NCBI GenBank assembly: GCA_001303025.1 | Contig: LJNK01000006.1 | Span: forward strand, 1-64,000 | Length of the DNA: 64,000 bases | DNA from: Deltaproteobacteria bacterium SG8_13 | Lineage (GTDB): Bacteria > Desulfobacterota > Desulfobacteria > Desulfobacterales > SG8-13 | Direction of reading: 5' to 3' | Shown: positions 1 to 64,000 of the stretch, in pieces | Position numbering within the stretch: position 1 is the stretch's first letter | Layout: the number at the start of each line of letters is the position of its first letter | The notes under the pieces: model-generated | Seen by the model: only the letters and a program-made list of their open reading frames with translations | What the model was told of the DNA's origin: nothing | Databases searched by the model: none | Made by a program: the position numbers and the translations under genes

Positions 1-256
1 CCTTTGATCCAGCCTGACGCCGATCCCAACAAGATCTGCGATGGCCGAACCGTCATTGCGCGTCGGGTCGAAACGGTTACCACCCATTTCGCAAACGCAG
101 CTTTTTCAACCGCCGCCGGCGCCCCGATGAACGCAGACGGTTATCACTTCTGGTGTGAAACCCCATCCGCAATTTTCGTGACGGCCCCAATGCCTCGTAA
201 AACAATCGAAAAAAGGGGGAATGGTACTTGTGCCGCTGCGCGCAGAGAACGGTCGG
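1..256. other. left-edge stretch without a convincing gene
   Basis: No frame in these bases reads like a recognisable protein. The long plus-strand open frame that starts here runs antisense through the transporter and hydrolase genes and has the proline/arginine/glutamine-rich composition of a shadow frame. The displaced C-terminus of the neighbouring broken transporter ends at 257. A gene cut off by the window edge cannot be excluded. Confidence 0.4.
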
Positions 257-1101
257 TTATTTCGAAAGACGCGACCAGAAAGCTTCCACAGCGACAGAGG
301 AACAGATTACCACAATCGCCACGATCTGCCAGCCGGTTAATTGCTGGCGGCCAGCCCCCCGATCCACAAAAACTGGGTAATGGTCGTGTTCCACAGAGCA
401 ATGGTGAGCAGTGCAGCGCTTTGCTGCGGCGGGCGATCAAACAGCGTAAACGGGTTGACCCAGATTTTCCAGACGACACCAACCAGAAACCACAACCCGA
501 CGGCTCCCATAAACATCGTCACGGCGGTAATCCGCAACGCACCGTACTTGCCGATGATCGGCCGCACCATCACCGTATAGGCGGCGATCACCGCTGCGCA
601 GGCCAGAATCATCAGGATGCCGATCAGGTTCTGTCCGGCCCCGGCCAGCTTCGCCAGATATCCGTCGGTGATCAGCAGGGCCACGCCCACTGTGGCGCTG
701 CTGCCGGTGATGATCTTGGCAGCGGTGAAGGGCTGTTTGTTGAGCCACAGGTTCACCAGCCCCACCAGAATCGGGATCGTAGTGACCACCGTGGCCACCT
801 GCGGCACAGTGGCAAAATCGAGAGACCAGTGAAACAGCAGGTAACCGGTGGTAACGCCCAGCAGCGACAACCAGACCAGCCGCAGCCCGTATTCGCGAAA
901 CGGTGCCAGCAGGTTGCGCGAGGCCGGGAAAATCAGCGCCAGGATAACCAGCCCGAATCCGCCCAGCAAAAAGCGCCAGACCGAAAGCTCCGGACCCTTG
1001 ACGCCGGAGAGGACCGAGACAAACTCGCTGGAGGCGTGACCGCAGACGCCGACGAATACGGCCAGGTAAGCGACCGGTGCATACTTGTGCCAGATGCCCA
1101 T
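257..1101 (-). pseudogene. EamA/DMT-family drug-metabolite transporter, disrupted near its 3' end
   Basis: The first 254 codons encode a multi-spanning inner-membrane protein typical of the EamA (drug/metabolite transporter) family, starting MGIWHKYAPVAYLAVFVG and containing about eight hydrophobic segments. The frame stops at 337 just after FLWIGGLAASN. Another frame continues directly with LTGWQIVAIVVICSSVAVEA and stops at 257; LTGWQ plus a hydrophobic helix is the usual last transmembrane segment of this family. Family members carry about 30 residues (helix 9 and a loop) between these blocks, so roughly 90-100 bp plus the frame appear to be lost. The substrate cannot be predicted. The gene directly abuts the upstream hydrolase, whose stop codon ends where this start begins, suggesting co-transcription. 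It is either a decayed gene or an assembly error. Confidence 0.75.
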
Positions 1102-1920
1102 TTATTCGACCTCCTTTGCAAACGCCAGCAGCGCTTCGGTCAGCGCCTGGGGCCGTTCAGCCGGGACCAAGTGCCCTGCTTCCAGCAGGTCCACCCGGCG
1201 GGCTGCCGGCAGTCGGGCGAAAAGTTCGTCCACCACCCCTCTTTCCAGAAACACATGGTCCTGAAGCCCGGTGATAACCAGGGTCGGAGGGGTGATCTTC
1301 TCGTACGGCAGGTTCCAGTCGGCGGAGCGGCCGGCCTCGGCCAGCAGCTTGTAATGACCGCTGGCCGGATCGAGGGGGGTGTAAGTGGTGTCGGGCGTTA
1401 CAAAGTTTCCTCGTTGGGCGGCCAGCCAGTCCTGGTTCATCAGCAGGGGCAGAAACAAATCGCGAAACAGCTCCAGACCGCCCACCTCAACCGCCCGCAC
1501 CAGCGCATCGCCGATCCAGCGCAGGCGGGGGCCATCTTCGCGCAAAGTGTTGATCAGCACCAGCCCCACGGCTTCGGCTCCTTTGAGCCAGGTCTGCGCG
1601 GCAAACAATCCGCCGATCGACAGGCCCACCAGAACCGGCCGGGACGGCTTGAGTTGTTGAAGCAACCGAAAAGAGTCTTCGACCACCAGTGACGCATCCA
1701 GTTTTAGACCAGCGGTAAAAGGGCTGTTGACCTGGCCGCGCATGTTATACGAAAGGGTTCCGTGCCCGGCTTTGCGCAGAGAGGGGGCGATCTGTGCTTC
1801 CCAGCTGGCAGTGTCACCGGTCAGGGCGTTGAAGAAGACAAAGGTGACCTCCGTTTCTGTGCGAGGGGGGGAGTACTGATAGTATATCCCGTCATTGGGG
1901 CCGATGTCGAGTGTGGGCAT
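1102..1920 (-). CDS. alpha/beta-fold hydrolase
   Basis: A 272-residue cytoplasmic alpha/beta hydrolase. The nucleophile elbow GLSIG sits near residue 100, the acid is likely the Asp in GLQDHVF, and the catalytic His is in EAGHLVPAERP near the C-terminus, giving a complete Ser-Asp-His triad. The motif RGQVNS after the first strands fits the oxyanion-hole region of esterase or 3-oxoadipate-enol-lactonase-like members. The start is the ATG at 1920, preceded by AAAGGAGG at good spacing; a longer upstream frame has no such site. No signal peptide is seen. It lies between a beta-hydroxyacid dehydrogenase (upstream) and a transporter (adjacent downstream), perhaps a small catabolic unit, but the substrate is unknown. 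Confidence 0.85.
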   Translation of the reverse strand: MPTLDIGPNDGIYYQYSPPRTETEVTFVFFNALTGDTASWEAQIAPSLRKAGHGTLSYNMRGQVNSPFTAGLKLDASLVVEDSFRLLQQLKPSRPVLVGLSIGGLFAAQTWLKGAEAVGLVLINTLREDGPRLRWIGDALVRAVEVGGLELFRDLFLPLLMNQDWLAAQRGNFVTPDTTYTPLDPASGHYKLLAEAGRSADWNLPYEKITPPTLVITGLQDHVFLERGVVDELFARLPAARRVDLLEAGHLVPAERPQALTEALLAFAKEVE

Positions 1921-2048
1921 GGTCTGCCTCCTTTGTTCGGATATTCGTCGCCCTAACGCCCGGAGAGTAAAAACGCACCTACGCAGCATCCAGGGTGAGG
2001 ATCCCGCGCCGATCACGCATACAGCATGAAAATGCAGCAGTTGCCGCG

Positions 2049-2924
2049 CTAATCATCGATGCCGGAAGCTTCCCGAACGCTGCGGGCGATCACGGAAATA
2101 TCCTCGTCTCCATGGCCCCTGGTGATCAGGCCGGTTTCCACCTGTTCCACATAGGCGGCCACCGGCAGGGTCACGCCGAGCTCGCGGGCGACGTTCAGGG
2201 CGATGTTCAAGTCCTTGCGGTGCAGCTGAACTTTGAATCCCAGAGGGTACTGGTTGTTGATCATGTTGCCGGAGCGGTTCAACATGGCCCAGGACGTGGC
2301 GGCGCCACCGCCCACGGCCTGAACCACTTTTTCCATATCCAGTCCGGCCTTGAGCCCCAGTGCGATGCCTTCGGCTACGCTCCAGTACGTGCCGGCCACC
2401 ACGATCTGATTGATCGCTTTGGTCATCTGCCCGGCACCGACCGGGCCGAGGTAGGTGATCGACCCCATGGCCTGCAGAACCGGTTCGGCCCTTTTCAACG
2501 CATCCTCGTCGCCGCCCACCATGATCGACAGCGTGCCTTTCTGCGCACCTTCCGATCCGCCGGACACCGGCGCGTCGAGCATTTGAACCCCCTTTTCTCC
2601 AAGCTTTTCAGCCATGCGGCGGGTTGCGGTCGGGCTGATGGTGGACATATCTATGACGATGCTCCCCTTTTCGGCACCTTCATAAACTCCGGCCTCTCCG
2701 AGGATGATGGCTTCGACATCCGGGGTGTCGCTCACACAGGTGATGATGATCTCGGAACCAGCAGCGGCCTCCTTTGGTGAAGCCGCCCGCTTGGCGCCGG
2801 CTTCGGCCACAGGCACTTCTCGTTCACGGGTCCGGTTGTGCACCGTCACATCGTGACCGGCTTTCAGGATGTTCAGCGCCATAGGCGCGCCCATCGTACC
2901 CATACCGATAAATGCAACTTTCAT
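2049..2924 (-). CDS. NAD(P)-dependent beta-hydroxyacid dehydrogenase (3-hydroxyisobutyrate dehydrogenase family)
   Basis: A 291-residue enzyme of the 3-hydroxyisobutyrate / tartronate-semialdehyde reductase family. The N-terminal Rossmann motif is GMGTMGAPMALNILKAG (residues 7-23). The substrate-binding signature DAPVSGGSEGAQKG lies near residue 117, and the catalytic lysine is in GAGQMTKAINQ near residue 170. The C-terminal all-helical domain is complete. Family members oxidise or reduce short beta-hydroxyacids (3-hydroxyisobutyrate, glycerate, succinic semialdehyde to 4-hydroxybutyrate), and the sequence does not decide between them. The ATG at 2924 is preceded by a purine-rich GGGAGG site. 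Transcription would run on towards the hydrolase and transporter after a 128-base gap. Confidence 0.9.
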   Translation of the reverse strand: MKVAFIGMGTMGAPMALNILKAGHDVTVHNRTREREVPVAEAGAKRAASPKEAAAGSEIIITCVSDTPDVEAIILGEAGVYEGAEKGSIVIDMSTISPTATRRMAEKLGEKGVQMLDAPVSGGSEGAQKGTLSIMVGGDEDALKRAEPVLQAMGSITYLGPVGAGQMTKAINQIVVAGTYWSVAEGIALGLKAGLDMEKVVQAVGGGAATSWAMLNRSGNMINNQYPLGFKVQLHRKDLNIALNVARELGVTLPVAAYVEQVETGLITRGHGDEDISVIARSVREASGIDD

Positions 2925-3068
2925 TTTTACCTCCCATTAGTAGGTTGGATTCATTGATAAAAGAGTTCCTGCCCGATCAAAAATTTTCTTTTCCATTTCA
3001 TACCCATAGATCTTTATGGTAGGCTTCCGGTAATAGACCAACCGATTGCGCTCGCTAAAAAGATCGAC

Positions 3069-6005
3069 TCACTGCCTTTTGTTCAACTTGACCATTAGCT
3101 CCTGATTTGAAGGGTTGTAGATCAGCCCCCTGTCCAGAACTTTTTGAGCTGCCTCCGTCTGGCCTTTTTTTGAGAGGATGTGAGATTCGAGTAGATATGC
3201 ATCCGGATATGCCGGATAGTTTTTTTGAAGTGTCAGGGTAATTGCCACGGCTTCATCCGAACGCTTCTTTTCGTTTAGGTATCGGGCCAATTTTATTCCG
3301 GCCGCGTAGTAATGTTGGGAGTTGAAGTCGGAAAAAGTTTTTCGTAAAAACCTTTCCATAGCATTGAAATCGCCTTTCTCTCTGGCAGCTTCGGCCATCT
3401 TATAGAACACGTCCCCTTTTTCTGAAAGTCCGGCCAATTCTTTTTCAAGGCGGTCTACGGGTAAACCTGTCAATATTTGCTTGAGTGACTGCCGGTCGTC
3501 TTGCTTGATGGTTGATTTCAGCATGAAGTAAAGGTTTTTTTGGGAACGATCATACACGTCGTGGGGGATGCGGTGCTCGAGCCAGACGTTGTCGTCCGAA
3601 TTGACTCCCTGCACATCCTTCAAGTAGTCATCGAGCTGTCCTTCAGCACCTAGAAAAAAGGCAAACAGGTTGAAAGGCGATTCAAAATCCAACGCTTTGA
3701 AGTCTTTGTAAACGGCCGGACTGAAAAAACGTCTTTCCAGTTCACGCCATTCGATCTGCAGAGGCTCGGCGGAGGCCAGGACGACGGATTCGCCGAAAAA
3801 TGAGAAAAGTGCGATATGAGGAAACACTTCGTGAATGGTGTTTAATACAGTATTATACGCTTCGACAGAAATGGACACCAGAGGAATCCATTGGCATAGA
3901 ATCCCCCCGGCGTTCAATCTTTCTTTTATAATCCTGTAAAAATCTTCAGTATACAGGTTGCCGGAACCGGCGACAAAAGGATGAATTGGATCCGACGTGA
4001 TGACATCATAGCGATTACCGCCATAGGTGATGTGACTGCGGCCGTCCACCATGTACAAATGGGTTCGGGGATCGTCAAGGGGGTGGTCGTTGATCATTTC
4101 AAAATAGGCGCTGGCGTCTATGACACCCGGCTCTAGTTCAAATATATTCACCCTTTTTACATCGGGATAAAGCAGTACATTTCCGGACGTTATTCCAGCA
4201 CCGTATCCGATAACGCCAATGGTTTCCGCATTGTGCGCGAACAGCATCGGCAAATGGCCCAGGAATTCCAAATGCAGCCGACCGTGAATTTCGGTAGAAG
4301 ATACCCAGCCGCCGCTCAGGTGCAAGGTTAGGTTGCCGTCATCAAACTTGTTTGCAACGATAGCCACACTGTTATTGATTCCTTCTCTAAAATAAATTAA
4401 GTCGCCAAGTTTTGGATTTTGGCGATCTGTTTTATCCTGAAAACTCTCCTTGTTCAGCATTTCTGAATACAGACCGATGTTGAATATTTGCTGGTCGATT
4501 TGTGGGCTCACCACAACCAATCCAAGTGCCACGCCAAATGCAGACAGGCTGTAGGCGATTTTCTTCCTGTTAGTGCTGCCTGTGGTGTAGCAGAAAATGG
4601 CGATCGCCAGTATTATATTGATGAAACCGGTAATTATCAGGCTCATTTTGATTCCAAAAACAGGTAACAGCCAGAATCCAGCAAGCAAGCTGCCGATGAC
4701 ACCGCCGATCGTATTGTAAAAATATAAACGCCCAACCGATGATTCCACCAGGCGGTGCTTCTGCATGATTTCTCGATTGTAGGCCCTTGTAACAGCGGGG
4801 AAAAAAACACCCATTGGTATCGTGGCCGGCAGAATCAGCAATGCGGAAACAAAGCCTTGGATATAAAGGTTCCGAACAGTAAAGAATTCTCGGGAAAATA
4901 GAACAAATAAATTGCCGTACCAGACAGGCAAGTGGTTGATGAACAAAAGGCTTGATAGCGGCCCTATTCCGATCAGAAACAATATAACAGACATCGTAAT
5001 CCGATAATCAGCGTTTCGTTTGATCAAACGCGCTCCGATGATGCTGCCCACACCGATGCCCAGCAAATAGATGGCCAGCATTATGGAAAATGCGTGAACT
5101 GAGGGGCCGATGACCCGGGCTAACAGGCGGAACCAGATAATTTCGTAAGCCAGGGCTGCAATTCCGGAAAGAAAAAAGACGAACACCGGCCAGGGGGAAA
5201 AATACGATCCATGCGCTTTTACGACGGCTATCGGATGCGGCGAGGCCCCTTCTTTTTTTGGTACGGTTTTTGGCTGATTGCGTTCCGATTTATCCAACAC
5301 GGATGATGCATACCACAGGATCATAAAGCCGAGGATTAAGTCCGCTGCTCCGGTAAACAGGCAGGTTTTTAATATCCCTATTTTCGGTACCAGGAAAAAA
5401 CCGGCTGCGATGGTTCCAAAAACAGCACCGACGGTATTGACTCCGTATAGCTGACCGGCAAGCCTAGCATAGTCGCTTTTGGTCTTTCCAAACGATGCGC
5501 CGACCACTATCGGTAGCGTCATGCCCATCAATGTGACGGGGACCAGCATCAGGGCGAAAACGCAAATAAAGCGGGCCAGTACGAACAAATGGTTGTTGAA
5601 CTGCAGTTCGACGAACAGAGCCGAAAACAGCGGGCTGGTGGACCGCAATACCGCAATCGATGACAGGCCACAGATACCGATGGCGATCTGCAGGTAACCG
5701 TAAGTTTTAATCGAAACCCGCGGCCAACGGTAGTATTTTGAAACCAAAATGGCTCCGATACCCAGCCCAAACATGAATGCCGTAATCACGGTGGTGGCGG
5801 CATAAATGTCCACCCCTAGCAAATAAGACAACTGTTTCGACCAAGCCACCTCCAGGGAAAGACTGGTCGCCCCTGATATAAAAAAAGCAAGCAGCAGTAG
5901 AATCTGAAACAACCGATGGGTTTTTTCTAAAAACTGCCGATCCTGCTTTTTTGCCTGTGCTGAATGAACTTTTGTCTTCGTCCGTCTTTTTCGCTTCTTG
6001 GCCAT
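3069..6005 (-). CDS. membrane-anchored spermidine-synthase-fold protein with C-terminal TPR-like region
   Basis: A 978-residue protein with a lysine/arginine-rich N-terminus, then two hydrophobic blocks (about residues 30-235 and 270-510) that look like an internal duplication: both contain a Glu-hxW motif (SLEVAWSKQL, AYEIIWFRLL) followed by a glycine-rich helix. A Rossmann-like methyltransferase/spermidine-synthase domain follows, with GYGAGITSGN and a YDVITSDPIHPF strand (about 520-770). The last 150 residues carry TPR-like helices (AYLLESHILSKKGQTEAAQK). Such fused MFS/spermidine-synthase proteins are known; most lack proof of polyamine synthesis. The AT-rich codon use contrasts with its GC-rich neighbours and suggests transfer. 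It stands alone, with noncoding stretches on both sides. Confidence 0.8.
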   Translation of the reverse strand: MAKKRKRRTKTKVHSAQAKKQDRQFLEKTHRLFQILLLLAFFISGATSLSLEVAWSKQLSYLLGVDIYAATTVITAFMFGLGIGAILVSKYYRWPRVSIKTYGYLQIAIGICGLSSIAVLRSTSPLFSALFVELQFNNHLFVLARFICVFALMLVPVTLMGMTLPIVVGASFGKTKSDYARLAGQLYGVNTVGAVFGTIAAGFFLVPKIGILKTCLFTGAADLILGFMILWYASSVLDKSERNQPKTVPKKEGASPHPIAVVKAHGSYFSPWPVFVFFLSGIAALAYEIIWFRLLARVIGPSVHAFSIMLAIYLLGIGVGSIIGARLIKRNADYRITMSVILFLIGIGPLSSLLFINHLPVWYGNLFVLFSREFFTVRNLYIQGFVSALLILPATIPMGVFFPAVTRAYNREIMQKHRLVESSVGRLYFYNTIGGVIGSLLAGFWLLPVFGIKMSLIITGFINIILAIAIFCYTTGSTNRKKIAYSLSAFGVALGLVVVSPQIDQQIFNIGLYSEMLNKESFQDKTDRQNPKLGDLIYFREGINNSVAIVANKFDDGNLTLHLSGGWVSSTEIHGRLHLEFLGHLPMLFAHNAETIGVIGYGAGITSGNVLLYPDVKRVNIFELEPGVIDASAYFEMINDHPLDDPRTHLYMVDGRSHITYGGNRYDVITSDPIHPFVAGSGNLYTEDFYRIIKERLNAGGILCQWIPLVSISVEAYNTVLNTIHEVFPHIALFSFFGESVVLASAEPLQIEWRELERRFFSPAVYKDFKALDFESPFNLFAFFLGAEGQLDDYLKDVQGVNSDDNVWLEHRIPHDVYDRSQKNLYFMLKSTIKQDDRQSLKQILTGLPVDRLEKELAGLSEKGDVFYKMAEAAREKGDFNAMERFLRKTFSDFNSQHYYAAGIKLARYLNEKKRSDEAVAITLTLQKNYPAYPDAYLLESHILSKKGQTEAAQKVLDRGLIYNPSNQELMVKLNKRQ

Positions 6006-6263
6006 GCGTTTTATTCGTTCAGTCGATTTGAAATCTTGTGCGCAATTGTCAATCCCTACCCCAGAGCCGCAGGCTAACCAAAGCCGCGGAAGAAATCAAC
6101 TGCCAAAGGCCGAGGCGCTTTCGGTTTTTTACCTTTTGGCAGGGGAGGAGACCGCAGCTGCCGGAGGTGGGAACGCGAAAGGACAGGCGACAGGCATTTC
6201 TGCGCTGCCGGTTTGACTGGAAAAATGCAGACGGAAGGCACAAAATCGAAAAACCGCGACCTT

Positions 6264-7907
6264 TTATGGGCTGCCCTTGTTGATCTTTTCGATTTCCTTT
6301 TCTCGCAGGTCTTTGCGGATGATCTTGCCGGTGGCTGTCAAGGGAAGTTCACCGACAAATTCGATTTCGCGAGGGTATTCATGGGCGGCCAGTCGCTGTT
6401 TGATAAAGTTCCGGATTTCGGCTTCCAACGCCGGATCGGGGTCGACCCCCGGGCTGAGCACGATAAAGGCCTTGATAATTTCGGTCCGGACTTCATCCGG
6501 GACGCCGATCACCGCTGCCATGCCCACTGCCGGATGCTTGATCAGGCAGTCCTCGATCTCGCCGGGTCCGATGCGGTAGCCGGAGCTGGTGATCAGGTCG
6601 TCGTCGCGGCCGACAAACCACAGGTAGCCCTCTTCGTCCTTGCGGCCTATGTCGCCGGTCACCCACCAATCGCCGATAAATTTCTTTTCCGTCGCTTCGG
6701 GATTCCTCCAGTACTCAAGCAGCATCACCGGGTCCGGTCGCCGGATGGCGATGATGCCGGTCTCACCGGTCGGCAGGACGGTCCCCTGGTCGTCGATGAT
6801 CTCCACGCTGTGACCGGGTACGGCCTTTCCCATCGATCCGGGCACAATCTTCATTACCTCAACGCAATTGCTCACCACCAGGTTGACTTCGGTCTGGCCG
6901 TAGAATTCGTTGATGGTCAGCCCAAGATTCTCCCGGCCCCATTCGAGCAGTTCCTCCCCCAGTGTTTCGCCGCCGCTGCCGACACTGCGGAGGTCGAAGT
7001 CGTAGCGGTCGGCGGGGTTTTTGACCTGTCGCATCAACTTCAAGGCCGTTGGCGGCAGAAAGGTGTTGCGCACGCCGTGTTTGGCCATCAGGTGAAAGGC
7101 GAATTCCGGATCGAACTTTTTCTGCCGGCAGGCCAGAACCGGTATCCCGTGAAACCAGCTGGGCAGCAGCACATCGGTCAGCCCGCCGAGCCACGCCCAA
7201 TCGGCCGGGGTCCAGAACAGATCGTCCTCTTTCGGAAAAAAGTTGTGGGGAAACTCAACCCCCGGCATGTGACCGATCAGGGTGCGGTGGGCGTGAAGGG
7301 CCCCCTTGGGAGGACCGGTGGTCCCGGAAGTGTAGGCCAGCAGGGCCGGGTCCTCGCTCCGGGTCTTCACCGGCTGGTAGTCGGTCGATTCCCCATCGAG
7401 GGCGTCCCGGAAGTCGATTCCCTCCGATGTATGCCGTCCTCGGGTGACGAATATCGACTGCAGGTGCGGCAACGAATCTTTGATCTGCAGCACCTTTTCC
7501 AGATTGTCGCCATCGGTTATGACGCACCGCGCTTCGCTGTTTTGCAGCCTGTACTGAAGGGCATCGGGACCGAAGAGGGTGAAAAGCGGGAGTCCGATAC
7601 CGCCGGTTTTGTAGGCCGCCAGATGGGCAATACCGGTTTCCGGACACTGAGGCAACAAGATGGCCAACCGGTCGCCTCTTTTGAAACCGCGGCAGAGCAA
7701 GGCATTGGCGAATTGGTTCGACAGCCGGCGCAGGTTCCAGAAGGTGTATTTTTCCACACGGCCGTCCTCTGCCTCGTAGATCAGCGCCAGCCGGTAGCGC
7801 TGGCCGGCATGCCGATCGCAGGCGGCCACCCCCATGTTGAAAAACGCTGGAATATTCCAGCTGAACGAGGCGCACAGGTTTTCATAGGACTCGCCGGGTG
7901 TGAGCAT
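6264..7907 (-). CDS. AMP-forming acyl-CoA synthetase (acetyl/medium-chain type)
   Basis: A 547-residue ANL-superfamily adenylating enzyme. It has the P-loop LAYTSGTTGPPKGALH (about residue 200), the FYGQTEVN acyl-pocket motif, the hinge GYLWFVGRDDDLITSSGYR with its conserved Asp and Arg, and the A10 lysine in TATGKIIRKDLR near the C-terminus. All residues needed to activate a carboxylic acid with ATP and CoA are present. The sequence is closest in character to ACSM/AcsA-like short- to medium-chain synthetases; the exact acid (acetate, propionate, butyrate) is not decidable here. The ATG at 7907 follows a GGGGGA site. It is the last gene of the lutC-lutBA-FAD-dehydrogenase run, so it may activate an acid made or used alongside lactate. 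Confidence 0.88.
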   Translation of the reverse strand: MLTPGESYENLCASFSWNIPAFFNMGVAACDRHAGQRYRLALIYEAEDGRVEKYTFWNLRRLSNQFANALLCRGFKRGDRLAILLPQCPETGIAHLAAYKTGGIGLPLFTLFGPDALQYRLQNSEARCVITDGDNLEKVLQIKDSLPHLQSIFVTRGRHTSEGIDFRDALDGESTDYQPVKTRSEDPALLAYTSGTTGPPKGALHAHRTLIGHMPGVEFPHNFFPKEDDLFWTPADWAWLGGLTDVLLPSWFHGIPVLACRQKKFDPEFAFHLMAKHGVRNTFLPPTALKLMRQVKNPADRYDFDLRSVGSGGETLGEELLEWGRENLGLTINEFYGQTEVNLVVSNCVEVMKIVPGSMGKAVPGHSVEIIDDQGTVLPTGETGIIAIRRPDPVMLLEYWRNPEATEKKFIGDWWVTGDIGRKDEEGYLWFVGRDDDLITSSGYRIGPGEIEDCLIKHPAVGMAAVIGVPDEVRTEIIKAFIVLSPGVDPDPALEAEIRNFIKQRLAAHEYPREIEFVGELPLTATGKIIRKDLREKEIEKINKGSP

Positions 7908-8022
7908 GGCAGGTTCCCCCTTCGCTCCGGGTTATGAAATGAACTTCCGGCTTGCCGGCATTCCGATCGCCAGGGACCTGTCGACACCAGGAGTCGGCGA
8001 CAAGCCGACACCGGCATCGATT

Positions 8023-9401
8023 TTACCCGAACATCTTCCCCGGATTCATCAGCCCTTTCGGATCGATGAGATCTTTGATCTGGCGCATCAGCACCAAACT
8101 TTCACCGTGTTCCAAAGGCATGAATTTGCGCTTGCCGATTCCGACACCGTGCTCGCCGGTGCACGTGCCGCCCAGTTCGACCGCCCGGGTGACGATGGCA
8201 TGGTTGACTTCCTCCAGCCGACCCCACTCTGCGGGGGTGTCCGGATCTCCCACCAGGACCACGTGAAGGTTGCCGTCTCCGGCATGTCCGAACACATAGC
8301 CGACGACGCCCTGGTCATCCACCAGGCGCTGGGAGAAAACGACCATCTCCGGATAACGGGAGATGGGAACCGCCGCATCGACGATCAGCGTCTGTTTGCC
8401 GGGGTGCGCGCGGTGAATGGTTTCCCAGGCTTCGTGCCGGGCGCGCCAAAGCTCGGTGCGCTCGCCTTCCTCGATGCCGAAAGCAAAACCGGTTGCCCCG
8501 CAATCTTCGCAAAGTTCCCTGGCCAGATCCGCGGTTTCCTGTAAAGAGGCCTTGCTGATGCCGTGAAATTCACAAAACAGCGATGGATCTTCCGGCAGGC
8601 GGAGCGCTTTTTCCCGGTTCATCAGGTTGATCAAAGGCGGTGTCAACAGCTCCAGGGCAGCCGGCTCCAGCCCGGAACCCATCATCGCCGCTACTGCCTC
8701 GGAAGCATTTTCGAGTGTTTCAAAGGAGATGGTCGTCGCCAGGTGGTGGACCGGAATACCCTTGAGACGCAGTGTCGCTTCGGTCACTATGCCCAGAGTG
8801 CCTTCCGATCCCACAAACAGGCGGGTCAGGTCGTAGCCGGACGCGACTTCGGTGCCGTGCATCCGGTGTGAATGACCTGGCCTTGCGGAAGCACGATGGT
8901 CAGCTTCATAACGTAGTCTTTTGTGGCGCCGTACCTGACGGTCTGTATGCCGGATGCGTTGTTGGCAATCATTCCGCCGATGGTTGCATCGGCCCCGGGG
9001 TCCGGTGGAAAGAACAGGCCGTGGGCCCCGGTCCTGCGATTCAACTCTTTTCGAAGAACCCCGGGCTGCACATCGGCCTGCAGGTCTTGCGGGCGAATGG
9101 CAAGGATCTGATTCATCCGCGTCATGTCCACAACCAGGCCGCCGCAGGTCGGCACCGGGTTGCCTTCGGTGCTTGTTCCGGCTCCCCAGGGGGTGATGGG
9201 GATGGCTTGGGCATAACACCACTTCAGAATCTGGCTGACTTCACTGGTGGCGACCGGCCAGATGACTCCCGCCGGAAGCACGCCCCGGTGGGCGGAGATA
9301 TCGTGCAGGTGCAGCTCCCGATTCGATTGACCTGTTGAAAACCGATCGACAGAGACCAGACGGGACAGGGCATCGATTTGCTGTGGGGTGAATTCTTTCA
9401 T
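8023..9401 (-). pseudogene. FAD-linked D-lactate/glycolate dehydrogenase (GlcD/DLD family), frameshifted
   Basis: Two overlapping frames together encode one complete enzyme of about 459 residues. The first part starts at the ATG at 9401 (MKEFTPQQIDALSRLV) and holds the PCMH-type FAD-binding domain with PWGAGTSTEGNPVP and FFPPDPGADATIGGMIANN. It reads to VIHTGCTAPKS and stops at 8826. The second frame resumes with ASGYDLTRLFVGSEGTLGI and continues to MNPGKMFG at 8023, including FGHAGDGNLH and GEHGVGIGKRKF. One missing base around 8842-8846 would restore the family consensus, which runs APKS-x-SGYDLT. The gene follows lutBA on the same strand and would oxidise D-lactate or another 2-hydroxyacid. 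It may be a genuine lesion or a sequencing error. Confidence 0.85.
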
Positions 9402-9497
9402 GTGCAAACAGTCTGGGGCCAGGAAATCACAAACAGCCGTCGGGTAAAACCGCAAAACGGTCTATCTCGCCGGCGGCAAAACCCGACAGATTTTGGT

Positions 9498-11648
9498 TCA
9501 CTCGGCGTTTTTCGCCAGCGCTTCAGCGATGTGCAGTACCTCCAGCCGGTCTCCCCGCTTTTTGGCGCCGCCCCGAAGCTGCATGATGCAGCCGGGGCAT
9601 TCGGTCACCAGCACGTCGGCACCGGTCTGCCGGGCGTCTTCGAGCTTGCGGGACAAAATCTGTGCGGAAATTTTCGGGAATTTGCTCGAATACGTCCCAC
9701 CGAAGCCACAGCAGGTTTCCTCCTCTTCGGCCGGCACAAATTCCAGGCCGGCTTTGGTGATCAGGTCGTGGGGCGCCTGGCGGACGCCCAGACCGCGGCA
9801 AAGGTGGCACGGGGCGTGGTAGGTGCACTTTTGGCCGCTGGGCGGCAGCTGGTGGGAATCGGACGCTAAAACCCCGTCGAAAAAGACGCTGAAGGGCTGC
9901 ACTTTTTCGGCAAACCGCCGGGCTTTGGGCGCCATGGATGGATCATTTTCGAAAATCTTCCGGTAACCGTTTTTCAAGTGGTTGGCGCAGGAGGCGCAAA
10001 GCGTGACGATGGCATCCACCTGATCGGGCGCCATGGCCAGGATATTTTGCCGGGCCACGTCAACGGCAGCCTGTTTTTCTCCCATCATCTCCACCGGTAG
10101 CCCGCAGCAGGACTGGTCCCTGGGAAATTCAACGGCGACGTCGCGTTCGGTCAGCAAATCAACCGCGGCCTCCAGTTGCTCCGGATAGACGAAGTCCTGC
10201 AGGCATCCGGAAAACAGCGCCACACGGCAGGCGGGATTGTTGACCTTCGGCTGCAGGGAGGGCCATCGGTCCCGGAAAGGGCGGTCGACGATGGCCGGCA
10301 GGGCGCGGAAGTCATGCTGCTTGAGAAATACAAACGGAAGGTGACGCAGGTAGCGGGTTTCATCGGTCATCGGTTTCTGAGCAACACGCGCTGAACGCAG
10401 CAGGGTGTGAAACAGCTTCCGGCTGCGCAGCACCTTGCCCAGCAAGAGGCTGGTCAGCGGGTGTCCTTCTTCGTCCTGCACGCGGGCGTGGACTTCTTTG
10501 ATCAGTCGCGGCAAGTCGATGCCGGCAGCGCATACGGCTTTGCAGGCACCGCAGTTGATGCAATTCTGCACCAGGTTGCGCGCTTTTTCCCGGCCGTGAA
10601 AAAAGTAGGTGACGATCAGCCCGATGGCTCCGATGTAAATGTGGCCGTACTGGTGCCCGCCTACCATCCGATAGACCGGGCACACGTTGGCACAGGCACC
10701 GCAGCGCACGCAGCGCAGCACCTGCGAAAATACCGGATCTTCGGCCAGCGCCCGGCGTCCGTTGTCGAGAAAAACGATGTGCATCACCTTGGTGTCGTCC
10801 GGTGCGGATGCGCAGGCGTTGGGACCCGTGATCCAGGTGACGTACGAGGTGATCTGCTGTCCGGTGGCATTGCGCGGCAAGGCCCGGTTGATCAGCAGGG
10901 CTTCGTGGATCGAGGGCAAAAGCTTGTCGATTCCCACCAGGGCAACGTGCACCCTCGGCAGTGTGGTGACCAGACGGGCGTTGCCTTCGTTGGTGGCCAA
11001 GCCGATGGTGCCGGTGTCGGCCAGGGCGAAGTTGGCGCCGGAGATGCCCATGTCGGCTTCGACGTATTTTTGACGCAGTTCCCGGCGAGCCACCTTTACC
11101 AGCCGTTCGATCTCCGAATCCTGCTTTTGTCCCGTCACATCGCTGAACAGGTCGGCCACCTGGTAGCGTGACAGATGAATTGCCGGCATGACCATGTGGG
11201 AGGGGCCTTCGCCGCGAAGCTGGATGATCCATTCACCGAGGTCGGTTTCGGTCACCTCGAATCCTTCGGCCTCCAGGTGATGGTTCAGCAGGGTTTCTTC
11301 GGCGGTCATCGACTTTGATTTGACGATTTTGCGCGCTTCGTTTTCACGGGCAATCGCAGCGATCAGCTCGTTGGCTTCCCGGGCGGTGCTGACCAGGTGA
11401 ACCCTGGTTCCGTTTTTCTCGGCGCTGCGTTTAAACTCTTCGTACAGTTCGTCCATGCGGGCGGCGGCGGCGTCCTTGGCAGCGGCGATTTCCGCCACCA
11501 GGCTGTCGACATCCATACCGGCAAACGCGTTGGCGCGGCCGGTCCGGTAGGCGACGGCAAACTTGTCCATGGCGCTTCGCAGAAACTCGTTTTCCAATGC
11601 GCCGTCGACGTTGGACTTGTATTCCTTCAGGGTTTTGACTTCCTGCAT
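9498..11648 (-). CDS. fused LutB-LutA type iron-sulfur lactate-oxidation protein
   Basis: A 716-residue protein that joins two normally separate subunits. The N-terminal half is LutB/LldF-like: a LUD domain with LADTGTIGLATNEGNAR (about residue 215), then two ferredoxin-type clusters CVRCGACANVCPVY and CINCGACKAVCAAG. The C-terminal ~240 residues are LutA/LldE-like with two CCG cysteine-rich domains (SGCLQDF, QSCCGLP, CASCANH; then HAPCHL, ETCCGFGG, CPGCIMQL). In the LutABC system these subunits form a cytoplasmic L-lactate dehydrogenase complex. The chosen start is the ATG at 11648, two bases past the lutC stop; an in-frame TTG lies two codons upstream. Neighbours lutC and an FAD dehydrogenase support lactate oxidation. 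LutB-LutA fusion is less usual than separate genes. Confidence 0.9.
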   Translation of the reverse strand: MQEVKTLKEYKSNVDGALENEFLRSAMDKFAVAYRTGRANAFAGMDVDSLVAEIAAAKDAAAARMDELYEEFKRSAEKNGTRVHLVSTAREANELIAAIARENEARKIVKSKSMTAEETLLNHHLEAEGFEVTETDLGEWIIQLRGEGPSHMVMPAIHLSRYQVADLFSDVTGQKQDSEIERLVKVARRELRQKYVEADMGISGANFALADTGTIGLATNEGNARLVTTLPRVHVALVGIDKLLPSIHEALLINRALPRNATGQQITSYVTWITGPNACASAPDDTKVMHIVFLDNGRRALAEDPVFSQVLRCVRCGACANVCPVYRMVGGHQYGHIYIGAIGLIVTYFFHGREKARNLVQNCINCGACKAVCAAGIDLPRLIKEVHARVQDEEGHPLTSLLLGKVLRSRKLFHTLLRSARVAQKPMTDETRYLRHLPFVFLKQHDFRALPAIVDRPFRDRWPSLQPKVNNPACRVALFSGCLQDFVYPEQLEAAVDLLTERDVAVEFPRDQSCCGLPVEMMGEKQAAVDVARQNILAMAPDQVDAIVTLCASCANHLKNGYRKIFENDPSMAPKARRFAEKVQPFSVFFDGVLASDSHQLPPSGQKCTYHAPCHLCRGLGVRQAPHDLITKAGLEFVPAEEEETCCGFGGTYSSKFPKISAQILSRKLEDARQTGADVLVTECPGCIMQLRGGAKKRGDRLEVLHIAEALAKNAE

Positions 11649-11650
11649 GA

Positions 11651-12277
11651 TCAATTCTCCATCAGCAGTATGTGAAGTTCCAGCGGGCCGTGCACGCCCA
11701 ACGCCAGCACCCGCTCGATGTCGGCGGTACGGCTGGCGCCGGTGATAAAGGCGGTGTAGTTGGGAGTGGTTCGCAGGCTGTTTTGCAGTTCATCTTCCAG
11801 GTCGAAGGCGCTGTGGCGGAGGCGTGACTTCGACAGCACCCCGATGTGGATCTCGCTGATCATGGTGGCCAGGCGCAGGTCTTCATTGCTCGAATCGAGC
11901 ACCAGGGTACCGGTTTCGGCAATCCCGTAATCGACAAACGTCAGGCCGATGTCGACCCCGGCCAGATGCTCGCGCAGCCCCCCGGTCACCAGGCGGATAC
12001 CTTTGTGGTCACACAGTTCCTGCAAATCTTCGGCAAGCCCGTTCACCAGCCCGGGAGCTGCGATGACTTTTTGCTGCTTGTGATCGCACAGGTCCTCGGC
12101 TTTCGGAGACAGGGGTGCATCACATCCGGCAACCAGCAGTTGGCAGGCCTGCTTGCGATCGCACAGGGCGACCGTGTATTCGAGCGCCTGCATGGGGTTT
12201 TCGACTTCACTGACAGTTGCCGAGACCAGTTCGGCTTTTGTCCGAAAAAGGGCGACCACTTCCTCTAGTGGCGGCAT
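11651..12277 (-). CDS. lutC: LutC/YkgG family LUD-domain protein
   Basis: A 208-residue single LUD domain protein, the third member of the L-lactate utilisation (LutABC/LldEFG) set. The conserved stretch VDYGIAETGTLVL and the C-terminal FITGASRTADIERVLALG, GVHGP match the family signature, in which the aspartates and glycines near the C-terminus are invariant. Its biochemical role in the complex is not settled. The ATG at 12277 follows a strong GAGGAG site. It is the first gene of a minus-strand unit (lutC, lutBA, FAD dehydrogenase, acyl-CoA synthetase), transcribed divergently from glcD across a 179-base gap that holds a candidate operator. Confidence 0.9.
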   Translation of the reverse strand: MPPLEEVVALFRTKAELVSATVSEVENPMQALEYTVALCDRKQACQLLVAGCDAPLSPKAEDLCDHKQQKVIAAPGLVNGLAEDLQELCDHKGIRLVTGGLREHLAGVDIGLTFVDYGIAETGTLVLDSSNEDLRLATMISEIHIGVLSKSRLRHSAFDLEDELQNSLRTTPNYTAFITGASRTADIERVLALGVHGPLELHILLMEN

Positions 12278-12357
12278 GTTTTATCTCCTCGAAAGGCTGC
12301 ATCAAGGGGGGACGAATGCGGGCAACGCAGCGTTCGGCTCAATGATATCCATTACAG

Positions 12358-12378
12358 TTGACCTTTTTGCACTGTCAA
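12358..12378. promoter_or_regulatory. second inverted repeat (TTGAC-N11-GTCAA) in the lutC/glcD divergent region
   Basis: The perfect 5-base arms TTGAC and GTCAA also provide -35-like TTGAC hexamers on both strands, 80 bases upstream of lutC and 99 bases upstream of glcD. No convincing -10 element lies at standard spacing, so this could be part of a divergent promoter or a regulator site. Confidence 0.25.
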
Positions 12379-12407
12379 GGGAAAAAGGGTCTCGGCCTTG
12401 ATATAAC

Positions 12408-12435
12408 AATGCCGATTTGATAGACGATCAGCATT
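12408..12435. promoter_or_regulatory. candidate operator: 9-base inverted repeat between lutC and glcD
   Basis: AATGCCGAT and ATCAGCATT form an inverted repeat with ten bases between the arms and one mismatch. It lies 22 bases upstream of the glcD start, in the divergent region between two lactate/glycolate-oxidation units. This is the size and place expected of a GntR/LutR- or LysR-type regulator site. No regulator gene is adjacent, so the assignment is positional only. Confidence 0.4.
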
Positions 12436-12456
12436 GACTCTTATGAAGGAGAAGCC

Positions 12457-13836
12457 ATGATCAGTAAAGCCCTCGTCAAGGAATTCCAGAAAGCTGCCGG
12501 AAAGGAAAACGTCATGAACGACGAAGCCGACCGGCTCACCTATTCCTATGATGCCGCCGTACTGGAACCGGTGATGCCGTCGCTGGCCGTGCGGCCTGTC
12601 GACGGGGAGGGCCTCAGCCGGGTGGTGCGGCTGTGCAACGAAAACCGACTGCCGCTCACTGTGCGGGGAGCGGGCACCAACTTGAGCGGCGGTGCGGTGC
12701 CGTCCACCGGGGGCGTGGTGGTGCTGACCAATGCCCTCAACCGGATTGTGGAGCTCAACACCGAAGACATGTTTGCTGTCGTTCAGCCCGGAGTGATCAC
12801 CGCCAAACTGGCCGCTGCCGTGGAAGCCCAGGGCCTTTTCTATCCTCCGGACCCCGGCAGCCAGTCGGTTTCCACACTTGGCGGGAATGTGGCGGAAAAC
12901 GCCGGCGGGCTGCGTGGCTTAAAATACGGCGTTACCCGGGATTACGTCATGGGGATCCAGTTTTTCGACGTCAACGGTGAACCGATCAAAACCGGCTCGC
13001 GAACGGTCAAATGTGCCACCGGCTACAACCTGACCGGACTGATGGTCGGCTCCGAGGGAACCCTCGGCGTGTTCAACGAGATTACGCTCAAGTTGATTCC
13101 CAAGCCGGCATATCAGAAAGCCATGGTGGCCGTTTTCGATCAGATGGACGGTGCCTCCCGAAGCGTATCGGCCATTATTGCCGCCCACATCGTGCCGGCT
13201 ACACTGGAATTTATGGACAATTTCACGATCCGGGCCGTGGAAAGCTTCAGCCAGGTGGGTCTGCCCCTCGACGCCGCCGCGCTGCTGCTTATCGAAGTCG
13301 ACGGCCATCCGGCCCAGGTGGAAGAGGATGCCGCAAAGGTGGAGCAGTTGTGCCACCAACATGGCGCCACTTCGATTCGGGTGGCCCGTGACGCGGCCGA
13401 AAGAGACAAGGTCTGGCAGGCGCGCCGAAGTGCGCTTTCGGCGCTGGCCAAGCTCAAACCGACCCTTGTCCTGGAAGACGCCACGGTGCCGCGCAGCCGG
13501 ATACCGGAGATGGTACGGGCCATGCAGGAGATCAGCCGTGAATTTGAAATCGACATTGGCACTTTCGGGCATGCCGGCGACGGCAATCTGCACCCGACGA
13601 TCCTGACCGACAAACGCAACCGGCAGGAATGGCAGCGGGTCGAGGCCGCCATTGCCGCCATATTTGACAAGGCGCTGGCCATGGGGGGGACCCTTTCCGG
13701 CGAACACGGCACCGGGATCGCCAAATCGTGCTATCTGGAAAAAGAAACCAGTCCGGCCACCATCCTCTATTCCAAACGGGTGAAGGAGGCCCTGGACCCG
13801 AACAATATTCTCAATCCGGGGAAGATCATCGGCTGA
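12457..13836 (+). CDS. glcD: FAD-binding 2-hydroxyacid dehydrogenase (GlcD-like subunit)
   Basis: A 459-residue flavoprotein of the GlcD/D-lactate dehydrogenase family. The FAD-binding PCMH domain shows TVRGAGTNLSGGAVP (about residue 68), FYPPDPGSQSVSTLGGNVAE and GYNLTGLMVGSEGTLGVF. The C-terminal cap has GTFGHAGDGNLHP and GGTLSGEHGTGIAKSCYL, with the His residues that bind the substrate carboxylate. It is complete and intact, unlike its paralogue at 8-9.4 kb. The start ATG has AAGGAG eight bases upstream. It is followed 41 bases later by an iron-sulfur subunit of GlcF type, so the pair likely oxidises glycolate or lactate and passes electrons to quinone or another carrier. The exact 2-hydroxyacid is inferred, not proven. 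Confidence 0.92.
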   Translation: MISKALVKEFQKAAGKENVMNDEADRLTYSYDAAVLEPVMPSLAVRPVDGEGLSRVVRLCNENRLPLTVRGAGTNLSGGAVPSTGGVVVLTNALNRIVELNTEDMFAVVQPGVITAKLAAAVEAQGLFYPPDPGSQSVSTLGGNVAENAGGLRGLKYGVTRDYVMGIQFFDVNGEPIKTGSRTVKCATGYNLTGLMVGSEGTLGVFNEITLKLIPKPAYQKAMVAVFDQMDGASRSVSAIIAAHIVPATLEFMDNFTIRAVESFSQVGLPLDAAALLLIEVDGHPAQVEEDAAKVEQLCHQHGATSIRVARDAAERDKVWQARRSALSALAKLKPTLVLEDATVPRSRIPEMVRAMQEISREFEIDIGTFGHAGDGNLHPTILTDKRNRQEWQRVEAAIAAIFDKALAMGGTLSGEHGTGIAKSCYLEKETSPATILYSKRVKEALDPNNILNPGKIIG

Positions 13837-13877
13837 AATCGCTTGCCCGAGCGGGCACCCTATTATCGGAGACGCGA

Positions 13878-15182
13878 ATGTCCAACCTTCAGGAACTCAT
13901 CCGCCTGATGAAAGAGCTCGAAGACCGACTGGTAGTCTGCATGCGCTGCGGCATGTGCCAGGCAGTCTGTCCGGTATACACCCAGACCGGTCGGGAAGCT
14001 GACGTGGCCAGGGGGAAACTGGCCCTGCTGGACGGCCTGATGAAAGAGATGCTCGATGATCCCCGTTCGGTTGAAGAGCGGCTGAACAGGTGCCTGCTGT
14101 GCGGGTCCTGTGCCGCCAACTGCCCCAGCGGGGTCAGTGTGTTGGAGATCTTCCTCAAGGCCCGCGCCATCATCACCGGCTATACCGGCCTTTCTCCAGC
14201 CAAACAGATCGTGCTGCGCGGGATGCTCTCTCACCCGGAAACCTTCGACCGGTTGGCGCAATGGGGGGCGCGGTTTCAAAAATTGTTCGTCCGGCCGGTA
14301 AACGAGGTGGTCGGGACCTCCTGTGCCCGGGTTGTCTCGCCGTTGCTTTCAAAAAGGCACTTCAAACCCCTGGCCGATGAGCCGTTTCATTCACGAACAC
14401 CGTCTGCCGTGACGAGGCCGGGCGCGAGCGGGATCACAGCCGCGTTTTTCGTCGGGTGTCTGATCGACAAGATCTTTCCAAAAATTGCCCAGGCTGCGCT
14501 GGAGGTGCTCGATTATCACGGTGTCGGTGTATTCCTGCCGGAAGGCCAGGGATGCTGCGGTATCCCGGCCCTGTCTTCCGGAGATCTGGAAACCTTCGAC
14601 CGCTTGCTGCGTCACAACGTCGAACTGTTCGCCGGTGGCCAGGCCGATTACCTGGTAACGGCCTGTGCGACCTGCACCGCCACCATAAAGGAAATATGGC
14701 CCGTAATGGCCTCCTCTGCAGAGCCGGCAATCCGGGAACAGGTGGAGGCACTGGCTTCCAGAACAGTGGATATCCACCAACTGCTGGTAAAGAAGGTCGG
14801 CTTGAAGGAACCGGAAGCAATTAAAACCGCTCCTCAAACCATCGTAACCTATCACGATCCCTGCCACCTGAAAAAATCGCTGGGAGTGATGTCCGAACCC
14901 CGGGAAGTGATCGGAAAGGCCACCGGCTACCGACTTGTCGAGATGCTGGAAGCCGATGCCTGCTGCGGGATGGGCGGCAGTTTCAATCTTCAACATTACG
15001 ATATTTCTTCGCGTATCGGCCGATTGAAGCAGGAGAACATCCGCGCCACCGGCTGTTCGGTTGCGGCTACCGGCTGCCCGGCGTGCATGCTGCAGATCTC
15101 CGAGGCGCTTTCCAAAGCCGGTGACAGAATCGCCGTAAAGCATCCGGTGGAAATCTATGCCGACGCGATCAAGAGACAATAA
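13878..15182 (+). CDS. glcF: GlcF-like iron-sulfur subunit of 2-hydroxyacid dehydrogenase
   Basis: A 434-residue protein with two N-terminal 4Fe-4S motifs, CMRCGMCQAVCPVY (about residue 22) and CLLCGSCAANCPSG (about 75). Two CCG cysteine-rich domains follow, with VGCLIDKIFP, GCCGIPALSS, CATCTATIK and then HDPCHLKKSLG, ACCGMGGSFN, CPACMLQI. This is the organisation of GlcF and of heterodisulfide-reductase-like electron carriers. The start at 13878 follows CGGAG at good spacing. Pairing with the preceding FAD subunit indicates a membrane-peripheral glycolate/lactate dehydrogenase. No GlcE-like third subunit is present. A GC-rich hairpin and a T-run follow the gene. Confidence 0.92.
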   Translation: MSNLQELIRLMKELEDRLVVCMRCGMCQAVCPVYTQTGREADVARGKLALLDGLMKEMLDDPRSVEERLNRCLLCGSCAANCPSGVSVLEIFLKARAIITGYTGLSPAKQIVLRGMLSHPETFDRLAQWGARFQKLFVRPVNEVVGTSCARVVSPLLSKRHFKPLADEPFHSRTPSAVTRPGASGITAAFFVGCLIDKIFPKIAQAALEVLDYHGVGVFLPEGQGCCGIPALSSGDLETFDRLLRHNVELFAGGQADYLVTACATCTATIKEIWPVMASSAEPAIREQVEALASRTVDIHQLLVKKVGLKEPEAIKTAPQTIVTYHDPCHLKKSLGVMSEPREVIGKATGYRLVEMLEADACCGMGGSFNLQHYDISSRIGRLKQENIRATGCSVAATGCPACMLQISEALSKAGDRIAVKHPVEIYADAIKRQ

Positions 15183-15208
15183 AATCCGGAACCACCCTAC
15201 GCGTTTTG

Positions 15209-15241
15209 CCGCAGGTCCTGCGGGCGGGCATGGCCTTTTTT
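15209..15241 (+). terminator. possible terminator after glcF
   Basis: CCGCAG and CTGCGG form a short hairpin with a three-base loop, and a run of T follows after a GC-rich spacer. The distance between stem and T-run is longer than ideal, so this is tentative. Confidence 0.35.
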
Positions 15242-15339
15242 ACAGTTACTCTCCCTGAAGCTTTCCGCACGAAACGATATCGGAAACTACCAAGCTGGCC
15301 AAAGCAACGCTGCCGGTCCGGCGCGCGGTTCATGATCGA

Positions 15340-15368
15340 TTGACATGCAAACCGGAACGATTTATGAA
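15340..15368 (+). promoter_or_regulatory. sigma-70-type promoter of the methylmalonyl-CoA operon
   Basis: A consensus -35 hexamer TTGACA (15340-15345), a 17-base spacer and the -10 hexamer TATGAA (15363-15368) lie 38 bases upstream of the mutase start codon. This is one of the best sigma-70-like promoters visible in the window. Confidence 0.65.
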
Positions 15369-15406
15369 TAATCTTTTACGCAACGAACTTGTTGAAGGAG
15401 TGTACC

Positions 15407-17533
15407 ATGTCCAAACATCCAGATCTGAAGAAGTGGAGTGAACTGGCCTCAAAGCAGATGAAGGGCAAGCCGGTTGAAAGTCTCAACTGGCAAACCCCCG
15501 AGGGCATCGAAGTCAAACCGCTTTACACGGCCGGGGATATCGAGAAGCTGTCGCACGTCAATACCCTGCCGGGCTTCTCGCCGTACGTCCGGGGACCCAT
15601 GGCAACAATGTACGCCGGGCGTCCCTGGACCATTCGCCAGTACGCCGGCTTCTCCACGGCCAAGGATTCGAACGCCTTTTACCGCCGGAACCTGGCGGCT
15701 GGCCAGAAGGGCCTGTCGGTGGCTTTCGATCTTCCCACCCACCGGGGATATGACTCGGACAACCCGCGGGTGGTGGGGGATGTCGGCAAGGCCGGGGTCG
15801 CCATCGACTCCGTGGAAGACATGAAAATCCTGTTCGACCAGATCCCGCTGGATCAGATGAGCGTGTCGATGACGATGAACGGTGCGGTACTGCCGGTCAT
15901 GGCCGGTTACATCGTGGCTGCCGAGGAGCAGGGCGTAAAGCAGGAGCAGCTAACCGGTACCATCCAGAACGACATTTTAAAGGAGTACCTGACACGCAAC
16001 ACTTACATTTACCCGCCGGAGCCGTCCATGCGGATCGTGTCGGACATCATCGCTTACTGCTCCGAGCACATGCCCCGGTTCAACACGGTCAGCATCAGCG
16101 GATACCACATGATGGAAGCCGGCGCCGATTCGGTTCTCCAGTGCGCCTTTACACTGGCCGACGGGCTCGAATACGTCCGCGCTGCGCTCAACGCCGGTCT
16201 GGACATCGACGCTTTTGCTCCGCGACTGTCGTTTTTCTTCGGCGTCGGCATGAACTTTTTCATGGAGATCGCCATGCTGCGGGCGGCGCGCTTTCTGTGG
16301 CACGAGCTCATCAGCTCTTTCAACCCGCAGAATCCGCGTTCGGCCATGCTGCGCACCCACGTGCAGACCTCCGGCTGGAGCCTGACCGAGCAGGACCCTT
16401 ACAACAATGTCATCCGCACCACATTGGAAGCGTTGGCGGCCGCCCTCGGCGGTACCCAGTCCCTGCACACCAACTCGTTCGACGAAGCGGTCGGCCTGCC
16501 GACCGATCTGTCGGCACGCATCGCGCGCAACACGCAGATCATCATCCAGGAAGAGTCTCAGGTCTGTCACGTGGTCGATCCGCTGGGGGGATCGTATTAC
16601 GTGGAAGCGCTGACCGGCGAAGTCATCAAGGCGGCACGCGAGATCATCGAGGAAGTCGAAAAAATGGGCGGCATGGCCAAGGCGATCGAATCGGGGATGC
16701 CCAAGCTGCGCATTGAAGAATCGGCTGCACGGCGCCAGGCACGCATCGATCAGGGCCTCGATGTCATTGTCGGTGTCAACAAATACCAGATCGAAGACGA
16801 ACCGCTCAGCGACGTCCGCGAAGTGCCGAGCAGCGTCCGCGACGAGCAGGTTACCCGGCTGAAGGACATCCGGGCCAAACGAGACGGCGACGCTGTGCAC
16901 AAGGCGCTGGAGGCAGTCGCCCATGCGGCTCAGACCGGCGGGAATTTGCTGGCGGCCTGTATTCCAGCCATCCGGGCTCGGGCTACGGTCGGGGAAGTTT
17001 CCGATGCCATGGAGAAAGCATTCGGGCGATTTGTGGCCACCACCCAGTGCATCTCCGGTGTTTTTGCCGCCGAGTACGGAAACAGCGAAATCTTTGCCGC
17101 CATCAAAAAGCGCACCAGCGACTTCCAGCAGCGGGAAGGACGCAGGCCGCGGATATTGGTGACAAAAATGGGCCAGGACGGACATGATAGAGGCATCAAG
17201 GTGATCGCCACCGCCTTTGCCGATATGGGGTTCGACGTGGACATCAGCCCGATGTTTCAAACACCGGAGGAGGCCGCCAAAATGGCTATCGAAAACGATG
17301 TACACGTGGTCGGCGTATCGAGTCTGGCTGCCGGGCATAAAACGCTGGTGCCGGAACTGATAGACTGTCTGAAGAAAGGGGGCGGCAGCGAAATCCAGGT
17401 GGTGGTCGGCGGTGTCATTCCGCCCAACGATTATGCGTTTTTGCATGACGCCGGTGCCGCCGGCGTGTTCGGTCCGGGAACCGTCATAACCGAATCGGCA
17501 AACAAGGTGCTCAACATACTGGAACAACGGTGA
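15407..17533 (+). CDS. methylmalonyl-CoA mutase, single full-length chain
   Basis: A 708-residue adenosylcobalamin enzyme interconverting (R)-methylmalonyl-CoA and succinyl-CoA. The N-terminal TIM-barrel domain carries [18 protein letters not shown], the substrate-binding [13 protein letters not shown] and [17 protein letters not shown]. The C-terminal B12-binding Rossmann domain has the base-off motif GQDGHDRG (DxHxxG, about residue 590) with the downstream GGVIPPNDY. Both catalytic and cobalamin domains are in one chain of the usual large-subunit length, so it can act as a homodimer without a small MutA subunit. GAAGGAG precedes the ATG at 15407. It is followed at once by meaB and then the carboxyltransferase genes, placing it in propionyl-CoA/succinate interconversion. 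Confidence 0.96.
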
Positions 17534-17542
17534 TGAGCGGCG

Positions 17543-18538
17543 ATGACCCTCGACCCTCAGCATTACGTGGATGGTATCCTGGCCCGGGACAAACGCCTGC
17601 TGGCCAAGACCATCACACTGGTGGAAAGCTCGCTGGCAGGGCATCAGGAAATCGCCCGTCAGGTGATCGACCGGATTCTGCCCTATACCGGCAAGGCCGT
17701 CCGGTTGGGGATTACCGGTGTCCCGGGTGCCGGCAAGAGCACGTTTATTGAAACGCTGGGAACGCTGCTCGTATCCCGCGGACATCAGGTAGCGGTTCTG
17801 GCGGTCGATCCCAGCAGCCAACGCAGCGGCGGCAGCGTACTGGCGGACAAGACCCGCATGGAAAAGCTTTCCGCCAACCAGAACGCCTTTATCCGGCCTT
17901 CGCCGTCCGGGGGCACGCTGGGCGGTGTGGCGCGCAAGACGCGGGAAACCATGCTGATCTGCGAAGCGGCCGGATTTGACGTCATCATCGTGGAGACCGT
18001 AGGGGTCGGCCAGTCGGAGACCACGGTTGCTTCCATGGTCGATTTTTTCCTGGTATTGATGATTGCCGGCGCCGGGGATGAGTTGCAGGGGATCAAGAAA
18101 GGCCTGTTGGAAGTGGCCGATGGCATTGCCGTCAACAAGGCAGACGGGGACAATATCGAACGGGCGCAGCTTGCACAGCGGCAATATGCCTTTGCCATGC
18201 ACCTGCTCACGCCTTCGTCGCCGACCTGGACCCCACCGGTGATGACTTGCAGTTCTCTGGAATCGAGCCCTGCCGGAATCGAAGAACTCTGGGATGCCGT
18301 TCTGGCGCACCGGCGCAAACTGACCGACACCGGGGAACTGGAAGAGAAGCGCAAACAGCAGGCACTGGACTGGATGTGGTTTTTGATCGAAGAGGCGCTC
18401 AAAGAACGGTTTTTCGAGCACGCGGCTATCAAAAATGCCTTGCCGACGATCTCACGAGAAGTCAAAGCCGGGACTCTTGCCCCCACAGTTGCCGTCAGCA
18501 AGCTCCTTTTTTTGCTTGACAACCGCACTACAGTATAG
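17543..18538 (+). CDS. meaB: MeaB-family GTPase, chaperone of methylmalonyl-CoA mutase
   Basis: A 331-residue P-loop GTPase of the MeaB/ArgK family. The Walker A motif is GVPGAGKSTF (about residue 57), and further signatures are AVDPSSQRSGGSVLADKTRM, FIRPSPSGGTLGGV, ETVGVGQSE and the NKADGDN base-recognition motif. MeaB loads and protects adenosylcobalamin in the mutase and prevents its inactivation. The gene begins nine bases after the mutase stop, and fixed linkage with the mutase is typical. Translation may be coupled. The helical C-terminal dimerisation arm is intact. Confidence 0.95.
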   Translation: MTLDPQHYVDGILARDKRLLAKTITLVESSLAGHQEIARQVIDRILPYTGKAVRLGITGVPGAGKSTFIETLGTLLVSRGHQVAVLAVDPSSQRSGGSVLADKTRMEKLSANQNAFIRPSPSGGTLGGVARKTRETMLICEAAGFDVIIVETVGVGQSETTVASMVDFFLVLMIAGAGDELQGIKKGLLEVADGIAVNKADGDNIERAQLAQRQYAFAMHLLTPSSPTWTPPVMTCSSLESSPAGIEELWDAVLAHRRKLTDTGELEEKRKQQALDWMWFLIEEALKERFFEHAAIKNALPTISREVKAGTLAPTVAVSKLLFLLDNRTTV

Positions 18539-18624
18539 AATGTTACCAAATTACTTTTTTGACGACCCGGCCGTTTCGTTACGGTGCACGCGGGTGATAC
18601 ACGTGACAAGAAAGGAAACCAGTC

Positions 18625-20178
18625 ATGGGTGCAGTGGGTGATAAAATCAAGGACCTGAAAGAGCGCGAACAGAGAGTCCTGCAGATGGGGGGCGAAAAAG
18701 CGGTCGCCAAACAGAAAGAAAAAGGGAAGCTGACGGCTCGCCAGCGTCTGGATCAGCTCTTCGATCCGGGGACTTTCCGGGAAATCGATCGATTCGTTCA
18801 GCATCGATGCACGAACTTTGGAATGGAAAAGGTCGATATCCCATCCGACGGGGTAATCACCGGACACGGACTCGTCGAGGGGCGACCGGTGTTCGCTTTT
18901 TCCCAGGATTTTACCTCCCGGGCTGGCAGCCTGGGGGAGATGCATTCCCGAAAAATATGCAAGGTGATGGATCTTGCCCTGAAAGCCGGGGTGCCGTTTG
19001 TCGGCCTGAACGATTCGGGTGGCGCCCGGATCCAGGAGGGCGTGGATGCGCTTTCCGGATACGGACAAATTTTTTACCGGAATTCCGTTGCTTCCGGCGT
19101 GATCCCTCAAATTTCGGCCATCATGGGCCCCACAGCCGGTGGTGCCGTTTACTCTCCGGCGATGACCGATTTTGTTTTCATGGTCAAAAACACCAGCTAC
19201 ATGTTCATCACGGGACCGGAGGTCATCAAAGCGGTAACCGGAGAAGAGATTTCCTTCGAAGATCTGGGCGGGGCCATGACGCACAATGAAAAAAGCGGGG
19301 TCGCCCAGTTTGCCTGTGAAAACGACAAGGAGGCCGTTGGACAGATCCGCCGCCTGCTCTCGTTTCTGCCGGCCAATAACATGGAAGATCCGCCGGTGGT
19401 GACGACCGGCGATAGCCCCAACCGGGCAGACAAGGGGCTGGACAAGATCATACCGGACAACCCGAACCAGTCTTACGACATGAAAGACGTGATTCGCAGC
19501 ATCGTAGACAATGGCGACTTTCTGGAGCCCCACGAGCATTTTGCCCAGAACATGATCGTCTGCTTTGCCCGTCTCAACGGCAGACCCGTAGGCATCATCG
19601 CCAACCAGCCCAGCGTTCTGGCAGGCTGCCTGGATATCGATGCCTCCGATAAGGCTACCCGATTCATCCGTTTCTGCGATGCGTTCAATATTCCGTTGCT
19701 GACCATCGCCGATGTGCCGGGTTATCTTCCCGGCAGCCAGCAGGAGTGGGGCGGCATCATCCGCCATGGGGCAAAGCTGCTGTGGTGTTATTCGGAGGCG
19801 ACCGTGCCCAAGCTACTGTTGATCACCCGCAAGGATTACGGAGGATCGTACCTGGCCATGTGCAGCCGGGACCTTGGGGCGGATATGGCCTTTGCCTGGC
19901 CGACAGCGGAAATCGCGGTCATGGGAGCTGCCGGTGCCGCCAACATTATTCACCGCAAAGAGATCAAAGAAGCTGCAGATTCGGACGCCAAGCGTAAGGA
20001 AAAAATCAAGGAATACGAGGAGCTTTTTTCAAACCCCTACCGGGCGGCAAACCGCGGATATATCGATGCCGTTATCGTCCCGAGCGAGACCCGGATGCGG
20101 CTGATCGAAGCGTTGGAAATCATGTGCAGCAAGCGAGAAATCCGGCCGCCGAAGAAGCACGGCAATATACCGATGTAG
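18625..20178 (+). CDS. acyl-CoA carboxyltransferase (methylmalonyl-CoA carboxyltransferase 12S-like / propionyl-CoA carboxylase beta)
   Basis: A 517-residue crotonase-fold carboxyltransferase. The two oxyanion-hole/acyl-CoA-binding regions show LNDSGGARIQEGVDALSGYG (about residue 130) and GPTAGGAVYSPAMTDF, and the C-terminal half has GYLPGSQQEWGGIIRHGAKL and GAAGAANIIHRKE. The length and motifs fit MmdA, the PccB beta subunit or the 12S subunit of methylmalonyl-CoA:pyruvate transcarboxylase. Downstream lies a 5S-1.3S-like biotin protein, but neither a biotin carboxylase nor a sodium-pumping beta subunit is present. I therefore favour the transcarboxylase role, moving CO2 from methylmalonyl-CoA to pyruvate or the reverse. 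GGAAA precedes the start. Confidence 0.93.
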   Translation: MGAVGDKIKDLKEREQRVLQMGGEKAVAKQKEKGKLTARQRLDQLFDPGTFREIDRFVQHRCTNFGMEKVDIPSDGVITGHGLVEGRPVFAFSQDFTSRAGSLGEMHSRKICKVMDLALKAGVPFVGLNDSGGARIQEGVDALSGYGQIFYRNSVASGVIPQISAIMGPTAGGAVYSPAMTDFVFMVKNTSYMFITGPEVIKAVTGEEISFEDLGGAMTHNEKSGVAQFACENDKEAVGQIRRLLSFLPANNMEDPPVVTTGDSPNRADKGLDKIIPDNPNQSYDMKDVIRSIVDNGDFLEPHEHFAQNMIVCFARLNGRPVGIIANQPSVLAGCLDIDASDKATRFIRFCDAFNIPLLTIADVPGYLPGSQQEWGGIIRHGAKLLWCYSEATVPKLLLITRKDYGGSYLAMCSRDLGADMAFAWPTAEIAVMGAAGAANIIHRKEIKEAADSDAKRKEKIKEYEELFSNPYRAANRGYIDAVIVPSETRMRLIEALEIMCSKREIRPPKKHGNIPM

Positions 20179-20282
20179 CGTTGGGTTTTCCGTTTTGCAG
20201 CGGCGGCAAAAAGGATTCGCATCGATCAATGCGAAACGGAAAACAGTAAACGGCAAGTGACAAACCGATTCACGGAGAATCC

Positions 20283-20504
20283 ATGCAACTCGAGAAAAAG
20301 AAAGCCGCTGCCGTTGCGGCGGTGATGACCTATTTGAAAACCGAAGAGGAGATAGCCCTTGCAGGCGCTGCGGCGACGCAGGCGGCCGCAAAGCCATCGG
20401 CAGCGGTATCCGTTGGCATGTGGGGGCTCAGCGGCCGGCAGGCGATGATGCAGATGCGCAGCATGATGCAGATGAAGAGTTTTCACGGCGCCCGGTTCCG
20501 TTGA
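20283..20504 (+). CDS. small conserved protein of the carboxyltransferase cluster
   Basis: A 73-residue soluble protein starting MQLEKKKAAAVAAVMTYLKT, with an alanine-rich middle and a C-terminal motif WGLSGRQAMMQMRSMMQM. A GGAGAAT site precedes the ATG. Similar small proteins, ending in a G-x-SGRQ-x-MM-x-MR pattern, are recalled beside acyl-CoA carboxyltransferase genes, where they hold the place of the OadG/gamma subunit of decarboxylases, but this one lacks the membrane helix of OadG. It may be an assembly or linker factor for the 12S and biotin subunits; that is inference. It lies 104 bases after the 12S gene and 65 before the biotin protein. Confidence 0.75.
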   Translation: MQLEKKKAAAVAAVMTYLKTEEEIALAGAAATQAAAKPSAAVSVGMWGLSGRQAMMQMRSMMQMKSFHGARFR

Positions 20505-20569
20505 CGGAGGATGGTCAACAATCTCAAATAAACGCCGGTTCCATAACGATACAAGAGGAGACCCGTAAG

Positions 20570-22597
20570 ATGAGCGATCACAATCAACTCAAGATGGCGA
20601 AATTACACTACGAGCCTGACCGGCCCAAAGCGGAGAACCCGGTCAAAGTGGAAGACCTGACCCTTCGCGACGGTCACCAATCTTTGTTTGCCACCCGCGG
20701 GCGGACCGAGGACATGATACCGGTTGCGGAAATGATGGATGAGGTCGGTTTCTGGGCCGTGGAAACCTGGGGCGGTGCCACCTTCGACACCATGCATCGC
20801 TTCCTGAACGAAGATCCCTGGGAACGCATTCGCACACTGAAGCGATATTTCAAGAAAACGCCTTTTTCCATGCTGCTGCGCGCCCAGAATCTGGTGGGCT
20901 ACCGCAACTATGCCGACGATGTGGCCAAGGCATTTGTAGAGCGTGCCTGCGAAAACGGGATGGACATTTTTCGAACCTTTGACGCGCTCAACGACTACCG
21001 CAATTTCGAAACTGTCGTGCCGGTGATCAAGCAGTTCGGCATGCATTTTCAGGGATGTATCTGTTATTCCCTCACCGAGCCGCGGATGGGCGGGGACGTT
21101 TACAACCTGGATTATTACGTGAACAAGGCCAAGGACCTGGATGCGATGGGTGCGGACAGCATCTGTATCAAAGACATGGCCGGGCTGATTGCCCCATACG
21201 ATGTCTATGAGATCGTCAAGGCGATGAAAGCCACCGTCAAACCGCCGATCCACCTGCACAGCCACTTCACCTCCGGCATGTCATCTATGTCACACCTGAA
21301 AGCTATCGAGGCCGGGGTGGACATCATCGACACCTGCATGACCCCGTATGCCTTCCGCACCTCGCATGCCGCCATCGAGCCGCTGGTCATGGCGCTTCTG
21401 GGCACCAACCGGGATACCGGTTTCGACATCAAGCTGCTGGCCAAAATCAACGATGTGCTGGAAAAAGAGGTGCTGCCCAAGTACAAGCACCTGCTGGACG
21501 ATACCAAGGTGTCGATCATCGACATCAACGTGCTGCTGCACCAGACACCGGGCGGTATGCTCTCGAACCTGGTCAACCAGCTGCGGCAGATGGATGCTCT
21601 GGACCGCATCGACGACGTTTATCGCGAACTGCCGAGGGTCCGCAAGGAACTGGGACAGATTCCGCTGGTCACACCCACCAGCCAGATCGTCGGTATCCAG
21701 ACCGTCAACAATGTGCTGTTCGACACCAAAGACGAACGCTACAAGATGATCACCGACCAGGTCAAAGACCTCTGTTACGGGCTGTACGGCAAAACCGCCG
21801 TGCCCATTGATCCGGAAGTTCAAAAGAAAGCCCTGAAAGGCTACGCGCGCGGGGAAGAGCCGATCACCTGCCGCCCGGCCCAGGTTCTCGAAGCCGAGCT
21901 GGACAAGGCCAAGGAAGAGACCGAGGGGTTGGCGGTAGATCTCGACGATGTGTTGATCTATGCGCTGTATCCGGTGACCGGAAAGAAATTCTTGAAATGG
22001 AAATACGGCAAGGAAGAGCCTCCGAAGGAGGTCATGCCCAGAAGCCTGGAGGATGCCCGCAAAGAAGAGGCGCTGGTCAAAAAAGCACGGGCCGGTCAGG
22101 TGATCGAAAAGGATCAAGTGGACAAAGTCCCGGCGAAAAGCGAAAACGTGCGCACGTTCAACGTGTTCGTGGGCAGCGATTACTTCGAGGTCGGCGTGGA
22201 CGAAGTCGGCGGGTCACCGGTTCTCAGCTACCTCCAGCAAATGCCCGCGCCTGCTCCCGGTGCGGCAATGCCGGTGATGCCGGCCGCGCCTGCGTCTGCA
22301 CCGGCAGCGGCAGCTCCTGCACCGGCGCCCGAACCGGCCAAGGCAGCACCGCCCGCTCCTGCACCGGCGGCTGCAGCCGTTGAAGGAACGCCGCTTACCG
22401 CCCCCATGCCGGGCATGATTGTCAACTATCTGAAAAAGGAAGGCGATTCGGTAAACGAGGGCGAGACCGTTGTTATCCTGGAGGCGATGAAAATGGAAAA
22501 TGCCCTGCCAGCGCCGGCCAGCGGCACGGTCAAGGCCATCAATTTTGCCAGTGGGGATTCGGTGCAGAAAAACGACGTCCTTGCGGTCATCGGCTGA
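20570..22597 (+). CDS. transcarboxylase 5S-1.3S fusion / oxaloacetate decarboxylase alpha-type biotin protein
   Basis: A 675-residue protein. The N-terminal TIM-barrel carboxyltransferase acts on pyruvate/oxaloacetate, with metal and substrate motifs DLTLRDGHQSLFATR (about residue 28), ETWGGATFD, the carbamylated lysine in CIKDMAG and the HLHSHFTSG metal histidines. A helical PycA-type domain follows, then a long Ala/Pro linker (about residues 550-600). The C-terminal biotinyl domain carries the acceptor lysine in EAMKMEN. This matches OadA or the 5S and 1.3S subunits of methylmalonyl-CoA:pyruvate transcarboxylase joined in one chain. The start at 20570 follows AGAGGAG. With the 12S gene upstream it forms a complete predicted transcarboxylase. 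Confidence 0.92.
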   Translation: MSDHNQLKMAKLHYEPDRPKAENPVKVEDLTLRDGHQSLFATRGRTEDMIPVAEMMDEVGFWAVETWGGATFDTMHRFLNEDPWERIRTLKRYFKKTPFSMLLRAQNLVGYRNYADDVAKAFVERACENGMDIFRTFDALNDYRNFETVVPVIKQFGMHFQGCICYSLTEPRMGGDVYNLDYYVNKAKDLDAMGADSICIKDMAGLIAPYDVYEIVKAMKATVKPPIHLHSHFTSGMSSMSHLKAIEAGVDIIDTCMTPYAFRTSHAAIEPLVMALLGTNRDTGFDIKLLAKINDVLEKEVLPKYKHLLDDTKVSIIDINVLLHQTPGGMLSNLVNQLRQMDALDRIDDVYRELPRVRKELGQIPLVTPTSQIVGIQTVNNVLFDTKDERYKMITDQVKDLCYGLYGKTAVPIDPEVQKKALKGYARGEEPITCRPAQVLEAELDKAKEETEGLAVDLDDVLIYALYPVTGKKFLKWKYGKEEPPKEVMPRSLEDARKEEALVKKARAGQVIEKDQVDKVPAKSENVRTFNVFVGSDYFEVGVDEVGGSPVLSYLQQMPAPAPGAAMPVMPAAPASAPAAAAPAPAPEPAKAAPPAPAPAAAAVEGTPLTAPMPGMIVNYLKKEGDSVNEGETVVILEAMKMENALPAPASGTVKAINFASGDSVQKNDVLAVIG

Positions 22598-22646
22598 ATA
22601 TTTGCTTCAGGAGCGGCCCTTTTGCGCCATTTCGGCGTCAAACCTG

Positions 22647-22693
22647 GAAATTGCCGGTGCGGCACACGAAGGAGTGTGGTTCCGCGCAATTTC
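22647..22693 (+). other. long bulged hairpin just downstream of the biotin protein gene
   Basis: GAAATTGC (22647-22654) pairs with GCAATTTC (22686-22693). Inside it GCGG pairs with CCGC and CACAC with GTGTG around a GAAGGA loop, for 17 base pairs with two small bulges. No T-run follows, so it is more like an mRNA 3'-end protector or processing hairpin than an intrinsic terminator. It lies 50 bases after the stop codon. Confidence 0.5.
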
Positions 22694-22932
22694 TCGTTTG
22701 CCCTGGCCTGACGGAAAAATTATCGCTTTGAAGCAAAAAATTCCGGCGGAGCCGTTTCATGGGCTGCGGTGTAGCCCAGCGAAAAACTATCCGGCCCGTG
22801 GCCGGGGATCTGCCAGTTGATCCGCGATGTGGGAAAAAGGACAACTTCCCGACATAGATCCAGAACACAGATCGGCTGCCAAGAGCGGATGATAGACAAA
22901 AAATAGGCAAGCAGTATGTTGGTTTTCGCACC

Positions 22933-22989
22933 AAGAGCACGGTGCACGGGGTGGCAACAGGCCCGATGCTCTGTGCTCTTGTTTTTTTT
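22933..22989 (+). terminator. rho-independent terminator between the transcarboxylase operon and sucC
   Basis: Arms at 22933-22946 and 22967-22980 pair at 12 of 14 positions, including an uninterrupted AAGAGCAC/GTGCTCTT base, with a 20-base loop. G followed by eight T residues comes directly after. This would separate the methylmalonyl-CoA operon from sucCD. Confidence 0.7.
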
Positions 22990-23059
22990 AAAGTCCCATA
23001 CCTGTTGAATGACGAAAGGCTATGGGGCCCGGCTGGCAGAAATCATTTCGGGGGGGATC

Positions 23060-24223
23060 ATGAAGATTCACGAATATCAGGCCAAGGAGTTGTTCGGAAA
23101 GTACAATGTGCCGGTACCGGCAGGTGGCGTTGCGTTTTCACCCGAGGAAGCCAGAACCATCGCAGACCAACTGGGCGCATTTCCGGTTGTGGTGAAAGCG
23201 CAGATTCATGCCGGTGGCCGGGGGAAGGGCGGGGGTGTCAAACTGGCCCATTCACTGGAGGAAGTCGGCACCATCGCCGGCAGCATCCTCGGCATGACGC
23301 TGATTACACATCAGACCGGCCCCGAAGGGCGGCTGGTGCAGAAGGTTCTGGTGGAGCAGGGTCTGAACATCCATAAAGAACTTTATCTGAGCATTTTACC
23401 GGATCGATCCACGGCCAAGATCGTCATCATGGCCAGTGAAGCCGGCGGGATGGATATCGAGGAGGTGGCGGAGAAAACCCCGGAGAAGATCATCCGGGTT
23501 TATATCGACCCGCTCACCGGCATCCATCCCTTTCACTGCCGGGAGGTGGCATTCAGGTTGAATCTGCCGGCGGCCGCAATGAAGGTGTTGACGGCAATGC
23601 TCAACAATCTCTATCGGATGTTGTTGGAAACCGACGCTTCACTGGTGGAAATCAATCCGCTGGTGCTCACCGCCGAAGAGACCGTCATTGCCCTGGATGC
23701 CAAGGTGAATTTTGATGACAACGCTCTCTTTCGTCATAAGCAGCTTCTCGAATACCGCGATCTGGACGAAGAGGATCCATTAGAGATCGAAGCCTCGAAA
23801 TACAATCTGAACTACATCAACCTGGACGGCAATGTCGGCAACATGGTCAACGGAGCCGGTCTGGCCATGGCAACCATGGACATCATCAAACTGGCCGGGG
23901 CAGAACCGGCAAACTTCCTGGACGTCGGCGGCGGTGCCAGCGCGGAAATGGTGGAAAACGGTTTTCGAATCATTCTCAGCGATAAAAACGTCAAGGGGAT
24001 CTTGATCAATATTTTCGGTGGTATTCTGCGCTGCGACGTGCTCGCCCAGGGAGTGGTGGAAGCGGCGAAAAAGACCAATATCAGTGTGCCGGTTGTGGTG
24101 CGGATGGAAGGCACCAACGTTGAGGAAGGCCGCCGGATCCTGGCAGAATCGGGCCTTCAGTTGATTACGGCGGTGGATTTGAAGGATGCGGCCGGGAAGG
24201 TTGCCGAGATCGTCAAAAACTGA
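23060..24223 (+). CDS. sucC: succinyl-CoA synthetase (ADP-forming) beta subunit
   Basis: A 387-residue ATP-grasp subunit of succinate-CoA ligase. It begins with the family hallmark [20 protein letters not shown], has the nucleotide-binding [16 protein letters not shown] (about residue 46), and VEINPLVL and [11 protein letters not shown] metal-binding segments. The C-terminal CoA-ligase part shows FLDVGGGA and [15 protein letters not shown]. The start at 23060 is preceded by a GGGGGGA tract, and the longer upstream frame lacks family similarity. With sucD it makes succinate and ATP/GTP from succinyl-CoA, the next step after the mutase. Confidence 0.96.
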
Positions 24224-24340
24224 GCACGGCTGCCCGACCGGCTCAAGAGGCAAGCCGGCGCACACCAGGTGCGGGCGGGCCCCGGATTGCAGACAGTGTG
24301 CAGACGAACTCACCGCTGATCGAAACATAAGAGAGGGAAC

Positions 24341-25213
24341 ATGAGCATTTTCGTCAAAAAGGATACCCGTGTTCTGGTTCAAGGCATTACGGGCCGCGAG
24401 GGGATGTTTCACACCCGGCAATGCATCGACTATGGCACCCGGGTGGTGGCAGGAGTAACACCGGGGAAAGGTGGCCAGAAAATGGATGAGGTCCCGGTGT
24501 TCAACACGGTCGCAGAGGCCGTGGAAAAAACCGGTGCGGACTGCAGCCTGATATTCGTGCCACCTGCCTTTGCCGCCGATGCCGTCATGGAAGCCGTCGA
24601 TGCCGGTGTTTCTCTCGTCGTGACGATTACCGAAGGGATTCCCGTGCTGGACATGATGAAGGTGAAAAACTACATGCTGGGCAAACCGTCCCGGTTGATT
24701 GGTCCGAACTGCCCGGGAATCATTACGCCCGGCGAGTGTAAAGTCGGCATTATGCCGGGACCGATCCACAAACCGGGAGGACCGATCGGGGTGGTATCGC
24801 GAAGTGGAACCCTCACTTACGAAGTGGTTCATCAGCTGACGCTCGAAGGCATCGGGCAAACCACCTGCCTGGGAATCGGCGGAGACCCGGTGGGCGGAAC
24901 GAATTTTATCGATTGCCTCGAGGCCTTCGAGAAGGATCCGGACACCAGAGGGGTTGTAATGGTGGGGGAAATTGGCGGCAGCGCTGAAGAGGACGCTGCG
25001 GCGTATATCACCCGAAACGTCAGCAAGCCGGTTGTGGGCTTCATCGCGGGGTTGACGGCCCCTCCGGGAAGGCGCATGGGGCATGCCGGGGCGATCATCA
25101 GCGGCAAGAGCGGAACGGCCCAAAGTAAAATCGCCGTCATGAAGGAAAGCGGCATTCATGTCTGCGAAGATCTCGGAACGTTCGGCAAGCTGTGTGCAGA
25201 GGTCTTTGCTTAG
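24341..25213 (+). CDS. sucD: succinyl-CoA synthetase alpha subunit
   Basis: A 290-residue alpha subunit. The N-terminal CoA-binding Rossmann domain has [15 protein letters not shown] (about residue 14) and GVTPGKGGQ. The active-site phosphohistidine is in [13 protein letters not shown] (about residue 247), the usual place for this family. [14 protein letters not shown] at the N-terminus supports the ATG at 24341, which follows AGAGAGGG. It lies 117 bases after sucC. Together they perform substrate-level phosphorylation in the propionate/succinate branch or complete the TCA cycle. Confidence 0.96.
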
Positions 25214-25323
25214 AACCGGGTGTGGCATGGCAGAAAACAGTGTGCGTTGCACCAGGTGCCGGCGTCTGGTGCATCGGCGGACGAGTTGCCGGCAGTGCAG
25301 ATGCAGGGCGCGATAGGTTTTTT

Positions 25324-25680
25324 ATGCACGAAATGGGCATTGCCATGCAGATCGCGGAAATTGCTGTTGCTTCGATCCCTGAAGAGCTGCAGCACTCCCG
25401 GGTGAAGCGGGTGAATTTGAAGGTCGGCAAGCTGTCTGCCGTGGTAACGGACAGTTTGCGTTTCTGCTTTGAAGTGGTCACCCGGGAAACGCCGCTGGAA
25501 GGTGCGGTACTGGCGGTTGAGGAAATCCCGGTTACCGCCCGCTGCAAAGATTGCCGACACGAGTGGACGATCGACAGTCCCGTTTTCTCCTGCAGCCGGT
25601 GCAGCAGTGGTGCCGTCGAATTGCTGTCGGGGCGGGAATTGGACATCGAATCGATCGAAATCGCAGAAGAAGACGGCTGA
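25324..25680 (+). CDS. hypA: HypA hydrogenase nickel-incorporation protein
   Basis: A 118-residue metallochaperone. The N-terminal MHEMGIAMQI supplies the Met-His-Glu nickel site, and the zinc site is formed by CKDC and CSRC (residues about 74-95). HypA works with HypB to insert Ni into NiFe hydrogenase or, in some organisms, urease. The start was set at the ATG of MHE at 25324, since nickel binding needs that N-terminus; an upstream in-frame extension has no family match. hypB follows after 93 bases. No hydrogenase or other hyp genes are in the window, so the client enzyme is elsewhere. Confidence 0.93.
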   Translation: MHEMGIAMQIAEIAVASIPEELQHSRVKRVNLKVGKLSAVVTDSLRFCFEVVTRETPLEGAVLAVEEIPVTARCKDCRHEWTIDSPVFSCSRCSSGAVELLSGRELDIESIEIAEEDG

Positions 25681-25773
25681 AATTTCTCAACCACGCAAGA
25701 GGCGCAAAGGGGATATCTCCGTCACGCGATATCGGTGCTGCAATGCGTGCAGGCAAGCGTGCGGGGACAACCA

Positions 25774-26601
25774 ATGACGGGCAGGCACGAAAATATGTCG
25801 GAGTTGTTTGATTTTTCGTTTTTACATCGGCCGCATCACGAGCGATCTCATCACGACCATCCGGGCAGCGACCCCCGGCGGCATCACGATCCTCAACCAG
25901 CCGGCGGCAACAATACTGGCGGAAAGGGCTCGCGGGAAATTCAGGTTGCCCGGCGGGTGCTGGACGCCAATGAAGAAATGGCCCGCCGAAACCGTCAGAT
26001 CTTCAGCGACCACGGAATTTTCGTACTCAACATGATGAGCAGCCCGGGATCCGGCAAGACCACTACCCTCGAAAAAACGTTGGTTCGCCTCATGCCGGAG
26101 ATCCGAACCGCGGTGATCGTCGGCGACATCTGCACCACCCACGATGCCGATCGACTTGCCGGAAGCGGCGCCCCTGTCGTGCAGGTAAACACGGACGCTT
26201 TTGGCGGGGACTGTCATTTGAGCGCACAAATGATCGAAAAGGCTGCTGCCGGTATCCACCTGAACTCGCTGGATCTGCTCATCGTGGAAAACATCGGGAA
26301 CCTGGTTTGCCCTGCGGAATTCGACATCGGCGAAGATGCGCGGGTGGTGGTGCTGAGCGTAACGGAAGGTGAAGACAAACCGGCAAAATATCCGCTGATG
26401 TTTCGTGAGTGCGACGCTGCCCTGCTCAACAAGATCGATCTGCTTCCCTATCTGGACTATGATCGACAGGCGGCAGTCGATTTCATACATCAGGTTCATC
26501 CAGGCATGCCGGTGTTCGAAATTTCGGCCAAGACCGAGGAGGGTCTCGATGCCTGGATCGAGTGGCTGACTGCCGCGATCCGGAGAAAACGAAGCGGGTG
26601 A
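25774..26601 (+). CDS. hypB: HypB GTPase, hydrogenase nickel incorporation
   Basis: A 275-residue SIMIBI-class GTPase. A histidine-rich stretch HRPHHERSHHDHP near residue 20 is a nickel-storage segment as in many HypB proteins. The GTPase has Walker A SSPGSGKTTTLEK, switch residues GDICTTHDADRL, the metal-site Cys in GGDCHLSAQM, ENIGNLVCP, and NKIDLLPY base recognition. ATG 25774 has GGGGA eight bases upstream and was preferred; ATG 25795 and a GTG at 25735 are alternatives. It pairs with hypA. Confidence 0.92.
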   Translation: MTGRHENMSELFDFSFLHRPHHERSHHDHPGSDPRRHHDPQPAGGNNTGGKGSREIQVARRVLDANEEMARRNRQIFSDHGIFVLNMMSSPGSGKTTTLEKTLVRLMPEIRTAVIVGDICTTHDADRLAGSGAPVVQVNTDAFGGDCHLSAQMIEKAAAGIHLNSLDLLIVENIGNLVCPAEFDIGEDARVVVLSVTEGEDKPAKYPLMFRECDAALLNKIDLLPYLDYDRQAAVDFIHQVHPGMPVFEISAKTEEGLDAWIEWLTAAIRRKRSG

Positions 26602-26703
26602 GCTTTGCGGGAGGGCGGCGGGTCCGGTGCGTCTCGCTGCAAAGCAGCAGCGGCTGGTATTGAGCAAAGTGTTCCGAACTCACACAGATGACGTGATGGG
26701 AGC

Positions 26704-28029
26704 ATGCCGAAAGAACCGTCTGCCAGGGAGTTGGCTAAAAAGGTTGTCGACCAGCAAAGACGAATCGAGGAGCTGACCCGAACCCAGCAACTTCTCTGGG
26801 AGAGCGTCAAAAGGTACCGGGTGATCGTTGAAGCCGGCCCGGATGCTATCGCCATTGTCAACAACGGAAAAATCCGGTTCATCAATTCCGCATTCACCCG
26901 GCTTCTGGGGTACACCAGCGACGATGTCGACGACGAGCTGAATTTTTTCGACCTGATTCAAGATTTCGATCGCCAGGCGGTCCTGCGCCAGTTCGAAATG
27001 AACCGGCACAGGGACAAATGGTCCGTGGACTATCGAACCGATCTCACCTCCCGCAGCGGTGCGTTGCTGCCGTGCGACATCTCCGTCTCTCGTATCGACG
27101 AGGCCGGCAAGCCGGCCGAACTGCTGGTTATCCGCGGTCATGCCGATCGGATCCAGACCGCAGAAGCGGCAAGGACGGTGAAAGCGGATCAGGGCCTTCA
27201 ACCGTCGGCCACCACGGAGCGGGCGTCGACACAACCGGCCATGCCCGCAGGTACGAAATCCGACCCACAAGTTCCGGGGCGGGCTCCTGCCCAGCTGACT
27301 GCAAACCATTCGTCCATTTTAGAGGCGCAACCGGATCCGGTTGTCGTATATGATTTATCGGGCCGTATTCTTTATGTAAATTCATCATTTACCCGGGTTT
27401 TCGGCTGGCAGGCGGACGAGCTCACCGGCAGGCAAGTTGATTTTGTCCCGGATGAAAGCTGGCCGAACACTGCCGCGGCCATCGACAAAATGCTGCAGGG
27501 GGAAAAAATCGTAGCTTTCGACACCCGTCGCACCACCAAGGACCGGCGCGTGCTTGATATCGAGCTGAGCGCTTCCCTCTTTTACGACCGGAACGGCCGG
27601 CCGGAAGGCAGCGTTGTGATTCTGCGAGATGTTACCGGGATTAAAAAGTCGAAAAGCGAACTGCGACGCAGTGAAAAAAAATTCCGACGCCTGGTGGAGA
27701 CGATGAACTCGGGGTTCGGCATTCTAGACGAAGAAGGGAAGATCCTTTACGTTAACAGGAAGTTGCAGGAGCTTGTCGGATACTCCAAAGGCGAACTGGT
27801 GGGTCGTCGGTGGGAAGATTTTCTCGATGAAACGGGACGATCCATACTGGAGCGGGCAAAGGCCGGCTTCGAGCAGGGGCTTTGGCAGCGCTTTGAGCTC
27901 GACATCCCGCACAAAGAAGGCGGGATGGTATCAATGCTGGTGGCCCCCTCACCGCTGCTGGATGACGCGGGGGTTGCGCGCGGGAGTTTTGCCGTCTTTA
28001 CGGAGATCGGCGAGAAAAATCAGGCTTGA
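26704..28029 (+). CDS. triple-PAS-domain protein without output domain
   Basis: A 441-residue soluble protein. A short N-terminal coiled coil (KVVDQQRRIEELTRTQQ) is followed by three PAS domains, starting near residues 40, 205 and 325 with signatures IVNNGKIRFINSAFTRLLGY, YDLSGRILYVNSSFTRVFGW and LDEEGKILYVNRKLQELVGY. A Pro/Ala/Gln-rich linker separates the first two. No kinase, GGDEF, EAL or HTH output follows: the frame ends after the third PAS, and the following bases hold the terminator. It may act through protein contacts or as a partner to a separate kinase. The ATG is preceded by GGGAG. Co-occurrence with hypAB upstream is positional only. Confidence 0.85.
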   Translation: MPKEPSARELAKKVVDQQRRIEELTRTQQLLWESVKRYRVIVEAGPDAIAIVNNGKIRFINSAFTRLLGYTSDDVDDELNFFDLIQDFDRQAVLRQFEMNRHRDKWSVDYRTDLTSRSGALLPCDISVSRIDEAGKPAELLVIRGHADRIQTAEAARTVKADQGLQPSATTERASTQPAMPAGTKSDPQVPGRAPAQLTANHSSILEAQPDPVVVYDLSGRILYVNSSFTRVFGWQADELTGRQVDFVPDESWPNTAAAIDKMLQGEKIVAFDTRRTTKDRRVLDIELSASLFYDRNGRPEGSVVILRDVTGIKKSKSELRRSEKKFRRLVETMNSGFGILDEEGKILYVNRKLQELVGYSKGELVGRRWEDFLDETGRSILERAKAGFEQGLWQRFELDIPHKEGGMVSMLVAPSPLLDDAGVARGSFAVFTEIGEKNQA

Positions 28030-28103
28030 TCGTCCTGATACACCGGGAAGACGAACTGCTGCCTGAGAACCGCCGCCTGAATCAGTCCGCCGGCATTGCC
28101 GGT

Positions 28104-28155
28104 AAACCAACAGACCGGCAACAGTGGTAACAAAGCTGCCGGTCTGTTGGTTTTT
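28104..28155. terminator. bidirectional terminator between the PAS gene and serA
   Basis: A perfect 17-base-pair stem (28104-28120 with 28137-28153) with a 16-base loop is followed by T residues on the plus strand. It lies between two converging genes and overlaps the serA stop codon region. The T-run on the minus strand is shorter, so termination should be stronger in the plus direction. Confidence 0.88.
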
Positions 28156-29746
28156 AGTCAAAATGTACTTGCTGTGCGGAAATAATGTTGGGCAGGGCCA
28201 GCAAGTCTTTCAGGACGTGATCGCCGGCCGGGGTGTCGATATTGACCATACAAAGCGCCCGGTCCTTGAGCCGGCCGAGTTGAAACCGCCCGATGTTGAT
28301 GTTATGTCGACCCAAAGTGGTTCCGACATTGCCGATGACACCCGGACGGTCGATGTTCTGAATGACAATCATGGAGCCTTCCGGAATCGCGTCCAGGTAT
28401 ATCCTGCCAAGTCGTACAATGCGCTGATATTTCTTGCCGAATATCGTCCCCCAGATCTGGTTCGGCTCTGCTTGGTGACCCTCCAACTTCATCTGGATCA
28501 GGCTGGAAAAATCTCCTCTGGCCTGGCTGGTGGTTTCCTGGACATGGATGCCCTTGTCACGCGCCAGGGCCAGTGCACTTACGTAGTTGACCGGCTTATC
28601 GGTGAACACCCCCAGCAGCCCTTTCAGGACGGCACGGGTCAGCGGACGCGTGTCGAAACGGGTGATGTCGCCGCTGTAGGTGATGCTGATATCGTGGGGT
28701 TTGCGAATCAATTGGCCCATCAGCGATCCCATTTTTTCTGCCAGCTCCAGGTGCGGGCGAATCTGTTCCATTAATTCACGGGAAATGGATGGAAAATTCA
28801 CCGCATTGATGATCACGCCGTTGATCAGGTAAGCGGCAATCTGTTTGGCGATCATGTCGGCCACCTTGTTTTGGGCCTCGCCGGTGGCAGCCCCCAGGTG
28901 GGGGGTGAATATGACCCTGGGGTGCTGCAGAATCTCTAGAGAAGGGTCCGGTGGTTCCTGAGGCAGTACATCCAATGCGGCGCCGGCGACCTGCCCGCTG
29001 TCAAGGGCCGGCAGCAGCGCTTCCAGGTCCACGATTTCCCCCCGGGAGCAATTGATGATCCTCACCCCGGGCTTCGTTTTTTTCAGGGTTTCTGCATTGA
29101 TCATGTTCAGCGTCTCTTTCAGGCGCGGAACGTGAAGAGAGATAAAATCGGCTTTTTCCAGCAATTCGTCGATCGGCAGAAGTTCAACCCCTAGTTCTTT
29201 GGCGGCCGCTTCACTGACAAAGGGATCGGCGGCGACCACTTTCATTGTTAACCCCTGGGCGCGCTCGGCCACGACGCGTCCGATCTGCCCGAGACCGATA
29301 ATACCAAGAATTTTACCGGAAATTTCAACGCCGACCAGATTTTTCTTTTCCCACTTTCCTGCGCGCATGATTGCGGTGGCCTGGGGAATGTTGCGGGCCA
29401 GGGAGAGCATCATGGAGATAGCGTGCTCTGCGGTGGTCACGGTATTGCCGCCCGGGGCGTTCATTACAACGATTCCCTTTTCAGTTGCAGCATTCAGATC
29501 GATGTTGTCCACCCCGATTCCGGCCCTTCCGATGATTTTCAGCCGACCGGCATCTGCCAGCACCTCGGCTGGGAAGCGCGTTCCGCTGCGGATGGCCACT
29601 CCATCGAATTCGCCAATCAATTCGCGCAATTTATCCGGTTCGCCTGTAACCTTTTCATTATCTATGACAACTTCAATCTGGCCGGTAGCCTCCAGGATGT
29701 CCTTTGCCAGGGGGGCCATGTTGTCGCGGATCATGACACGGTACAT
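28154..29746 (-). CDS. serA: D-3-phosphoglycerate dehydrogenase
   Basis: A 530-residue long-form enzyme catalysing the first step of serine synthesis. The NAD-binding motif GIIGLGQIGRVVA lies near residue 148. The catalytic Arg is in NCSRGEIVD, the Glu in LPQEPPDPS and the His in FTPHLGAAT. An intervening ASB domain (about 320-450) and a C-terminal ACT domain with IVIQNIDRPGVIGNVG (about 457) follow, the architecture that gives serine feedback control. GGAGAG precedes the ATG. It ends in the shared bidirectional terminator. The region upstream (29747-30023) has no recognised feature. Confidence 0.96.
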   Translation of the reverse strand: MYRVMIRDNMAPLAKDILEATGQIEVVIDNEKVTGEPDKLRELIGEFDGVAIRSGTRFPAEVLADAGRLKIIGRAGIGVDNIDLNAATEKGIVVMNAPGGNTVTTAEHAISMMLSLARNIPQATAIMRAGKWEKKNLVGVEISGKILGIIGLGQIGRVVAERAQGLTMKVVAADPFVSEAAAKELGVELLPIDELLEKADFISLHVPRLKETLNMINAETLKKTKPGVRIINCSRGEIVDLEALLPALDSGQVAGAALDVLPQEPPDPSLEILQHPRVIFTPHLGAATGEAQNKVADMIAKQIAAYLINGVIINAVNFPSISRELMEQIRPHLELAEKMGSLMGQLIRKPHDISITYSGDITRFDTRPLTRAVLKGLLGVFTDKPVNYVSALALARDKGIHVQETTSQARGDFSSLIQMKLEGHQAEPNQIWGTIFGKKYQRIVRLGRIYLDAIPEGSMIVIQNIDRPGVIGNVGTTLGRHNINIGRFQLGRLKDRALCMVNIDTPAGDHVLKDLLALPNIISAQQVHFD

Positions 29747-30023
29747 GTTTTACTCTCCATCGCATTGAGCGGGCATTCATAAGGGAACTGTCGGATGCGG
29801 CCGGTATTCAATCCTGCAGATATCGACAGACTCCCATCCCTTGAAGGCCTGCTATTTGGATCAACTCGGGTACAGATCCGGAAGAGATATTTCATACACC
29901 CAAACATTGGGTCAGACAAGAAAAAATACAGATCACTCCGTGCTCTGCTACGGGCTCTGCAGCGAGGCTGCGCAATCCGCAACAGAGGCGCAGGCGTCAA
30001 CGATCTGCGCGCCACGACAAAAC

Positions 30024-31205
30024 CTATCCGGCGGCGGTCTTGGCTTTTGCTTCATGCCAGAACGGCGACATGTCGCGCAGCCTGTCGATTATGGGGGGAA
30101 GTTTTTCGACGATCGTATCGATATCCTCGTCGGTGTTGTAGGTGCCGAGGCTGAAGCGGATGGAGCCGTGGGCGGCGGTGAACGGCACCCCCATGGCCCG
30201 CAGCACATGGGAGGGCTCCAGCGATCCGGAAGTGCAGGCCGAACCGGAGGAGGCGCAGATGCCGTATTGATCCATCATCAGCAGGATCGACTCGCCCTCG
30301 ACATACTCAAAGGCAACGCTGGTGGTATTCGGAAGCCGTCTGTCCCGGTTTCCGTTGATCATCGCGTTGGGGACTCTCTCCAACAGGCTGTTTTCCAGCC
30401 TGTCTCGTAATCGCTTCACGCGGTCCATGTCCTTGAGCCACTGTGAGGCAGCCAGTTCGGCAGCTTTGCCAAACCCGACGATGGAGGCGGTGTTTTCCGT
30501 TCCCCCCCTGCGCCCGTTTTCCTGGTGTCCACCGATTAAATGCGGTGTGAATCGCGTTCCCTTTCTTACGTACAAAACGCCCACTCCCTTGGGAGCGTGG
30601 ATCTTGTGCCCTGACATGGAGAGCATGTCTACGGGTGATTGCCGAACGTCCACCGGGATCTTGCCAACCGCCTGAACGGCATCGGTGTGAAATACGATAC
30701 CGTGCTCCCTGACTCGCTGGGCGATTTCGTCGATGGGAAAGAGCACCCCGGTTTCGTTGTTGGCCCACATGATGCTGACGATGGCCGTGTCTTCGCTAAG
30801 GTGCCGGTAAAGGTGATCCAGATCGAGGTTGCCCTGGCCGTCGACCGGCACAAAGGTTATCCGATAGCCCTTTTTGGCAAGGCTTTCCGCCAGGCTTTTG
30901 ACCGCCGGGTGCTCAACCCGGGTGGTTACCACATGCCGCTTGTCCGGTTGAGCGTGCAGGGCGGCCCAGATGGCCGTGTTGTCGCTTTCCGTACCGCAAC
31001 CGGTGAACACGATTTCTTCAGGGGATGCGCCGATCAGATCCGCCACTTTGGCGCGCGCATCTTTGATGGCAAAGCCGACCCTGCCGCCGAAGGTGTGCAT
31101 GCTGGACGGGTTCCCGTACTGGTCTTTGAGAAAGGGCAGCATGGCTTCCAGAACTTCCGGCGCAACCATCGTAGTGGCGTTGTTGTCTGCGTAAACGATT
31201 TTCAT
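30024..31205 (-). CDS. nifS: NifS-type cysteine desulfurase
   Basis: A 393-residue class V aminotransferase-fold, PLP-dependent cysteine desulfurase. It starts MKIVYADNNATTMVAPEV, with the TRVEHPAVKS histidine, the HTDAVQAVGKIP aspartate and the PLP lysine in SMSGHKIHAPKG (about residue 200). The catalytic cysteine loop is ASSGSACTSGSLEPSHVL, of the NifS/IscS group I type. The start at 31205 overlaps the nifU stop by four bases (ATGA), so the two are translationally coupled. It supplies sulfur to NifU for Fe-S cluster assembly. No nif structural genes are in the window; many sulfate reducers use this pair as a general Fe-S system. Confidence 0.94.
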   Translation of the reverse strand: MKIVYADNNATTMVAPEVLEAMLPFLKDQYGNPSSMHTFGGRVGFAIKDARAKVADLIGASPEEIVFTGCGTESDNTAIWAALHAQPDKRHVVTTRVEHPAVKSLAESLAKKGYRITFVPVDGQGNLDLDHLYRHLSEDTAIVSIMWANNETGVLFPIDEIAQRVREHGIVFHTDAVQAVGKIPVDVRQSPVDMLSMSGHKIHAPKGVGVLYVRKGTRFTPHLIGGHQENGRRGGTENTASIVGFGKAAELAASQWLKDMDRVKRLRDRLENSLLERVPNAMINGNRDRRLPNTTSVAFEYVEGESILLMMDQYGICASSGSACTSGSLEPSHVLRAMGVPFTAAHGSIRFSLGTYNTDEDIDTIVEKLPPIIDRLRDMSPFWHEAKAKTAAG

Positions 31206-32032
31206 CCGGCCACCTCCTCTACGACAATCTCGGGCGTTACAAATTCCTGGAGCTTGGTTTCCACGTAATGCTTCAGCGTGATCTGGGAGGCGCTGCAGGC
31301 GGCACAGTTGCCGCACAGGCGCAGAAAAACCGTGTTGCCGTCCACATCCACAAGCTCGATGTCGCCGCCGTCCTTCTGCAGGGCCGGTTTGATTTCCCGA
31401 TCCAGCGTTTCTTCCACCAGTTTGATTTTTTGAAGATTGGTCAGCCGAACGGGTTTCTTCGCCGCCGGTTTTTGTGTACCGATGATTCTGCCGATGATCT
31501 GCTCGATTTTTTCGTGACAGTTGCCGCAGGCGCCGCCGGCTTTGACGAAATTGGTTACGTCTTCGATGGACCGCAGGCTGTTTTCGCGAACGGCCCGCTC
31601 GATCTCACGATCGGTCACCCCGAAACATTCGCAGACGATTTCACCGTCGATCTTTTTTTCCGCCTCACCGCGGTAGTGAGCAATGGCTTTTTCCAGCGCA
31701 TCACGCCCCATAACCGAACAGTGCATTTTTTCTTTCGGCAAATCACCCAGGTAATCGGCAATATCTTCGTTGGTAATCTTTGAGGCCTCCTCCAGAGACA
31801 GGCCCTTGATGATCTCTGTGAGGGCCGAAGATGAGGCAATCGCGCTGGCACAGCCGAATGTCTGGAATTTCGCATCCCGGATTCGCTGGTTCTCGTCGAG
31901 TTTGAAGGTCAGTTTGAGGGCGTCGCCACAGGCCAGCGAGCCGACCTCACCGATACCGTCGGCATCTTCGATGACACCCACGTTGCGCGGATTTAAAAAA
32001 TGATCTTTTACTTTGTCGGTATATTCCCACAT
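31202..32032 (-). CDS. nifU: NifU modular Fe-S cluster scaffold
   Basis: A 276-residue three-domain scaffold. The N-terminal IscU-like domain has LACGDALKLTF, FQTFGCASAIASSSALTE and MHCSVMGRDAL with its three conserved cysteines. The central BFD-like domain holds the permanent [2Fe-2S] cluster site (CECFGVTD, GACGNCHEKIE). The C-terminal NfuA-type domain has the CGNCAACS CxxC motif. All expected cysteines are present. It is the first gene of the nifU-nifS unit. The upstream gap towards the divergent Memo gene contains two short palindromes that could be regulator sites. Confidence 0.95.
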   Translation of the reverse strand: MWEYTDKVKDHFLNPRNVGVIEDADGIGEVGSLACGDALKLTFKLDENQRIRDAKFQTFGCASAIASSSALTEIIKGLSLEEASKITNEDIADYLGDLPKEKMHCSVMGRDALEKAIAHYRGEAEKKIDGEIVCECFGVTDREIERAVRENSLRSIEDVTNFVKAGGACGNCHEKIEQIIGRIIGTQKPAAKKPVRLTNLQKIKLVEETLDREIKPALQKDGGDIELVDVDGNTVFLRLCGNCAACSASQITLKHYVETKLQEFVTPEIVVEEVAG

Positions 32033-32058
32033 GTTCCCTCCAGATGGACATCGGTTCA

Positions 32059-32071
32059 GTTGAATTTCAAC
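32059..32071. promoter_or_regulatory. short perfect palindrome upstream of nifU
   Basis: GTTGAA and TTCAAC flank a single central base, 27 bases upstream of the nifU start. The position suits an Fe-S-responsive repressor such as an Rrf2/IscR-type protein, but the assignment rests on symmetry only. Confidence 0.3.
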
Positions 32072-32135
32072 ATGCTAAACCTAAGCACCTTTTTGTAAAA
32101 AAAAAGAGCTGGAGAAAGACCGTTTTTTCAGATTG

Positions 32136-32147
32136 TCAACCGGTTGA
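32136..32147. promoter_or_regulatory. 12-base perfect palindrome in the nifU/Memo divergent region
   Basis: TCAACCGGTTGA is fully self-complementary and lies 41 bases upstream of the Memo gene and about 100 upstream of nifU. It is a candidate regulator site. Confidence 0.3.
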
Positions 32148-32188
32148 GGATACGATAGGTTTGATTGCAGGAAAGGAGGTGGAACGGA

Positions 32189-33040
32189 ATGGAAATCAGA
32201 CAGGCCGTCTTTGCCGGAAGCTGGTATCCTTCCGACCCGGCAGAGTGTGAGCGGCAAATTCGGAGCTTTATTACGGAAGGAAAAGCTGACGATCCACAGA
32301 GGAAGGCCCTTGCCGGCATCGTTCCCCACGCCGGCTGGTACTACTCGGGCAGTATTGCCTGCAACGTCATCCGCGCCCTGCAGGCCGGTCCGCCCGCCGA
32401 CACGATTGTCCTATTCGGGATGCACCTGCATCCGGGTTCGCCCCGATACCTCATGACCGCAGGAGCTTGGGAAACGCCTTTCGGCAGCATAGAGATCGAC
32501 CGTGAGCTCGCCGGCCGGTTATCGGACCGATTTTCATTCGAAATCGAAACCCCGCGGCGTTTCAGCCGGGACAACACCATCGAACTCCAGCTCCCTTTTG
32601 TCAAATATTTCTTTCCGAATGCCGGGCTGGTCCCACTGGGAGTGCCGCCGGACCCCGCGTCGCTGGAGATCGGTCGGGCAGTGGTGGAGATTGCCTCGCA
32701 ACTCGGGGAGCAGGTCAAGGTTATTGGATCGACCGATCTGACCCACTATGGATTCAACTACGGATTTACAGCCCATGGGACCGGAGAATCGGCGGTGCAA
32801 TGGGTCAAAGGCGAAAACGATCGCCGCATTATCGAGGCGATGCTTGCCATGGAGCCGGAATCGGTCATCGATGAAGCGAAAGCAAGCCACAATGCCTGCT
32901 GTGCCGGTGCGGCTGCCACAACCATTGCATCGGCACAAAAGCTGGGAGCCACACGGGCGGAGAAGATGGCCTATGCTACCAGCTACGACAAAAGTCCGGG
33001 CGACAGTTTCGTCGGATATGTGGGAATCTTATTCGAGTGA
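32189..33040 (+). CDS. MEMO1-family protein (AmmeMemoRadiSam protein B)
   Basis: A 283-residue Memo-family protein, related in fold to extradiol dioxygenases (LigB-like). Signatures are FAGSWYPSDPAECERQI at the N-terminus, IVPHAGWYYSGSIA with the metal-type His, the FGMHLH motif, and GSTDLTHYG near residue 195. In many prokaryotes Memo is found with AMMECR1 and a radical SAM protein; neither is adjacent here. Its biochemical function in bacteria is unknown. The start at 32189 has an excellent AAAGGAGG site. It is divergent from nifU. Confidence 0.9.
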   Translation: MEIRQAVFAGSWYPSDPAECERQIRSFITEGKADDPQRKALAGIVPHAGWYYSGSIACNVIRALQAGPPADTIVLFGMHLHPGSPRYLMTAGAWETPFGSIEIDRELAGRLSDRFSFEIETPRRFSRDNTIELQLPFVKYFFPNAGLVPLGVPPDPASLEIGRAVVEIASQLGEQVKVIGSTDLTHYGFNYGFTAHGTGESAVQWVKGENDRRIIEAMLAMEPESVIDEAKASHNACCAGAAATTIASAQKLGATRAEKMAYATSYDKSPGDSFVGYVGILFE

Positions 33041-33169
33041 TGCCAGGATGGGGTTCGCGATGCCGGCTGCGGCGTCTGTGCTGCAGCCGGGGCACCAGAG
33101 ACCGACACCGGGAGACTCCAAAGCCGCAAGCCTTGAAACGCAGAAATGCCCAGGCGGGATGCAGGGCTT

Positions 33170-34939
33170 TCAGGCTTTGTTCTTTTGGGACTTTTCGATC
33201 TTTGCCCAGGTGTCGCGCAGCGTCACCGTCCGGTTGAAGACCGGTTTGCCGGGGGCGGAATATTTGGGGTCGACGCAGAAATACCCCAACCGCAGGAATT
33301 GATAACGGCTGCCCGGCTTCGCGTCCGCCAGGGCCGGTTCCACCCGGCAGTTCGGTAAGATCTGCAGGGAGTCAGGATTGATGCCTTCCTTGAAATCTTC
33401 TCCCCCGGCAACGGCGTTGGGGTCTTCCTTGCTGAACAGATGATCGTAGAGGCGCACTTCGACCTCCACAGCATGGGCGGAGGAGACCCAGTGCAGGGTT
33501 CCTTTGACCTTGCGGCCGTCCTGGGACCATCCCCCGCGGGTCTGCGGATCGTAGGTGCAGTGAAGTTCGATCACCTCGCCGGTCTGCTCGTCCTTCACCG
33601 CTTCGTTGCAGGTGATGTAATAGGCGTGTTTCAACCGGACTTCCCGGCCGGGGGCGAGCCGAAACCACTTCCTTGGGGCTTCTTCACGGAAATCATCCCT
33701 TTCAACGTACAAAACGCGGGAAAAGGGGATTCGGCGCGAACCGGCGGACGGGTTTTCGGGGTTGTTGTCCGCCTCCAGCTCTTCTTGCCGATCTTCAGGA
33801 TAATTGGTGATCACCACCTTCAGCGGGTTGAGCACGGCCATCACGCGCATGGCGTTTTGGTTCAGGTCTTCCCGAACGCTGTGCTCCAAAAGGGCAATGT
33901 CTACGGTGCTGTTGGCCTTGGCAACGCCGATTCGTTCACAGAAATTGCGAATCGCGGCCGGTGTATACCCCCGGCGACGGATTCCGGAGAGCGTCGGCAT
34001 GCGGGGATCGTCCCACCCATCGACAATGCCACCCTTTACTAGCTCGATCAGCTTGCGTTTGCTTAAAACGGTGTGGGTGAGGTTGAGCCGGGCGAATTCG
34101 ATCTGCTGGGGGTGATAAACCGCGAGTGCGTCGAGGACCCAGTCGTAGAGCTCGCGGTTGATTTCAAACTCCAGGGTACAGAGCGAGTGGGTGATTTTTT
34201 CAATCGAGTCGGACAGGCAGTGGGTAAAGTCATACATCGGATAGATACACCACCGGTCCGCAGTCCGATAATGGGATACGTGCTTGATGCGGTAAAGGGT
34301 CGGATCCCGCATCAGCAAATTGGGTGCGGCCATGTCGATTTTGGCCCGCAGAACCCGGGCACCGTCTTCAAACTCACCGTCTCGCATGCGAGTGAACAAA
34401 TCGAGGTTTTCTGCCACGGATCGGCCGCGGTAGGGGCTGTTCTTTCCCGGCTCGGTCAGGGTGCCGCGGTATTGACGGATCTCTTCGGGACTGAGATCGT
34501 CCACATAGGCCTTGCCGGCTTTGATCAGCGTTACGGCGTAGTCATAGAGGCGTTCGAAATAATCCGAGGCATAGTACTCACGGTCCTGCCAGTCGAATCC
34601 CAGCCAGCGCACATCCGCTTTGATCGACTCCACGTATTCCATGCTTTCCTTGCTCGGATCGGTGTCGTCGAAACGCAGGTTGCACCGACCGCCGAAGTCG
34701 TTGGCCAGTCCGAAATTCAGACAGATCGATTTGGCATGCCCGATGTGCAGATACCCGTTGGGCTCCGGAGGGAAGCGCGTCATTACTCGGCCATCCCACT
34801 TGCCGGTTTCCACGTCTTCGTCGATGATGGCACGGATGAAGTTAGATGGAGCCACGCTTTCCTCTTTTTTACCGGCTGCACCTGCAGGGGGAGTTCCGTT
34901 TACCGGTGGTATTTTTCTTTTCATATTGTTCATCGACAT
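33170..34939 (-). CDS. glnS: glutaminyl-tRNA synthetase
   Basis: A 589-residue class I aminoacyl-tRNA synthetase that charges tRNA-Gln directly. The HIGH motif is in [19 protein letters not shown] (about residue 40), followed by [10 protein letters not shown], and the KMSKS-like motif is [12 protein letters not shown]. The C-terminal anticodon-binding beta-barrels are complete ([18 protein letters not shown]). Three nearby ATG codons (34939, 34933, 34924) could start the protein; 34939 was chosen because an AGGG lies upstream. A lysine/proline-rich leader precedes the catalytic domain. A matching tRNA-Gln(CUG) lies at 46.7 kb. Confidence 0.95.
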
Positions 34940-35144
34940 CGGCCCTGTGTCGCGACGGACAGATCGCTTCGATTCGTTGGAACCGACAACAGCCGTCGAT
35001 TTGCCAAACATTGTGATCGACGTTATGATGGAAATTGAGCCCGATGCGCAAACAAGCGCTCGGTTCAATTTCTCGGCTTCTGGGCATACCGTCGAACCAT
35101 AAATGCGGGTTTCACTATAACCGTGAATGCAGCGGAGGTCAAAC

Positions 35145-35696
35145 GTGATCATCCATCTGGACGAACTCAGTGGGAAAATACAGGCTTTTACTTTCGAAAA
35201 AAGAACCAAGGATTTTCCCGTATTGCAGGAGATCAGCATGGCGGGCGATTGCATTTTCACCGATCCGCTGGATATCCGTCTGGGAGCCAAGAGGATCGGG
35301 GAGATGGTGGCGGTGGAGGGCCGTGCGATGGCAACGGTTCGAATGACCTGCAACCGATGCCTGAGCGAATTTGAATCCGTTCTGCGCGCCGGCTTTACGC
35401 TCACTTACACCCGCCGGTTGCCGGAAGACCTCGAGACGGGCGATGACGAAGATATGGAGCTGCAGGCGGAGAAAATCGGTCTGATTCCCTTTTCCGGGGA
35501 AGAAATTAACCTCCTGGAGGATGTGCAGTCGGAAATCGTGATGGCCATCCCCATGCGGCCGATCTGCAGCGAAAACTGCAGGGGGTTGTGCCCGCAGTGT
35601 GGGAGCAACCGCAACGAGGTTGCATGCCGCTGCGAATCCCGGTCCGTTGATCCGCGGCTGGCGGTTTTGAAGGGTCTGAAGATCGACGACCAATGA
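35145..35696 (+). CDS. yceD: YceD family protein (DUF177), separated from rpmF
   Basis: A 183-residue protein of the YceD/DUF177 family, whose members affect 23S rRNA processing and are usually encoded just upstream of rpmF. Characteristic elements are [12 protein letters not shown] (CxxC, about residue 68), an acidic middle, [20 protein letters not shown] and the final [13 protein letters not shown] cysteine cluster. The GTG start at 35145 follows GGAGG at six bases and gives the usual N-terminus (IIHLDEL); an ATG at 35127 is the alternative. Here rpmF lies 13 kb away, so the normal pair is split. It is divergent from glnS. Confidence 0.88.
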
Positions 35697-35703
35697 CCGG
35701 ATT

Positions 35704-36342
35704 TCACGGTTTCGATGCGCGCATGGAGGGGATATCGACCACCCGATACCGGCAGCCGATTACCGGGAGGGGATCGATGAAGGTCAGGCCCGGTATCGCA
35801 CCGATGGTGTTCCAGTGCAAATCCTCCACCGGGCTGCTGCCGGTACAGCGGACAAACGAAAGATGCAGGTGGGTGGAGACCGAAAAATTTACATCGGCCG
35901 GCCGCATGAGCGTCGCGATGCGCTCACCGGCAGTCACCGGGCGGTCGATGCGAAGTCCGGCCCTGGGTTGCGTGTGACCGTACAAAGACAGAAGGTCCGC
36001 GCCGTCACGGCAGCAATGGCGCAGGATGACCGTCTTCCCCAGGAAATCGTCGATCATTGCAGCCACCACACCGTCGACGGCTGCCGGCACCGTGGTGGTT
36101 TCGTCCAGGTGTTGAATACCGTCGTATCGGTCCCGGTAGGTTCCGATGTCCAGACCTTCGTGGGAGTTTCCCCGGCCGCCCCCCTGCCCCCACCACTTGT
36201 CGGATGCCCCGAACAACATCTGGGGGCAAAACAACCACTCCCGGAATCCTTTTCGGTCCAGGTCGTTTATTTGTACGATCATGTCCCCGTAAGGTTTCAC
36301 GGTTGAAAATGGCGACCGCGGGTGAGACAGGGAAATTTTCAC
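35704..36342 (-). CDS. M23-family (LytM-fold) metallopeptidase-like protein
   Basis: A 212-residue protein with the zinc-site pattern of M23 endopeptidases: SHEGLDIGTY (HxxxD) near residue 61 and STHLHLSF (HxH) near residue 156. LSLYGHTQP supplies the usual intermediate His. There is no signal peptide or membrane anchor visible, which is odd for an enzyme that cuts cell-wall peptides, so it may be cytoplasmic or exported by another route. The start is a GTG with GGAG eight bases upstream, four bases past the stop of the decarboxylase gene, so the two genes are probably co-translated. Confidence 0.78.
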   Translation of the reverse strand: MKISLSHPRSPFSTVKPYGDMIVQINDLDRKGFREWLFCPQMLFGASDKWWGQGGGRGNSHEGLDIGTYRDRYDGIQHLDETTTVPAAVDGVVAAMIDDFLGKTVILRHCCRDGADLLSLYGHTQPRAGLRIDRPVTAGERIATLMRPADVNFSVSTHLHLSFVRCTGSSPVEDLHWNTIGAIPGLTFIDPLPVIGCRYRVVDIPSMRASKP

Positions 36343-36345
36343 GAT

Positions 36346-37761
36346 TCAGTCTCCGGCCAGCAGTTCCTGCGCCTTTTCGGCTATGATGTCCCATGCCAGC
36401 CGCACGTGTTTTTCGCTGGTCGTTCGCTGGCCGATCATCATTCGCAGAACGGTTTTCCCTTTCAGGGCGGTGTGGGTTAAAAACACCTTGCCCGTTTCAT
36501 TGACGCTCTGCAGCAACCGGGCATTGAGCTCATTGAGCTGCAGTTCCGGTCGTCCGTCGTTGAGACGGAAGCAGACCAGGCTCACGCTGACCGGCGCCAT
36601 CGCCTCGAAGCGGGCATCTGCCTGCAGCCAGCCGGAAAACAGCTGTGCCAGACGCAAATGCTCGCGAACCATGGTTTTCAGACCCTCGACCCCATAGCTT
36701 CTGATGACAAACCATAGCTTCAGCGCCCGGAATCTTCTTCCCAGTTGGATTCCCCAATCCCGATAGTTTTTTACCTCGGCATCCCTGCCGGTCTTCAGGT
36801 ATTCGGGATGAATTTCGAATGTCTGAATCAGGGCGCCGGGATCCCGTACAAAGTACGCCGAACAGTCGAAATTGGTCAGCATCCATTTGTGGGGGTTGCA
36901 TACAAACGAGTCCGCGTACTCGATTCCATTCAATAAATGTCTCATTTCCGGCAGGATGGCAGCGGTGCCGGCAAAGGCGGCATCCACGTGCAGCCAGACA
37001 TGGTGACGACGGCAGATCCGCCCGATATCCTCCAAGGGATCGATTGCCGTGGATGAGGTCGTACCAATGGTGGCCACCACGCAGCAGGGATGCAGCCCCT
37101 TTTTCTTATCTTCGATGATTTGCTTTTCCAGCTCCTGCGGAACCATCGCAAAGTGCTCGTCGGTAGCGATGGATGCGATGGCATTGCTGCCGAAGCCGGC
37201 GATTTTTACCCCTTTCTCGATGCTGGAGTGGGTCTCCTCCGAGGTATATACCTTCAGTGGGTGTTGCAGCCCGATGCGATTGGATTGATATCCGGTCGTT
37301 TTTTCCCGGGCGGTAAGCAACGCACACAAAGTGGCGGTGGAGGCGGTGTCCTGGATGCAACCGGTCATTTCTTCCGGCAGGCCCAGCATTTCTCGCAGCC
37401 ACTCCATAACGCTTTCTTCCAGTTCCGCAGCAGCCGGAGATGTCTGCCATATCATGCACTGGGCCCCCAGTCCGGCGGTGAGCAACTCGGCCAGCACCGA
37501 AGGCGGGCTGTTGTTGGCCGGGAAGTAGGCAAACCAACCCGGGTGCTGCCAGTGGGTAATTCCGGGCAGGATCAGGTCGCGAAAGTCGACAAAGATTCTC
37601 TCCATCGGTTCTGCCGACGCCGGTGGGGATGCGGGAATCCGGGACTTGATCTCCCCGGGTTTCACCGGAGAGACCACCGGGAAGGTTTCCACTTCGTCCA
37701 TGTAATCCGCCAGCCAGTCGATCAGCTCATGCCCGTATTTGCGGAATTGCTGATGATCCAT
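36346..37761 (-). CDS. PLP-dependent decarboxylase, aromatic-L-amino-acid/tyrosine decarboxylase type
   Basis: A 471-residue group II decarboxylase. Family landmarks are HWQHPGWFAYFPANNSPPSV near residue 70, the DTASTATLCAL loop, the PLP-stacking EETHSSIEKG histidine, HVDAAFAGTA aspartate and the PLP lysine in NPHKWMLTNFDCS (about residue 290). The C-terminal small domain is complete. The chosen start is the ATG at 37761 (MDHQQFRKYGHELIDWL), which has AGGAG 11 bases upstream and fits the family N-terminus; an upstream ATG at 37812 lacks a good site. Substrates of relatives include tryptophan, tyrosine, phenylalanine and DOPA; this one is not determined. Confidence 0.9.
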   Translation of the reverse strand: MDHQQFRKYGHELIDWLADYMDEVETFPVVSPVKPGEIKSRIPASPPASAEPMERIFVDFRDLILPGITHWQHPGWFAYFPANNSPPSVLAELLTAGLGAQCMIWQTSPAAAELEESVMEWLREMLGLPEEMTGCIQDTASTATLCALLTAREKTTGYQSNRIGLQHPLKVYTSEETHSSIEKGVKIAGFGSNAIASIATDEHFAMVPQELEKQIIEDKKKGLHPCCVVATIGTTSSTAIDPLEDIGRICRRHHVWLHVDAAFAGTAAILPEMRHLLNGIEYADSFVCNPHKWMLTNFDCSAYFVRDPGALIQTFEIHPEYLKTGRDAEVKNYRDWGIQLGRRFRALKLWFVIRSYGVEGLKTMVREHLRLAQLFSGWLQADARFEAMAPVSVSLVCFRLNDGRPELQLNELNARLLQSVNETGKVFLTHTALKGKTVLRMMIGQRTTSEKHVRLAWDIIAEKAQELLAGD

Positions 37762-38061
37762 GTCGATGATCTCCTGATTTGATAAGATAAAACGACTGAT
37801 TTCTTTTGCCATCTACCAGGGAGCGGCCCATGCGTGCGGCTCCATCGCCTTGTGCTCGGCAGAAACGATGCTGGAACTGCCGTAATACGGTTGCAAGCTG
37901 TAGGTAATAGCCGTTTTACCCCCAGTTGGCAAGAACAGTTGCAGAGACGGCGTGCGAGAGGGGCGGAGCGGTGCACGGGATTTGCGCCGCAACCGATGAT
38001 CCGGCGGAGTGTATCGCCGCGGCGGCACCGGGCGGGAAAGCCGGTGGCGGGAGGGTCGATA
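37762..38061. other. intergenic region upstream of the decarboxylase
   Basis: About 300 bases between the decarboxylase start and the end of the activase-related gene. No convincing gene, promoter or terminator was recognised beyond the Shine-Dalgarno site of the decarboxylase. Confidence 0.4.
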
Positions 38062-39426
38062 TCAGTTGCTCGGTGCGGCCCGATTGCCTGCAGATCGCTG
38101 ATGCTGCTGTGCCTGGTACATGAAGGTGCGGATCGCCGCCTCTCTGCCGGGCTGGATACTGGCGTCGAAAGCAGCATCCAGGTACGGAACTCCCGATCGG
38201 GCCATCAGGGGCTTGGCGATGGCGGCGGTGGTCATGCCCGGCATGCAGGTAAATGGATAAACATTCACCACACCGTCGTAACCACCGCGGGCGTACTCCA
38301 TAATTCCGGCGATACTCAGGCAAGCCTCGGTGTCGATGTCGAAAGAAAAGACATCCTCCTCAGCCAGTGCGTGTTCCAGATGCGATATTTTGTGATCTTC
38401 GGCCAAATCCAGCTGCCGCCAGACCCGCCGGTAAACATCTTTCTGCCGGGATTCCCGGTACATCAGCTCCAGGCCGGCAGTGACTGCCTGTTTCAGGTCG
38501 GACCGCATGGCTGCAAGTCGCCCGCGCTTTACATTCAGCCGCAATCTTCCCATCGCGCTTCTTTTTTCGATGTAATTGACGAAATTGACCCATTCTGCCA
38601 GCGATGCACAAACCACCTCGGCACCGTGTTTTTCGAGTTTCCGAATCAGGTTCTGGTTGGAGTCGGTGTGCATCCTCAAGAAAATCTCCCCCACAATTCC
38701 GATCCGCGGTTTACGCGGTATGGTCGGGTCCACCAGATCCACTGCCTTGCCGATAATGGCATCCAGCTCACGGAGTATGGCTTCCGTATCCTTATCGGCT
38801 GCGTGCGATTCAAACGCGGCGGCCATGTCCGGCACAGATATTTCCACCAGGTGATCCGCCGAACCCGGCTCTTTCTCGTAGGGCCGGATGCGCCACAACA
38901 TCCGGTCCAAGATGTCGGCGACCAGCACGGACAGGTACATCATTTTTCTGAGATCCCGGACCTTCTCTTTTTCCAGAAAACCATCCAGTGAATACCCTCC
39001 GCGGCAGGTAATGGAGCCGATCTTCAACTTGTCCAGGCCGGGAAAGGTGTCCAGGACGATACGCTGGTACTTGTTATACATGCCGAAGCGGCAAGGACCG
39101 TCCGATTCGGGCATGAAATAGACATAGTTCTCCGGGTTGAAGTCGCGGCCGAGTTTTTCGCTTTCCTGCTGGATAAAAAACAGAATGTCTCCCATGGTAA
39201 CCTGACAGGGATAGCACTCCTTGCCGGAGGTGAACTCCTGGCCCAGATCCATCCCTTTGTAGGTTTCCAGCACTCGGCCCTGAATACCGAAACTGCGGCA
39301 GACGGCTGCGATGAGGTGAGCGCCGGCGCGGTTCATTTCCGGTATCAGCACCTGTTTGTTTCCGGGATGGAACGTGCCGATATTATCTGTCAGCGACTGA
39401 AAGGCGGCTTCGCACGTCGTCTCCAT
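38062..39426 (-). CDS. acyl-CoA dehydratase activase-related protein, second part of a split pair
   Basis: A 454-residue protein with cysteine motifs similar to 2-hydroxyacyl-CoA dehydratase subunits and the C-terminal region of large activases (DUF2229-type): SGKECYPCQVTMGDILFF, SDGPCRFGMYNKYQR, ITCRGGYSLDGF and PFTCMPGMTTAAIAKPL. These cysteines probably bind a 4Fe-4S cluster. Its ATG (39426) lies inside the 3' end of the preceding activase gene (44-base overlap in another frame) and has GGAGGG upstream, so translation is coupled. In related bacteria this part is often fused to the activase as one chain of about 1400 residues. The substrate is unknown. Confidence 0.82.
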   Translation of the reverse strand: METTCEAAFQSLTDNIGTFHPGNKQVLIPEMNRAGAHLIAAVCRSFGIQGRVLETYKGMDLGQEFTSGKECYPCQVTMGDILFFIQQESEKLGRDFNPENYVYFMPESDGPCRFGMYNKYQRIVLDTFPGLDKLKIGSITCRGGYSLDGFLEKEKVRDLRKMMYLSVLVADILDRMLWRIRPYEKEPGSADHLVEISVPDMAAAFESHAADKDTEAILRELDAIIGKAVDLVDPTIPRKPRIGIVGEIFLRMHTDSNQNLIRKLEKHGAEVVCASLAEWVNFVNYIEKRSAMGRLRLNVKRGRLAAMRSDLKQAVTAGLELMYRESRQKDVYRRVWRQLDLAEDHKISHLEHALAEEDVFSFDIDTEACLSIAGIMEYARGGYDGVVNVYPFTCMPGMTTAAIAKPLMARSGVPYLDAAFDASIQPGREAAIRTFMYQAQQHQRSAGNRAAPSN

Positions 39427-42400
39427 TGTTTCCCTCCGTTTCGAATTCGGTCTGGACGATGGCGGCCACGGCCGTTTCGTTCATGCTGTTTTCGATGACG
39501 TTCTTAAATGCCTCCAGCCGCGTCATTACGCCTGCCACGGCGCTGTGCTCGTCCAGTTCCAGTATCAGATAGGCTTTATCACCCATGATGTGTCTGTAAA
39601 AATGTTCGAGAAACGAATCTGCGCCACAGCTGAAGTTGGTCAGGTGCAGCCCGAAAGCATACGGATGCTGCCTGATCCACCGGGCCGTTCGCAGGATTCG
39701 GGCACCCAGGCCCCAATACATGGTGGGGAAATCGGAAAGGTCCACGGTGTTGATATCGATAAAATCGAGCGGTAGGGCATCGATGCCAAGGCGGGCCAGG
39801 TTCCGCCCGAGGCGCAGGTTCAGCCTTTCGTCGTAGAGGTTATAGGGCCGGCCGGTTACGACGATCAGCGGGTCCTTTTCGTTTCCCCGGGTCAATATCT
39901 TCCTGCCGCAGCGCAGCAGATCAGATGAAAAGTTTTCCTGCCTGTCGAGGCCGTAGCGCAGCGCCTCTTTGACCGCCCGCTTGCGTAGTTGCAGTTTCGG
40001 TTTCAACTGTTCGAAAAGCTCCACGGCCAGGTCTTCGAACGAATTCTTCAGATGAAGGGACGGATTCAGGATGGCCGACGGGTCCAAGTGCAAGGCCGTG
40101 CGGGCCATGTAGCCGCTGCTCATGACCATTGGGCAGTAGCGGCCGACCTCCCAATCCTGGGCAGTGGGCATGTTCAGCAGGTTGGGAAGAAACAGATAGC
40201 GGGTCTTGCCGGCCAGCTCCCGGAGGTGGCCGTGGGATACTTTGACCGGGAAGCAGACGCCATCCTCGGCATGCTCGACACCGTATTTGCATATCTGCGT
40301 GTTCGTGGGCGCCGTGAAAACCGGCTGAAATCCGAGGGCATCAAAAAAGTGCGCCCACAGGATTCCGGTTTGGTGCATGTAAAGTGAACGGTGAAACCCC
40401 ACGGTCGGCCTTCCGTTTATCTCCTGGATCGTTTGGTCACCGAGAACTTCGGTCACGCCGGCCAGGTGCTGTTCCCAGAGCATCTGACGCAGCTGGAAAT
40501 GGTTTTTCTTTTTTGAACCGGACTGGCGGCTCACTTCATAGCGGCCGCACTCGCCGCCCCATACGCTGCGCCGGCCGCCGAAGTCGTAAATTTTGAGCTT
40601 GCACTGGTTGTGACAGGCGGGATCGGCCTTGCAGATCTTTTCCCTGTAATGCAGCCGGTCATCGACAGCAGAGGCCAGACCCCGAAATCGCCGCTGGTGA
40701 CGGCCCTTCATCTGCATTTTCTCGCGAAGCATGACGGCCGCACCAAATGCACCGAGGACCTCCCGGTTGGGTGGTACAATCAGCCCTCTTCCCAGAACGA
40801 TTTCAAAAGCCGCCACCACCGCCTTATTCAAAGAAGGGCCGCCCAGAAACATGACCCGGCGGCCAATTTGTCTCTTGCCGACCACCCGGTTTAGGTAGTT
40901 GTGAACAATCGCATAGCAAAGGCCGGCAAGCAGGTCTTTTTGCGCTATTCCCTGCTGGTAATACGAGACAAGGTCCGACTCCATGAAAACCGTGCATCTT
41001 TCCGCCAGTTTTACGGGGGCTTGGGAGGAAAGAGCGATCTGTTGAAATTCTTCGACGATGTTGATGCTATACTTGCTGGCCAGTTCATGCAGAAAACTGC
41101 CTGTGCCGGCAGCACAGACCTTGTTCATGTCAAAATCGAGGGGATGCGTGTTGACAATCTGGATATATTTTGAATCCTGGCCTCCGATTTCAAAAATCGT
41201 GTCTACCTGCCGGTCGATTTCCACCGCCCCTCTGGCATGTGCCGTGATTTCGTCTACGATGACGTCGGCATGCAGGAAATCGCCCACCACGTTGCGACCG
41301 GATCCGGTGGTGGCGGCGCCCAGAATTTCGACCGTGCTGCCGAACTTGTCGCGAATGCCGGCGAGCAGCTCCTGTGTCACTTCGATCGGTTTTCCCCTCG
41401 TGGGCACATAGCGCTTATCGACCAGTGTCTGGTGATCATCGATCAGCGCATACTTGGTGGTCGTCGAGCCGATGTCGATTCCCAGAAAAACGCCCAAATG
41501 ACCGCTGGCAGCACGTCGTGCCAGGCCTTCCTCGGCGGGCATTTCTGTTTTTTTCAACTGCAGCCGGGGCGCTCTGGCAACCCTCACCTCCCTGCCCCAA
41601 TCTGTTTCTTTTAGTGACCCGAGGCGCAGATCGTCCGTCTGCTGCGATTCAATTGCCTTGAGGGCGGCCCCGAGAGCACCCGTTGACGTGTTCAGGCGGG
41701 GTACCGTCAGGTTCGGGAAATAGCTCCGGAAGGCTTTGACCTGGAGGGCATTTAAAGAAAGACCGCCGACAAACGCGATCGGCTCTTCGAGCTGCTGGGT
41801 GGAAACGATGGTGCTGATGAAGTTTCTGGCATTACCCACGTGCAGGCCGTGGATGATGTCCTGAAGCTTTTCACCTTTGTTCTGCAGGTGAATCATGTCC
41901 GATTTGGTAAAAACCGTGCAGCGGGAGGCCACGTTGGCAGGTTGTTCACTTTGCAGTCCCAGTTCGATAAAATCTGAAAGTATCTTGTCGATTTGATTTT
42001 GAGACAGCTCCTTGTTTTTCTCATACAAAGCGGTGGCCAGCCGTTCGGCCTGCTGGTCGATGAAAGAGCCGGTTCCCGACGCGCAGGGACCGTTCGTTTT
42101 GAAATGCGCCAGTTCCCAGTGACCGTTATTGTGATGGATCTGAAACAAAGACGCATCCTGCCCGCCCATGCTGATGATCGAGCGGGCATTGGGAACGACG
42201 GTCAGCACACCCAGGATCTGGCTGATGGTTTCGAATTCGTAATCGGCGTTCAGCTTTTCCGCCGGTCTTTTGCCGTGGGCACCGGTAAACGCGATCGAAC
42301 GGATGTTTTTTTCGCCGAAACGCTCGCCGGTTTTACGAATTACGTGATATACTTCTTCTTCCACACGGCCGAAGTGGCGTTTATAAGGCGTTTCGAAGAC

Positions 42401-42505
42401 AATATGGCCATTTCCGTCGACGACCACCGCATTGACGCTCACCGAGCCGGCATCGATCCCCAGGTAGAGTCCGTTGGCTGGATTTTCGCTCAGATGTTTT
42501 CCCAT
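39383..42505 (-). CDS. large acyl-CoA dehydratase activase-like protein with two ASKHA ATPase domains
   Basis: A 1040-residue protein. It contains two BadF/HgdC-type ATPase domains, starting with LYLGIDAGSVSVNAVVV (about residue 13) and GVFLGIDIGSTTTKYALI (about residue 320). Each has the cluster-ligand loop, GPCASGTGSFIDQQA and KVCAAGTGSFLHELA, where the cysteine bridges a [4Fe-4S] cluster in the HgdC dimer. The C-terminal 400 residues are a DUF2229-like region with more cysteines (GVCFPVKVSHGH). In known systems such ATPases inject one electron into 2-hydroxyacyl-CoA dehydratase or benzoyl-CoA reductase. Having two domains in tandem could mimic the HgdC homodimer. GGAGGAAAT precedes the ATG at 42505. 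No dehydratase subunits are adjacent. Confidence 0.88.
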   Translation of the reverse strand: MGKHLSENPANGLYLGIDAGSVSVNAVVVDGNGHIVFETPYKRHFGRVEEEVYHVIRKTGERFGEKNIRSIAFTGAHGKRPAEKLNADYEFETISQILGVLTVVPNARSIISMGGQDASLFQIHHNNGHWELAHFKTNGPCASGTGSFIDQQAERLATALYEKNKELSQNQIDKILSDFIELGLQSEQPANVASRCTVFTKSDMIHLQNKGEKLQDIIHGLHVGNARNFISTIVSTQQLEEPIAFVGGLSLNALQVKAFRSYFPNLTVPRLNTSTGALGAALKAIESQQTDDLRLGSLKETDWGREVRVARAPRLQLKKTEMPAEEGLARRAASGHLGVFLGIDIGSTTTKYALIDDHQTLVDKRYVPTRGKPIEVTQELLAGIRDKFGSTVEILGAATTGSGRNVVGDFLHADVIVDEITAHARGAVEIDRQVDTIFEIGGQDSKYIQIVNTHPLDFDMNKVCAAGTGSFLHELASKYSINIVEEFQQIALSSQAPVKLAERCTVFMESDLVSYYQQGIAQKDLLAGLCYAIVHNYLNRVVGKRQIGRRVMFLGGPSLNKAVVAAFEIVLGRGLIVPPNREVLGAFGAAVMLREKMQMKGRHQRRFRGLASAVDDRLHYREKICKADPACHNQCKLKIYDFGGRRSVWGGECGRYEVSRQSGSKKKNHFQLRQMLWEQHLAGVTEVLGDQTIQEINGRPTVGFHRSLYMHQTGILWAHFFDALGFQPVFTAPTNTQICKYGVEHAEDGVCFPVKVSHGHLRELAGKTRYLFLPNLLNMPTAQDWEVGRYCPMVMSSGYMARTALHLDPSAILNPSLHLKNSFEDLAVELFEQLKPKLQLRKRAVKEALRYGLDRQENFSSDLLRCGRKILTRGNEKDPLIVVTGRPYNLYDERLNLRLGRNLARLGIDALPLDFIDINTVDLSDFPTMYWGLGARILRTARWIRQHPYAFGLHLTNFSCGADSFLEHFYRHIMGDKAYLILELDEHSAVAGVMTRLEAFKNVIENSMNETAVAAIVQTEFETEGNNGDDVRSRLSVADR

Positions 42506-42585
42506 ATTTCCTCCATTCCGTGCGGCTGTTCTTTCGGTGCTTTCCTTGAAAGGGTGCCACAGGTTCGGCAAAGTCTGCTCAGTAG

Positions 42586-42948
42586 CTAAGCAAACAGCAT
42601 ACCATATCGGAAACCGGGTCTGCGAAGCGATTCGTAAAACATTTTCCGCAGCAAGTCGAAACGATATTTGCGGATGGATTTCGGGTTGTTGACTTTTCTA
42701 TCGGGTTTGCAGGCCCGCCGGAAAATCCTGACGGTGGGCGCATTGTTTTTTGCCGAAGAGAAGCAGCCATCAATTGTGCAAGGTAGCAGCAAAAGTTGAC
42801 AAATCCGGCAGCGGTCCGGGGCAGCTTTCAGATATTGCAGTAATTCCAGTGGCTTAACAGGCGGCAACGCCGGTTGCTCCTGCAACAAAGATTTCACCCT
42901 TACGATTTCGGCTCCGTCTGGCAGCGGCGGGCAAGGTTTTTTGTACAT
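42586..42948 (-). CDS. candidate small cysteine-containing protein, unproven
   Basis: A 120-codon frame starting with ATG 11 bases after the response-regulator stop codon. The product (MYKKPCPPLPDGAEIVRVKS and on) has a leucine/proline-rich first half, CRICQLLLLPC and a basic second half (RRACKPDRKVNNPKSIRKYR). No Shine-Dalgarno site is visible and I recognise no family. The region also contains an imperfect hairpin. It is listed because the 388-base gap otherwise holds nothing. Confidence 0.25.
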   Translation of the reverse strand: MYKKPCPPLPDGAEIVRVKSLLQEQPALPPVKPLELLQYLKAAPDRCRICQLLLLPCTIDGCFSSAKNNAPTVRIFRRACKPDRKVNNPKSIRKYRFDLLRKMFYESLRRPGFRYGMLFA

Positions 42949-42959
42949 CGCAATGGCGG

Positions 42960-44378
42960 TTATCGCCTTATTTTTCGTAGACGTCGGTTCAGCGCCTGGC
43001 GGGTGATGCCCAGGTGCATAGCGGCTATGGCCTGATTGCCTTCCGAGCGCTTCATGGCTTCATCGATCAGAAGCTGTTCGGCCTGCTTGAGGGTCGGCAG
43101 CGGATCGGTGAAGCGCAGCAGGGGTTGGGGACAAAAATCAGAGCTCCGGGAATCGGGACTGTTGCCCGGCAGGCTTTGTCCGATGTGCTTGCGAAATACA
43201 TCCAGAGACAGCTTGCCGGACTTGTGGCAGCTGACCGCGTCCAATGTCATCGCTTCGAGTTCCCGAATGTTGCCGGGGAAGTGATAGCTGGAAAGCAGCA
43301 CCACCAGTTCTTCCGGTGGAGTCGGTTTCTTTTTATTCAGGGCGGAAGCCGCTTTTTCAAGAAAATGGTCAACGAGAAGCGGAAGGTCCTCCCGCCGGTC
43401 CCGCAGGGGCGGAACGATCACGTGGTGGCTGCACAGCCGATAGTAAAAATCCTTGCGGAACCGGCCGGACTCCCTCAGATCGTTCAGGTCCCGGTTGGTA
43501 GCGGCAATGATGCGGGCATCCGATCGCTTCGGGATGTCCGATCCGAGGGGAAAGTACTCTCCCTCCTGCAGCAGGCGCAGCAGGGTGACCTGGACATCGA
43601 TTCCCAGATCGCCGATTTCATCCAGAAACAGGGTGCCGCCGGAAGCCTGTTCCACCAAACCGCTGCGCGGCTTGTCGGCACTGGTGTAAGCGCCCTTTTT
43701 ATGGCCGAACAGGGTATCGTACACCATTTTTTCATCCATTCCGGCAATGTTGACCGCTACGTAATTGCCAGGCCTTGCGCTGAGGCGGTGAACCGCCCCG
43801 GCGATCATCTCCTTGCCGACACCGGTTTCGCCGGTGATGACAACCGGATGCGGGCTGACGGAGACCGCTTCGATATACCGGAACACGGAATGCATGGCGC
43901 TGCTGCAGGTGACGATTTCCGCGAAGCACTCGGGATGTTTCAGCCTGTCGGACAGCACGCGGTCTTTCAGCAGGCTGTTTTCGCGTCGAAGCTCGCACAG
44001 CTGGATGGCCCTGAGGGTAGCCGAAATCAGCCGGCTTGTCTCCACCGGCTTGACCAGGTAATCGAACGCACCGGATTTCATGCAGGCAACGGCGGTTTCC
44101 ACATCATCGGCGGCAGTGATGATGATAACCGGCAGCTCGGGGTGTTCCTGCCGGAGTGTCGATAGCAGCTCTTCCCCGGATATATGCGGCATTCGCAGGT
44201 CCAGCAAAATAAGCTCCGGCGGCTGCTGTTGCAGCAGTGGCAGCACTTCGCGGCTGTCCTGGCAGCGGAGGAAATGATTGATTCTGGCCGAACGCAGTAC
44301 GTTTTCGAAACTGTTGAGCGCCTGCGGCTCATCATCCACCAGCATCACGGGCAGCTGCGGGTAAACAGTTGCATTCAT
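42960..44378 (-). CDS. NtrC-family sigma-54-dependent response regulator
   Basis: A 472-residue regulator: receiver domain with phospho-acceptor Asp60 (LILLDLRMP) and Lys110 (YLVKP), an AAA+ sigma-54 activator domain, and a Fis-type helix-turn-helix at the C-terminus (IAAMHLGITRQALNRRLRK). The AAA+ domain has Walker A GETGVGKE (183-190) and Walker B FLDEIG (251-256). The sigma-54 contact loop reads GAYTSA (229-234) instead of the canonical GAFTGA. The ATG at 44378 overlaps the kinase stop codon (ATGA), so the pair is translationally coupled. Target genes are not apparent; the divergent or nearby loci give no sigma-54 promoter that I could identify. Confidence 0.92.
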   Translation of the reverse strand: MNATVYPQLPVMLVDDEPQALNSFENVLRSARINHFLRCQDSREVLPLLQQQPPELILLDLRMPHISGEELLSTLRQEHPELPVIIITAADDVETAVACMKSGAFDYLVKPVETSRLISATLRAIQLCELRRENSLLKDRVLSDRLKHPECFAEIVTCSSAMHSVFRYIEAVSVSPHPVVITGETGVGKEMIAGAVHRLSARPGNYVAVNIAGMDEKMVYDTLFGHKKGAYTSADKPRSGLVEQASGGTLFLDEIGDLGIDVQVTLLRLLQEGEYFPLGSDIPKRSDARIIAATNRDLNDLRESGRFRKDFYYRLCSHHVIVPPLRDRREDLPLLVDHFLEKAASALNKKKPTPPEELVVLLSSYHFPGNIRELEAMTLDAVSCHKSGKLSLDVFRKHIGQSLPGNSPDSRSSDFCPQPLLRFTDPLPTLKQAEQLLIDEAMKRSEGNQAIAAMHLGITRQALNRRLRKIRR

Positions 44379-46309
44379 GTCATCACTCCGGTATTCGCGC
44401 CGGCCGCCGGCAGGGACACAACGACCCTTGTCCCCCTGCCCGGCTCGGAAGTAAATCGCATATGGCCGCCGTGCTCCTCGACGATCTTGGAAGATATAGA
44501 CAACCCCAGCCCGACACCGCCGGTGTCGTACCGGGTGGTGTAAAACGTGTCGGTGACGTGGGGCAGGTTTTCCGCCGGAATACCCTCTCCCTGGTCTTCG
44601 ACGGTCAAAACGACCTGGCGGGAACGGCCCTCGAATGTCGTGGAAACGGCGATACCGGCCTGGGAATTTGGCAGCGCCTGGCAGGCGTTTTGAACGAGAT
44701 TGATGATGACCTGTTCGAGGCGCTGGGCATTGCCGTTGATAAACGGCAAATTTTTTCCGTAACGAACGGTGAATCGGCGAGTCGACCGGCGAACCATGTG
44801 AGAAACCAGCGACAGTGCCGATTTCACGACTTGATTGATGTCCACCGGCTCGGTCAGATCGGCAGTTCCTTTGCGCACGTAATTTTTCAAATCCTCGATG
44901 ATCTGCTCGATCCGACGGGTACCGTCCACAATCCCTGAAAACAGGGTAGGGATCCGCGAGCGCATTTCCGAATAAGACAGACCACCGAGGATGAAATCTC
45001 CGTTTTCTTCGTAATATTCGTCGAGGATCGGACGGATGCCTATCCACGCCTCTTCCAGCAGCGGCGTGTTGAGCATGATGAAGTTGTTGGGATTGTTGAT
45101 TTCGTGAGCGACGCCGGAGACCAGCGTGCCGAGGGCGATCATTTTGCCGGCCTGGTACAACTGCTCCTGGTGAAGTCGGTCTTTTTCCTCCGCCAGCTTG
45201 CGTTCGGTGGTGTCGCGTCCGAAACACCGGAAACCGATTGGCTGCCCCCGGGCGTTTCGCATCAGATTGATCGAACCCTCAAAATAGCGTCTTTGTCCAT
45301 CTTTGCGGATAAACTCCCAGTCATGGATCAAGCAGGATCTGCCGGTGCGATACACCTCGTTGAAGGTGTCATAAGCGATTTTTGATTGCCGCTCGTCCAT
45401 AAGGTCCCTGTTGTTCCTTCCGATCAGCTCCTCGGCGCTGTAACCGGAGTATTTGCAGACTGTCGGGTTGAAAAATTTCAGATTGCCGGACAGATCCAGC
45501 TCCAGATACCCGTCTTCGATGTTGAGCAGAATTTCGCGATATCGCTTTTCACTCTCCTGCAGGGCCTTTTCCACTTTGCCTTGTTCGATCCGCAGGGCGT
45601 GCCAGAGAGAAGGGATGTTGGTTTGCCATTGCCGCAAAATGCCGGTCATAAAGATTTCTTCAATGCCGGAAAGTATGACGATCGGTGAGATCAAGCGAAA
45701 CGGCCATGCCGGGCCGCCCAGAATTATCAGGAAAATGGTAAGGCTCAGCAGCACCGCCGACAGCTTGGCGCCCCAAGTGTGATAACTGGTGAGACGGCCG
45801 TACTTCAGCAGGCCGAGCAGCGCCGGAACCACGTGGAATATCACCAGAGCGATGATAAAGGCAGCCTCTCGGCGCACGATTTCAGGCCAGAGAATCCAGG
45901 CGCACAGGGGAATGGTGACAAAAGCGGCCAATACCCCCCAGCTGTCGAGTTCGGCACCGAAATCGGTTACTTGGCCCAACCGGCGGGCAAGAATGCCGTC
46001 CGCCAGGGCCATCAGGAGCAGGACCGCCAGGGTGATTTCGAAAAACAGGGGCCTTCCGGTCCAGGCGGCAAACAGCAGCAAGGGCATGGAAATCAAGCGA
46101 AGAATGCTCAACAGGTTGGGGATTGAGAAGGACCGGCCCATCAGCTCGATGGGCCGGTCGTATTTGGCCAGCGAGTCGATGGAATGTTTCATGGAGCTGA
46201 ACATGCCGGTCCAGCCGGTAAGCGTCGAACTCCGGTTGCCGGATTCAGCAACCGGTCGATCCTCTTCCGTTGCGGGAGATTGATCCGCTTGCGATTTCTT
46301 TGGTTCCAT
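44375..46309 (-). CDS. sensor histidine kinase with N-terminal degenerate CDP-alcohol phosphatidyltransferase membrane domain
   Basis: A 644-residue kinase. Residues about 62-225 form a multi-spanning membrane domain homologous to PgsA-type phosphatidyltransferases: FSIPNLLSILRLISMPLLLF, then ADGILARRLGQVTDFGAELD. The CDP-alcohol motif keeps the second Asp (104), Gly105, Ala108-Arg109, Gly118 and the third Asp (122), but the first Asp is Ala101 and the fourth (catalytic) Asp is Val126. It is therefore probably not an enzyme but a lipid- or nucleotide-binding sensor. A PAS domain (about 255-370), HisKA with phospho-acceptor His402 (GVAHEINNPNNF) and a HATPase domain (NLVQNA, DQGEGIP, GVGLGLS) follow. 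ATG 46309 was chosen; 46411 is an alternative. Confidence 0.88.
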   Translation of the reverse strand: MEPKKSQADQSPATEEDRPVAESGNRSSTLTGWTGMFSSMKHSIDSLAKYDRPIELMGRSFSIPNLLSILRLISMPLLLFAAWTGRPLFFEITLAVLLLMALADGILARRLGQVTDFGAELDSWGVLAAFVTIPLCAWILWPEIVRREAAFIIALVIFHVVPALLGLLKYGRLTSYHTWGAKLSAVLLSLTIFLIILGGPAWPFRLISPIVILSGIEEIFMTGILRQWQTNIPSLWHALRIEQGKVEKALQESEKRYREILLNIEDGYLELDLSGNLKFFNPTVCKYSGYSAEELIGRNNRDLMDERQSKIAYDTFNEVYRTGRSCLIHDWEFIRKDGQRRYFEGSINLMRNARGQPIGFRCFGRDTTERKLAEEKDRLHQEQLYQAGKMIALGTLVSGVAHEINNPNNFIMLNTPLLEEAWIGIRPILDEYYEENGDFILGGLSYSEMRSRIPTLFSGIVDGTRRIEQIIEDLKNYVRKGTADLTEPVDINQVVKSALSLVSHMVRRSTRRFTVRYGKNLPFINGNAQRLEQVIINLVQNACQALPNSQAGIAVSTTFEGRSRQVVLTVEDQGEGIPAENLPHVTDTFYTTRYDTGGVGLGLSISSKIVEEHGGHMRFTSEPGRGTRVVVSLPAAGANTGVMT

Positions 46310-46512
46310 ACTGCCCTGTTGTGGTTCGCAATTTTCGCGCCGACATGAAGGCTGCTCGGATGTCGGTTGGTCCAAAGTGCAAAAAGGTTTCGGGCAGACT
46401 GTGCGATGCAAAGAAGCGATCCAGACTTCGCCGGGAGGTGTGGATCCGGCCAGTAGTACCGGTGGCGCCGGAAATCAGGATCGCAGGATGTGCTGTACAT
46501 CCCCCGAGCCCA

Positions 46513-46541
46513 TTTCTATTGAAATTTGGCAGTGCTGTCAA
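46513..46541 (-). promoter_or_regulatory. sigma-70-type promoter for the kinase-regulator operon
   Basis: On the minus strand TTGACA (46541-46536), a 17-base spacer and TAGAAA (46518-46513) form a good promoter about 200 bases upstream of the chosen kinase start. The leader between them holds no recognised element other than an in-frame upstream ATG at 46411; the rest of 46310-46669 is otherwise featureless. Confidence 0.55.
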
Positions 46542-46669
46542 GCCGTTGTCGCTGCGGACCGGACGATATCGACCGGGTGTGGTTTTTGTTTGGTCTCCGC
46601 GTGCAACCAGCCGGAACCATCTGAACTGTTGAAATGAAAGAGCCGGGCGGTTGCCGCGTGGCTGGAATG

Positions 46670-46703
46670 AAAAAAGGATCAAGCCGCGAGGACCACGATC
46701 CTT
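46670..46703 (-). terminator. rho-independent terminator of tRNA-Gln
   Basis: On the minus strand AAGGATC and GATCCTT form a 7-base-pair stem, followed by a run of T. It lies 13 bases after the CCA end of the tRNA gene. Confidence 0.75.
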
Positions 46704-46715
46704 TATGTGGGTTGG

Positions 46716-46789
46716 TGGCTGAGGGACTAGGATTCGAACCTAGGTTAACGGGGCCAGAACCCGTCGTCCTGCCACTAGACGATCCCTCA
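46716..46789 (-). tRNA. tRNA-Gln (anticodon CUG)
   Basis: A complete 74-base cloverleaf with encoded CCA. The acceptor stem TGAGGGA/TCCCTCA is perfect, the D arm has GTC/GAC, and the anticodon stem ACGGG/CCCGT encloses the loop TTCTGGC, giving anticodon CTG. The T arm is CTAGG-TTCGAAT-CCTAG. The discriminator base is G. It lies 34 bases downstream of gltX on the same strand, and its terminator follows. Confidence 0.95.
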
Positions 46790-46823
46790 GTAGAACGAAA
46801 TTTACAGTAAGGCACCGGATGCG

Positions 46824-48227
46824 TCAAGTCAAATTTTCGATATGTTCGATTGCGCTTCGAAGTCTTTTCAGCACCTTCTGCTTGCCGATGATCTCCGTGA
46901 TTTCAAATATTCCGGGACTGGCCGAACGGCCGGTGAGCGCCACTCGCACCGGCTGTGCAATCTTGCCGAGCTTCAATCCGGTTCTTTCCATGACAGACGT
47001 GAAAGCCGCCTCAAGGTTTCTCTCCGAGAAACGCTCGATCGGCTGCAGCGCAGCGATCAGCTCTTTTAGCGGTGTCAACGCTTCGATCCGCAGGAATTTG
47101 GCAGCCGCTTTTGAATCGTAGGCGATGTCGTCCTGAAAATAGAACAGGGCATCGGCGGCCATGTCCTTCAACGTCTTGCTGCGGGGCTGCAAGGTGCGGA
47201 TCACGTTTTCGATAAAGGCACCGTCTTTGACCTCGAAGCCGTGCATTGCAACAAAAGGCCTAATCGGTCCGATTAGTTCCCTTGGATTTGCGGCCATGAT
47301 GTGATCGGCGTTGAGTGCCAGCAGCTTTTCCGGATCGAAGACGCCCGCCGACCGACCGATGTTGGCCAGCTGAAATTTTTCTACCAGTTCCTGCCGGGTG
47401 AAAAACTCCTGATCACCGTAAGACCAGCCCAGTCGGGCCAGATAGTTGATGAAGGCATCCGGCAGATATCCCATGTCCCGATAGGCAGTTACCGACATGG
47501 CGCCATGCCGCTTGCTCAAACGGGAACGGTCGCTTCCCAGCACCATGGGTACGTGTGCGAAGACCGGCAATTCGGTCTGCAGCGCCTGGTAAAGAAGGAT
47601 CTGTTTGGGAGTATTCATCACATGATCATCCCCTCGGATGATCGTGTTGATGCCCATGGTGATGTCGTCGACCACGGCGGCAAAGTTATAAGTGGGAGTC
47701 TGATCGCTGCGTGCCAGGATAAAGTCGTCGAGTTCTTGGTTTTCAAAGACGATGTTGCCTTTCACCACATCCGGCAAGACCGTGCGGCCGTTCAACGGAG
47801 CCTTGAAACGGACCACCGCGCCGTCGGCGGGCGGCAGCTTTTTTTCACGGCAGGTTCCATCATATTTTGGTTTTCCGCCGGCAGCCATGGCTTTACGGCG
47901 CATCTGCTCGAGTTTTTCCTGGGAGCAGGTGCAGTAATAGGCATGGCCGGAAGAAAGCAGTTTTTCGATAAATTCGGCGTACAGGGCAGAACGTTGAGAC
48001 TGAAAGTACGGACCCTCGTCCCAATCGATGCCCATCCATTCCAGCGATTCAAAGATGGCATCTGCGCTGGCCCGGGTCGATCGTTTGGTATCGGTGTCTT
48101 CAATCCGCAGCACAAATCGACCGCCGGTATGCCGGGCATAGAGCCAGTTGAAAAGGGCCGTACGTGCACCACCGACATGCAGGCTTCCGGTCGGACTCGG
48201 CGGGAAACGGGTTACGACAGTTTTCAT
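46824..48227 (-). CDS. gltX: glutamyl-tRNA synthetase
   Basis: A 467-residue class I synthetase. The HIGH motif is in FPPSPTGSLHVGGARTALFN (residue 8 on), then RIEDTDTKRS, and the KMSKS-like motif is SRLSKRHGAMS. A zinc-type cluster CTCSQEKLE with CREKK lies near residues 100-125. The C-terminal anticodon-binding domain is discriminating in type, and because glnS is present a GluRS specific for tRNA-Glu is expected. The ATG is preceded by GGGGTGAT. tRNA-Gln follows directly downstream, so both may be read as one transcript. Confidence 0.95.
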   Translation of the reverse strand: MKTVVTRFPPSPTGSLHVGGARTALFNWLYARHTGGRFVLRIEDTDTKRSTRASADAIFESLEWMGIDWDEGPYFQSQRSALYAEFIEKLLSSGHAYYCTCSQEKLEQMRRKAMAAGGKPKYDGTCREKKLPPADGAVVRFKAPLNGRTVLPDVVKGNIVFENQELDDFILARSDQTPTYNFAAVVDDITMGINTIIRGDDHVMNTPKQILLYQALQTELPVFAHVPMVLGSDRSRLSKRHGAMSVTAYRDMGYLPDAFINYLARLGWSYGDQEFFTRQELVEKFQLANIGRSAGVFDPEKLLALNADHIMAANPRELIGPIRPFVAMHGFEVKDGAFIENVIRTLQPRSKTLKDMAADALFYFQDDIAYDSKAAAKFLRIEALTPLKELIAALQPIERFSERNLEAAFTSVMERTGLKLGKIAQPVRVALTGRSASPGIFEITEIIGKQKVLKRLRSAIEHIENLT

Positions 48228-48286
48228 GGTACATCACCCCTAAATTACTATATTTTTTAAATGCGCTCGTAGCGGGAAATAACTGG

Positions 48287-48315
48287 TTGATTTCAATGGA
48301 ATATAAGAGTATAAT
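48287..48315 (+). promoter_or_regulatory. upstream sigma-70-type promoter in the rpmF leader region
   Basis: TTGATT, a 17-base spacer and a perfect TATAAT (48310-48315). It lies about 365 bases upstream of rpmF, with an inverted repeat (48334-48358) close to its expected start site. Confidence 0.5.
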
Positions 48316-48578
48316 TTGCTGCAAATATGTGGGTAATTACGTAAGCCATAAGTAATTAATGGCGGCTGTCCCGCAGCATCACCTCTCATCGGCCTCGACT
48401 GTACCGCCGATGCCGACCGGAAGCCCGAAACGCTTACCGCCGGTTTCCTGGCCATTAACTGCCCAATCATGTGTATTAAATTCAATTAGTTGGATCGATC
48501 TGCATTCGGATACGGCAGCACGTTCTATCACAAAAGAGCGGCGGGCACAAGAAATCGAAAAATATTTCACAAAAAGCC

Positions 48579-48607
48579 TTGACATTCTGATGGATATGAA
48601 TTACTAA
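48579..48607 (+). promoter_or_regulatory. main promoter of the rpmF-fab operon
   Basis: A consensus TTGACA (48579-48584), a 17-base spacer and TACTAA (48602-48607), giving a leader of about 65 bases before rpmF. The next bases are AT-rich. Quality and place make this the likely promoter for rpmF and the fatty-acid genes. Confidence 0.68.
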
Positions 48608-48679
48608 TCCGGCTTGTTTTCGAAAAGCAAGCAAGAATGATAATATATTAAATATATTCAATTAGTTAGGAGATTACTT

Positions 48680-48859
48680 ATGGCGCTTCCCAAACGCAAA
48701 ACCTCCAAGTCAAGGAGGGATAAACGCAGAACGCACCAAAAGGTGTCTGCTCCAACGATTTCCACCTGCCCCGAATGCGGAGAAGCCGTCAAACCCCATC
48801 ATGCTTGTTCGAGTTGCGGCTCCTACAAAGGGCGCATAGTGACTGAATCGCCAGAATAA
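48680..48859 (+). CDS. rpmF: ribosomal protein bL32
   Basis: A 59-residue large-subunit ribosomal protein. The N-terminus [20 protein letters not shown] is typical, and the zinc ribbon is formed by CPEC and CSSC nine residues apart. A TTAGGAG site lies upstream of the ATG. In many bacteria it is preceded by yceD and followed by plsX; here yceD lies elsewhere and an acyl-CoA dehydrogenase gene follows after 23 bases. Confidence 0.96.
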
Positions 48860-48882
48860 AACCGGAAAGAGGGATCGCTTTC

Positions 48883-50556
48883 ATGTCCGAATCATCGAAT
48901 TCTTCGGATGCAACGCTTTACGGTCTCGATCTTGAATCGCGACAAATGGTTTTGGATACCGTCGCACTGCTGAGAAAGCGGTTGCTGACAAGGGAAAAAA
49001 TCCTCGAGTGGGATCAGAAGGAAGTATTCCCGGAGGAGGTTCTGCGGGAAATGCTGGGACCGGAGATCGGGCTCCAGATGCTGATGATTCCCGAAGAATA
49101 CGGGGGTATGGGTGGTGGCGCCCGGGACAGTTGCGTGGTCACCCGGGAAATGTCCAAAATCTGCCTGGGAGTCGGAACGGCTTTCTTTGCCCTGCAACTG
49201 GGTGCGGACCCACTGATGGTCGGCGGTACGGAAGAACAGAAACAAAAGTGGCTCGGGAAAATTGCTGCCGGTGAAGCCCTGGTTGCATACGCCGTAACCG
49301 AACCGGGAGCCGGCAGTGATGTGGCCAATCTGAAAACCAAGGCCGAACCGGTAACCAATGATGCCGGTGAGGTCACCGGCTACAGCGTCAACGGAACAAA
49401 ACAGTTCATTTCCACCGGAGCAGCCGCTGACTTTATCACCTTGCTGGCCAAGACACCGGAAGGGCCTACTTTTTTTGTCGTCGAGAAAGGAACCCCGGGT
49501 TTCGAGCCGGGCAGAAGCGAGGAAAAACACGGCATCCGTGCCTCCCAAACGTCCGTACTCTCTTTTCGCGACGTATTCGTGCCGGTGGAAAACCTGATCG
49601 GCGGGGAGCCGGGCAATGGTCTGAAACAGGCCAACCAGGTGTTTGGTTACACCCGGGTTATGGTTGCCTCCATGGCGCTCGGAGCCGGTGAGGCCGCACT
49701 GCAGATCGCCATACCTTACGCCAAGGAGCGTTTTGTCAGTGGTTCGCTGCTGGCAGACAAGCAAGGCTACACCCACAAGTTGATCATTCCCAACGCAGTT
49801 CGGTTGGAAGCCGCCGCTGCATATATCGAACAGCTTGCCGAGCGGTTGGATGCCGGCGAAAAGGATCTGCAGGTCGAGGGGTCGATCGCCAAATATTTCA
49901 GCAGCGAAGCAGCCAACCGCGCAGCCGAGGACGCCATGCAGGCGATGGGCGGGTACGGCTACATCAACGAGTTTGAAGTCGAGAAAATTAAACGGGACGT
50001 GAAGATTACCTGCATCTATGAAGGTGCAAGCGAGGTGCAGCAAAACATTATCAGCACGTTCCGCTGGCGGTCCAGCGTCAAGTCCAAGGGCGCTTTTTAC
50101 GGCGGCCTGGCAGAAGAGATGAACCGGTTGGAGCAGGATTTCAGCCAGGCAGGGGGGCGCTTTATCGCCCTGGCCGCACACGCGCTCAATGAGGCCGTCC
50201 TGCTGGTGCATGCCAGCAAACTCACCAAACAGCAGGTCGTCATGTTCGGCCTGGCGGACATGGTTACGCATGTGGAGGTGGGCGCTGCCCTGGTGCGCAA
50301 AGCCGCAAGGGCCAAGCGAAGCAGCGACCCGACAGCCGAAAAACTGCAGCTGGCCTCGGCGGTTTTCGCCGACGAAGTAGCCCGGGCGGTATCGAAAAAC
50401 GTCATGATGATACTGATGGGCAGCGGCGTGTTTGATCAGAAGGCAGTGGCGGAATTTATCGATCGGATTCATCTGCACAGCTTGCTGGAGAGCGCCCAGG
50501 GAATCATCGGCAAGATGGACCGGCTGGCCGACATCGTATTTGAGAGATCGTCATGA
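48883..50556 (+). CDS. acyl-CoA dehydrogenase in the rpmF-fab operon
   Basis: A 557-residue flavoprotein of the acyl-CoA dehydrogenase family. It has the FAD/substrate motif AYAVTEPGAGSDVANLKT (about residue 130), GTKQFISTGAAAD, QAMGGYGYINEFEVEK and the catalytic Glu in CIYEGASEVQQN (about residue 385). The extra C-terminal helical part of about 150 residues puts it with the long bacterial members. The usual reaction is alpha,beta-dehydrogenation of acyl-CoA with electrons passed to ETF. Its stop overlaps the fabG start (ATGA), so it is translated with the fatty-acid genes, where plsX-fabH-fabD are normally found. A role in fatty-acid synthesis, for example acting on acyl-ACP or at membrane-lipid modification, is inference. 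Confidence 0.9.
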   Translation: MSESSNSSDATLYGLDLESRQMVLDTVALLRKRLLTREKILEWDQKEVFPEEVLREMLGPEIGLQMLMIPEEYGGMGGGARDSCVVTREMSKICLGVGTAFFALQLGADPLMVGGTEEQKQKWLGKIAAGEALVAYAVTEPGAGSDVANLKTKAEPVTNDAGEVTGYSVNGTKQFISTGAAADFITLLAKTPEGPTFFVVEKGTPGFEPGRSEEKHGIRASQTSVLSFRDVFVPVENLIGGEPGNGLKQANQVFGYTRVMVASMALGAGEAALQIAIPYAKERFVSGSLLADKQGYTHKLIIPNAVRLEAAAAYIEQLAERLDAGEKDLQVEGSIAKYFSSEAANRAAEDAMQAMGGYGYINEFEVEKIKRDVKITCIYEGASEVQQNIISTFRWRSSVKSKGAFYGGLAEEMNRLEQDFSQAGGRFIALAAHALNEAVLLVHASKLTKQQVVMFGLADMVTHVEVGAALVRKAARAKRSSDPTAEKLQLASAVFADEVARAVSKNVMMILMGSGVFDQKAVAEFIDRIHLHSLLESAQGIIGKMDRLADIVFERSS

Positions 50557-51299
50557 CGGATCCGCAGCAGCGCACAGTGGTGGTCACGGGTGGTTCACGG
50601 GGAATCGGCAAGGCCATCTGCCTCGAACTGGCCGACCCCCAGACGCACCTGTTTTTCAATTACCATTCCCAGGAAGCAGCCGCAGCGGAAACGGAGCGTC
50701 AGATTGTCGCGGCAGGTGGGAAGGCCACCGGTATTCAAACGGATGTGGCCAAGGCAGACGAGGTCGAAGCTTTTTTCGACAGGGTTATAAAGCAGACAGG
50801 CCGTCTCGATGTGCTGGTCAACAACGCCGGCATTTCCAGGGATAATCTGCTGGTTCGCATGAAAGAGCAGGACTGGGACGCCGTTCTGGACATCAATCTA
50901 AAGGCAGCCTTTTTGTGCGCCAAGTCGGCCGCCAAATCGATGATGAAACAGCGTTACGGCCGCATTGTTTTCATCAGTTCAGTAGTCGGGGCAATCGGCA
51001 ACCCAGGCCAGGCCAATTACGCGGCTTCCAAGGCCGGGCTGATCGGGCTCGCAAAATCGATGGCCAGGGAGTTGGCATCCCGCGGCATAACGGTCAACGC
51101 AGTCGCCCCCGGGCTGATCGACACCGATATGACCGCAGCATTGCCGGACAAGGCCAAAGATGCAATGGTTGGCCTGATTCCACTCGGCCGTCCCGGGACC
51201 CCCGAAGACGTGGCAGCAACCGTAGCGTTTCTCGTATCGGATAAAGCATCATATATTACCGGGCAAGTACTGCACGTAAGTGGTGGAATGTACATGTGA
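50553..51299 (+). CDS. fabG: 3-oxoacyl-ACP reductase
   Basis: A 248-residue short-chain dehydrogenase. The NADPH motif is VTGGSRGIGKAI (residue 11 on), NNAGISRDNLLVRM is typical of FabG, and the catalytic Ser-Tyr-Lys are in ISSVVGAIGNPGQANYAASKAG. It reduces 3-oxoacyl-ACP in fatty-acid elongation. The start overlaps the acyl-CoA dehydrogenase stop by four bases; acpP follows after 15 bases, so it belongs to the same operon. Confidence 0.95.
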   Translation: MTDPQQRTVVVTGGSRGIGKAICLELADPQTHLFFNYHSQEAAAAETERQIVAAGGKATGIQTDVAKADEVEAFFDRVIKQTGRLDVLVNNAGISRDNLLVRMKEQDWDAVLDINLKAAFLCAKSAAKSMMKQRYGRIVFISSVVGAIGNPGQANYAASKAGLIGLAKSMARELASRGITVNAVAPGLIDTDMTAALPDKAKDAMVGLIPLGRPGTPEDVAATVAFLVSDKASYITGQVLHVSGGMYM

Positions 51300-51314
51300 A
51301 AGGAGGAAATTCGA

Positions 51315-51545
51315 ATGTCAGTCGAAGATAAAGTCCGAAAGATCATTGCTGAAAAACTGGGAGTCGATTTAGAAGAGGTTGTACCGGAGGCATCTTTCGT
51401 CGATGATCTGGGTGCTGATTCCCTCGATCTGGTTGAACTCATCATGTCCATGGAAGAAGAGTTCGATACGGATATTCCGGATGAAGATGCGGAAAAAATC
51501 CAGACCGTGCAGGATGCATTCAATTACGTCAAGGCGCAATCCTGA
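51315..51545 (+). CDS. acpP: acyl carrier protein
   Basis: A 76-residue acidic four-helix protein. The phosphopantetheine attachment serine is in [16 protein letters not shown] (about residue 37). A strong AAAGGAGG precedes the ATG. It sits between fabG and fabF, the canonical order, and carries acyl intermediates for fatty-acid synthesis. Confidence 0.97.
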
Positions 51546-51627
51546 TCGGCTTCACTCGTTGCAACAGTGATCGCCCTGCGATCGCGCCGACCGACGGTTG
51601 GCCTTATCCTGCCCAAAGGAGGCGACT

Positions 51628-52872
51628 TTGAAAAGACGGGTGGTAATCACAGGTGTGGGGCTTGTCACCCCATTGGGTATTGGTGTTCAGGATAGTTGGG
51701 ATAGCCTGTGTGCCGGCAAGTCTGGAATTGGGGAGATTACCCGCTTCAATACTTCCATATTTCAGACGAAGATCGCCGGTGAAGTCAAAGGCTTTCGTAA
51801 GGAAGACTATCTGCCCACAAAAGAGGTTCGGCGAACCGAGCTTTTCATTGCCTACGCCATCGCGGCCACTCGTATGGCGATGGAAGATTCCGGGTTGAAA
51901 ATCGATTCGTCAAATGCCCATCGCGTGGGTGTGATTACCGGTTGCGGATTAGGCGGCCTGGACATCATGGAGCAGCATATTTACAAAGTGGTGACCGAAG
52001 GGCCGAAACGGGTTTCCCCGTTTTTTATCCCCATGATGATCGGCAACATGGCACCCGGCATGGTTTCGATCCATTTCGGCGCCAAGGGACCCAACGCCTC
52101 CCTCGCCACCGCCTGTGCAGCGGGCACCCACGCAGTGGGGGATTCCTTCAGGGAGATTCAGTACGGCCATGCAGATGCCATGATCACCGGCGGAGTGGAA
52201 GCGGTGGTCACCAAAACCTGTATCGCCGGTTTCAATGCCATGAAAGCGCTTTCCACGCGCAACGACGATCCCCAAAAAGCTTCCCGACCTTTTGATCGAG
52301 ATCGGGATGGTTTCGTGGTCGGTGAAGGCGGCGGCATCCTTATCATCGAAGCGCTGGATCATGCCCAGGAAAGGGGCGCGAAGATCTACGCGGAAATCGT
52401 CGGCTACGGTATGAGCGGAGACGGGTATCACATGACCTCTCCTCCACCGGACGGAGCCGGTGCGGTGCAGTGCATGCAGGCGGCAATCGATGACGCCGGA
52501 GTACCCTACGATCAAGTGGATTACATCAACGCCCACGGGACCTCCACGCCACTCAACGACCTTTATGAGAGCCGGGCGATCAAAACGGTATTCAAGGAAA
52601 GGGCGCACTCGCTGGCGGTTAGTTCGACAAAGTCGATGACCGGCCATCTTCTGGGCGGTGCCGGGGGGATTGAAACGGTCTTTACGGCGCTCACCCTTCA
52701 CCAAGGGATCATCCCGCCGACCATCAACTATGAAAATCCCGATAAAGAGTGCGATCTCGACTATGTTCCCAATGTTGCCCGTAAACAGAAGGTGCGATAT
52801 GCGCTGACCAACTCATTTGGTTTCGGCGGGACCAATGCCTGCCTCCTGTTGAAATCTTACAACGGACAATAA
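51628..52872 (+). CDS. fabF: 3-oxoacyl-ACP synthase II
   Basis: A 414-residue condensing enzyme. The catalytic Cys is in LATACAAGTHAVGD (about residue 165), with His residues in NAHGTSTPLND and SMTGHLLGGAGG, giving the Cys-His-His triad of FabF/FabB. The start is a TTG at 51628 with AAAGGAGG five bases upstream, giving the family N-terminus KRRVVITGVGLVTPLG. It elongates acyl-ACP with malonyl-ACP. It is the last gene before a terminator, and no fabH-type initiating synthase is present in this operon. Confidence 0.95.
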   Translation: MKRRVVITGVGLVTPLGIGVQDSWDSLCAGKSGIGEITRFNTSIFQTKIAGEVKGFRKEDYLPTKEVRRTELFIAYAIAATRMAMEDSGLKIDSSNAHRVGVITGCGLGGLDIMEQHIYKVVTEGPKRVSPFFIPMMIGNMAPGMVSIHFGAKGPNASLATACAAGTHAVGDSFREIQYGHADAMITGGVEAVVTKTCIAGFNAMKALSTRNDDPQKASRPFDRDRDGFVVGEGGGILIIEALDHAQERGAKIYAEIVGYGMSGDGYHMTSPPPDGAGAVQCMQAAIDDAGVPYDQVDYINAHGTSTPLNDLYESRAIKTVFKERAHSLAVSSTKSMTGHLLGGAGGIETVFTALTLHQGIIPPTINYENPDKECDLDYVPNVARKQKVRYALTNSFGFGGTNACLLLKSYNGQ

Positions 52873-52942
52873 CCACCTCCCAAAGATGCCGATACGATAT
52901 CGGCAGCGAGCCCTCTTTTTCGGTAAAATACCCTCCCCATCT

Positions 52943-52972
52943 GCCTCCCGCTTTCGGGAGGCAAGTTTTTTC
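52943..52972 (+). terminator. rho-independent terminator after fabF
   Basis: GCCTCCCG and CGGGAGGC form a perfect 8-base-pair stem with a CTTT loop, and AAG plus six T residues follow. It ends the rpmF-fab operon before rpiB. Confidence 0.9.
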
Positions 52973-53103
52973 TTGCGCAGTTCCAGTGATTTGGCTATCT
53001 AGAAGGATTCATCCGCAGCGCAGGGATGGCTTTTCCGCAGTTGGCGGAGGCAAATCGCCGGCCGTTCGCCGTGCGCGACGACAACAACCCCTGGGAGAAC
53101 GAG

Positions 53104-53583
53104 ATGTCGACAGGTGAAGAGAAACCAACTGGCTCGATCATCATCGGCTGCGATCATGCCGCTTACGGGCTGAAGGAAAAAATCAAAGAGGTGCTGGCGG
53201 CCGTCGGCTTTACCGTTGAGGATGTCGGCGCGTTCGGTGAAGCTTCCGTCGACTATCCGGATTTCGGAAAGAAGGTGGCATCCGGGGTATCGCGCGGTGA
53301 TTTCGATCGAGGGATCCTGATATGCGGAACCGGTATCGGTATGTCGATGGTTGCCAACAAGTACAAAAACGTGCGCGCCGCGCTCTGTGCCGAGCCGTTT
53401 TCCGCTTCGATGAGCCGGCGTCACAATGATGCCAATATCCTGGTTTTGGGCAGCCGGGTAACCGGCGAGGCTTTGGCGCTGAACATCGTAGACACCTGGT
53501 TGCATACGCCGTTCGAAGGTGGAAGGCACCAGGTGCGGCTGGATAAGTTCAGCCACCTCGGCAAGTGCGCCGAGGACAAATGA
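53104..53583 (+). CDS. rpiB: ribose-5-phosphate isomerase B
   Basis: A 159-residue RpiB. It has [14 protein letters not shown] (the CDHA motif) at residue 12 and the catalytic cysteine loop [17 protein letters not shown] (about residue 73). [15 protein letters not shown] completes the phosphate-binding region. It interconverts ribose-5-phosphate and ribulose-5-phosphate. The ATG at 53104 is preceded by GGGAG. glyA follows 16 bases on. Confidence 0.95.
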
Positions 53584-53599
53584 CCGATCGGGGAAAAAC

Positions 53600-54853
53600 T
53601 TGGATTTTTCGTTTATAGAGAAAATCGATCCGGATATGGCCCGTACGGTGGCCAAGGAGCTGAAACGGCAGCGCGAAACCCTGGAGTTGATTGCATCCGA
53701 AAACTTTACCAGTTCTGCGGTCATGCTGGTTCAGGGCAGCGTGTTGACCAATAAATACGCAGAAGGGTACCCGGACAAGCGATATTACGGCGGCTGCGAG
53801 TTCGTGGACATTGCCGAAAAGCTTGCGGTTGACCGGGCTAAGGAGTTGTTTAACGCTGCGTACGCCAACGTTCAGCCGCATTCCGGATCCCAGGCGAACA
53901 TGGCCATCTATTTTGCCCTTTTGAATCCGGGTGACACCGTGCTGGGGATGGATTTGGCCCACGGAGGTCACCTGACGCACGGCAGTCCCGCGAGCTTTTC
54001 CGGCAGGCTCTTTGATTTCAAACCTTACGGCGTAGACAAGCAGAGCGGACGGATCGACTACGGAGCAGTGGCCGAACTGGCAGAGCAGCACCGGCCGAAG
54101 ATGATCGTTGCGGGCGCCAGTGCATATCCGCGGATGATCGATTTTGAGCAGTTCGCTCAAATCGCCCGGTCGGTGAAAGCCTACCTGATGGTGGATATGG
54201 CCCACATTGCGGGGCTGGTGGCCGCCGGCCTCCATTCTTCGCCCATACCGCTGGCCGACGTGGTGGCTTCCACCACCCATAAAACCCTTCGCGGTCCGCG
54301 CGGCGGCCTGATCCTGGCACAGGCGGATTACAGCGAGCGCCTGAACAAGCAGATCTTCCCGGGAATACAGGGTGGGCCGTTGATGCACGTGATCGCTGCC
54401 AAGGCGGTGGCATTCAAAGAAGCCCTGCAGCCGGCATTTCAGAAGTATCAGATGCACGTGGTCAGAAATGCCCGAATCCTGGCCGCGGGGCTGCAAAGCG
54501 AGGGGATTGAGTTGGTTTCCGGCGGCACGGACAATCATATGATGCTGCTGGATCTGAGAAATCTGGCCATTACCGGCAAGGAAGCGGAAGAGGCGCTGGG
54601 GCGTGCCGGCATTACGGTGAACAAAAATGCGATTCCGTTCGATCCGCAAAGCCCGTTTATCACCAGTGGTATTCGTATCGGAACCCCGGCGGTCACCACC
54701 CGTGGGATGAAAGAACCCGAGATGATGTTGATTGCCGGGTTGATCGCCACGGCACTGAAAAAGCGAAATGATGAAAAAGTGATCGCAGGCATTCGTGACC
54801 AAGCTGCCGAGTTGTGTCGAAATTTTCCACTTTACGATGAACTGGGCCTGTAA
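53600..54853 (+). CDS. glyA: serine hydroxymethyltransferase
   Basis: A 417-residue PLP enzyme making glycine and methylene-tetrahydrofolate from serine. Landmarks are [14 protein letters not shown] (about residue 30), [37 protein letters not shown]-type [12 protein letters not shown] and the PLP lysine in [13 protein letters not shown] (about residue 228). The start is likely the TTG at 53600 ([12 protein letters not shown]) with GGGGA at five bases; ATG 53638 would cut into the family N-terminus. It links with serA (28 kb) in one-carbon metabolism. Confidence 0.95.
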
Positions 54854-55036
54854 ATTCTGTAACCGAGGCGCGGGGAGAGGTGAAAATTGATGCGTACAGA
54901 AGGCATGCTGTTCTGTCCTTCGTTCCGGGTTTTTCGCCACGGTTTTGCGTCGTTTCACGGCGCGCGGGGCTTCAGATTTTGCAAGCAGCCATCCACCGTA
55001 TCCGCGCCAAACACCGCCTGGGGGATGTAACGCCAC

Positions 55037-55516
55037 ATGTCGCGAAAAGAAAAGCGCCCCTCTTGGGAAGCCTATTTTATGAATATCACCGAGCTGGTAG
55101 CCCAGCGGTCCACCTGCACCCGGCGTGCGGTAGGGTCCATCGTTGTAAAAGATAAACGGATTTTATCGACGGGATACAATGGGGCACCGTCGGGAGTCCG
55201 GCACTGCTTGGATGTCGGCTGCCTCAGGGAAAGCCTGAACATTCCGTCCGGGGAGCGGCATGAGTTGTGCAGGGGCATTCATGCCGAACAGAACGCCATT
55301 ATTCAGGCGGCATATCACGGGGTGTCCGTTAAGGATGCCACCCTGTTCTGCACGAATCTGCCGTGCTCAATCTGTGCCAAAATGATCATCAATGCCGGCA
55401 TCAAAACCATTTACTACAAATCGGGTTATGCGGACCAGATGTCCAGCGAGATGTTCCAGGAGGCAGGGGTCACCGTTATCCAGTATGAGAGCCGAACCGA
55501 GGGAGGAGACACATGA
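55037..55516 (+). CDS. deoxycytidylate deaminase-type cytidine deaminase (ComEB-like)
   Basis: A 159-residue zinc-dependent deaminase. The zinc-binding and catalytic motif is [13 protein letters not shown] (about residue 80) with [15 protein letters not shown]. The length, the [21 protein letters not shown]-terminus and [12 protein letters not shown] fit dCMP deaminase, which makes dUMP for thymidylate synthesis. It overlaps nrdR by four bases (ATGA), linking deoxynucleotide supply with ribonucleotide-reductase control. Confidence 0.92.
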
Positions 55517-55968
55517 AGTGCCCGTTTTGTACTGAGATCGACAACAAGGTCATCGACTCCAGGTTGAGCAAGGACGGCAACGTGATCCGGCGCCGCAGGG
55601 AATGCCTGGTGTGTTCCCGCAGGTTCACAACCTACGAACACATTGAAGAAATCCCGATCATGATTATAAAGAAAGATGGGCGCCGTGAGGTGTTTTCCCG
55701 GGATAAACTGAGGGCCGGTCTTCAAAAGGCATGCCAGAAGCGCAGCATCAGTATGAACGTGATTGAGGAATTCGTCGATGAACTCGAACGGGATTTGCGG
55801 GAAACCGGCGAAAAAGAGATTCCTTCTAACATTCTGGGAGAAAGAGTGATGGCCAAACTACACGATATCGATGACGTCGCCTACGTCCGATTCGCATCGG
55901 TTTATCGTGAATTCAAGGATGTCAATGATTTCGTGTCCGAGCTAAAGAGCCTGCTGAGCAAGCAGTAG
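55513..55968 (+). CDS. nrdR: transcriptional repressor NrdR
   Basis: A 151-residue regulator of ribonucleotide reductase genes. The N-terminal zinc ribbon has CPFC and CLVC separated by 28 residues, followed by [13 protein letters not shown], and an ATP-cone domain from about residue 48 ([20 protein letters not shown]). It senses dATP/ATP and binds NrdR boxes. The start overlaps the preceding deaminase gene, and ribD begins 19 bases after its stop. Confidence 0.97.
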
Positions 55969-55987
55969 TTCGACAGATGCCAAACCG

Positions 55988-57091
55988 ATGGATGATGATG
56001 TCTTCATGAACCGCGCCCTGGAGCTGGCCAGCAGGGGGCAAGGCAGTGCATCTCCGAATCCGATGGTGGGTGCCGTGGTCGTCAATGCCGGCCGTATCGT
56101 CGGTGAAGGGTACCATGAGGCAGCCGGCCGTGCGCACGCCGAGGTGAACGCCATCGATGCCGCCGGAAGCGCAGCTGCCGGTGGCACACTCTATGTTACG
56201 CTGGAGCCGTGCAATCATGCGGGACGGACCCCACCGTGTACGGAAAAAATCCTGGCGGCGGGGATCCGGCGAGTGGTTGTTGCCATGGCCGATCCGAATC
56301 CCCACGTTAGGGGCGGCGGCATGGACTTACTCCGGAAGCAAGGCGTTGAGATTGCCGCCGGAGTTCAGGAAAGCCGGGCCCGCAGGCTCAACGAAGCTTT
56401 TATCAAATATATAACGACCGGTGTTCCCTTCGTTGTCGTCAAGTGTGCGGCCACTCTTGACGGGTGGATCGCCACCCGCAGCGGAGATTCAAAATGGGTT
56501 TCCGGGGAGCGGTCCCGTGACTACGTGCACCGGCTGCGACACGCAATGGATGCCATTTTGGTGGGGATCGAAACGGTTGAAAGAGACGATCCGCAGCTAA
56601 CCGTGCGGCTTAACGACGTCGAAGGTATTCATCCCCGCAGAATCATACTCGATACGCACTTGAGGATTTCGGATCACTCGCGGGTACTGCGCAGCGAAGA
56701 CGGCGGAGATACCATCGTTGTAACCGGCCCGTCCGTGGATAACGAGCGGATAAAAAAAGTTGCCGGACGTGGCGTTCGGGTGCTGCCTGCACCAGTGAAG
56801 AACGACCGTATCGACATGCACGCTCTGATGCCGCTGCTCGGGCGCATGCAGATCACCAGCTTGTTGATCGAAGGCGGAGGAGCGGTCATATCCTCGGCCC
56901 TGCAAGACCGGGTTGCAGACAAAGTGCTGTTTTTCTATGCTCCCAAGATACTCGGCGGAGACGACGGCGTTCCCATTTGCCGGGGATCCGGCCCCGATGC
57001 AATGAAAGACTGTATTGCGGTGAAGGATATCGAAGTTCACCGCTTTGACGACGATGTGATGATTGAAGGGTATTTCGAGCCGCAGGCATAG
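55988..57091 (+). CDS. ribD: bifunctional riboflavin deaminase/reductase RibD
   Basis: A 367-residue two-domain enzyme. The N-terminal deaminase has the zinc motif GRAHAEVNAIDAAG and LEPCNHAGRTPPC; the C-terminal reductase has KCAATLDGWIATRSGDSKW and the LLIEGGGAVIS strand. It converts the GTP cyclohydrolase II product through two steps of riboflavin synthesis. It is first in the rib block ribD-ribE-ribBA-ribH. No FMN riboswitch was found upstream. Confidence 0.95.
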   Translation: MDDDVFMNRALELASRGQGSASPNPMVGAVVVNAGRIVGEGYHEAAGRAHAEVNAIDAAGSAAAGGTLYVTLEPCNHAGRTPPCTEKILAAGIRRVVVAMADPNPHVRGGGMDLLRKQGVEIAAGVQESRARRLNEAFIKYITTGVPFVVVKCAATLDGWIATRSGDSKWVSGERSRDYVHRLRHAMDAILVGIETVERDDPQLTVRLNDVEGIHPRRIILDTHLRISDHSRVLRSEDGGDTIVVTGPSVDNERIKKVAGRGVRVLPAPVKNDRIDMHALMPLLGRMQITSLLIEGGGAVISSALQDRVADKVLFFYAPKILGGDDGVPICRGSGPDAMKDCIAVKDIEVHRFDDDVMIEGYFEPQA

Positions 57092-57180
57092 GGCCTGTCA
57101 TGGCGAACCGGAAGCCTGGCGAAGGCTGTTACCCGGTGGGCAAAGGCGATGGCCAAAACCCCGAGTTTGAAACTGTAACC

Positions 57181-57846
57181 ATGTTTACCGGTATTATCGA
57201 AGGTCTTGGCACCATCCACTCGATTCGTTCCTCCGGCCAGGGAAGCAGGCTGGTGATCACGGCCGACTATTTGCTCGAAAATACCCGCATCGGTGACAGC
57301 ATTGCGGTAAACGGTGCCTGCCTGACGGCAGTGGCCGTTTCCGGGAAGCGCTTCGAAGTCGACGTGTCTCGTGAGACGCTCCGGTTGACGACCCTGGGCA
57401 CGGCGAAAACCGGTGAAAGGGTGAACCTGGAAAGGGCCCTGCGCCTTTCAGACCGGATCGACGGCCACCTGGTTGCCGGTCATGTGGACGGTACGGGGCA
57501 GATAAGAGACCGGCAGGCCGCCGGCAACTCGACGGTGGTTGCCATCGGTGTTCCGAAATCGCTATCGCGATACCTGATTCAAAAAGGCTCGGTAGCTGTG
57601 GACGGCATCAGCCTGACGGTCAACGATTGTGACGATGCCGGCTTTACGGTCAGTATTGTCCCGCACACCGGCCGGGTCACCACCATCGGATTCAAGCAGA
57701 TCGGTGCGCCGGTGAACATTGAAACCGACATGATCGGCAAGTATGTTGAGAAATTCATGACCGGTTCCAAAATCGAAACGACCGGCAAAGGGAAAGCCGG
57801 CTCCGGAGTCGACATGGATCTGCTGGCAAAAACCGGATTCCTTTAA
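57181..57846 (+). CDS. ribE: riboflavin synthase (alpha chain)
   Basis: A 221-residue enzyme with two tandem lumazine-binding barrel repeats. The hallmark N-terminus MFTGIIEGLG marks the start at 57181 even though its Shine-Dalgarno site is weak. Each repeat shows a GDSIAVNGACLT / KGSVAVDGISLTV motif, followed by GHVDGTG. It dismutates 6,7-dimethyl-8-ribityllumazine to riboflavin. The gap of about 130 bases to ribBA holds no recognised element. Confidence 0.95.
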   Translation: MFTGIIEGLGTIHSIRSSGQGSRLVITADYLLENTRIGDSIAVNGACLTAVAVSGKRFEVDVSRETLRLTTLGTAKTGERVNLERALRLSDRIDGHLVAGHVDGTGQIRDRQAAGNSTVVAIGVPKSLSRYLIQKGSVAVDGISLTVNDCDDAGFTVSIVPHTGRVTTIGFKQIGAPVNIETDMIGKYVEKFMTGSKIETTGKGKAGSGVDMDLLAKTGFL

Positions 57847-57980
57847 ACGGGGTTTCCCTCCATATGGGGCAATAGCAGGGACTTGGATGAAAGTGTTGGA
57901 TCGATAGAAAAAGGGTTCACCCGTTGTAATATTTCGGATTTGTTGGTGGTAATTTCTAACGCAGGAGCATGTTGTTTGCA

Positions 57981-59207
57981 ATGCCAGTCTTATCGATTGA
58001 TGAAGCCATAGAAGAGATTAAAGCCGGACGCATGGTGATCCTCGTGGACGATGAGAATCGTGAAAACGAGGGAGACCTGTGTATGGCAGCCGAGAAAGTC
58101 ACCGCGGAATCGATTAATTTCATGGCCAAAATGGGGCGGGGTTTAATCTGCCTGGCCATGTCAGCAGAGATGATCGAGCGCCTTGATCTGCCAATGATGG
58201 TAGATCACAACACCTCGCCGTTTCAAACCGGGTTCACCGTTTCCATCGAGGCCCGCTGCGGTGTAACCACAGGAATATCCGCCGCGGATCGTGCCACCAC
58301 GGTTCTTACCGCCGTTGCCGACAACGCCAAGCCGGCCGATCTGGTTCGACCCGGTCACGTCTTTCCCCTCAGGGCCCGCAATGGAGGGGTCATGGTGCGA
58401 GTCGGCCAAACCGAGGGATCCGTGGACCTGGCCCGCATGGCAGGATTCAAGCCGGCCGGCGTAATCTGTGAGATTATGGACGAAGACGGAACCATGGCCC
58501 GCATGCCCGCCCTGGAAAAGTTCAGCCAGGAGCATGGTATCGGCATTTGCACCATTGCCGACCTGGTAGAGTATCGGATGAAAAACGAGTCATTCGTGCA
58601 CCGGTCGGCTGAATCGAATATTCCGACGATGTATGGCGGAGAGTTCAAGATGGTGGCCTTCGAAAACGACGTGGACCATCTGTTGCACATCGCCCTGGTG
58701 AAGGGACGGATCGATGCGGATAAGCCCGTTATGGTCAGGGTTCACTCTGAGTGCATGACGGGAGACATTTTCGGCTCACTGCGCTGCGACTGTGGCGATC
58801 AGCTCCACAAGGCAATGGCCATGATCGATAAGGAAGGCTCCGGAGTGATACTCTACCTCCGCCAGGAAGGTCGCGGGATCGGTCTGGTGAACAAGCTCCG
58901 GGCTTATGAACTGCAGCAGAAACAGGGCCTGGATACGGTGGAAGCCAACCGAAAACTCGGATTTCAGGCGGACATGCGGGATTACGGGTTGGGTGCTCAG
59001 ATGCTGGTAGACCTGGGTGTCAGAAAAATGCGTCTGCTGACCAACAACCCCAAGAAGATGGTGGGTTTGGAAGGCTACGGTTTGACGATCGTGGAACAGA
59101 TACCCATCGAGGTCGAAGCCAATGAGTACAATCGCTGTTACCTGGAGTGCAAGAAGTTGAAAATGGGGCACATGCTGCAGCTCGACGACAAGGTGGGTGC
59201 TTCCTGA
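57981..59207 (+). CDS. ribBA: bifunctional DHBP synthase / GTP cyclohydrolase II
   Basis: A 408-residue fusion. The RibB part (about 1-205) has [15 protein letters not shown] and the acidic metal site, and [15 protein letters not shown]. The RibA part has the zinc cysteines in [17 protein letters not shown] and the catalytic Arg in [12 protein letters not shown], with [12 protein letters not shown] near the C-terminus. It makes both substrates for the first steps of riboflavin synthesis. The start is uncertain: GCAGGAG lies near 57961-57967 and an ATG at 57969 or TTG at 57972 are closer than the chosen ATG 57981, which matches the family N-terminus MPVLSIDEA. Confidence 0.95.
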
Positions 59208-59266
59208 CAATCGGATCGATGCACGTGGCAGCGTTTTCCAGAAATCCAATGGCGGAAGGACAGGGT

Positions 59267-59743
59267 ATGACAAATATCATCGAAGGGCAACTCATCGGCC
59301 AAGGCAAGCGGTTCGGCATCGTGGTCAGCCGCTTCAACGATTTTATTTCCGAAAAACTGGTGGGTGGTGCGCTCGATGCGCTCACAAGAACAGGCACCCG
59401 CAGGGAGGAAATCGACATCCTCAAGGTGCCGGGCGCCTTTGAAATTCCGCTGGCGGCGCAGCTGCTGGCCCGCACCGGCAAATACCACGCGGTGATATGC
59501 CTTGGTGCGGTGATTCGCGGCGCCACCCCGCATTTCGATTATGTCAGCGCCGAAGTCAGCAAAGGTATTGCCCAGGTGAGCCTTGAAACCGCGGTTCCGG
59601 TTATATTCGGGATTTTGACCACCGATACGGTCGAACAGGCGATCGAACGGGCCGGTACCAAATCCGGCAACAAGGGATGGAGTGCTGCAATGGCAGCCGT
59701 GGAAATGGCCAATTTGATGGAAGCCGTGTCTCAATCGTCATAA
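59267..59743 (+). CDS. ribH: 6,7-dimethyl-8-ribityllumazine synthase
   Basis: A 158-residue lumazine synthase. Substrate-site motifs are [45 protein letters not shown] (with the catalytic His) and [24 protein letters not shown] lies seven bases before the ATG at 59267. The stop overlaps the nusB start (TAATG). It completes the rib block. Confidence 0.96.
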
Positions 59744-60195
59744 TGGGTAGTCGACGCAACGCCAGAGAACTCGCCCTGCAGGCGCTGTTTTCCATGGATA
59801 TGAACCGGGACTTCTCCGGAGAGATGCTGGAGCGTTTCTGCGAACATTTTCGGCCAGCGGTAAGCATCGGTCCTTTTTTTATGCAACTGGTCACCGGTGT
59901 GCTCAGGCTCTTGCCCCGCATCGATGCGTTAATCGAGCAGCACTCCCAGCACTGGAAGCTAGACCGCATGTCCTGCGTGGATCGCAATATCATGCGGATT
60001 GCGGTTTTTGAAATTTTGAGCTGTGAAGACATCCCGCCCAAAGTCTCCATTAACGAATCGATCGATATTGCCAAGAAATACGGCACGGAGGATTCCGGAG
60101 CCTTTATCAACGGTATCATCGACTCGATTCGAATCGCATTTGAAAATGGGGAGATTTCCTGGGAGCAGAGCGGGCAGATTCACGAAAACGTATAA
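59743..60195 (+). CDS. nusB: transcription antitermination factor NusB
   Basis: A 150-residue all-helical protein. It begins GSRRNARELALQALFSMDMN, the conserved N-terminal helix, and has ISCEDIP-type FEILSCEDIPPKVSINESID and KYGTEDSGAFINGIID in the C-terminal half. It binds boxA RNA with NusE/S10 in rRNA antitermination. The overlap with ribH (shared A of TAATG) gives translational coupling, a frequent ribH-nusB arrangement. Confidence 0.95.
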   Translation: MGSRRNARELALQALFSMDMNRDFSGEMLERFCEHFRPAVSIGPFFMQLVTGVLRLLPRIDALIEQHSQHWKLDRMSCVDRNIMRIAVFEILSCEDIPPKVSINESIDIAKKYGTEDSGAFINGIIDSIRIAFENGEISWEQSGQIHENV

Positions 60196-60231
60196 CGCAT
60201 ATACCGATTCACTCGGATAGACAGGGAGGTC

Positions 60232-60870
60232 GTGTTGCTCATCAAATCGATGGCGGTCGGTCCGATTCAAGCCAATTGCTACATTCTAGGCTGTGAGGAA
60301 ACTCTGGAAGCGGTGGTGATAGACCCGGGCGGTGAAGCCGATCGGATTCTGCATGCGCTGGCGGAATCCAAATTAACCCTGAAGTACATTCTCAACACGC
60401 ACGGTCATTTCGACCATGTGGCGGCGAACCGGCGCATGAAAGAGGCCACCGCTGCTCAGATTCTGATCCACGCCCTCGATGCCCCCATGCTTGACAACCT
60501 GGCAAGCAGTGCGGCCACGTGGGGACTTTCTGCAGAGAATTCACCGCAACCGGATCGATTGCTGGCCGATGGTGAAACCGTCACTTTCGGCACGGTTTCC
60601 CTGAGCGTGATTCACACACCCGGGCATACCCCAGGTGGTGTTTCCTTTCATACCGACAGCATCGTGTTTGTGGGCGATACCCTGTTTGCCGGTTCCGTGG
60701 GGCGGACAGACTTTCCGGGCGGGGATGCAGCCACGCTCAAAAACAGCATTCAGCAAAAGATCTTCATTCTCGGGGATGCCGTTGAGGTCTACCCCGGTCA
60801 TATGGGGACAACGAGCATCGGCCAAGAGCGCCGGCATAATCCCTTCGTCGGCGAGCGCGGCATTCTCTGA
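60232..60870 (+). CDS. metallo-beta-lactamase-fold hydrolase (glyoxalase II-like)
   Basis: A 212-residue MBL-fold enzyme. The metal site is NTHGHFDHVAA (HxHxDH) near residue 56, with HTPGHTPGGV, the FVGDTLFAGSVGRTD aspartate and the final GHMGTTS His. This is the YcbL/glyoxalase-II-like short type; the substrate could be a glutathione- or CoA-thioester, not determined. The GTG at 60232 or TTG 60235 follow AGGGAGGT. It lies 36 bases after nusB. Confidence 0.9.
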   Translation: MLLIKSMAVGPIQANCYILGCEETLEAVVIDPGGEADRILHALAESKLTLKYILNTHGHFDHVAANRRMKEATAAQILIHALDAPMLDNLASSAATWGLSAENSPQPDRLLADGETVTFGTVSLSVIHTPGHTPGGVSFHTDSIVFVGDTLFAGSVGRTDFPGGDAATLKNSIQQKIFILGDAVEVYPGHMGTTSIGQERRHNPFVGERGIL

Positions 60871-61014
60871 CTTGCATGGCCCTTTTCCCCCACTGACCTC
60901 CGGCCTGGCGGAATCCGTCCCCGGTTTGCGCTAGCGACGCTCCACCTCTCCGGCAAGACACCCATTGGATTCAGGGCGCCCGGGTATTGGGCATTGGGCA
61001 GCCGGGAGCCACTG

Positions 61015-61449
61015 CTAGAAGGCTCCGAGTTGGCACGGCTTAATCTTGATCCCCAGCGCCTCGCAAGCACTGCTTACCGCCATTTTCCGCAGTTGCAGCC
61101 GGTCGGCAATTTCCCACGCCGACGCGCACGGCAGGCGGCTGTCCTCCAGTGATTTCTGCAGGGCGTTCGTCAGCGCCTCGTCAACGGTTTCTGCGCTGCG
61201 GACGATTTTCTTCTCGGGAGTGTAACCGAACAGCCCGAGCTGGCATTTCACCAGGCGGTAATTCATGAGGTCCGCTGTTTGGCCCACTGCTGCAGGAGAA
61301 CTATCGAGTCTTTTTGCGATGTCAAATGCAACGGCACAGGGTAGTTCGCCCTTTTGACACCGCTCCCGAAGCTGTTTTTCAATCGCCGGATCCGGCTGTA
61401 AACCGGGTCGGTGCTTGGTGGAAAATCCGGTTGTCTTTTCTTTGCTCAT
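61015..61449 (-). CDS. uncharacterised protein with two tandem CQLGxFG repeats
   Basis: A 144-residue soluble protein with an internal duplication. Both halves read LPCAxAxxIAxRL, about 20 residues with a helix-turn-helix-like pattern, then a K-x-CQLGxF ending (VKCQLGLFGY near residue 74, KPCQLGAF at the C-terminus). The N-terminus is basic (MSKEKTTGFSTKHRPG). The spaced cysteines could bind metal. I recognise no function; similar CQLGxFG-type proteins seem to occur in other anaerobes. It is transcribed away from ispG. Confidence 0.75.
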   Translation of the reverse strand: MSKEKTTGFSTKHRPGLQPDPAIEKQLRERCQKGELPCAVAFDIAKRLDSSPAAVGQTADLMNYRLVKCQLGLFGYTPEKKIVRSAETVDEALTNALQKSLEDSRLPCASAWEIADRLQLRKMAVSSACEALGIKIKPCQLGAF

Positions 61450-61672
61450 GTGTTTGCTTCCTTTCTCTTTCTTTTGCCATTGAACCGCTTAGCCTTATAA
61501 TTCAATCTGCATCGGATATCAACCTGCTTACCGGTCGCATGTGCGCACCGGATCCGGACTGCGTAATGGAAGCTTTCATATGCCTTGAACAATTGCCGGC
61601 GGTTTGTTAGTTTACCAATGGTCCCTGCCCGCTGCAGACAGCAGGGGAACCAGAGAGAAGGATCGCTGCCAT

Positions 61673-62812
61673 ATGCCGCTGTCAATCAATCGAAAAAAAA
61701 CGCGCCAGATCAGGGTGGGGGGTGTTCCCATCGGCGGCGATGCCCCGATCGCCGTACAATCGATGACCAACACAGCGACCCGAGACGTGAAGGCCACCGT
61801 AGAGCAGATCCGGCGCCTGGAAGCGGCCGGATGTGAAATCATACGGGTGGCGGTTCCGGGCGAGGAAGACGCAGCCGCGATAGCGAAGATCAAAAAAGAA
61901 ATCTCGATCCCACTGATCGCAGACATCCATTTCGATTATCGGCTGGCGGTGGCTTCCGCCCGCAGCGGTGCCGATGGGCTGCGCATCAATCCCGGCAATA
62001 TCGGCAGCCAGAAAAAGGTCAAAGCCGTAGTGGACTGCGCCCGGGAGCTGGGCATCTGCATTCGAATCGGTGTCAACTCCGGGTCACTGGAAAAAGATAT
62101 TTTGAAAAAACACGGCGGTGCCACTGCCGAAGGCATGGTGGAAAGCGCCCTGCGCCATATCAATGGCATCCAGGATTTGGGTTTCGACCAGCTCAAAATC
62201 TCCATTAAGGCATCCGATGTTGCCCGCACGGTCCAGGCATACCGCATGCTGTCCGATCTTACGGATTTTCCACTGCACGTCGGTGTCACCGAGGCGGGCG
62301 GACTTTATTCGGGTATCGTCAAATCTTCACTGGGTATCGGCATGCTGCTGGCCGAGGGTATCGGCGACACGGTCCGCGTCTCTCTTACCCGCGATCCGGT
62401 GGAGGAGGTGCGGGTGGGCTTTGAAATTCTAAGAGGTCTTGGTATTCGCAGCCACGGTCCTGAAATCATATCCTGTCCAACGTGCGGACGCTGCAATATA
62501 GAACTTTTTGACATCGCCGATCGGGTTGAGAGAGCGATACTGGTCAAATCGGCACCCGTCAAGCTCGCTATCATGGGCTGTGTGGTGAACGGCCCCGGAG
62601 AAGCGCGGGAAGCGGACATCGGTATTGCCGGCGGCGATGGGGTGGGGATCTTGTTCAAAAAAGGCGAAGTGGTGAAAAAATTCCCGGAAGATCAGCTGGC
62701 CGATGTGCTGCTGGAGGAGTTGGAGCACCTCGAATTGGAGTGGAAATCAAAGCAGCCGACACAGAAGAATGAAAAACACGAGGGAGAAAATGGGCAAACA
62801 GAAACAGGCTAA
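61673..62812 (+). CDS. ispG: 4-hydroxy-3-methylbut-2-enyl diphosphate synthase
   Basis: A 379-residue short-form IspG (GcpE) of the MEP isoprenoid pathway. The TIM-barrel shows VQSMTNTATRDV and LRINPGNIG. The [4Fe-4S]-cluster cysteines are in ISCPTCGRCNIELF and IMGCVVNGPGEARE, the conserved C-x2-C and C-x6-E parts. The start at 61673 was chosen because SINRKKTRQIRVGGVPIGG is the usual N-terminus. The long tail after residue 355 is charged. Its 3' end overlaps the proS start by 23 bases, so translation is coupled. Confidence 0.95.
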   Translation: MPLSINRKKTRQIRVGGVPIGGDAPIAVQSMTNTATRDVKATVEQIRRLEAAGCEIIRVAVPGEEDAAAIAKIKKEISIPLIADIHFDYRLAVASARSGADGLRINPGNIGSQKKVKAVVDCARELGICIRIGVNSGSLEKDILKKHGGATAEGMVESALRHINGIQDLGFDQLKISIKASDVARTVQAYRMLSDLTDFPLHVGVTEAGGLYSGIVKSSLGIGMLLAEGIGDTVRVSLTRDPVEEVRVGFEILRGLGIRSHGPEIISCPTCGRCNIELFDIADRVERAILVKSAPVKLAIMGCVVNGPGEAREADIGIAGGDGVGILFKKGEVVKKFPEDQLADVLLEELEHLELEWKSKQPTQKNEKHEGENGQTETG

Positions 62813-64000
62813 AACGGCGATTTCACCGACACGGGCGGAGGATTATCCGGAATGGTATCAGCAGGTGATCAGGGCTTCGGACCTGGCGGAGAGATCGCAG
62901 GTAAGGGGGTGCATGGTCATCAAACCCTGGGGTTACAGCCTCTGGGAAAACATCGTGCGGGAACTCGACGACATGTTTAAGTCGACCGGCGTGAAAAACG
63001 CTTATTTCCCATTGTTCATTCCACTGGGTTTTATGGAGAAAGAAGCAGAACACGTCGAAGGATTTGCCAAGGAGTGTGCGGTGGTCACCCACCACCGCCT
63101 GGAGAAAGGGCCGGAAGGTGGCCTCGTGCCCGCAGGGCCGTTAACCGAGCCGCTGGTGGTCAGGCCCACTTCGGAAACCATCATCGGCGATTCTTTTTCC
63201 CGGTGGGTGACCAGCTACCGGGATCTGCCCATTTTGATCAACCAGTGGTGCAATATTGTCCGCTGGGAAATGCGCACCCGCATGTTCCTGAGAACCAGCG
63301 AATTTTTGTGGCAGGAAGGTCACAGTGCGCACGCCACCGAAGAAGAGGCCCTGGAGCGCACCCGTCTGATGCTCGACGTGTATGCGGATTTGGCCGAAAA
63401 ATACCTGGCGATACCGGTACTGCGGGGCCTGAAAACACCTGCAGAACGGTTTCCGGGTGCTGTGGAAACCATGTGCATCGAAGCGATGATGCAGGACCGC
63501 AAAGCCTTGCAGGCCGGCACGTCTCACTTCCTCGGGCAGAATTTCGCCCGTGCTTCTGGAATCCGCTACCAGGACGCCAATGAGCAGGAACAGTACGCCT
63601 GGACGGTTTCCTGGGGGTTCTCCACACGCTCGATTGGCGGGGTGATCATGACCCACGGCGACGACGACGGCCTGATCCTGCCCCCCCGTATCGCTCCGGC
63701 GCACGTGGTGCTGATGCCCATCATCCGCAAGGACGATGATCGCCCCTCGGTATTGGAGTATACGAACCGATTGGCCCGGTCTCTTCAAGACAGGTTTTAC
63801 CACCAGCGCCGCATCGCGGTGGAGGTCGACGATCGCGACATCGGCGGTGCGAGAGGCTGGGACTGGATCAAAAAAGGGATCCCGCTGCGTGTGGAAATCG
63901 GAACGCGGGATATTGCCGCCAAATCGATTTTTCTTGGCCGAAGGGATCAATCGCACAAAGAAAGGATTTCGTTACAAACCGCTCGATTCGAGGCGGGAAT
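62790..64000 (+). CDS. proS: prolyl-tRNA synthetase, archaeal/eukaryal type (cut by window end)
   Basis: An open frame from the ATG at 62790 to the window edge (403 codons seen), so the gene is partial. GGGAG precedes the start. The product is a class II synthetase of the type lacking the large bacterial insertion: ISPTRAEDYPEWYQQVI at the N-terminus, motif 2 RWEMRTRMFLRTSEFLWQEG, then LVVRPTSETIIG, and motif 3 is not yet reached. GRDQSH-like RRDQSHKERISL suits the anticodon domain. Such ProRS forms occur in many anaerobic bacteria. It overlaps the ispG 3' end in another frame. Confidence 0.93.
   Translation, partial: MGKQKQAKTAISPTRAEDYPEWYQQVIRASDLAERSQVRGCMVIKPWGYSLWENIVRELDDMFKSTGVKNAYFPLFIPLGFMEKEAEHVEGFAKECAVVTHHRLEKGPEGGLVPAGPLTEPLVVRPTSETIIGDSFSRWVTSYRDLPILINQWCNIVRWEMRTRMFLRTSEFLWQEGHSAHATEEEALERTRLMLDVYADLAEKYLAIPVLRGLKTPAERFPGAVETMCIEAMMQDRKALQAGTSHFLGQNFARASGIRYQDANEQEQYAWTVSWGFSTRSIGGVIMTHGDDDGLILPPRIAPAHVVLMPIIRKDDDRPSVLEYTNRLARSLQDRFYHQRRIAVEVDDRDIGGARGWDWIKKGIPLRVEIGTRDIAAKSIFLGRRDQSHKERISLQTARFEAG

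Follow-up and report, generated by a model that had tools for sequence, protein, structure and literature searches.

The CDP-alcohol transferases known so far are dimers whose active site is oriented toward the cytoplasm, and the first aspartate of their signature (Asp1) is a metal ligand. To our knowledge, how anaerobic bacteria choose ether or vinyl-ether lipid synthesis is largely unknown. The enzymes PlsA/PlsR and Ger are composed of two activation and two reduction domains, either fused or split, and two PF01869 domains are typical of Ger (PMC12838417, PMC13274423). In E. coli, the Ger protein of the sulfate reducer Desulfatibacillum alkenivorans gives both mono- and diether lipids (PMC11150832). 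For pls in facultative anaerobes, an adjoining TetR-like gene, reported in Enterococcus, is the only regulator mentioned in the literature searched (PMC9702350). Among the known systems close to the one described below are two kinds of kinase: DesK of Bacillus subtilis, a polytopic membrane kinase which senses membrane lipid and together with DesR remodels it (PMC6879721, PMC8301901), and the predicted Lipocone/VanZ-RDD histidine kinase fusions, in which the fold of a lipid-head-group enzyme is joined to a histidine kinase (PMC12419801).

Here we describe a locus in the window, i.e. the whole stretch of 64,000 nucleotides of Deltaproteobacteria bacterium SG8_13 that was analysed, at which a sensor histidine kinase, an NtrC-type response regulator and a pair of reductase genes are found together (Table 1). 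We give slightly better than even chances to the reading that these form one circuit, in which a pseudoenzyme lipid sensor would act through the NtrC-type regulator on a sigma-54 reductase operon for ether lipids.

Table 1. Features of the locus, with positions in the window
Feature	Position	Strand	Remarks
HgdB-like partner, 454 aa	38062..39426	-	conserved Cys (SGKECYPC, GPCRFGMYNKY, PFTCMP)
Reductase large protein	39383..42505	-	two BcrAD_BadFG activase domains + DUF2229
Predicted sigma-54 (-24/-12) promoter of the reductase operon, TGGTATGCTGTTTGCT	42589..42604	-	identical in sister species
Second candidate activator site, TGTCAACTTTTGCTGCTA	42784..42801	-	weak by itself; similar to TGTCAA-N6-TTGCAC in other lineages
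Candidate upstream activator site, GTGAAA-N6-TTGCAG	42880..42897	-	degenerate GTGCAA-N6-TTGCAC dyad of other lineages
NtrC-type response regulator, 472 aa	42960..44378	-	receiver Asp60, sigma-54 AAA+, Fis HTH
Sensor histidine kinase, 644 aa	44375..46309	-	CDP-OH-like membrane domain, PAS, HisKA with His402, HATPase_c
HisKA + HATPase_c, residues 385-636	44402..45157	-	His402 within AHEINNPNN
PAS domain, residues 256-366	45212..45544	-	PF00989 2.1e-15
Degenerate CDP-alcohol phosphatidyltransferase domain, residues 57-248	45566..46141	-	PF01066, AlphaFold2, Foldseek, subfamily alignment
CDP-OH signature A101-x2-D104-G-x2-A-R-x8-G118-x3-D122-x3-V126	45932..46009	-	Asp1 and Asp4 gone

The input domain of the kinase

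The protein has the attributes of a two-component kinase: His402 in HisKA, a HATPase_c domain (1.1e-26) and an adjacent receiver gene with D60, the HisKA match (1.4e-5) lying just below the Pfam cut-off. The gene is immediately preceded by tRNA-Gln(CTG) (window positions 46716-46789) and then gltX.

An earlier note on this DNA had proposed that the membrane part of the kinase has the fold of a CDP-alcohol phosphatidyltransferase, and had named a profile search and a structure prediction as tests. The search gave a significant match, to residues 62-199/204, with PF01066 exceeding its curated cut-off (2.8e-12 on the whole protein, 3.9e-13 on the N-terminal part); the sequence FSIPNLLSILRL begins at residue 61. 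In its own genome the kinase ranks third among four PF01066 genes. A profile of the domain family, run against PDB sequences, retrieved chains of PSS, PgsA and PIP synthase, the best at 2.8e-9 to 4e-6. The predicted fold was likewise that of a phosphatidyltransferase: AlphaFold2, run on the domain with 36 rows, gave a mean pLDDT of 92.3 and a pTM of 0.84, with six long membrane-type helices. PgsA (7drj/7drk) was the nearest solved fold found by Foldseek in the PDB, with TM 0.57-0.72 and probability 1.00, the best E-value being just 2e-3, and all of the best 27 matches were CDP-alcohol phosphotransferases. The PF01066 match, the confident model and the Foldseek ranking of PgsA together make the observation a real one. 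The other part of the claim, that such a domain provides the input to a kinase with an NtrC-type partner regulator, was also supported. The start of the regulator gene overlaps the kinase stop (ATGA).

With PgsA the domain shares its fold, the spacing of the signature and membership of PF01066; it differs from PgsA by the loss of Asp1 and Asp4 and by its fusion to PAS and histidine kinase domains. Its closest kin is not PgsA but a subfamily of uncharacterised stand-alone proteins, marked by LDSWGD and TSYHTWGAK. The complete motif of active enzymes, D-x2-DG-x2-AR-x8-G-x3-D-x3-D, is broken in the kinase by A101 in place of Asp1 and V126 in place of Asp4, and every residue that the earlier note had listed (A101, D104, G105, A108, R109, G118, D122, V126 and H402) occupies the position given there.

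Motif loss, ancestry and selection

Relatives were gathered from GTDB genomes and from the order and phylum of the window. The same kinase fusion, for which a survey of genomes had been advised, is present in three lineages, namely the window's own genus, G005 and the G519 genus. An assembly artefact was considered as the source of the fusion and ruled out by its occurrence in several independent genomes. All four Asp are retained in 54/54 stand-alone relatives, and Asp1 is absent from 8/8 fused proteins, its position being taken by A in the own genus, S in G005 and G in the G519 genus. At the Asp4 position the own genus and G005 have V and the G519 genus has D. The fused proteins form a single clade in the maximum-likelihood tree (95/95), which indicates that Asp1 was lost once, in a common ancestor, and Asp4 later in a single branch, rather than in eight events. 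The idea that the loss of two Asp makes the domain non-catalytic stands as probable in a refined form, the loss common to all fused kinases being that of Asp1, and that of Asp4 being confined to two of the three lineages.

The rest of the signature is preserved. An alignment of the window, its sister species, G005 and 33 stand-alone proteins shows no variation at D104, G105, A108, R109, G118 or D122, nor in the S-Y-x-T-W signature. Between the window and the sister species, dN/dS (NG86, one pair) is 0.058 for the sensor, 0.058 for PAS and 0.117 for the kinase core. Judged from these sequence comparisons, the sensor domain is under strong purifying selection and is maintained rather than decaying.

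We propose that the kinase is a two-component sensor of the cytoplasmic membrane, probably dimeric, with a CDP-alcohol phosphatidyltransferase-fold pseudoenzyme as its input domain. Residues 57-248 comprise six predicted membrane helices followed by a C-terminal signalling helix, an arrangement in the AlphaFold2 model that would suit a dimeric kinase. The domain would bind the head group of a CDP-lipid or phospholipid without turnover, since Asp1 (and here also Asp4) is lost while Asp2, Asp3, the AR dyad and TSYHTWGAK are kept; we put the chances that the ligand is indeed a lipid or CDP-lipid at about even. Occupancy would then change the helix that leads into PAS-HisKA, so that the lipid state would govern autophosphorylation of His402 and the passing of the phosphoryl group to Asp60 in the co-translated regulator.

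Two other readings of the domain were weighed. Within the same circuit it could gauge the bulk state of the membrane (thickness, fluidity, curvature) as DesK does, its pocket being a relic without ligand. In its favour are the six membrane helices that run into a signalling helix in the cytoplasm, and the absence of Asp1 from all fused proteins; but a mere gauge would need neither the invariance of Asp2, Asp3, the AR dyad and S-Y-x-T-W among the fused sequences aligned nor a constraint stronger than that on the kinase core, and we think this reading unlikely. Far less credible still is a domain that remains enzymatic with an altered chemistry, the flux acting as the signal: Asp2 and Asp3 are retained, as is Asp4 in the G519 lineage, but the distribution of Asp1, gone from every fused protein and present in every stand-alone relative, argues against it.

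The stand-alone subfamily also occurs in Geobacter, Myxococcota, Porticoccaceae/SAR92 and Kiritimatiellota (L038-L085). The genome of the window has one copy (G000 C72:124177-124713; L002/L103), and no lipid genes were recognised in its neighbourhood. In G038 (L146:6458-11858), the protein encoded after a fused PlsA-like DUF2229 protein of 1482 aa is a degenerate CDP-OH protein that stands alone. It reads NRIDG...GKELGSLSE, with Asp1, Asp3 and Asp4 altered, and is possibly another pseudoenzyme adjoining a PlsA-like gene.

The conserved cassette and its predicted promoter

The kinase, the regulator and the two reductase genes are conserved as a cassette in all three lineages with the fusion, the gene order differing among them; identities in G005 and the G519 genus are ~61-64% for the large protein, 56-59% for its partner and 62-65% for the regulator. 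Kinase, regulator and reductase are very probably genetically coupled. In the g31, g109 and g33 genera, an orthologous PAS-kinase and regulator (kinase core 55-65% identity, regulator 61-65%) stand beside the same reductase pair, the input domain being exchanged for 7TMR-DISM. A tree of the kinase and regulator parts the two sensor types (100/99). The occurrence of 7TMR-DISM in orthologous kinases indicates that the CDP-OH domain fills the sensor slot of an otherwise constant circuit.

The regulator has all three of its expected parts, i.e. receiver, sigma-54 AAA+ and Fis HTH. In the window its loop at residues 229-234 reads GAYTSA. The sister species has GAYTGA at this place, whereas GAFTGA is seen in G005, in g33 and in the G519 genus; the replacement of GAFTGA by GAYTSA may alter the contact with sigma-54.

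Promoters were scored with a simple weighted consensus built for this analysis. Among 15 loci of regulator-bearing lineages, 13 have a sigma-54-type promoter scoring >=0.84 before the reductase operon, 12 of the 15 with that score adjoining a reductase gene. In G005 the promoter TGGAACAAGCCTTGCT (0.86) lies at the head of the operon and three small genes precede the reductase. The L149 promoter scores 0.76 and that of L189 is degenerate. Two of the 15 loci, L190 and L191, are without the regulator in the stretch examined, the first being an additional reductase copy in a genome with the regulator elsewhere and the second coming from a genus in which the other members carry it. All of the 11 loci without regulator score <=0.76. 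The two groups differ with p=4e-5 (Mann-Whitney, G005 entered at its low gene-adjacent score), a value that is optimistic because the loci are related. The three small ORFs between the promoter and the reductase genes of G005 (L101:5201-6691) include some with lipoprotein-like starts.

Further upstream, the G519 genus, G031, G126, G090, G171 and G005 carry paired GTGCAA-N6-TTGCAC-like dyads with a spacing of 85-90 bp, with shuffle p of 0.00-0.04 each, a significance that is partly circular since the dyad was noticed in, and then scored on, the same regions. The window has a weak version of this arrangement (p=0.23), the second candidate site lying 96 bp downstream of the first, and no clear pairs were seen in the upstream regions of the g33 genus. 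Genome-wide, dyad matches outnumber those of a reversed control in most of 13 genomes; we claim no dyad regulon, and an exact match at G769 581340 falls within a mlaF-like coding region. In the proposed circuit, the regulator would bind such GTGCAA-N6-TTGCAC-like sites and activate the predicted sigma-54 promoter, which would in turn drive the adjacent reductase pair, presumably for conversion of esters to vinyl or alkyl ethers.

The reductase pair and its relation to described systems

The large protein is 1040 aa long when read from ATG 42505 and 1062 aa from TTG 42571. Its partner shows homology to the C-terminal portion of the fused DUF2229 proteins of PlsA/Ger type, which are 1400-1530 aa long, and the pair is thus a split version of this fused kind, found as such in 29/291 genomes of the order. 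Together the two proteins display the domain layout of PlsA-PlsR and Ger (PMC12838417, PMC11150832, PMC13274423), namely two activase domains (PF01869), DUF2229 and an HgdB-like reductase part, and they are divided between two genes as in PlsA-PlsR of Clostridium perfringens. Identity to the fused DUF2229 proteins of relatives is only ~27-38%. DUF2229 was present in the control genomes of Thermotoga maritima, Lactococcus lactis, Thermus composti and Deinobacterium, and absent from those of E. coli and B. subtilis; ger or pls genes are reported for T. maritima and L. lactis or for close kin of theirs. The 454-aa partner had no Pfam match, and neither the HgdB-like protein nor its family found anything in the PDB.

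We consider the pair most likely to be a split PlsA/Ger-type enzyme that would convert phospholipid esters to vinyl or alkyl ethers, and a lipid as its substrate somewhat more probable than not. In G039 and G053 the large gene has an intact pgsA in front of it, at distances of 58 and 262 bp respectively, which favours a phospholipid substrate without proving it. The substrate could differ from a lipid, since neither NCBIfam nor Pfam has a model that identifies the two proteins as a lipid enzyme (plasmalogen synthase is not marked by any NCBIfam model) and DUF2229 proteins occur in 54/58 relatives searched, i.e. almost universally in the order. The reductase would then act on an acyl-CoA, an aromatic or a small molecule and the CDP-OH fold would be just a convenient membrane anchor, in keeping with the alternative sensor 7TMR-DISM, which has no obvious link to lipids. 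The double-activase layout fits Ger/PlsA, however, pgsA lies immediately upstream in two genera and the sensor pocket is under strong selection, all of which make this alternative improbable.

The genome of the window has a second, fused DUF2229 protein of 1458 aa (G000 C120, L148:1266-5642). Split pairs adjoin menB- and menH-like genes in two genomes of g44 (L199, L200), and a menD-like gene in one of them. No lipid genes were recognised alongside the nearest fused DUF2229 relative (G008).

The conserved sensor architecture is real and previously unreported in the open-licence literature searched, a full-text search of open-licence papers having found no report of a CDP-OH-histidine kinase fusion. 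Returning to the lipid-sensing circuit, we suggest, tentatively and at somewhat less than even chances, that a pseudoenzyme of phospholipid synthesis serves as receptor for CDP-diacylglycerol or a phospholipid and controls ester-to-ether conversion by way of a sigma-54 two-component system, as a direct feedback from head-group synthesis to the chemistry of the membrane core. If true, the sensor, regulator, promoter and enzyme of an ether-lipid circuit could be named for sulfate-reducer-type bacteria, there would be a clear candidate for the receptor of CDP-diacylglycerol or phospholipid, and a membrane enzyme would have been converted into a sensor domain. This suggests a new mechanism by which cells could gauge and tune their membranes. 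Compared with DesK, which spans the membrane with five helices and lacks an enzyme fold, the sensor here is a former lipid enzyme, and compared with DesK/DesR as a whole the present system has a sigma-54-type regulator and a reductase operon as target (PMC6879721, PMC8301901). The regulator also differs in type from the TetR-like neighbour of Enterococcus pls (PMC9702350). The Lipocone/VanZ-RDD kinases share with this one the predicted union of a lipid-head-group enzyme fold and a histidine kinase, but their fold is unrelated and their lipid-modifying activity is thought to be retained (PMC12419801).
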